From a virus, in the IMG/VR virus record IMGVR_UViG_3300038309_000140, positions 1 through 24,751 of that record: a stretch of 24,751 nt of DNA; one strand, 5' to 3'. The translations under genes were made by a program, and so were the position numbers. This document shows positions 1-24,751 of this stretch, piece by piece (position 1 is the first letter of the stretch; every line of letters starts with the position of its first letter). The notes beneath the pieces are model-generated. The model searched no databases. It was not told where the DNA came from and worked only from the letters and a program-made list of their open reading frames with translations.

Positions 1-1975
1 GCGCACCGCGGACCACCTGGCGCACCCCGGCGCGGGCCAGTTCGCGTCCCATGCCGTTGGCCGTGGTGTTCGAGCGCTGGTCGGGGTCGTACAGCAGCAG
101 TAGCTCCTTGCTCGTGAAGAGGTCCTTCCCGATCGGGATCTCCCCGACGCGGAGGTAGAAGTCGGGATTCAGCAGCAGCTGGTGCACCCAGTCACCGAGG
201 TCAGAGCGTACGTGCGCGGTCATCCGTTCCTTGGCTGAGGTCTTGAAGGCGGGGGCAGCCGGGTTGAAGTCAGCCAGGTCCAGCTTGAGCAGGTAGTCGA
301 AGACGGCTTCCGCGCCGCCCGTTTCCAGCCAGAGTTCGTACTCGACGTAGAACTCCTCCGGCAGCGGCCCTACCACCACCTCCTGGATAAAGAAGCGGCG
401 GTCGTCGTCCTCTAAGAAGAAGCTGTCGGGCTGATTGGCCGTAAAGTAGTAGTTCACCACGTCCGGCACGACGTAGGCCGGTACGTACTTGATGTTGATC
501 CGCAGCTCGCGCTGGGTGATGATCTTCTTCAGGTAATCGGCGTCCTGACGCTTCTGGCTCCCGGTCACGTCGTCACCCAGGATCAGCTGCTTACCCTCCG
601 CCCACTCGTTGTAGTCGCTGTGCAGATGCCGTTCAGTGATCTCGGTGAAGTTCTCACCGTAGATCCGGCCCAGCGTGTAACCCACCAACGACTTCCCGGT
701 TCCGTGCCGCACGCCGTGGAGGACCGCGCTGCTGAAGAGCTTCGTCCCGGGGTACTGGATCGGAAAGGCGCACCACCTCATGAACCACTCCAACGCACCG
801 GGGTCCGCGCCGGTGAAGAGGTGCTTAAGCAGGGTGAGGAACGGCGTTACGTCCCCCTTCTTCGGCTCGACGCCCCAACCGGGCCAGATGTTATAGAGAA
901 GGGAGGTGTCGGGTCGCCGGATGAACCGCTCACGGCCTGGCTGGTAGGTGAGCTTTGCCACCTCGGTACGAAGCGGCCAGCGTAACCAGCTGCTGGCGGC
1001 GCTGACGGGCTTGTAGCTTACGGAGCCGTCGGCGTTCAGCACGCGCTCACGGTATCTCAACGGAGCCTGCAGGTGGTCGGTAAAAGCTGACGGGCTGCAC
1101 TTGCTGTTGGTTCGCTGATCGACGAGCAAGCCGTGGTCGCGGACGTAGACATAGCGGTCATTCAGCTCCCACAGCGGCGCGCTCAGGCCAAGGGGTTCGG
1201 CCAGGTGCAACAGCTCGGCGAACGCGGCGGAGGCGTTCGGTCCCGCGTGGACCAGGAAGTCATCCAGGCCCACCTTGTCCAAGCCCGGCAGGCTTGGCAG
1301 CGCCACCAGCGAGACGTAGGCCCCACGGTGCTGGAACTCGTTCGCCAGCTCACGGAGGGCGCTGCAGACCATGGGGTTGGTGCGGTAATCGGAGTCGAAG
1401 CACAGGTAGACGTTGCGCCGCAGCCAGGTGATCTCATCCAGGCTCGCCAGCCAGGTGATCCCCAACCCCAGCGCCCGCCAGTTGTACACGCCGCCCAAGC
1501 CGATGGTGGGAAACCCCTCGACGCACGCCTTCGCGGCCTTCAGCTCGCCCTCCGTAACAACCAGCGGCTGGTCGACGTCGGCGGCCAGGGTCACCCAGTC
1601 CTCCGTGCGCGGGTAGTACGCAGCGGGAGCCGTCGCCGGTTCCTGCACGTACCGCAACGTTTTCTTCGCCGCGAGGGCAGCGAAGTCGGTGGGGGCCTCA
1701 AGGTAGCGGAGCCGGTAAAAGGGTGGCGCGCTCGGCCAGTCGCTTAACGGGTTACCGCGTACGTCGTAGTAGTTGAGGCGTAATGCCGGAAGCGGTTTGA
1801 AGGAGGGGTGAAGCGACGCCACGGTCGCGGGAGGTAAAAGGTCAATGCCCAGCTCACGGGCGTCATCCAGGCTCAGGCCAGATGACAACAACTTCTCCGT
1901 CGCGAGGTCGAGCGTCTTCTTGTCGACGGTCACGCGCGAGGCGCGAAGAGGTTTTTTAGGGGTCGCTTTTGCCAT
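1..1975 (-). CDS. Phage primase-helicase (DUF3854 toprim-like plus DUF5906-type helicase), partial
   Basis: Likely a replication protein that couples primer synthesis to unwinding at the phage fork. The frame is open from ATG at 1975 to the left edge, giving 658 codons with the C-terminus missing. An in-frame stop lies six codons upstream, which fixes the start region, but no good Shine-Dalgarno is visible. A toprim-like segment spans about residues 135-260: VTEGELKAAKA with E142, then CFDSDYR with D194 and D196. A helicase core spans about 400-560: P-loop HGTGKS (K428), Walker B LILGDDV (D468, D469), a sensor-like FTANQPD (N514) and an arginine-finger-like DDDRRFF (R526, R527). This order matches phage and plasmid proteins annotated DUF3854/DUF5906. 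No N-terminal archaeo-eukaryotic primase motif was seen, so priming activity is inferred. It is divergent from the structural operon, as expected for an early gene. Confidence 0.85.
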   Translation of the reverse strand, partial: MAKATPKKPLRASRVTVDKKTLDLATEKLLSSGLSLDDARELGIDLLPPATVASLHPSFKPLPALRLNYYDVRGNPLSDWPSAPPFYRLRYLEAPTDFAALAAKKTLRYVQEPATAPAAYYPRTEDWVTLAADVDQPLVVTEGELKAAKACVEGFPTIGLGGVYNWRALGLGITWLASLDEITWLRRNVYLCFDSDYRTNPMVCSALRELANEFQHRGAYVSLVALPSLPGLDKVGLDDFLVHAGPNASAAFAELLHLAEPLGLSAPLWELNDRYVYVRDHGLLVDQRTNSKCSPSAFTDHLQAPLRYRERVLNADGSVSYKPVSAASSWLRWPLRTEVAKLTYQPGRERFIRRPDTSLLYNIWPGWGVEPKKGDVTPFLTLLKHLFTGADPGALEWFMRWCAFPIQYPGTKLFSSAVLHGVRHGTGKSLVGYTLGRIYGENFTEITERHLHSDYNEWAEGKQLILGDDVTGSQKRQDADYLKKIITQRELRINIKYVPAYVVPDVVNYYFTANQPDSFFLEDDDRRFFIQEVVVGPLPEEFYVEYELWLETGGAEAVFDYLLKLDLADFNPAAPAFKTSAKERMTAHVRSDLGDWVHQLLLNPDFYLRVGEIPIGKDLFTSKELLLLYDPDQRSNTTANGMGRELARAGVRQVVRGA

Positions 1976-2031
1976 AGGAATCGGTCTACGTCAGTCACCA
2001 GAAAATCACCCGCCTCAGCTTCGGGTCCGGT

Positions 2032-2053
2032 TCGTCGAACTCAGCTTCGACGA
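2032..2053 (-). promoter_or_regulatory. Perfect hairpin in the primase-helicase leader
   Basis: TCGTCGAA (2032-2039) and TTCGACGA (2046-2053) are exact reverse complements around a 6-base loop. The hairpin begins about 57 bases upstream of the primase-helicase ATG. The loop and 3' arm belong to one copy of the 10-mer CTCAGCTTCG, whose second copy lies at 2014-2023. It could be an RNA structure in the leader or a protein-binding dyad; the sequence alone does not decide. Confidence 0.4.
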
Positions 2054-2260
2054 CATATCTTAAAAGAGGGGGTTACCCGACCCGCACCGACTTGCTGAGG
2101 GAAGGTGACGTAGACCTAGACGCTCCAACCAACGAGGCGAGGCGAAGGACAGGGGAGCGGTCTACGGCAGGGGCCGGGCAACCGTCTTATAAAGGTAACG
2201 CCGTCGGCCCCGTTTGTAAATAGTAGCAGGTAGAACTGAATCGAATCAGCTAGTTAGAAC

Positions 2261-2276
2261 TCTGCCAGACGAAAGA
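2261..2276. repeat. 16-bp direct repeat, copy 1
   Basis: TCTGCCAGACGAAAGA occurs here and again, identically and in the same orientation, at 3085-3100. This copy ends one base beyond the stop codon of the 2278-2706 gene. The two copies bracket that gene and the AT-rich intergenic region. Confidence 0.6.
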
Positions 2277-2277
2277 T

Positions 2278-2706
2278 CTACGTCGTCGAGCGGTCGCGCG
2301 TCCGGCGAATGACCCGGTAGATCTCGTCGTGGTTCATAAAGTTCGCCTCGCCCTGGCCCAAGCTGACGCGAGTGCGCAGGGTCGCCGGGCGGCAACCGAC
2401 GACCTCCGCCGCCTCCGCGTAGTCGTGGAAAATGAGTTCCGCGCCCGACGTCCGAGCGATGACGACGAGTTCCAGGGTCGTCGTTTTGAGGCGCGTAGCT
2501 CGTCGTTTGGCGAGAGCTTGCTCGCGTTTTTTCTCGTCTTGCCAGTACGAACCCGCGCCGCTGAACGTCGGTTTCTCGTCCACCAGGTAGTTGAAAAAGG
2601 TGGTGAGACGTTGAAGTGAGAGCGGCGGCTTCTGCTGGTACTTGACCGGCAGCTTGCTAATGAGGTCATCCAGATCGGCTTTAAGCTGTTGATATTCAAA
2701 AGACAT
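2278..2706 (-). CDS. Small unknown protein with a possible helix-turn-helix
   Basis: 142 residues, family not recognised. ATG at 2706 is preceded by a good Shine-Dalgarno on the minus strand (AAAGAGGA, about 8 bases away), supporting a real gene. The N-terminal half is charged and probably helical. Residues about 95-120 (AEAAEVVGCRPATLRTRVSL) resemble the helix-turn-helix of NUMOD- or excisionase-like DNA-binding modules: a helix, a turn around G-C-R-P, and a recognition-like helix. The C-terminus is basic (RVIRRTRDRS). It lies between the divergent control region and the primase-helicase on the same strand, so it could be an early gene and possibly a regulator of the divergent promoters. That role is inferred from position and the HTH-like stretch only. 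No signal peptide or membrane segment is seen. Confidence 0.7.
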   Translation of the reverse strand: MSFEYQQLKADLDDLISKLPVKYQQKPPLSLQRLTTFFNYLVDEKPTFSGAGSYWQDEKKREQALAKRRATRLKTTTLELVVIARTSGAELIFHDYAEAAEVVGCRPATLRTRVSLGQGEANFMNHDEIYRVIRRTRDRSTT

Positions 2707-2989
2707 TTTTGAGTCCTCTTTGATAGGTGGTGAGTACGCCGGGCCACGCCCTTCGCCCTCCGTGGGGCGGTTGTGTAATCAGAGAAGGCAGTTTTGGGCC
2801 TCGCTACAGAATACACGAAATACAGATTTTTTTCTTATTCTCTTACCTATTACTCAGAAAATATATAAATATACTACTCTATATCTTATCTCTATTATAC
2901 TTATTCTCTTTCTCTTTAAAAGTACTAAGAATAGTAATCTGTATTAAGTAGTTGTGTAGCAGCTTTATATAAAACAATACCTTACAGAC

Positions 2990-3000
2990 CCCCATCTGCT
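2990..3000. repeat. 11-bp direct repeat CCCCATCTGCT, copy 1
   Basis: CCCCATCTGCT here recurs identically at 3158-3168. Both copies are preceded by ACAG within a few bases (2984-2987 and 3151-3154). Together they bracket the region just before the small terminase-like gene. Confidence 0.45.
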
Positions 3001-3021
3001 ACAGCACTTTTTATCTGTAGC
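2998..3021. repeat. Hairpin formed by an inverted pair of GCTACAG elements
   Basis: GCTACAG (2998-3004) and CTGTAGC (3015-3021) form a 7-bp perfect stem around a 10-base T-rich loop. The same 7-mer also occurs at 2803-2809 and 3148-3154. The stem is not directly followed by a clean T-run, so an operator or iteron-like role is at least as likely as termination. Confidence 0.45.
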
Positions 3022-3084
3022 GACCTTTTCGTCACTTCCCCATTGAAATCAAAAGGTTAATCAAAATTTCGCCTCCCATCTATT

Positions 3085-3100
3085 TCTGCCAGACGAAAGA
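3085..3100. repeat. 16-bp direct repeat, copy 2
   Basis: Identical in sequence and orientation to 2261-2276. This copy lies about 110 bases upstream of the small terminase-like gene and directly before the palindrome cluster. Confidence 0.6.
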
Positions 3101-3103
3101 AAT

Positions 3104-3157
3104 CTTCAACCCCCGGTCGGTGAAGCCGAGACCTCGAGGTCTTCACTGCTACAGTGA
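3104..3157. promoter_or_regulatory. Palindrome cluster upstream of the terminase genes
   Basis: Two dyads abut: a perfect 14-bp palindrome AGACCTCGAGGTCT (3129-3142) and a hairpin TCACTG-CTA-CAGTGA (3143-3157). TGAAG (3121-3125) can pair with CTTCA on either side (3104-3108 or 3141-3145), so two mutually exclusive RNA hairpins are possible. The site is about 50 bases upstream of the small terminase-like gene, a common place for phage packaging sites and late-promoter operators. The function is not established. Confidence 0.45.
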
Positions 3158-3208
3158 CCCCATCTGCTGCCGCCGAGGCACGAACCGTAATTCCACGAAG
3201 GGGTGATC

Positions 3209-3625
3209 ATGGCTCAAGGATCCAAGACGTCGGCTCCCGCCAAGCGCCGCGCCAAGCCCAAGGCGGCGAAGGCGACGTCACGGCCCTCGCACAAGACCGC
3301 GATGCAGCGAGCGCAGGAGGCGAAGGCGGAGACCGGCTTGCTTCCGCATGAGTGGTTGTTGAAGGTCGCGCTCGGCGAGCCGATCATTCACCACCGCTGG
3401 CGGATTCAGTACAACCGGCAGGGAACCGAGATTAGCCGGGAGCTAGTGGTGGAGGAGATGTACGCCGATTTCAAAACCAGGGTCGAGGCAGCCAAGGCGG
3501 CGGCACCGTTCTTCGCACCTCGTCTCAGCACCATGAAGGTGCAACCCATCGGCGGCAACGGCGCACCCGCTGAGGTCCGTGTGGTCTTTGTGGAACCTAA
3601 CCGTACAGAAGGTGAACCGAAGTAG
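3209..3625 (+). CDS. Putative terminase small subunit-like protein
   Basis: 138 residues. ATG at 3209 is preferred over in-frame GTG at 3203 because GAAGGGG (3196-3202) sits six bases before it. The first 30 residues are Lys/Ala/Arg-rich and probably disordered and DNA-binding. The core has the pattern LLPHEWLLKVALGEPI, then YADFKTRVEAAKAAAPFFAPRL. This resembles a widespread family of phage proteins next to large terminases (the usual form is LP-x-YML...R-x-x-AAxAAPYxHPRL). It ends immediately before the large terminase start. A role in recognising phage DNA for packaging follows from position and this pattern; direct homology to characterised small terminases was not tested. Confidence 0.65.
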   Translation: MAQGSKTSAPAKRRAKPKAAKATSRPSHKTAMQRAQEAKAETGLLPHEWLLKVALGEPIIHHRWRIQYNRQGTEISRELVVEEMYADFKTRVEAAKAAAPFFAPRLSTMKVQPIGGNGAPAEVRVVFVEPNRTEGEPK

Positions 3626-4945
3626 ATGGTGATGACGGCTGACCGACCGATTCCGAAGGCCCCGTCCCGGCGTGTGATGAAAGCCGCGCTGGCGGCTGCC
3701 CAACAACCCCTGGAAACCGTCATCGCCCCCATCCCGGCGAAGCTCAAACCGCTCTTTGAACCCTACCGGTACAAGGTGGCCCACGGCGGACGCGGTGGCA
3801 CCAAGAGCTGGAACTTCGCCCGCGCTCTCTTGATCCTGGGCACCCAAAGTTGCTTGCGGGTGCTCTGCGTCCGGGAACTGCAGACCTCCATCCAGGAATC
3901 TGTGCACAAGCTCCTCACCGATCAGATCGGCCTCCTGGGTCTGGGTGGTTTCTACCGGGTGACGCAGACCTCGATCGAGGGAATCAACGGAACCGAGTTC
4001 TTCTTCAAGGGCGTGCGCAACAACGCGGCGGAGATCAAGTCGACGGAAGGCGTTGACATCTGCTGGGTGGAAGAAGCTGAGAAGGTTTCCGACGCCTCCT
4101 GGCGATTACTTATCCCCACCATCAGGAAAGCCGGGTCTGAGATCTGGATCAGCTTCAACCCAAACGACAAGGATGACCCCACGTACAAGCGCTTTGTCCT
4201 GAACACGCCGCCCGACGCGGTGGTCATCGAGATCAACTGGCGCGATAACCCCTGGTTCCCTGAGGAGCTGGAGAAGGAACGTCAGTACGCGTTGAGCCTG
4301 ATTGAAACCGCGAAGGACGAACATGAACGTGCTCAGGCGCAAGCCGACTACGACCACGTGTGGGAAGGAAAGGTCCGCCTGAACACGATGGCCGGGGTCA
4401 TCAAGCGCTGGCGGGTGGAAGCCTTTGACACCCCCGAGGACGTGCGGTTCTTCCACGGCGCTGACTGGGGTTTCGCCAACGACCCCACCTGTCTCCTGCG
4501 TTGCTTCGTCGACGAAAGCACCAACATCTTGTACGTTGATCGTGAGAGCTTCGGCTATGGCGTCGAGCTGGATGAGATCCCGCAGCTCTTTGACGCGATT
4601 CCCACCGCCCGCAAGTGGCCGATTAAAGCGGACAACGCCCGCCCGGAAACTATCAGCCACATCAAGCGCAAGGGGTTCAACATCTCCGCGGCAGATAAAT
4701 GGGCGGGAAGCATCGAGGACGGTATCGCCCACCTCAACGCTTTCCGCATGATCGTCATCCACCCCCGCTGCCGGCACCTCATCAACGAGGCGCGGCTGTA
4801 CTCCTACAAGGTGGATAAGGTGACCCAGGAGATTCTCCCGGTGATCGTAGACGCGCATAACCACGGTTGGGATGCCCTCCGTTATGCCCTTGACAAATAC
4901 ATCCAGCGTCGTGGTGGTACCGGCGTCTGGGCGAAGCTGGGATAG
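3626..4945 (+). CDS. terL: Terminase large subunit
   Basis: The packaging motor ATPase and headful or site-cutting nuclease, which docks on the portal. 439 residues, normal length. The ATPase has a P-loop GGRGGTKS (residues 54-61), Walker B DICWVEEA (144-151, catalytic E149/E150) and a coupling-like motif SFNPND (176-181). The RNase H-like nuclease has D280 in HGADWGF, D336 in KADNARPE, and D409 or D416 in DAHNHGWDALRY. This order is typical of the PBSX/Terminase_3-type family. ATG at 3626 directly follows the upstream stop; AAGGTGA at 3609-3615 favours it over in-frame GTG 3629 and ATG 3632. It is followed after seven bases by the portal gene. Confidence 0.95.
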   Translation: MVMTADRPIPKAPSRRVMKAALAAAQQPLETVIAPIPAKLKPLFEPYRYKVAHGGRGGTKSWNFARALLILGTQSCLRVLCVRELQTSIQESVHKLLTDQIGLLGLGGFYRVTQTSIEGINGTEFFFKGVRNNAAEIKSTEGVDICWVEEAEKVSDASWRLLIPTIRKAGSEIWISFNPNDKDDPTYKRFVLNTPPDAVVIEINWRDNPWFPEELEKERQYALSLIETAKDEHERAQAQADYDHVWEGKVRLNTMAGVIKRWRVEAFDTPEDVRFFHGADWGFANDPTCLLRCFVDESTNILYVDRESFGYGVELDEIPQLFDAIPTARKWPIKADNARPETISHIKRKGFNISAADKWAGSIEDGIAHLNAFRMIVIHPRCRHLINEARLYSYKVDKVTQEILPVIVDAHNHGWDALRYALDKYIQRRGGTGVWAKLG

Positions 4946-4952
4946 GTGACGC

Positions 4953-6488
4953 ATGGCTGCTAAGAAACGACCGGTGAGCGTAAAGGGTGCCATCCGCTCG
5001 GCGAAGGCCGACGAACGCCGCACCGTGGCGCAAGCCCGTAAGGTGACTGACGGCAACTCCGGTGCGAAGCTCTCGACGGTGGACTCCTTCGTCAACTTCA
5101 ACTTCAATCTGGGCGTCGGAGCCGACAACGCGCTGACTAGCTCGACCTACGGCTTCAACCCCATTACCCGGAACCGGACGTTGCTCGAGTGGATCTACCG
5201 TGGATCATGGATGGGTGGCGTAGCGGTCGACGTCGTAGCCGATGACATGACGCGCTCCGGCGTTGATCTCCAGGGTGAGCTGGAACCTGAAACCATCCAG
5301 GAGATTGAGGAGGAGGTCGTCCGGCTCGGGATTTGGAACAACATCAACGACGGCATCAAATGGGCCAGGCTGTACGGTGGTGCGATCGTCGTCATGTTGA
5401 TTGACGGCCAGGACCTTAGCACGCCGTTGCGCCTGAACACGATTCGTAAAGGACAGTTCGGCGGTCTCCTGGTACTCGACCGTTGGATGGTTGAACCCAG
5501 TCTTGAGGACCTGGTGACCGACTACGGTCCTGAGCTGGGCCTGCCGAAGTACTACACCGTTACCGACCAGGGACCGGCGTTGCGCCGGATGAAGATTCAC
5601 CACTCGCGGTGCCTACGCCTCGAGGGGATCCGGTTGCCGTACTGGCAGCGCCTTATGGAGAACCTTTGGGGCTTGTCGGTTGTGGAACGCCTTTACGATC
5701 GGATGGTGGCGTTCGACAGTGCCACGACCGGCGCGGCCCAGCTCGTGTACAAGAGCTACCTCCGTACGATGAAGGTCAAGGATCTGCGTGAGGTGGTCGC
5801 CGCCGGAGGTGCCGCCCTTCAAGGTCTGGCTGCGTACGTGGACACCATGCGCCGGTTCCAGGGTATTGAGGGCATCACCCTCATCGATCAAGAGGACGAG
5901 ATCGAAGCCGCCACGCACGGTGCGTTCAGTGGCTTGAGTGATGCCCTGGCGCAGTTCGGCCAGCAGCTGTCAGGCGCGCTCCAAATTCCGCTGGTACGGT
6001 TGTTCGGCCAGTCACCCATGGGATTCAGTACGGGTGAAACGGATCTCCGCAACTACTATGACACGGTGAAGCAGCAGCAGGAGAAGGAACTCAAGGTCGA
6101 CGTCACCCGCATCTACCGCGCCGTCGCAGCTGGTTTAGGAATTGAGCTGCCGGAAGGCTTCGGTGTCGACTTCCGCAGTCTGTGGCAGCTGACTCCTGAA
6201 GAGAAATCAGACATCGCCGGGAAGGTCGCGGTCGCCGTGGGCCAGGTCGAGGAAACCGGTCTTGTTGATCGTGCTACCGCGCTCCGGGAGCTGCGTCAGT
6301 CAAGCGAGCTGACCGGCATCTTCACGAACATCACTGAAGAGATGATCAAGGAAGCGGAGAACGAGCCGCCGCCCTCGCCGTTCGGTGAAGGTGGTGAGAA
6401 CAGTGAAGGTGATCTTGAAGGCCACGTGCCGAAGTTTGAGAAGCCTAGCAGTACGCCACGCATGAAAGGGCCTGGCCAAGATGGCTGA
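4953..6488 (+). CDS. Portal protein (DUF1073/Phage_portal_3 type)
   Basis: Forms the dodecameric ring at the capsid vertex through which DNA enters and leaves. 511 residues, in the usual range. ATG at 4953 has AGGTGA just upstream. Diagnostic stretches include the N-terminal TLLEWIYRGSWMGGVAVD, the central WARLYGGAIVVM, and the C-terminal ALQIPLVRLFGQSPMGFSTGETD followed by RNYYDTVKQQQE, all characteristic of DUF1073 portals. Some relatives carry a fused anti-CBASS (Acb1-like) domain. Here the protein ends in a Pro/Glu/Gly-rich tail (about 455-511) with no extra domain recognised. The last eight bases overlap the next gene, indicating coupled expression. Confidence 0.93.
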   Translation: MAAKKRPVSVKGAIRSAKADERRTVAQARKVTDGNSGAKLSTVDSFVNFNFNLGVGADNALTSSTYGFNPITRNRTLLEWIYRGSWMGGVAVDVVADDMTRSGVDLQGELEPETIQEIEEEVVRLGIWNNINDGIKWARLYGGAIVVMLIDGQDLSTPLRLNTIRKGQFGGLLVLDRWMVEPSLEDLVTDYGPELGLPKYYTVTDQGPALRRMKIHHSRCLRLEGIRLPYWQRLMENLWGLSVVERLYDRMVAFDSATTGAAQLVYKSYLRTMKVKDLREVVAAGGAALQGLAAYVDTMRRFQGIEGITLIDQEDEIEAATHGAFSGLSDALAQFGQQLSGALQIPLVRLFGQSPMGFSTGETDLRNYYDTVKQQQEKELKVDVTRIYRAVAAGLGIELPEGFGVDFRSLWQLTPEEKSDIAGKVAVAVGQVEETGLVDRATALRELRQSSELTGIFTNITEEMIKEAENEPPPSPFGEGGENSEGDLEGHVPKFEKPSSTPRMKGPGQDG

Positions 6489-7248
6489 TACCGACGAACG
6501 CGTTTCCAAGGCGGCGATCGCACGCCGGTCTCGTGAGCGCTTCGCCGTCGCCAAGCGGGTGGAACTCGACTACCTTCGGTCACTGCGCCAGGTTGCTCGT
6601 CAGATCGATGCGTTGGTCAAGGGCATGGCTCCTGACGGACAAGTTCAAGATCCGGAGGCGTTGCGTCAGGCGCTGTTGACGTACGGCCAAGCTCTAAGAC
6701 CTTGGGCCAGGTCCGTGGGCGAACGGATGTTGGCGTCAGTCATGAGAAAGGACGAGGCGTCTTGGATTCGCCTTGGGAAGCAGATCGGCCAGTCGCTTCG
6801 CCAAGAGCTTGAGAACGCCCCGGTAGGGCGTGCGTTGAACCTGTTCCTGGATGAGCAGGTGAGGCTGATCACGTCCCTACCGGTTGAGGCGTCTGAACGG
6901 GTGCATGCTTTGGTTCGTGAAGGTCTGATGAACTCAACCCGTGCGGCTGAGATCCAGAAGGAGATCATGAAGACCGGCAGCGTAACGGAGAGCCGGGCCA
7001 AGCTGATCGCCCGCACGGAGGTGGCTCGTACGGCGTCGGCGCTCACGATGGTACGCGCTCAGCACGTGGGGTCGACGCACTACATCTGGCGTACGAGCGA
7101 GGACAGCACCGTGCGGGAAAGTCACCGCCACATGGCCAACACCGTGCACGCGTGGGACAAGCCGCCAGAAGTTGAACGTGGTTATCACTACCATCCCGGC
7201 ATGTTTCCCAACTGCCGATGCTGGCCTGAACCGATTCTTCCGGAGTAG
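6481..7248 (+). CDS. Head morphogenesis protein (SPP1 gp7 / Mu F-like)
   Basis: A minor head protein thought to act during procapsid assembly or DNA ejection in the SPP1 gp7/Mu gpF family. 255 residues. The C-terminal domain carries the family signature: ARTEVARTAS near residues 177-186, an H-rich stretch with a VRESHRHM motif, then GYHYHPGMFPNCRCW (C245, C247). The N-terminal half is helical and charged. The gene overlaps the portal by eight bases, the classic portal then gp7 order. It marks the end of the packaging block; the next genes (7254-11920) are not standard head genes. Confidence 0.9.
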   Translation: MADTDERVSKAAIARRSRERFAVAKRVELDYLRSLRQVARQIDALVKGMAPDGQVQDPEALRQALLTYGQALRPWARSVGERMLASVMRKDEASWIRLGKQIGQSLRQELENAPVGRALNLFLDEQVRLITSLPVEASERVHALVREGLMNSTRAAEIQKEIMKTGSVTESRAKLIARTEVARTASALTMVRAQHVGSTHYIWRTSEDSTVRESHRHMANTVHAWDKPPEVERGYHYHPGMFPNCRCWPEPILPE

Positions 7249-7253
7249 ATGTG

Positions 7254-7625
7254 ATGGCAAAGGTGAAAGCTTTTCAGGACGCAGATGGGGTTCCCTACGC
7301 TTATCGGTTTACGTGCCCAGGATGCGGCGACGAACACATCCTCCATACAGGCAAACCAAATACTTTGGGTGCATCGTGGTCATTCAATAATGACGTGGAT
7401 AAACCTACCTTCCAACCGTCACTCAACTATCGAACTGGTCATTACTGCCCCGGTTCGCCGCCTGCTGAGGCATGCTGGCTATGTAAAGAAGCGCGTGAAG
7501 ATAACCATCCCTCACTGTGCCTCGTTTGTCATAGCTTCATTCGTGATGGGAAGATTCAGTTCTTGGGTGACTGCACTCATGCCTTCGCAGGCCAGACGCT
7601 AGAACTTCCGGAGATTGAGGAATGA
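7254..7625 (+). CDS. Zinc-finger-like protein (DUF6527 type)
   Basis: 123 residues from ATG 7254. GTG 7251 is an in-frame alternative, but CGGAG at 7241-7245 suits 7254. Cys/His pairs suggest zinc binding: CPGCG (C21, C24), C65, CWLC (C74, C77), CLVCH (C89, C92, H93) and CTH (C107, H109). The pattern F-x-CPGCG...H...W-x-FN...PTFxPS...CHSFIxDGxIQFLxDCxHxxAGQ matches small phage and bacterial proteins placed in DUF6527, some of which carry the misleading name ammonia monooxygenase. The CWLC-to-CLVC segment looks like an insertion relative to the simplest versions. Its biochemical role is unknown. It overlaps the Nudix gene by four bases (ATGA). Confidence 0.75.
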   Translation: MAKVKAFQDADGVPYAYRFTCPGCGDEHILHTGKPNTLGASWSFNNDVDKPTFQPSLNYRTGHYCPGSPPAEACWLCKEAREDNHPSLCLVCHSFIRDGKIQFLGDCTHAFAGQTLELPEIEE

Positions 7626-8002
7626 TCAGGGCAGCCGGTGTAATGCTTTGGCACGGTGACAAGCTGCTCTTGCTGCGCCGGGCAAATGAGACCGATTTCG
7701 TCGGTTACTGGTCTCTACCTGGTGGCCACGTAGAGGACGGCGAGTCAGTGCGTGAGGCGGTCGTCCGGGAAGTACGTGAGGAGTGCGGTGCGGTAATTGA
7801 TAACCCCGCCGATCTCCGCCTGGTGCGGGTTCAACTCAACCCCATCCACTACGAAACTTATACCGGGTTTACGCCGGTGGAGTTCAAACCGGTGTTGAAT
7901 TTTGAACATGATAAATACGTCTGGGCTGAGGTGGCTGAACTCCCCTATCCGCTTCACCCGGGACTTCTCTCAACCCTTCGTCTGTTAGGGATGGCTTCAT
8001 GA
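7622..8002 (+). CDS. Nudix hydrolase
   Basis: Hydrolyses a nucleoside diphosphate linked to another moiety; the substrate cannot be read from sequence. 126 residues, close to the minimum for a single-domain enzyme. The Nudix box is complete (residues 35-57): G35, E41, then REVREECGA with R49, E50, E53, E54 and G56, so the metal-binding glutamates are all present. The N-terminus starts directly on the first strand (IRAAGVML). ATGA overlaps at both ends (7622-7625 and 7999-8002) show it is translated with its neighbours. Possible roles include nucleotide-pool cleaning, NAD or cap metabolism, or countering nucleotide-based defences; none is shown by the sequence. A housekeeping enzyme gene inside a head operon is a typical moron-like insertion. 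Confidence 0.93.
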   Translation: MIRAAGVMLWHGDKLLLLRRANETDFVGYWSLPGGHVEDGESVREAVVREVREECGAVIDNPADLRLVRVQLNPIHYETYTGFTPVEFKPVLNFEHDKYVWAEVAELPYPLHPGLLSTLRLLGMAS

Positions 8003-8322
8003 TCAACGTGACCGAGACGATTACGCCTTTAGCTGCTAACGCTACATTTACCGGCCCGGCCAGAAAAATTAACCGGTCACCCGGTACCGTGATCTTCGAT
8101 GCGTATTTTTACAGTGATCAGGTATCGGCTACTAACGGTGCGAAAGTTGAAGGTTCTGATGACGGGGTATCCTGGGAGCTGATCAAAGAAAGCAGTGTCG
8201 TTGCTCTTCAACCTCTTCTACTAGAGGTTCCGGTTATCTTCAACTACATTCGAGTTGTCCTGATAAATGGGGCGGTTAACCAAACTGATTTGATGGTTAG
8301 ATCGAGTATTAACTCGATTTAA
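7999..8322 (+). CDS. Single beta-sandwich-like domain protein, homologous to the C-terminus of the 9702-11399 protein
   Basis: 107 residues, all one domain. It aligns along its length with the last 100 residues of the 9702-11399 protein: NGAKVEGSDDGVSW versus NGAVIEGSDDLVTW, LQPLLLEVPVIFNYIRV versus GIPLLLQAKPIFEYQRL, and NGAVNQTDLMVRSS versus NGSVAQTTLSTRLS. The 'GSDDGVSW' strand-turn pattern recalls discoidin-like or galactose-binding beta-sandwiches, but that assignment is tentative. There is no signal peptide. ATGA overlap with the Nudix gene. It is probably a virion-surface or attachment module; function unknown. A hairpin ends at its stop codon. Confidence 0.7.
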   Translation: MINVTETITPLAANATFTGPARKINRSPGTVIFDAYFYSDQVSATNGAKVEGSDDGVSWELIKESSVVALQPLLLEVPVIFNYIRVVLINGAVNQTDLMVRSSINSI

Positions 8323-8342
8323 ATTCTTCCAACTTGGAGAAT
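8301..8342 (+). promoter_or_regulatory. Two adjacent hairpins, the second covering the next gene's ribosome binding site
   Basis: ATCGAGT (8301-8307) and ACTCGAT (8312-8318) form a perfect 7-bp stem with a 4-base loop at the end of the preceding gene. The following ATTCTTCCAACTTGGAGAAT (8323-8342) folds into a 7-bp stem with one G-T pair, and its 3' arm contains the Shine-Dalgarno TTGGAGA of the 8347 gene. This could attenuate transcription or limit translation of the lectin-like gene. There is no strong T-run, so a full terminator is unlikely. Confidence 0.4.
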
Positions 8343-8346
8343 AGCG

Positions 8347-9705
8347 ATGCCGCTCAATCCTTCAGACCAAGACAAACGAAGTATCTGGTTGCCTAATTCC
8401 AACGGACCGCGCTGGAATTCTCTCTATCCGAATGGTAACGCACCTGCTGGTTATATTACTCCTCCGCCAGGCGTTTCCGGGATGTTGTTGGCTCGTCTCT
8501 TCAACTTTGACAACGTTCCTGATTACACGTCCGCAACTGACATGCTTACGTTGGGGAGTACCCGCAACAACATCTCACCTCAGAATACCGGAGGACTCCC
8601 AAGTGGTTGGGATGCCCTTTACGTCCAAGACGAGTGGTATCCGCAGAACGGCTACACGTCTAACCATCCCACGGTAGAGATTCTTACCTCAAATCTGGAT
8701 AAAACCAGACTGGGAACTGGTAAGTCGTACGTGCAATACCGTGAATCGAATTCGCCAAGTCAAACTGACTGGAGAAGTGATGGGCAGCTGGTGAGTCGAC
8801 TCGATGCCAACTGGGGTCAATACCGCAAGGTCTACGTTGAATTCTGGATTCGTTTCAGCCCTAATTGGTACGGCCTGCAAGATACCGACATTGCCGGATG
8901 GGCTGCGAAGTTCTTCCGGATCGGTTATTGGAACGGCGTTGACCCCACGAAGATTTTCAGCGGTTTCCAAGGGGATTTGGGTCCTATTGCTATCATGCAA
9001 TATTCCCATAATCAATATGGCGTGCGTAATGATTTGGCGCTTCGTGGTGGTGGCAATATCGGCGTTAATTATAACTTCGGTAAGACATCGGGGAGAGACT
9101 TCTCATTTAACTTCGGTTCTAGTACCGTTGGACAAGGGTACGGTGGAGTCGATCCGCAAATTCCCGATTTGGTCAATGGCGGTTATCTGATTAACTACAA
9201 CGGGACCATTAGTCACAAGCAGGTATACGGTGATACAGGCGTTTGGACTAAGGTAGGAATGTACGTTGAGATGAATACCGCTATCGGCGCCCCCGACGGT
9301 ATTCTTACCCAGTGGATCAATGACGAACAATTTAACAACATAACTGATATTGACTGGATCGGAGCGAGCATTGAGGTTGATGCAAATACCAACTTCGCAA
9401 TTGGTGACACAGTTACCGGTTTGACGTCTGGTCAAACTTGGGTGGTTCAGCAAACTCATCTGACCACCGGGCTTTATTTTGTACCGGTAGCAGGGGGCGC
9501 TCCCACGTCATTTTACCTGGTAGGTGAGACGGTTCAAAATCAGAATGGTCAACAGGCGACGGTGACTAAGATTCCAACAATGAGTGGTTGGAATTACTTT
9601 GCCGTGGGCGGTAATTCAGATCTTGCTCAGTACCCGGTAGCTGATCTATTTGAAGACTGGCATGCCGTTGACGACGGCGTAATTCTTGTGGGGTCCGCTG
9701 TATGA
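8347..9705 (+). CDS. Jelly-roll lectin/polysaccharide-lyase-like protein
   Basis: 452 residues. ATG at 8347 follows TTGGAGA. Features typical of concanavalin A-like jelly-roll folds (lectins, LamG, PL14/PL20-type lyases) are present: YVEFWIRFSPNWYG at 162-175, W-x-KVGMYVEMNT near 303-313, then DGILTQWINDEQFNNIT, and a closing GWNYFAVGGNSD with EDWHAVDDGVIL at the C-terminus. In such proteins the final 'GG...D' strands complete the sandwich. Residues about 346-410 look like a separate beta domain inserted between the last strands (FAIGDTVTG ... LVGETVQNQNGQQATV). Catalysis is not shown: no catalytic triad could be assigned. Binding or cleaving of a host surface glycan is the leading inference. 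It overlaps the adhesin gene by four bases. Confidence 0.6.
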   Translation: MPLNPSDQDKRSIWLPNSNGPRWNSLYPNGNAPAGYITPPPGVSGMLLARLFNFDNVPDYTSATDMLTLGSTRNNISPQNTGGLPSGWDALYVQDEWYPQNGYTSNHPTVEILTSNLDKTRLGTGKSYVQYRESNSPSQTDWRSDGQLVSRLDANWGQYRKVYVEFWIRFSPNWYGLQDTDIAGWAAKFFRIGYWNGVDPTKIFSGFQGDLGPIAIMQYSHNQYGVRNDLALRGGGNIGVNYNFGKTSGRDFSFNFGSSTVGQGYGGVDPQIPDLVNGGYLINYNGTISHKQVYGDTGVWTKVGMYVEMNTAIGAPDGILTQWINDEQFNNITDIDWIGASIEVDANTNFAIGDTVTGLTSGQTWVVQQTHLTTGLYFVPVAGGAPTSFYLVGETVQNQNGQQATVTKIPTMSGWNYFAVGGNSDLAQYPVADLFEDWHAVDDGVILVGSAV

Positions 9706-11399
9706 GCTGGGAACTACGATACAACTTAGGTATCCCCACGAACTTAGCGCCGGGGAATTTTAACAACCTTACGTCTACCACGGCGTCAATTGCTGACAGC
9801 ATCGACTTCCTTACCGGCAACCCTACCGGTATTGGAATTTCGTATACCGCCAGCCCAGATAATGTTTTTCAAAATGCTGGGTTCTCTGGGGTAGGGGTCG
9901 CTGATCTTTCATGGTGTAGTACCCCAGCGGCACTTGCGGACGCCCACTACATCTCTGTAGCTGGTAATTGGGCAGCTCTTACTCTGACAGGGTTGACCGT
10001 TGGTGCTACCTACATCGTAAAGTGTGCTTCGTCCACTACTGCCACGGGAAGGGTTACAAGCTGGCGAGTAAATGGCGGAACGTCGCAAGACCTTGCGAGT
10101 TACGACGCCACAAACAGTCAGCCGAATAACTCAGTTGGTTTGACTTTTACATTCACCGCTACTGCGACCACCGCAGTCATTGAATACACGCGTGCTGCTT
10201 CGTCAAGTGGTAACTCGTACGCTAATGCACTTTTAGTGACCAACGCTAGTTCAACGGTCAGTGCCGATGCCACCGTGGCAAGCGGTGCAACGCTCAACTA
10301 CTCCACAGTTGGGTTAGGGACAATTACCTCAGCGGTATTAAGTGACGGAACGAATACGTTGACGTTGACGAGCGTGACCGATACCACCGCTTTGGTTCCA
10401 GCGCTCGCAAATAATCTTCAGTATTGTCTTTTCGGTACGGTGACGCTCACGGTTTCAGATGGAACCAACTCCGCTAGTACGATGTTGACCCTGAACCCTC
10501 CGGCCGGGTACTCAAAGGTTTCATTGCTTACCGGTTTCGTGACCGACGTTAATTCGTTTCTCTATAACTACGGCGGCACACCCCAAGTCGGCGATCAATT
10601 CGTATGGAATTCGACCGCCCTTATCTTGAACTCAGATGGAACTTTTACCGCAACCGCTGATGGTTCGTACCCCGTTTACGGGATCTCGTCCGCTGATGGG
10701 TTGATGCAATCATTCAATATCATCGTAGGTACCTTTTCGACAACCGTGAGTTCGGTAGGCGGACCCGCTAACGGAACGTATCATCAGGGTGATAATCTTG
10801 ATTTTGACGTGACATTTGATTACGCGGTTGCCATTTCAACAACTGGCGGAGTTCCTTTTGTCGCAATTCAACTTAGTGGGGCAGTTGTCCAGGCTTCTTA
10901 CTTGAGTCAACCTTCGTCAACGGTTCTGCGATTCAGATATATCGTTCAGTTGGGAGATACAGCACCAACCGGGATCACCATTGGTTCAGCAATCCAGGCA
11001 AACGGTGGTTCGATAACAAACCAAAATGGGACTGGTGGCGTTGATCTTACGTTAAATAACGTTCCTAGTTTCAGTGCGGTTATCATTGAGGGCTCGACAA
11101 CTGGTCCGCTTGGTGCCGGTGGAGTTTTACAGACCGCGCCTGTTAAGTTGAGTTTGATCAAGGGTCAAGTAGTTCTATATGCTTTGATCAATACCGATCA
11201 AGATTCCGCTGTAAATGGGGCTGTGATCGAAGGATCTGACGATTTAGTTACTTGGTATCCGATTACGGTTGGAAGCGTGACTGGCGGAATTCCACTTCTT
11301 CTACAAGCCAAACCAATTTTTGAATACCAGAGGTTAAAACTGACAAACGGAAGTGTCGCACAAACTACGTTGTCAACTCGGTTAAGCTTCACCTACTAA
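9702..11399 (+). CDS. Multi-domain Ig/cadherin-like surface protein
   Basis: 565 residues, rich in Thr, Ser, Gly and Val, no membrane segment. The apparent domains are: about 1-180, a carbohydrate-binding-module-like sandwich (LTLTGLTVGATYIVKC..., FTFTATATTAVIEYTR); about 185-265, an Ig-like unit (SDGTNTLTLTSV, GTVTLTVSDGTNSAS); about 266-345, a further beta unit; about 347-460, a cadherin/VCBS-like domain (GPANGTYHQGDNLDFDVTF, FRYIVQLGDTAPTGI, NGGSITNQNGTGG) as in large bacterial surface adhesins; 466-565, the same domain as the 7999-8322 protein. It has the architecture of a fibre or adhesin displayed on the virion. The cadherin-like part may have been acquired from a bacterial adhesin. Target and receptor are unknown. 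Confidence 0.65.
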   Translation: MSWELRYNLGIPTNLAPGNFNNLTSTTASIADSIDFLTGNPTGIGISYTASPDNVFQNAGFSGVGVADLSWCSTPAALADAHYISVAGNWAALTLTGLTVGATYIVKCASSTTATGRVTSWRVNGGTSQDLASYDATNSQPNNSVGLTFTFTATATTAVIEYTRAASSSGNSYANALLVTNASSTVSADATVASGATLNYSTVGLGTITSAVLSDGTNTLTLTSVTDTTALVPALANNLQYCLFGTVTLTVSDGTNSASTMLTLNPPAGYSKVSLLTGFVTDVNSFLYNYGGTPQVGDQFVWNSTALILNSDGTFTATADGSYPVYGISSADGLMQSFNIIVGTFSTTVSSVGGPANGTYHQGDNLDFDVTFDYAVAISTTGGVPFVAIQLSGAVVQASYLSQPSSTVLRFRYIVQLGDTAPTGITIGSAIQANGGSITNQNGTGGVDLTLNNVPSFSAVIIEGSTTGPLGAGGVLQTAPVKLSLIKGQVVLYALINTDQDSAVNGAVIEGSDDLVTWYPITVGSVTGGIPLLLQAKPIFEYQRLKLTNGSVAQTTLSTRLSFTY

Positions 11400-11413
11400 T
11401 CAGGAGATCATCA

Positions 11414-11920
11414 ATGCTGCGACTCAACACACCTACCAACGGCGAAGCGGTCTTCGCAATTGACACCTTGGACTTCAATAACATTATGGACCAAGGTACC
11501 TACTCAGCTTTTGGTGTAACTACCACCAACGGGCCATTGAGTAACGTCCAGAAAGACTTTACCATGGCGGTGTCAATCGCTTCAAGTGGTGATATCACGC
11601 AGACGGTTTACTCACCGGCAGGCCCGTATAAACGCACCAAAAGTGGTGGTTCTTGGAGTTCTTGGGTTCGATCTGACGCCGGAATCGCAAAGCACGCGGT
11701 ATTGACTGGTGCCACCTCCGGGGATGTGACGTTGACCGGCATCGGAACGTTGGATGAGCTGGACGAGGTGTTGTACTTCGCCGGAGCGGGTACGTCGGTG
11801 ACTGACGTCACTGATCTTACCAGCGAGTTCACCATCACCGCTACGAACACCATCAACAACGCCGGTGGGACGTCCTCAACCGGTGGAAAGCTGGTGGTTC
11901 GTTACACCAAGCTGAGCTAA
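11414..11920 (+). CDS. Knob-domain virion protein (pyocin-knob-like)
   Basis: 168 residues with a strong ribosome binding site (CAGGAGAT) before ATG 11414. Residues about 15-90 match the pyocin-knob pattern found in tail fibres and tailspikes: DTLDFNNIMDQGTYSAFG, a middle strand pair, then TQTVYSPAGPYKRTKSGG followed by SWSSWVR. The C-terminal part (about 95-168: VTLTGIGTLDELDEVLYF, DLTSEFTITATNTINNAGG) is a pattern seen in small phage structural proteins encoded near head genes. Its place directly before the capsid assembly genes, and not near tail-fibre genes, suggests a head-associated fibre or decoration. That location in the virion is inferred. Confidence 0.6.
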   Translation: MLRLNTPTNGEAVFAIDTLDFNNIMDQGTYSAFGVTTTNGPLSNVQKDFTMAVSIASSGDITQTVYSPAGPYKRTKSGGSWSSWVRSDAGIAKHAVLTGATSGDVTLTGIGTLDELDEVLYFAGAGTSVTDVTDLTSEFTITATNTINNAGGTSSTGGKLVVRYTKLS

Positions 11921-11930
11921 GGGTTGAGCC

Positions 11931-12254
11931 ATGGCTAAACACGTCCACGTTCATCTGTATCGGCGCTCACGAGATGAGTCAGCTGCTACGAAGGCGTCTC
12001 ACCAAGGCAAGCTCAATGAGCAGGAGCAAGCCATGGCCTCTCAGCACGTGGCTCATCGTGAGAACGTTCCGAAGGGTGTCTACCTTGAACCAGATCAGGA
12101 GAAGTATCCGGTCATGGTGAAGCGTAATGGTAAGTACGTCTACGACGAGCACCTGCTCATGGCAGCAGCTCGTGAGGCCAGGATGCACGGCCATGAGGAG
12201 CTGGCGCGCCGGGCAGATGAAATTCGCAACCGAGAATTTGGTGGCAAGAGATGA
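11931..12254 (+). CDS. Small basic-acidic phage protein of unknown function
   Basis: 107 residues, highly charged and His-rich at the start (KHVHVHLYRR). The C-terminal part, KYPVMVKRNGKYVYDEHLLM followed by AAAREARMHGHEELARRADEI, resembles the short helical module (YP... then an Ala-rich helix ending in a basic stretch) found in phage proteins near DUF2213 proteases. The match is weak. Its stop overlaps the start of the DUF2213 gene (ATGA at 12251-12254), suggesting it acts with head assembly. The function is not known. Confidence 0.6.
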   Translation: MAKHVHVHLYRRSRDESAATKASHQGKLNEQEQAMASQHVAHRENVPKGVYLEPDQEKYPVMVKRNGKYVYDEHLLMAAAREARMHGHEELARRADEIRNREFGGKR

Positions 12255-13696
12255 AAACCACTGACGACGCTCTGCAGACGATGCGTGTCTACGCGGTAAC
12301 CAAAATCGGGCCGAAGCGGTCGTTGACGCCGGAGGGTTTCCTACTGTGTGAGGACGTACCGATCGCCCGAACTGGGATGATGTTGTACGCCCCGTCTGAG
12401 CTACCTGGTTTTGAGGTAGGTGAGTCGGGGATCTTACAAGTCTTCCGCGAAGCCGACGATCTTTTTCAACCGGCTACCATCGCGTCCGGCCAGGGAAAGT
12501 CCATCGTCGTTGACCACCCTGATGACGACGTAATCCCAGCCACCTGGAACCAGCATACAGCCGGGATCATGATCAACATTCGTCGTGGTGAGGGCAACGT
12601 TGACGACCTTCTTCTTGCAGATCTTCTGATTACCACGCCAGAGGGTCTGCAAGCAATTGAAGACGACCAAACTGAGGTCTCGTTGGGTTATGACGCCCAT
12701 TACACGCAGTTGTCACCCGGAAAGCTTCGGCAATCCGATATCATCATCAACCATCTTGCGCTGGTCGAAAAAGGTCGCTGCGGCCCGCGCTGCACCATTG
12801 GCGACCATCAACCAGTGTTAATCGAGGGTAGGACTATGGCTGGAAAAACGAAAGACAACCGGGTGGCAAACCTGCTGCGCCGGGCTTTCAAAGCGAAGGA
12901 TTCTGATGAAGTTGAGAATCTGATTCGCGAAGCAAATGACGAGATGGGTACTGAGCTGGAAGGTGGTGAGGGTGGTGAAACTCATATTCACATTCACGCT
13001 CACCCAGAAGGTGGCGAAGGAGCTACCCCGGCTGCTGTAGTTCCTGAGAAGCCTTCTGTAGGTGATGAAGGCGGCGAAGGCGGCGCACCCGATCTCAAGC
13101 AGTTCATGGAAGAAAACGCTCGTGATCACGAGGAGTTCCGTACGCGCATCGCGGCCTTGGAGAAGGCGTTGAGCGAACGCGCTACCGGTGACCAGGAAGG
13201 CGGCGAAGAAAAACCCAAGGAAGACGAGGAAGAAGCGATGCGCGATGAGGCCCCAGAGGGTCTTGAGGAGGAAGCCACGAAATCCAAGGACTCGGCTTAT
13301 TATTCCGAATCGTTCCGTGAAACGATCGCACAGGCTGAGATCCTGGCCCCTGGTATCGGGATCCCGACCTTTGACCGGAAAGCCAAGCCGTTGGACACCG
13401 TGAAAACCCTGTGCAACTTTCGTCGTAAGGTACTTGACCACGCTTACACCACGGACGAAGGTCGCCAGGTAATTGGGAAGGTCCTCGGCGGTCGGACTCT
13501 GGATACCGCCAAGATGAACTGCGGTGACGTTCGGGCACTTTTCCGGTCGGCAGCCGCGCTTCGTGAAACCATAAACCGGTCTCACCAGACCAATGACTCG
13601 AAGATGCCCGGTACGACCACGGTCACCCAACCTCAGCACCCCACGACTCCCGCTGCCTTGAATGCCCGGCTGCGTGAACATTACAATCGTCAGTAA
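12251..13696 (+). CDS. DUF2213 prohead protease with scaffold-like C-terminus
   Basis: Probable capsid maturation protease fused to an assembly scaffold. 481 residues. Residues about 20-190 carry the DUF2213 core: PEGFLLCEDVPIARTGMMLY, SIVVDHPDDD with H89, DQTEVSLGYDA with S144, and INHLALVEKGRCGPRC with H168. H89 and S144 are the likely catalytic pair by analogy with herpesvirus/HK97-type prohead proteases. From about 195 on, the sequence is acidic and low-complexity (repeated GGEGGE, THIHIHAH, EEKPKEDEEEA), with a coiled-coil-like stretch (EENARDHEEFRTRIAALEKAL), as expected of scaffold. The last 130 residues are again ordered in appearance (GIGIPTFDRKAKPLDTVKTL). It lies two genes upstream of the major capsid protein, the usual order. 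Confidence 0.85.
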   Translation: MKTTDDALQTMRVYAVTKIGPKRSLTPEGFLLCEDVPIARTGMMLYAPSELPGFEVGESGILQVFREADDLFQPATIASGQGKSIVVDHPDDDVIPATWNQHTAGIMINIRRGEGNVDDLLLADLLITTPEGLQAIEDDQTEVSLGYDAHYTQLSPGKLRQSDIIINHLALVEKGRCGPRCTIGDHQPVLIEGRTMAGKTKDNRVANLLRRAFKAKDSDEVENLIREANDEMGTELEGGEGGETHIHIHAHPEGGEGATPAAVVPEKPSVGDEGGEGGAPDLKQFMEENARDHEEFRTRIAALEKALSERATGDQEGGEEKPKEDEEEAMRDEAPEGLEEEATKSKDSAYYSESFRETIAQAEILAPGIGIPTFDRKAKPLDTVKTLCNFRRKVLDHAYTTDEGRQVIGKVLGGRTLDTAKMNCGDVRALFRSAAALRETINRSHQTNDSKMPGTTTVTQPQHPTTPAALNARLREHYNRQ

Positions 13697-13708
13697 GGAG
13701 AAGTTTCA

Positions 13709-14248
13709 ATGAGCAAGGTTATCCGTTTGAAAACTCGTGATGCGGCCTTCAGCTATCGGATGGGCGCTGGGTTTCCGGGTGATGTGAACCGTACTCACCC
13801 GGCCAGCATTGAGCCTGTGCTGATCGACGCCGCCGCGCCGCCTACGTTGTACGGTCAACCGACTCTGATTGACCCGACGACGCAGGGTGTTCGCCCGTTC
13901 GCAGCCGGTGACACCGCTGTTACCGACGCCTACGGTATGACGGTGCGCCCGTATCCTACCCAACAGGAATCCGCTACCAACTACGGTGCCACCGGGTTGG
14001 GTACTGGCACGCCTCCGGCATCGGGTATCATGGACGTGCTGCGGATGGGTTACATCATGGCTAAGGTGAACGGCTCCACGGTTAAAGGTGGCACCGTTTA
14101 TGTCTGGTGCGCCGCCAGCACCGGCAGTCACGTTCAGGGTGGACTGGAGGCAACTGCTTCGGCAGGCAACACCGCCGCCTTGTCCCGTGTCACCTTCAAC
14201 GGCGTACCCGACGCGAACGGCTTTGTCGAAGTCGCGTTCAACATCTAA
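13709..14248 (+). CDS. Capsid cement/decoration protein (Gp24-like)
   Basis: 179 residues, with the best ribosome binding site of the head block (AAGGAG) before ATG 13709, consistent with a high-copy virion protein. The segment GFPGDVNRTHPASIEPVLID and the later GGTVYVWCAASTG, then FVEVAFNI at the C-terminus, match structural cement proteins that sit between protease/scaffold and major capsid genes in DUF2184-type phages. It would bind the outer capsid surface and stabilise it. No signal peptide or transmembrane segment. The next gene starts about 20 bases later. Confidence 0.7.
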   Translation: MSKVIRLKTRDAAFSYRMGAGFPGDVNRTHPASIEPVLIDAAAPPTLYGQPTLIDPTTQGVRPFAAGDTAVTDAYGMTVRPYPTQQESATNYGATGLGTGTPPASGIMDVLRMGYIMAKVNGSTVKGGTVYVWCAASTGSHVQGGLEATASAGNTAALSRVTFNGVPDANGFVEVAFNI

Positions 14249-14267
14249 TCGCAAAGGACCTATGACA

Positions 14268-15389
14268 ATGAGTAAACTGATTCTCCCGCGTCGGATCAAG
14301 ACCCGCGACATGATGACGTTTGACGCCTCCGGCCAGCAACCGCTGGATGCCGTCGGAAACATGCGTGGAAAAGTTCTGGACCACGCTTTCAAGACCCATG
14401 ACGGTCTGCGCACCGTCGACTCCACCGGTTCGTTCCTGGTTGGTGAGTTGGAACGCCTGGATATGACGCTGCACGAGCCGCTGGCCGCTGTTACGTGGGG
14501 CCGCGACATCGATCTGCGTGAGGACGTCACGATCGCCGATGAAGTTTCCAGCTTCACGCTGAGCAGCTTCGCCTCCTCCGGTGGTCTGGGCGTTGGAAAC
14601 GGTATCGGAAACGGCAAAGCCTGGATCGGTAAGAACACCGATCAGGTCGCCGGGATCGCGGCCGACATCGCGAAGATTCCTCACTCACTGCGTCCGTGGG
14701 CGCTCGAGCTGAAGTACACCATCCTGGAACTTGAGTCGGCCGCTCGGTTGGGTCGCCCCATCGACCAGCAGAAGTATGAAGGTCTGCAGCTCAAACACCA
14801 GATGGACATTGACGAGATGGTTTACATCGGCGATACGTCGCTGAGCGAAACCGGTCTCATCAACAACAGCCTGGTTACCAACGTGTCCAACCTGCCGAAC
14901 GGCGCTGCCGGTTCCAGTAACTGGAACAAGAAAACTCCTGACGAGATCTTGGCGGACGTGAACACCGCGTTGACCTCCGTCTGGGCAGCTTCGGCCTACG
15001 CCGTGATGCCCGGCAAGATCTTGTTGCCGCCGTCTCAGTTCGGTTACATCAGCACCCAGAAGGTTTCAAGTGCCGGTAACATCTCCATCTTGAAATACAT
15101 TCTGGACAACAACCTGTTGACCACCTCCGGAGCTGGTAAGAAGTTGGAGATCGCGCCGGTCAAGTGGTGCGTGGGAGCGGGGGTTGGTGGCACCATCGGC
15201 ACAGCCGGGACGGTTGACCGGATGGTGGTTTACACCCAAGAGAAGAATCGTGTCCGTTATCCGATGACGCTGCTGCAACGCACGCCGATTCAGTACGACT
15301 CGATTTATCACAAGACCACCTACTTCTGCCGATTGGGCGCGGTCGAGGTGGTTTACCCCGAAACGATCGGTTACTTTGACGGTCTGTAA
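14268..15389 (+). CDS. Major capsid protein (DUF2184 type)
   Basis: HK97-fold shell protein, 373 residues. Start: AAAGGA at 14253-14258 is nine bases from ATG 14268 but only three from ATG 14262, so 14268 is preferred; the open frame further upstream overlaps the cement gene in another frame and is not coding. Diagnostic stretches are TWGRDIDLREDVTIADEVSS, LELKYTILELESAARLGRPI, DEMVYIGDTSLSETGLINN and the C-terminal IQYDSIYHKTTYFCRLGAVE followed by VVYPETIGYFDGL, typical of DUF2184 capsids. It follows protease/scaffold and cement genes in the expected order. Confidence 0.88.
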   Translation: MSKLILPRRIKTRDMMTFDASGQQPLDAVGNMRGKVLDHAFKTHDGLRTVDSTGSFLVGELERLDMTLHEPLAAVTWGRDIDLREDVTIADEVSSFTLSSFASSGGLGVGNGIGNGKAWIGKNTDQVAGIAADIAKIPHSLRPWALELKYTILELESAARLGRPIDQQKYEGLQLKHQMDIDEMVYIGDTSLSETGLINNSLVTNVSNLPNGAAGSSNWNKKTPDEILADVNTALTSVWAASAYAVMPGKILLPPSQFGYISTQKVSSAGNISILKYILDNNLLTTSGAGKKLEIAPVKWCVGAGVGGTIGTAGTVDRMVVYTQEKNRVRYPMTLLQRTPIQYDSIYHKTTYFCRLGAVEVVYPETIGYFDGL

Positions 15390-15400
15390 GAGAGGTCACC

Positions 15401-15811
15401 ATGGCTGGTAAACGCAGTACCAAAGGAGCGGCTTCGGCCGCTTCTGAACCGGTTCAAGAGCCGGGTGAGCTGACCTCTGAGGGTGAGATGAGCCAGGAAG
15501 GGGTGTCTGAGGCCGGGGAGACGGCATCAGAGAGCATGGAGAACGCCCCTGAAAACTCAGAGGAGTACGTTGGTACAGGGGTACCCGCTGAAGAGGCCCA
15601 GGAAGCGCCAGAGGAAGCCGGTGGCGAGGGCGTCGACACGGGTCTGAAGATCGGGGTTGACGAGGTTATCGTCACCGTTCCGAAGGAGTACATCCTCAGG
15701 CTGGATCACAACAACGTCTCCACCATCAAAGCCGGGGTTCAGGTGATGAAGCGTGAACTCGCCGATCACTGGTATTCCAAGGCCAACGGGGTGGAAGTTT
15801 TCAAGGGTTGA
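15401..15811 (+). CDS. Acidic small head-associated protein, unknown
   Basis: 136 residues, with AGAGAGGT before ATG 15401. The first 85 residues are an acidic, Glu/Ser/Ala-rich, apparently disordered tail. The last 50 (VIVTVPKEYILRLDHNNVST, then IKAGVQVMKRELADHWYSK) look folded. Similar short proteins lie just downstream of major capsid genes in other phages, but I cannot name the family. It is the last gene before a weak terminator, so it belongs to the capsid transcription unit. Confidence 0.65.
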   Translation: MAGKRSTKGAASAASEPVQEPGELTSEGEMSQEGVSEAGETASESMENAPENSEEYVGTGVPAEEAQEAPEEAGGEGVDTGLKIGVDEVIVTVPKEYILRLDHNNVSTIKAGVQVMKRELADHWYSKANGVEVFKG

Positions 15812-15815
15812 TCTG

Positions 15816-15839
15816 TGAAGCAGGGACGCTTCAATTTTT
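15816..15839 (+). terminator. Weak Rho-independent terminator after the capsid genes
   Basis: TGAAGC (15816-15821) and GCTTCA (15828-15833) form a perfect 6-bp stem with a 6-base loop, followed by ATTTTT. It lies in the 42-base gap after the acidic head protein. With only three G-C pairs it may be partial, letting some transcription continue into the neck and tail genes and so giving more capsid than connector mRNA. Confidence 0.5.
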
Positions 15840-15853
15840 AAGAGGTATTCGAG

Positions 15854-16069
15854 ATGCCACTTGAACAAGGTTCGTCAAAGGAAGCTTTCCAGCACAACAT
15901 CAAAACCGAGATCGAGGCTGGAAAGGATCCCAAGCAGGCGGCGGCGATCGCGTACTCGGTACAACGGTCGAACGACGACGACGAGACAGGTCCGTCGGTT
16001 GTCACCATTCCCGAGTTGGTTTCACCGGCGCAGATCAACGAAGAAAATCGTCGTTACTGGGGACGTTGA
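15854..16069 (+). CDS. Small conserved phage protein (KEAFxxN...AIAYSV motif)
   Basis: 71 residues, with AAGAGGT upstream of ATG 15854. The N-terminal half ([20 protein letters not shown], then [12 protein letters not shown]) matches a very common short phage helical motif (GxSxxAFxxNxxxExxAGKPxxQAxAIAYS). Such proteins are found across unrelated phages and have no established role. The C-terminal 35 residues are specific to this protein. It starts right after the terminator hairpin and ends one base before the DUF4054 gene. Confidence 0.75.
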
Positions 16070-16070
16070 G

Positions 16071-16538
16071 ATGACTATTTCAGTGGCCCAGTTCAGAGCG
16101 GACTACCCGGAGTTTTCATCTACAACCAACTTCCCGTCATCGGGTATTCAATATTGGTTGAACGTCGCGTACGAGCTTCTGAACGCCTCACGCTGGGGTG
16201 CCCAGTTGGATCTTGGTGCTGAGCTGTATGTGGCGCATAACATCGCGTTGGAAGCACGCGCCCAGAAGGAAGCTCTCAGCGGTGGCATCCCCGGTCAGCA
16301 AAGCGGCACCGTCTCATCCAAATCGGTTGACAAGGTATCGGTCGGGTATGATACCAACGCAGCTTCTGAAGAAGGTGGCGGCCACTGGAATCTGACGATC
16401 TACGGAACCCGGCTTTATCGGTTGATTAAGTTGATGGGTGCGGGTCCGGTTTATCTCGGTATTGGATCGTCACCGATTTTGAATGGACCGGCGTGGCCAG
16501 GTCCTGATACGACGCCCGGCTTCACCAACTTCAGTTGA
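16071..16538 (+). CDS. Head-tail connector protein (DUF4054)
   Basis: 155 residues, counted from ATG 16071; the open frame extends upstream through another gene, but ATG 16071 begins one base after that gene's stop. MTISVAQFRADYPEFSS at the N-terminus, ALDLGAELYVAHNIALEARA-like helices in the middle (here LDLGAELYVAHNIALEAR) and a C-terminal YGTRLYRLIKLMGAGP are the DUF4054 pattern. These proteins act as adaptors on the portal ring between head and tail. Position between capsid and neck genes agrees. Confidence 0.85.
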   Translation: MTISVAQFRADYPEFSSTTNFPSSGIQYWLNVAYELLNASRWGAQLDLGAELYVAHNIALEARAQKEALSGGIPGQQSGTVSSKSVDKVSVGYDTNAASEEGGGHWNLTIYGTRLYRLIKLMGAGPVYLGIGSSPILNGPAWPGPDTTPGFTNFS

Positions 16539-16545
16539 GGGTTTT

Positions 16546-17100
16546 ATGCGTCGGAACGCGGCTAAGTTAGTCATCAACCGGGTAGGAACAATGGTCTCCG
16601 CCTTGTCGATTTTACGCCGTGAAAATGTCTTGGTCGGCATACCCCAGGAGAAGAACCAGCGTCGTCCCGACGGTACTTACGAGCCGATGAACAACGCCAC
16701 GCTGGCATACATTCATGACAACGGTTCGCCTGCTGCGAACATCCCAGCTCGACCGTTCATGCGGCCAGGGGTGCAACGATCGAAAAGGTTCATCAGCCGG
16801 GTTATGAGAGCGGCGGCGTTGGACGCCTTAACCGGTCGGACTTCGGCAACTGAGCTGGCGTTGAGAAAGGTAGGTCTGGGAGTAGCGAGTGAGATCAAGA
16901 ACGTCATCAATGAAGGGATTGCCCCCGCCTTGAAGTGGAGTACGGTTCGTAATCGGTTGTACCGTCGCACGGGGGTTCAGGGTGCCAAAGCGGCTTTGAA
17001 GAAGGGCGGCGCGGTACCTGATATGGCTGACGTGAAACCGCTGGTGGCAACTGCCCAGATGAGAAACAGCATCACCTACGTGATCAGGAAGCGGCTATGA
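16546..17100 (+). CDS. Neck/virion morphogenesis protein (HK97 gp10-like)
   Basis: 184 residues from ATG 16546, which follows TTGAGGG at 16534-16540; the frame is open further upstream but overlaps the DUF4054 gene. NNATLAYIHDNGSPAANIPA followed by RPFMRPGV is the hallmark of phage neck or tail-completion proteins of this type. The rest is basic and helical. It probably forms part of the joint between connector and tail. Its stop overlaps the next start (ATGA, 17097-17100). Confidence 0.78.
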   Translation: MRRNAAKLVINRVGTMVSALSILRRENVLVGIPQEKNQRRPDGTYEPMNNATLAYIHDNGSPAANIPARPFMRPGVQRSKRFISRVMRAAALDALTGRTSATELALRKVGLGVASEIKNVINEGIAPALKWSTVRNRLYRRTGVQGAKAALKKGGAVPDMADVKPLVATAQMRNSITYVIRKRL

Positions 17101-17540
17101 CCATTGACGTGACTCAAATTCTGTCTGACCCCGACCTGGCTACGTTGTTCGACGTCAAGCGCCGGTCTGAGACCGTAGACAGCAACGGAATCTCACAGGT
17201 AAGCACGACCACCTTCGAGGACGTCATCGGGGTGATCACCGTGATCTCACCCAATAACCTGGACCGGCATGAGAACTACCAAACCATGAGAAGGTCGATC
17301 AGCGTTATCTGCCGATTTGATCTTCGCGGTGAGGTAGACGGGTATCAACCTGACGTGGTGGTATGGCAGGGGAACAACTACGTCGTCAAGGTAGCTGGCT
17401 ACTACCCGCAGTTCGGTGAAGGTTTTGTGCAGGCTGAATGTACGAGCATGGACCACGTGGACAAGGCGGTCTCGGCTACGCTTGCGAGCCAACTCACCTT
17501 CTCAAAGACATCTAACTCTAGTTATGTGGCGGTGCTATGA
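17097..17540 (+). CDS. Head-closure/head-tail joining protein
   Basis: 147 residues. The pattern is a beta-barrel protein: VKRRSETVDSNGISQVSTTT, GVITVISPNNLDR, then PDVVVWQGNNYVVKVAGYYP and QFGEGFVQAECTSMD. The 'D-x-V-x-W-x-G-x-x-Y-x-V' motif is common in phage head-closure and joining proteins that plug the portal exit. The family is inferred from pattern and neighbours. It overlaps the genes before and after by four bases each. Confidence 0.68.
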   Translation: MTIDVTQILSDPDLATLFDVKRRSETVDSNGISQVSTTTFEDVIGVITVISPNNLDRHENYQTMRRSISVICRFDLRGEVDGYQPDVVVWQGNNYVVKVAGYYPQFGEGFVQAECTSMDHVDKAVSATLASQLTFSKTSNSSYVAVL

Positions 17541-17869
17541 AACTTGTCGTAGTCGATTCGTCTGGGGTCACCCAAACTATTCTCGTAGCCGGTCAAGAAG
17601 CTGTTGTCAACCAATCTGGTTCGATCACGGCCACCGGTACCTCGCAACTCCTGGTAGCGGCAAACGCAAACCGGAGCGGGTTCTTGATGCAAAATCTCGG
17701 CACCTCCGTCATGTACGTTAATGATCTGGGTGGTGCCGCTACCGCAACCGGTGATTCATTCCAGGTAGCTCCCGGAGCGTTCTTTCCGCCACCTGGTTAC
17801 GCCGTAACCACCAACGCCCTTAACGTACTGGGCACCATTGGTGACAAATACGTGGCACGGGAGTGGTGA
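17537..17869 (+). CDS. Small beta-rich structural protein
   Basis: 110 residues, all beta-strand-like. LLVAANANRSGFLMQNLGTS, MYVNDLGGAATATGDSF and VAPGAFFPPPGY match a small phage protein pattern (Q-x-L-x-x-AN-x-x-R-x-GF-x-x-QN...L-x-PG) seen among virion decoration or collar-associated proteins. The precise role is unknown. It sits between two neck proteins, so a structural role is likely. Confidence 0.6.
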   Translation: MKLVVVDSSGVTQTILVAGQEAVVNQSGSITATGTSQLLVAANANRSGFLMQNLGTSVMYVNDLGGAATATGDSFQVAPGAFFPPPGYAVTTNALNVLGTIGDKYVAREW

Positions 17870-17870
17870 G

Positions 17871-18440
17871 ATGGCTAACACCTCAGCGACGGGTGGTTAT
17901 CTACAGCCGACCAACACAGGTCCGCTTGATGACCAGGCGCTTGACATCTTCATCCAGAACTGGTTGGTGGGGTTAGCGGGTATCACGTCGTCGTTGATCA
18001 GACCTAGTTGGCAACCCGAACCGCCGAATCTTCCTCCCGCGACGACGACGTGGGTAGGGTTCGGTATCACGATTACTGATACGGACAGCTACCCGGCTGA
18101 GGTTCACCAGGCAGCCGGGAACGGGCATACCGAGTTACGTCGCCATGAGACGTTGGAGGTGTTGGTGTCGTGCTACGGACCGAATGCCAGGTCATTAGCC
18201 AGGCTGATTCGTGACAACGCTCAGATTCCGCAAAACCTCGAGGTGCTTACCTCAAACGGATACGGCCTTATCGACGCCGACCGGTTGCCCGTTGTGCCGG
18301 AGCTGGTGAAGGAGACCTGGCTGATGCGGGTCGATTTGAAAATCAACTTACGTCGTCAAGTTGTCCGAGATTATGACGTCCTGAACCTGCTGGAAGGTGT
18401 AGGGCAGATTGATAACGAGCAGAGTATTGAACCCTTCTGA
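17871..18440 (+). CDS. Neck terminator protein (gp12-like)
   Basis: 189 residues from ATG 17871, with GGTGAG upstream; the frame is open slightly further upstream but inside the preceding gene. The signature GYLQPTNTGPLDDQALDIFI, VGLAGITSSLIRPSWQPEPP then NLPPATTTWVGFGI, and HETLEVLVSCYGPNA are typical of the phage neck-terminator family of myoviruses with DUF3383 sheaths. It would cap the tail tube and dock it to the connector. Located directly before the sheath gene. Confidence 0.78.
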   Translation: MANTSATGGYLQPTNTGPLDDQALDIFIQNWLVGLAGITSSLIRPSWQPEPPNLPPATTTWVGFGITITDTDSYPAEVHQAAGNGHTELRRHETLEVLVSCYGPNARSLARLIRDNAQIPQNLEVLTSNGYGLIDADRLPVVPELVKETWLMRVDLKINLRRQVVRDYDVLNLLEGVGQIDNEQSIEPF

Positions 18441-18450
18441 GGAGTAGGCT

Positions 18451-19935
18451 ATGACCAACGCACTCTCAATTAACCGGTTGATCAACGTTACGGTCAACCT
18501 CTCGCCGTCCAGCGCGTCGTTCCAGAACATCAGTACGCTGCTCATTCTGGGTTCGACGAGTGTCATCGACGTGGTTGAACGCCGTCGTTCTTATACCGGC
18601 ATCGACGGCGTAGCGCTTGATTTCGGCACCACGTCTCCTGAGTACCTGGCAGCGGTGCTCTGGTTTGAGCAAGCGCCGCAACCCACCACGCTCCAGATTG
18701 GACGTTGGGCGAAAACCGACACGGCTGGCAAGTTGGTGGGCGCTACCCTGAGCGCAGCCGATCAGCTGATTTCAGCGTGGACCTCTATTACCAACGGTTC
18801 ATTCGATGTGACCATCGACGGTGGTACACCGCAAGCGCTCACCGCCCTCGACTTCAGCGGTGATACTAACCTCAACGGGGTGGCGTCCACCATCACCACG
18901 GCGCTCACTGGTGCCACGTGCGTATGGAATAGCAACTTCAGCCGCTTCGAGTTCACCAGCGCCACCACCGGTGCTACCAGCACGGTCTCCTTCCTTACCT
19001 CTGGGACGGTTGGGACTGACATCTCAGGTATGCTGGGTGGCCTGGCAACCTCGTCCGGTGCTTACGTGGCAGACGGGATCGTCGCGGAAACCGCCTTGGA
19101 AGCGGTCACCTTGTTTGACCAGAACTTTGGTCAGGACTGGTACGCTGTCGCGTTGCTCGGCGGTCAAGACAGCGATTACGTGGCCATCTCGGGTTACATC
19201 GAGGCGGCAACCAATAAGCACTTGAACGGCGTTACCTCCCAGGAAGCCGGTACCCTGGTCAGTACCGATACCTCGAACGTGGGTTACCAACTCAAGCAGC
19301 TGGCTCGTAAACGTTCTCCGGTCCAGTACTCAAGCAGCAACCCTTACGCGGTGTGCTCGTTGTTGGGCAGGATCTTGACTACCGACTATAACGCCAACAA
19401 CTCAGTCATCACCCTGATGTACAAGCAAGAACCCGGGATCGTTCCGGAGACGCTCAACGTTACCCAGATGAACGCGTTGGAAGGGAACAACGTCAACGTC
19501 TTCGTGGCGTATAACAACAACACCGCCATCATCGAACCGGGTATCATGCCGTCAGGTGATTTCATCGACACGATCACCGGGGTGGATTGGTTGGCGTTGG
19601 ATATTCAAACCACCGTCTACAACCTGCTTTACACCTCCACCACGAAGGTACCTCAGACCAACCCCGGTAACCATCAGCTGGTGACGGCCATTGAAAGCGT
19701 ACTTATCAAGGCGGTGAACAATGGGTTGATCGCCCCCGGCATCTGGAACTCTGGCGGCTTCGGTGCGTTGAGCCAGGGTGACTACCTGGCAAAAGGTTAC
19801 TACATCTATGCGCCGCCTATCAGCAGCCAGGCACAAGCCGACCGCGAGCTTCGTAAGTCGGTCAGCATCCAAGTAGCTGTCAAGCTGGCCGGGGCAATTC
19901 ACACCGTCGACATTCAAATCAACGTTAACCGGTAA
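18451..19935 (+). CDS. Contractile tail sheath protein (DUF3383)
   Basis: Forms the contractile sheath that drives the tube into the cell. 494 residues; GAGGAG precedes ATG 18451. N-terminal INRLINVTVNLSPSSASFQN, then STLLILGSTSVID and YLAAVLWFEQAPQPTTLQIG are DUF3383 hallmarks. Later DWYAVALLGGQDSDYVAI and the C-terminal KGYYIYAPPISSQAQADREL then RKSVSIQVAVKLAGAIHTVD also fit. This gene is the main evidence for a contractile tail. It is followed by the tail tube gene after 12 bases. Confidence 0.92.
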   Translation: MTNALSINRLINVTVNLSPSSASFQNISTLLILGSTSVIDVVERRRSYTGIDGVALDFGTTSPEYLAAVLWFEQAPQPTTLQIGRWAKTDTAGKLVGATLSAADQLISAWTSITNGSFDVTIDGGTPQALTALDFSGDTNLNGVASTITTALTGATCVWNSNFSRFEFTSATTGATSTVSFLTSGTVGTDISGMLGGLATSSGAYVADGIVAETALEAVTLFDQNFGQDWYAVALLGGQDSDYVAISGYIEAATNKHLNGVTSQEAGTLVSTDTSNVGYQLKQLARKRSPVQYSSSNPYAVCSLLGRILTTDYNANNSVITLMYKQEPGIVPETLNVTQMNALEGNNVNVFVAYNNNTAIIEPGIMPSGDFIDTITGVDWLALDIQTTVYNLLYTSTTKVPQTNPGNHQLVTAIESVLIKAVNNGLIAPGIWNSGGFGALSQGDYLAKGYYIYAPPISSQAQADRELRKSVSIQVAVKLAGAIHTVDIQINVNR

Positions 19936-19947
19936 GAGGACTGAGAT

Positions 19948-20394
19948 ATGTCGGTTACATACGCATTCCGTGACGTAAGCGCTTCCATGGTAGGACCGGG
20001 CGGTGCCATCAACTTGGGTGCTGATGCAGGTGCCGCCGAAGAGGGTATCACCATCGAGCCGAATGAGGACATCGATACCTTGACGGTGGGAGCTGACGGT
20101 ACCCCCATGCACTCACTTCATTCTGATCGTTCCGGTACGATCCGGGTACGGTTGTTGAAGACGTCACCCACCAACCAGAAGCTGGCGCAGCTATACGCCA
20201 TCCAGACGGCCGACTCCTCCCAACACGGGCAGAACACGTTGACCGTTGCAAATACCTATACGCAAGACATGATCTCCTGCCAGAAAGTCGCGTTTAAGCG
20301 ACCGCCTACGTTGACGTATGCGAAAGAAGGTGGCATGAATGAGTGGGAGTTCAGCGCCGGGATCATCGATCGTGTTCTGGGCGGGGTGACCTGA
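19948..20394 (+). CDS. Tail tube protein (DUF3277)
   Basis: 148 residues, with AAGAGGA before ATG 19948. TYAFRDVSASMVGPGGAINL and GADAGAAEEGITIEPNED are nearly the consensus of DUF3277 proteins, which form the inner tube of contractile tails. SGTIRVRLLKTSPTNQKLAQ and ISCQKVAFKRPPTLTYAKEG also fit the family. Sheath then tube is the standard order. Confidence is high for the family and good for the role. Confidence 0.9.
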   Translation: MSVTYAFRDVSASMVGPGGAINLGADAGAAEEGITIEPNEDIDTLTVGADGTPMHSLHSDRSGTIRVRLLKTSPTNQKLAQLYAIQTADSSQHGQNTLTVANTYTQDMISCQKVAFKRPPTLTYAKEGGMNEWEFSAGIIDRVLGGVT

Positions 20395-20395
20395 G

Positions 20396-20809
20396 ATGCA
20401 ACTTGAGCTACATGGGATTACGTATCGAACGGTTAAGGCCATGGACGCCTTCACGCAACTTAAGATCGCTCGTCGGCTTGGTCCCGCTGTTCCGGTACTC
20501 GAAGGTGTAATCAAGAAGGAGAACCTGGAAAAAGATCGTCGTATCTTGGTGGTTCTCATGTTCTCCCACATCGCAGAGGAGGACATGCTGTACGTCGTTG
20601 ATCAGTGCCTGACGGTTGTCGGCCGGGTTCAGGCTAATAACCAGATAGCGGATCTCAAACGGAATGGCTCGCTGATGTTTGATGACATTTCTATGTCTGA
20701 CCTCATTGAAATTGCGACAGCGGTGATCGAGGAGACACTCGGCGATTTTTTTCGTACCGCGCTTTCTCCCTTGGAAGCGCGGACGAACCCAGATCATTCG
20801 TCTCAATGA
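20396..20809 (+). CDS. Tail assembly chaperone, short form
   Basis: 137 residues; acts on the tape measure protein during tail assembly and is usually absent from the virion. It starts one base after the tube gene stop. The sequence is helical (AFTQLKIARRLGPAVPVLEG, VLMFSHIAEEDMLYVVDQCL) and ends LGDFFRTALSPLEARTNPDH, as in phage tail chaperones encoded between tube and tape measure. GAT TTT TTT CGT at residues 117-120 contains a phased slippery heptamer (20746-20752). Its stop overlaps the next start by four bases (20806-20809). Confidence 0.8.
   Translation: MQLELHGITYRTVKAMDAFTQLKIARRLGPAVPVLEGVIKKENLEKDRRILVVLMFSHIAEEDMLYVVDQCLTVVGRVQANNQIADLKRNGSLMFDDISMSDLIEIATAVIEETLGDFFRTALSPLEARTNPDHSSQ
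20746..20752 (+). promoter_or_regulatory. Putative programmed -1 ribosomal frameshift site (T_TTT_TTT)
   Basis: Seven consecutive T bases are phased as GA-T TTT TTT C in the chaperone frame, the ideal X_XXY_YYZ heptamer. The -1 frame is open from here to TAG at 20962-20964. A shift would join residues 1-119 to 18 linker residues (starting SYRAFSLGSADEP) and then to the 52-residue downstream chaperone, giving a 189-residue fusion. Such fusions are established for lambda G-GT and many other tail chaperones. No downstream stimulatory structure was analysed. Confidence 0.6.
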
Positions 20810-20964
20810 CAAGTGGTGAGGACTGGTTACTTCGACCGGTCCTCAAGAACCTCTGCAGATATGAATCGCTCTTGAGTGGGAAGCTACGGCTCGTTGATAT
20901 CGCCAAGTTGAATGAAGCATTAGACGTAGAAATTGAGAACACCAACCGATTGCAACGGAGTTAG
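20806..20964 (+). CDS. Second tail assembly chaperone ORF (DUF6889-like)
   Basis: 52 residues, MTSGEDWLLRPVLKNLC at the start and LDVEIENTNRLQRS at the end. The pattern DWLLRPVLxxxCRYESLxxGxLxLVDIAxxNxALDV is that of small proteins (DUF6889 type) found between tail chaperones and tape measure genes. ATG 20806 overlaps the preceding stop (ATGA), so it can be made by reinitiation; its frame is also open upstream to the slippery site, so it can be the C-terminal part of a -1 frameshift fusion. The tape measure gene begins four bases after its stop. Confidence 0.78.
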   Translation: MTSGEDWLLRPVLKNLCRYESLLSGKLRLVDIAKLNEALDVEIENTNRLQRS

Positions 20965-20967
20965 ATC

Positions 20968-22215
20968 ATGGCTGGTACTTCCGAGATTCTTCAGGAATAC
21001 CTGATCAGCTTGGGTTATGAGACGGACGAGTTGTCGCTCAAGAAATTCGAACGGCACATGGGAACCGTTGGTAAAACCATCTTCAAAGTTGGAGCTGGTG
21101 TAGCCGGGGTCATCGCGTCCGTCGAAGCCGCCTCTGCCAAGTTCGCCTATTCGATGCGCCGGATCTACTTTGAATCAGAGCTTGCCGATTCGTCCGTGGA
21201 AAACCTCAATGCCTTGAGCTTTGCCGGTAAGCAGATCGGCGTGAGCGGTGGGGCGATGGCCAGCGCTGTGCATGATATGGCCCAAGCCATTCGTCTTAAT
21301 CCTGGCTTACAGGGTTTGATCGAAAGCTTTGGGGTTCGGGTAACCGGTCGCGATATGAGCGACGTGGCAGTCGACCTGGTTAACGCGCTCCGGAAGCTTC
21401 CGGAGTTCGTCGGGGTGAAGTATGCGTCGCTGTTTGGAATTGACCCGAATACTTATCACCAGATGATTAAGCACATGGACACCCTGCAGCAGAAACGCCG
21501 CCAGCTGCTCAATGTCTATCGGGAGACCGGTTACAACCCGGACCTGGCCAGTAACAAGAAAACGATTCTTGAGTACACCCAGAGCTTGGATCTGCTTGAA
21601 GCCCGTTTGGGTATCCTGGGTCAGGCGTTGCTCATTAAGTTCGCTCCCGCCTTTCATAAGTTCAACGACGTCATCAGCGAATCGGTAACCTGGTGGACTC
21701 AATGGAGCATGGGCGTTCAGCACCTGAATGATGTCCTTGACAACCTCAGCATGAGTAACGTATGGGGTTTCATCAAAGAAGATCTCCTGGGTATTGCGCC
21801 ACCGGCGCACATGACAAAAGGTCATCCCGGTGCCACCGGCTCATGGGATAACGAGGGTTGGACTGGCAGCACCGGGGTATCGAGGTGGCCCAAGAACCAG
21901 GCACCCGGTCTTACTACAGGTACGGCGGGTACGGTACCGCAAAGCGTCGTAAACCGTCCCACGGTTATGCGCCCTGGTGCGCTCCCCGACTGGTTGCGTG
22001 TCCACCCCAGCAGTACCACCAAGTTGGGCGGTGGGGCAGGAAGTTCGGGCGGTGGTCACCACGTAGAAATCGATCAGTCAACCACGATTCATGTGACCGG
22101 TGGGAACGCTTCAGAAACCGCTGATGCGGTTGCGGCGAAGCAGCATCAACTGAACGTTGAACGTAGCTACCAGAATACAGAGGTGCTGCGAAACTTGAAG
22201 GGGTCAGTGAGATGA
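20968..22215 (+). CDS. Tape measure protein (short)
   Basis: 415 residues; sets tail length and lies inside the tube until ejection. The N-terminus (EILQEYLISLGYETDELSLK, KFERHMGTVGKTIFKVGAG) and the hydrophobic stretch VGAGVAGVIASVEAASAKFA (about 45-64) are typical of tape measures, as is the Gly/Ser/Pro-rich C-terminal third ending in a helix (NASETADAVAAKQHQLNVER). At the usual proportion of roughly 1.5 Angstrom per residue this predicts a short tail of about 60 nm. Position after the chaperones confirms the role. It overlaps the Dit-like gene by four bases. Confidence 0.85.
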   Translation: MAGTSEILQEYLISLGYETDELSLKKFERHMGTVGKTIFKVGAGVAGVIASVEAASAKFAYSMRRIYFESELADSSVENLNALSFAGKQIGVSGGAMASAVHDMAQAIRLNPGLQGLIESFGVRVTGRDMSDVAVDLVNALRKLPEFVGVKYASLFGIDPNTYHQMIKHMDTLQQKRRQLLNVYRETGYNPDLASNKKTILEYTQSLDLLEARLGILGQALLIKFAPAFHKFNDVISESVTWWTQWSMGVQHLNDVLDNLSMSNVWGFIKEDLLGIAPPAHMTKGHPGATGSWDNEGWTGSTGVSRWPKNQAPGLTTGTAGTVPQSVVNRPTVMRPGALPDWLRVHPSSTTKLGGGAGSSGGGHHVEIDQSTTIHVTGGNASETADAVAAKQHQLNVERSYQNTEVLRNLKGSVR

Positions 22216-22895
22216 GCCTCGGATCGATTTTCTCAGGCGTTGTTCAAGCGTCACTTCAACTGGGTATTGGTTCAAATATCATAAAACCCCAGCGCGGGAT
22301 CTATAACATCGTCTTACCTGACGGCTCTACGCTGCCGGACATCACCCCGCAACTGGTTGAGCAAGAGCGAAGTACAGACCAAATGGAGATCACAACCAAC
22401 CCCATTGAGGTAGGCGCTCCGGTCAGTGATCACGCCTACAAAGTTCCCGCTGTAGTTGAAGTACGAATCTGGTGGTCTAACAGCCCGTCGAATACGTCAC
22501 TCTACGGAACTATCTCGGGTGCGGCTGCGTTGAACCCAGCTATTCGCCAAGCGTTGGATCTTTATAATGAGTTCACCTCGCTTCAATCAATCTTAAGCGG
22601 TTCGGCTACCAGCCAGATGGCTACGATCTACGCACAGCTTCTTAAGGTTCAGGCGCAAAAGGGGTTGTTCACCCTGTACACCGGTAAGCGAATCTACGAT
22701 CAGATGGTCATCAAGACGCTGACCCAAACGACCAACAAGATGACTGAGAACTCATTGGAGATTGTTCTCACCTGTCAGCAGCTGATCATCGTTAACACGC
22801 AGACGGCGACGCTCTCTAAGGCACTTCAGAAATATGCCCGGAAGACCGCTTCGCCAGTTTCAAAAGGCAAGATCTCGCTCAAGCAGGTTAACTGA
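22212..22895 (+). CDS. Dit-like baseplate protein
   Basis: 227 residues. IIKPQRGIYNIVLPDGSTLP, EITTNPIEVGAPVSDHAYKV, PAVVEVRIWWSNSP, then KGLFTLYTGKRIYDQMVIKT and LEIVLTCQQLIIVNTQTATL are the pattern of Dit-like phage proteins that form the first ring around the tail tube tip. 'Interested' residues such as E-x-TTNPIExGxxVxDHxxxxP are strongly conserved in that family. It overlaps the tape measure by four bases and the plug gene by one. Confidence 0.85.
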   Translation: MSLGSIFSGVVQASLQLGIGSNIIKPQRGIYNIVLPDGSTLPDITPQLVEQERSTDQMEITTNPIEVGAPVSDHAYKVPAVVEVRIWWSNSPSNTSLYGTISGAAALNPAIRQALDLYNEFTSLQSILSGSATSQMATIYAQLLKVQAQKGLFTLYTGKRIYDQMVIKTLTQTTNKMTENSLEIVLTCQQLIIVNTQTATLSKALQKYARKTASPVSKGKISLKQVN

Positions 22896-23203
22896 TGGCC
22901 ATTTACGAAATTCCGTTGACCCCAGAAGCTCAGACGTTCACCATCGACCTGGCTGATGTCACGTATATCGTGTCTCTCTTCTGGTGTGACGCCTCTTCTT
23001 GCTGGATTATTAACCTGGCCGATTCACAGGGAGTTGATATCGTAACCGGTATCCCCCTGGTAACGGGTAGCGATCTTCTCGGGCAGTATCAGTATCTTGG
23101 TATTGGCGGCTCGTTAATTGCGTTCACCGACGGTGACAGCAGTGCGGTCCCCACGTACGAGAACCTCGGAACCAGTAGCCATCTTTATTTTGAGACTGCC
23201 TAA
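22895..23203 (+). CDS. Baseplate plug protein (Pam3 gp18-like)
   Basis: 102 residues, beta-rich. IPLTPEAQTFTIDLADVTYI, VSLFWCDASSCWIINLADSQ, then GIPLVTGSDLLGQYQYLGIG and HLYFETA match the small plug protein found between Dit-like and hub genes in Pam3-like baseplates (DUF6983-type). It would fit in the lumen of the baseplate. Its start and stop codons overlap its neighbours by single bases (TGATG and TAATG). The assignment is by pattern and order. Confidence 0.8.
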   Translation: MAIYEIPLTPEAQTFTIDLADVTYIVSLFWCDASSCWIINLADSQGVDIVTGIPLVTGSDLLGQYQYLGIGGSLIAFTDGDSSAVPTYENLGTSSHLYFETA

Positions 23204-24162
23204 TGGGAACTCAATTTGGTCGTAAGCTGGGTTTGATCCTCTTCAACGGTGACGAGGCACTTGACCTGTCTAGCTTCCGGGTGAAGTTTCGCATCCAAAA
23301 TGCCGATGTGGAGTCACCGAATACCGCCGTCATTACGGTCTACAATCTCAAACCCTCAACGGTTCGTAAAATTCGTGGGGAGTTTCAATTCGTCTCGTTG
23401 AACGCAGGTTACGAGAGCGGGAACTATGGGGTCGTTTTTCAAGGAACGATCAAGCAGTTTGTCATCGGCCGTGAAAGCGCCACGGACACCTTCCTTGAGA
23501 TCAGAGCGGCTGACGGCGACGTGCTCTATAACCAGGGGTTCGTTAACCAGACCCTGGCCGCCGGTCACACCCCTAATGATGCCATCACGAAAGTCGTTGA
23601 GGCGATGGGTGGCGGTACCCCCAATCTGTCGGCGCTCACCATCGATAAGCAGCACGTACCGAACATCAGGGGGTCAGTACTCTTTGGGTTAGCCAGGTCT
23701 AAGCTACGCAATCTGGCCAGTACGCTCGACGCTGGTTGGAGCATTCAAAATGGAAAGGTTATCTTCACCGACAACACCGGGTACCAGGCTGGTGAAGCGG
23801 TGGTGATCAACGTGAACACAGGTTTGATCGGCTTACCTGAGCAGACGCCGGAGGGGGTCAAGTTAAGGTGTTTGCTCAACAGCCGTCTTCGAATCGGTGG
23901 TTTGGTCCAACTGAACAACGCTGAGATCATCCAGCTCGTTCAGCAAAATCCCGAGATGGCCCCAATCCCATTTAACCAATGGGCCGGGATCCAGTACAAC
24001 GCAGCGCTGGCTGAGGCCATCGTAAACGATACGGACGGCTATTACCGGGCGTACGTGGTAGAGCACGAAGGCGACAGCAGGGGCGAGGCCTGGCACAGCA
24101 ACCTGGTAGCGTTGGCGGTCAACATCTCGCAACCGGCCAACAAGTCGGTAGGGAGCCTGTGA
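23203..24162 (+). CDS. Baseplate hub protein (gp27-like)
   Basis: 319 residues. FRVKFRIQNADVESPNTAVI, then TVYNLKPSTVRKI is the opening seen in phage hub proteins; YGVVFQGTIKQFVIGRESAT, LEIRAADGDVLYNQGFVN and LNSRLRIGGLVQLNN also fit the tube-like, gp27-type fold. It should form the trimeric hub holding the spike. The gene lies between plug and spike with one-base overlaps at both ends, suggesting tight translational coupling. Confidence 0.83.
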   Translation: MGTQFGRKLGLILFNGDEALDLSSFRVKFRIQNADVESPNTAVITVYNLKPSTVRKIRGEFQFVSLNAGYESGNYGVVFQGTIKQFVIGRESATDTFLEIRAADGDVLYNQGFVNQTLAAGHTPNDAITKVVEAMGGGTPNLSALTIDKQHVPNIRGSVLFGLARSKLRNLASTLDAGWSIQNGKVIFTDNTGYQAGEAVVINVNTGLIGLPEQTPEGVKLRCLLNSRLRIGGLVQLNNAEIIQLVQQNPEMAPIPFNQWAGIQYNAALAEAIVNDTDGYYRAYVVEHEGDSRGEAWHSNLVALAVNISQPANKSVGSL

Positions 24163-24751
24163 TGGATAGAAGAGAAAGATTTTCCGACTTACCGAATTCT
24201 TTTCTTGCTGCCTTAGTGGGTTGGCAGGCTGAGATCTATACCAGCTGTCCCGGCATCGTCCAGAGCGTTGATTACGACAACGACACGTGCGTCGTCCAGC
24301 CAGCTATCCAGGCGCTTTTCACGTCACCGGTGGACGGTAGCCAAAAGTGGATTACGATGCCGGTTCTGGTTGATTGCCCTATCCTTCTCCTGGGTGGCGG
24401 CGGTGTTACGTTGACGTTCCCATTTGCTGAGGGCGATGAATGCCTTATCCACTTCTCACAACGGTGTATCGACGCCTGGTGGCAGAGTGGCGGCGTGCAA
24501 CCGCAAGCTCTTCTTCGGATGCATGATCTCTCTGACGGGTTCGTAATTCCCGGTTTCAGATCACAACCGAGAAAGATGACCTTCAACTCGACAACTGCCC
24601 AGCTACGAACCGATGACGGGAATGCTTACGTGGAGGTCGACCCGGTCACCCATAACGTGAACGTCGTCACGACCGGCAACGTGAACGTCACCGCGACCGG
24701 CAACGTGAACGTCACCGCGACCGGCAACGTCGTGGCTCAGGGTGACCAGGT
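24162..24751 (+). CDS. Central spike protein (Gp138-like N-terminal OB domain), partial
   Basis: 196 complete codons, cut by the right edge. It starts by a one-base overlap with the hub gene (TGATG). The segment CPGIVQSVDYDNDTCVVQPA, ITMPVLVDCPILLLGGGGVT, TFPFAEGDECLIHFSQRCID and LSDGFVIPGFRSQP is the Gp138 N-terminal OB-like domain of membrane-piercing spikes. After it, VEVDPVTHNVNV and repeated TGNVNVT units mark the start of a triple-stranded beta-helix needle built from 8-residue repeats. The missing C-terminus should form the spike tip. Confidence 0.87.
   Translation, partial: MDRRERFSDLPNSFLAALVGWQAEIYTSCPGIVQSVDYDNDTCVVQPAIQALFTSPVDGSQKWITMPVLVDCPILLLGGGGVTLTFPFAEGDECLIHFSQRCIDAWWQSGGVQPQALLRMHDLSDGFVIPGFRSQPRKMTFNSTTAQLRTDDGNAYVEVDPVTHNVNVVTTGNVNVTATGNVNVTATGNVVAQGDQ
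24654..24725 (+). repeat. 24-bp tandem repeats in the spike gene
   Basis: Three consecutive 24-base units (24654-24677, 24678-24701, 24702-24725) encode NVNVxxTG repeats. Units 2 and 3 are identical; unit 1 differs only in the middle (GTCACG versus ACCGCG). A fourth, diverged unit begins at 24726 and runs toward the edge. The repeats correspond to the beta-helix turns of the spike needle and could change in number by slippage. Confidence 0.75.

Follow-up and report, generated by a model that had tools for sequence, protein, structure and literature searches.

Phages are well known to use ribosomal frameshifting so that a single gene yields two tail assembly chaperones, and sequence comparison strongly suggests that such a frameshift is real and conserved in the virus examined here. 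In phage P2, which has a contractile tail, the chaperone is made from gene E and as a frameshift product (E+E') at a slip site of the T_TTT_TTG type, and the corresponding slip site of phage lambda is G_GGA_AAG. In lambda G/G-T, a -1 shift late in the gene that precedes the tape measure gene adds a C-terminal extension, which is reached through an open linker (PMC5009743). A frameshift chaperone with a T-rich slip site is also found in the Pakpunavirus/Vandenendeviridae myovirus Adele, in whose group annotation has treated the second ORF as a gene of its own (PMC12846349). The closest described systems are those of Klebsiella phage Mulock (MN098327) and Burkholderia phage Magia (NC_070954), in which a -1 fusion is already annotated as 'tape measure chaperone frameshift product'; the text of the Mulock genome paper does not discuss the frameshift.

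We analyzed a 24,751-nucleotide stretch of viral DNA (positions 1 to 24,751 of IMG/VR record IMGVR_UViG_3300038309_000140, hereafter the window), for which an initial annotation had proposed a lambda G-GT-like frameshift. The 0-frame chaperone ORF occupies positions 20396..20809 of the plus strand (137 aa, stop codon TGA at 20807-20809). The slippery heptamer T_TTT_TTT (20746..20752, plus strand) lies in the exact X_XXY_YYZ phase of this frame, as had been claimed (codons GAT at 20744-46, TTT at 47-49 and TTT at 50-52, followed by CGT). Its distance from the stop, given earlier as 57 bases, is correct if counted to the last base of the stop codon; 54 nt lie between the two. The -1 frame is free of stops from 20710 to the TAG at 20962-20964 and, as described, runs through a 52-aa downstream ORF (20806..20964, plus strand) whose ATG (20806-20808) overlaps the chaperone stop as ATGA. 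A shift at the heptamer would append a 70-aa extension (20752..20964, including the TAG) to 119 residues of the chaperone, which agrees with the fusion of 189 aa that had been predicted.

Both halves belong to the families found in Mulock and Magia. In a Pfam profile scan, residues 8-123 of the chaperone matched PF21822 (Phage_TAC_15) with 65.2 bits (curated cutoff 22) and the second domain matched PF21829 (DUF6889) with 44.9 bits (cutoff 23.9), and the respective PHROG matches were phrog_1688, tail assembly chaperone (E 6.5e-19), and phrog_4364 (E 1.8e-15). Gene order and the codon of the shift are also the same in the two phages; their slip sites differ (A_AAT_TTT(_TTG) and C_CCT_TTT), they have no start codon from which a free second protein could be made, and their chaperones are only ~24-28% identical to that of the window. 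The more distant systems resemble the locus in arrangement rather than in sequence. Only PF21822 and PF21829 were matched in the Pfam scan at E values up to 1, which detected neither the lambda chaperone families nor, by sequence, homology to gpG/gpT; moreover, the window phage is contractile-tailed and its slip site is T-rich, unlike lambda. No sequence relation to P2 was found, and its second domain is unrelated by the Pfam scan. Adele differs in its GTTTTT motif and belongs to a different phage family (PMC12846349).

The gene neighborhood is that of a tail module. The upstream gene (19948..20394, plus strand) codes for a tail-tube-like virion protein by its profile match to PF11681 (KPP10_Orf10), and its counterpart in Magia is annotated as XkdM-like. 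The downstream gene (20968..22215, plus strand) codes for a tail tape measure protein (matches to the tail length tape measure families phrog_12506 and phrog_2276), so that the order of tube, chaperone and tape measure is that of lambda G/GT type frameshift chaperones. A tail sheath gene (18451..19935, plus strand; PF11863, DUF3383, 439 bits; phrog_205, E 6e-114) indicates that the phage has a contractile tail. The tape measure protein, at 415 aa, is short for such a tail, and in close relatives it has 388-493 aa. Elsewhere in the window, a MutT/NUDIX hydrolase gene (phrog_1198, 7622-8002) lies within the structural gene block, and two large ORFs among the head genes (452 and 565 aa, 8347-11399), with no family match or only a partial one, are possible decoration or fibre proteins. 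A primase-like gene on the minus strand (2-1975) runs off the left end of the window; its opposite orientation places a module boundary near 2700-3150, where an AT-rich stretch contains the only T7 run of the window other than that of the slip site.

Taken by itself, the sequence of the window provides modest evidence for frameshifting. The two T7 runs observed compare with 2.65 expected. Within the genes of the window, 0.2% of codon positions carry an in-phase heptamer, and when the last 28 codons of the chaperone gene were re-drawn synonymously, ~10% of the versions carried some heptamer together with an open -1 frame. This last figure is what favors a chance arrangement, in which the two genes overlap yet are separate and the T run is accidental, as has been suggested for the two T4-like chaperone genes. 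The evidence that decides the matter therefore comes from relatives.

We gathered loci from viral contigs, genomes and phage records via either half of the gene pair, which yielded 148 distinct loci forming 105 divergent clusters at 85%. GenBank relatives included phages of Klebsiella, Escherichia, Acinetobacter, Burkholderia, Bordetella and other hosts, with 24-33% identity. The DUF6889 domain is in the -1 frame in 147 of the 148 loci and overlaps the chaperone ORF in every one. A canonical X_XXY_YYZ heptamer is present at the codon aligned with Phe118 of the window in 138/148 loci, and although its type changes (T_TTT_TTN, A_AAT_TTT, C_CCT_TTT or G_GGT_TTT), all types permit -1 re-pairing. 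At the level of clusters, the heptamer occurs in 95/105, versus 13.2 expected from the codon usage of each locus with the same amino acids. The Phe codon of the site is TTT in all 104 clusters that have it, versus 39% elsewhere (binomial p ~1e-43). Three clusters (L187, L193 and L207) had been found with a DNA pattern containing the T run; when they were removed, TTT was still present at every remaining site Phe. A broad chaperone alignment yielded no usable search pattern.

The linker read after the shift is also conserved as protein, with F-[FY]-x-[RY]... immediately following the slip point and GEDWLLRPV further on, which argues that selection acts on the fusion and not on its parts only. 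Together with the excess of heptamers and the uniform TTT codon, and with the many relatives in which the second gene has no start codon, this makes the chance arrangement extremely improbable. The alignment of relatives that had been suggested as a check thus strongly supports the proposed -1 frameshift and lambda G-GT-like fusion, and the proposal withstood the refutation that had been formulated for it, i.e., relatives with a broken heptamer or stops in the linker. Comparison of the sequences shows the site, the direction, the fused frame and their conservation, and we conclude that a programmed -1 ribosomal frameshift almost certainly yields two tail assembly chaperones from this gene.

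Some loci count against this model. Ten lack the canonical heptamer: L003 (Bordetella phage vB_BaM-IFTN9, 1840-1860), L040, L082, L095, L099, L100, L132, L144, L155 and L159. At the same codon they retain a tetramer, either U_UUU or U_UUC, so that all 148 loci have at least a UUU-based U_UUN site, and their -1 linker is open and conserved. In assays in E. coli, U_UU.C and U_UU.U were among the more shift-prone tetramers (PMC4066793). The other exception, L024 (IMGVR_UViG_3300020811_000089, near 2438), is the sole locus with the second domain in the +1 frame, because its T run has six T's; either a single-base error in the contig or genuine variation may account for this.

Since homopolymers are able to cause slippage of the polymerase (PMC5009743, PMC4066793), the seven T's of the window site also raise the question whether RNA polymerase inserts or omits a U there, such that some mRNAs would encode the fusion in a single frame. 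However, only four T's are present at the site in 23/105 clusters, many sites are C_CCT_TTT or A_AAT_TTT, for which tandem tRNA slippage is expected and polymerase slippage is not, and the phase of the site relative to the codons is invariant. We regard such transcriptional slippage as very unlikely and, because of the short T runs and the varied P-site codons, favor tandem slippage of two tRNA-Phe on the ribosome.

The initial annotation had further suggested that the region makes three products, i.e., the short form, the fusion and a free 52-aa DUF6889 protein initiated at the ATG at 20806 and coupled to the chaperone stop. Apart from the ATGA overlap in the window, a start at -1 from the stop was seen in a few relatives (L025, L034, L048 and L091), and the Met is kept in the close clade of the window. 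On the other hand, no Shine-Dalgarno sequence precedes the ATG, and an SD-like sequence was found at the start of the second ORF in only 6 of the 74 scored loci. The linker contains no start codon in 12 of 37 clusters, which comprise phage records and loci retrieved via the chaperone, and the distance from start to stop varies among relatives from -1 to +53 nt. In the wider family the Met column is occupied by Leu (V-S/T-[ML]-x-x-G-E-D-W), suggesting that this Met is a residue of the fusion. The overlap is therefore probably incidental, and the free third product, for which the start is not conserved, is unlikely. A likewise unlikely combination is that in this phage ~570 bases give three products by joining stop-start coupling of free DUF6889 to a clade-specific SD-like stimulator acting on a fixed-codon site with turnover of its type.

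Frameshifting itself appears to be assisted by two elements, both missed in the initial annotation. An SD-like GAGGAG (20729..20734, plus strand) is located 11 nt upstream of the heptamer, a spacing close to that of the SD sequence in dnaX, and is conserved in its clade. Among the 64 clusters with T_TTT_TTN only, 40 had an SD-like tetramer whose first base lies at -18 to -14, versus 4/41 in the rest, and Glu codons at this position are GAG in 53/61 cases versus 40% elsewhere (p ~6e-14). The element is likely a frameshift stimulator. Downstream, an RNA hairpin (20753..20785, plus strand) with a core of 10 bp (20757-20766 paired with 20773-20782) has a folding energy of -22.1 kcal/mol (z -4.07 versus dinucleotide shuffles) and is stronger than all other 40-nt stretches sampled nearby. 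Structure was somewhat enriched downstream of the site family-wide (KS p < 0.01), with a mean z of -0.68 over the 105 clusters and z < -2 in 16 of them, and the test over these clusters did not reveal a common stem. As some relatives have a similarly strong hairpin and others have none, we ascribe it to this phage rather than to the family at large, which is a point against the model. In this phage it is also a likely stimulator of the shift.

We modeled the chaperone and the -1 extension with AlphaFold2. The chaperone model is confident to residue 123 and disordered beyond, and the slip point is located at the end of its last helix, ahead of the disordered 0-frame tail; both forms would thus share nearly the whole folded domain. 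The -1 extension was predicted as three helices (pLDDT 84). The BFVD matches of the chaperone model were with the Moogle tape measure chaperone and, at TM up to 0.70, with tail assembly chaperones of Myoviridae, so the predicted fold is that expected of a tail assembly chaperone. Foldseek found no match to it in PDB with E < 0.001, and sequence searches of PDB gave no relevant match for either half. In a second look at PDB, the best match of the chaperone model was 5ir0 (Z 7.9, rmsd 3.2, 93 aligned residues), which is the ORF19 protein from a PICI-like element of Vibrio cholerae; this hints that the satellite protein may have a chaperone-like fold, but the arrangement could be a common one. 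For the DUF6889 model BFVD gave no significant match, and neither this search nor the PDB sequence search detected a relation to a known T-like domain, which is a further point against the model.

The two products would most likely arise and function as follows. Most ribosomes would presumably read through to the chaperone stop and make the short form, and a minority, with tRNA-Phe in the P and A sites on UUU UUU, would slip back one base at the heptamer. The shifted ribosomes would exchange the disordered 18-residue tail for the extension carrying the helical DUF6889 domain. The slip is probably stimulated by the downstream hairpin and by base pairing of GAGGAG to 16S rRNA. On the model of lambda gpG/gpGT, the domain shared by both forms would coat the product of the next gene, the tape measure protein, and the -1 domain would bring in the tail tube subunit, which the previous gene encodes.

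The details that are new for this well-known strategy are a fixed codon with turnover of the site type, a clade-specific SD-like stimulator and a role for DUF6889. Databases either miss the second part or enter it as a separate gene, and many GenBank records of relatives have no annotation of it at all. DUF6889 is of unknown function in Pfam and was not named in the papers found by our literature search. According to the sequence evidence, it normally serves as C-terminal domain in a tail assembly chaperone produced by frameshifting, and this gives the family a testable role. In addition, slip sites and stimulators vary naturally among these loci at a codon that stays fixed, which makes the loci useful for studying the evolution of frameshift signals.
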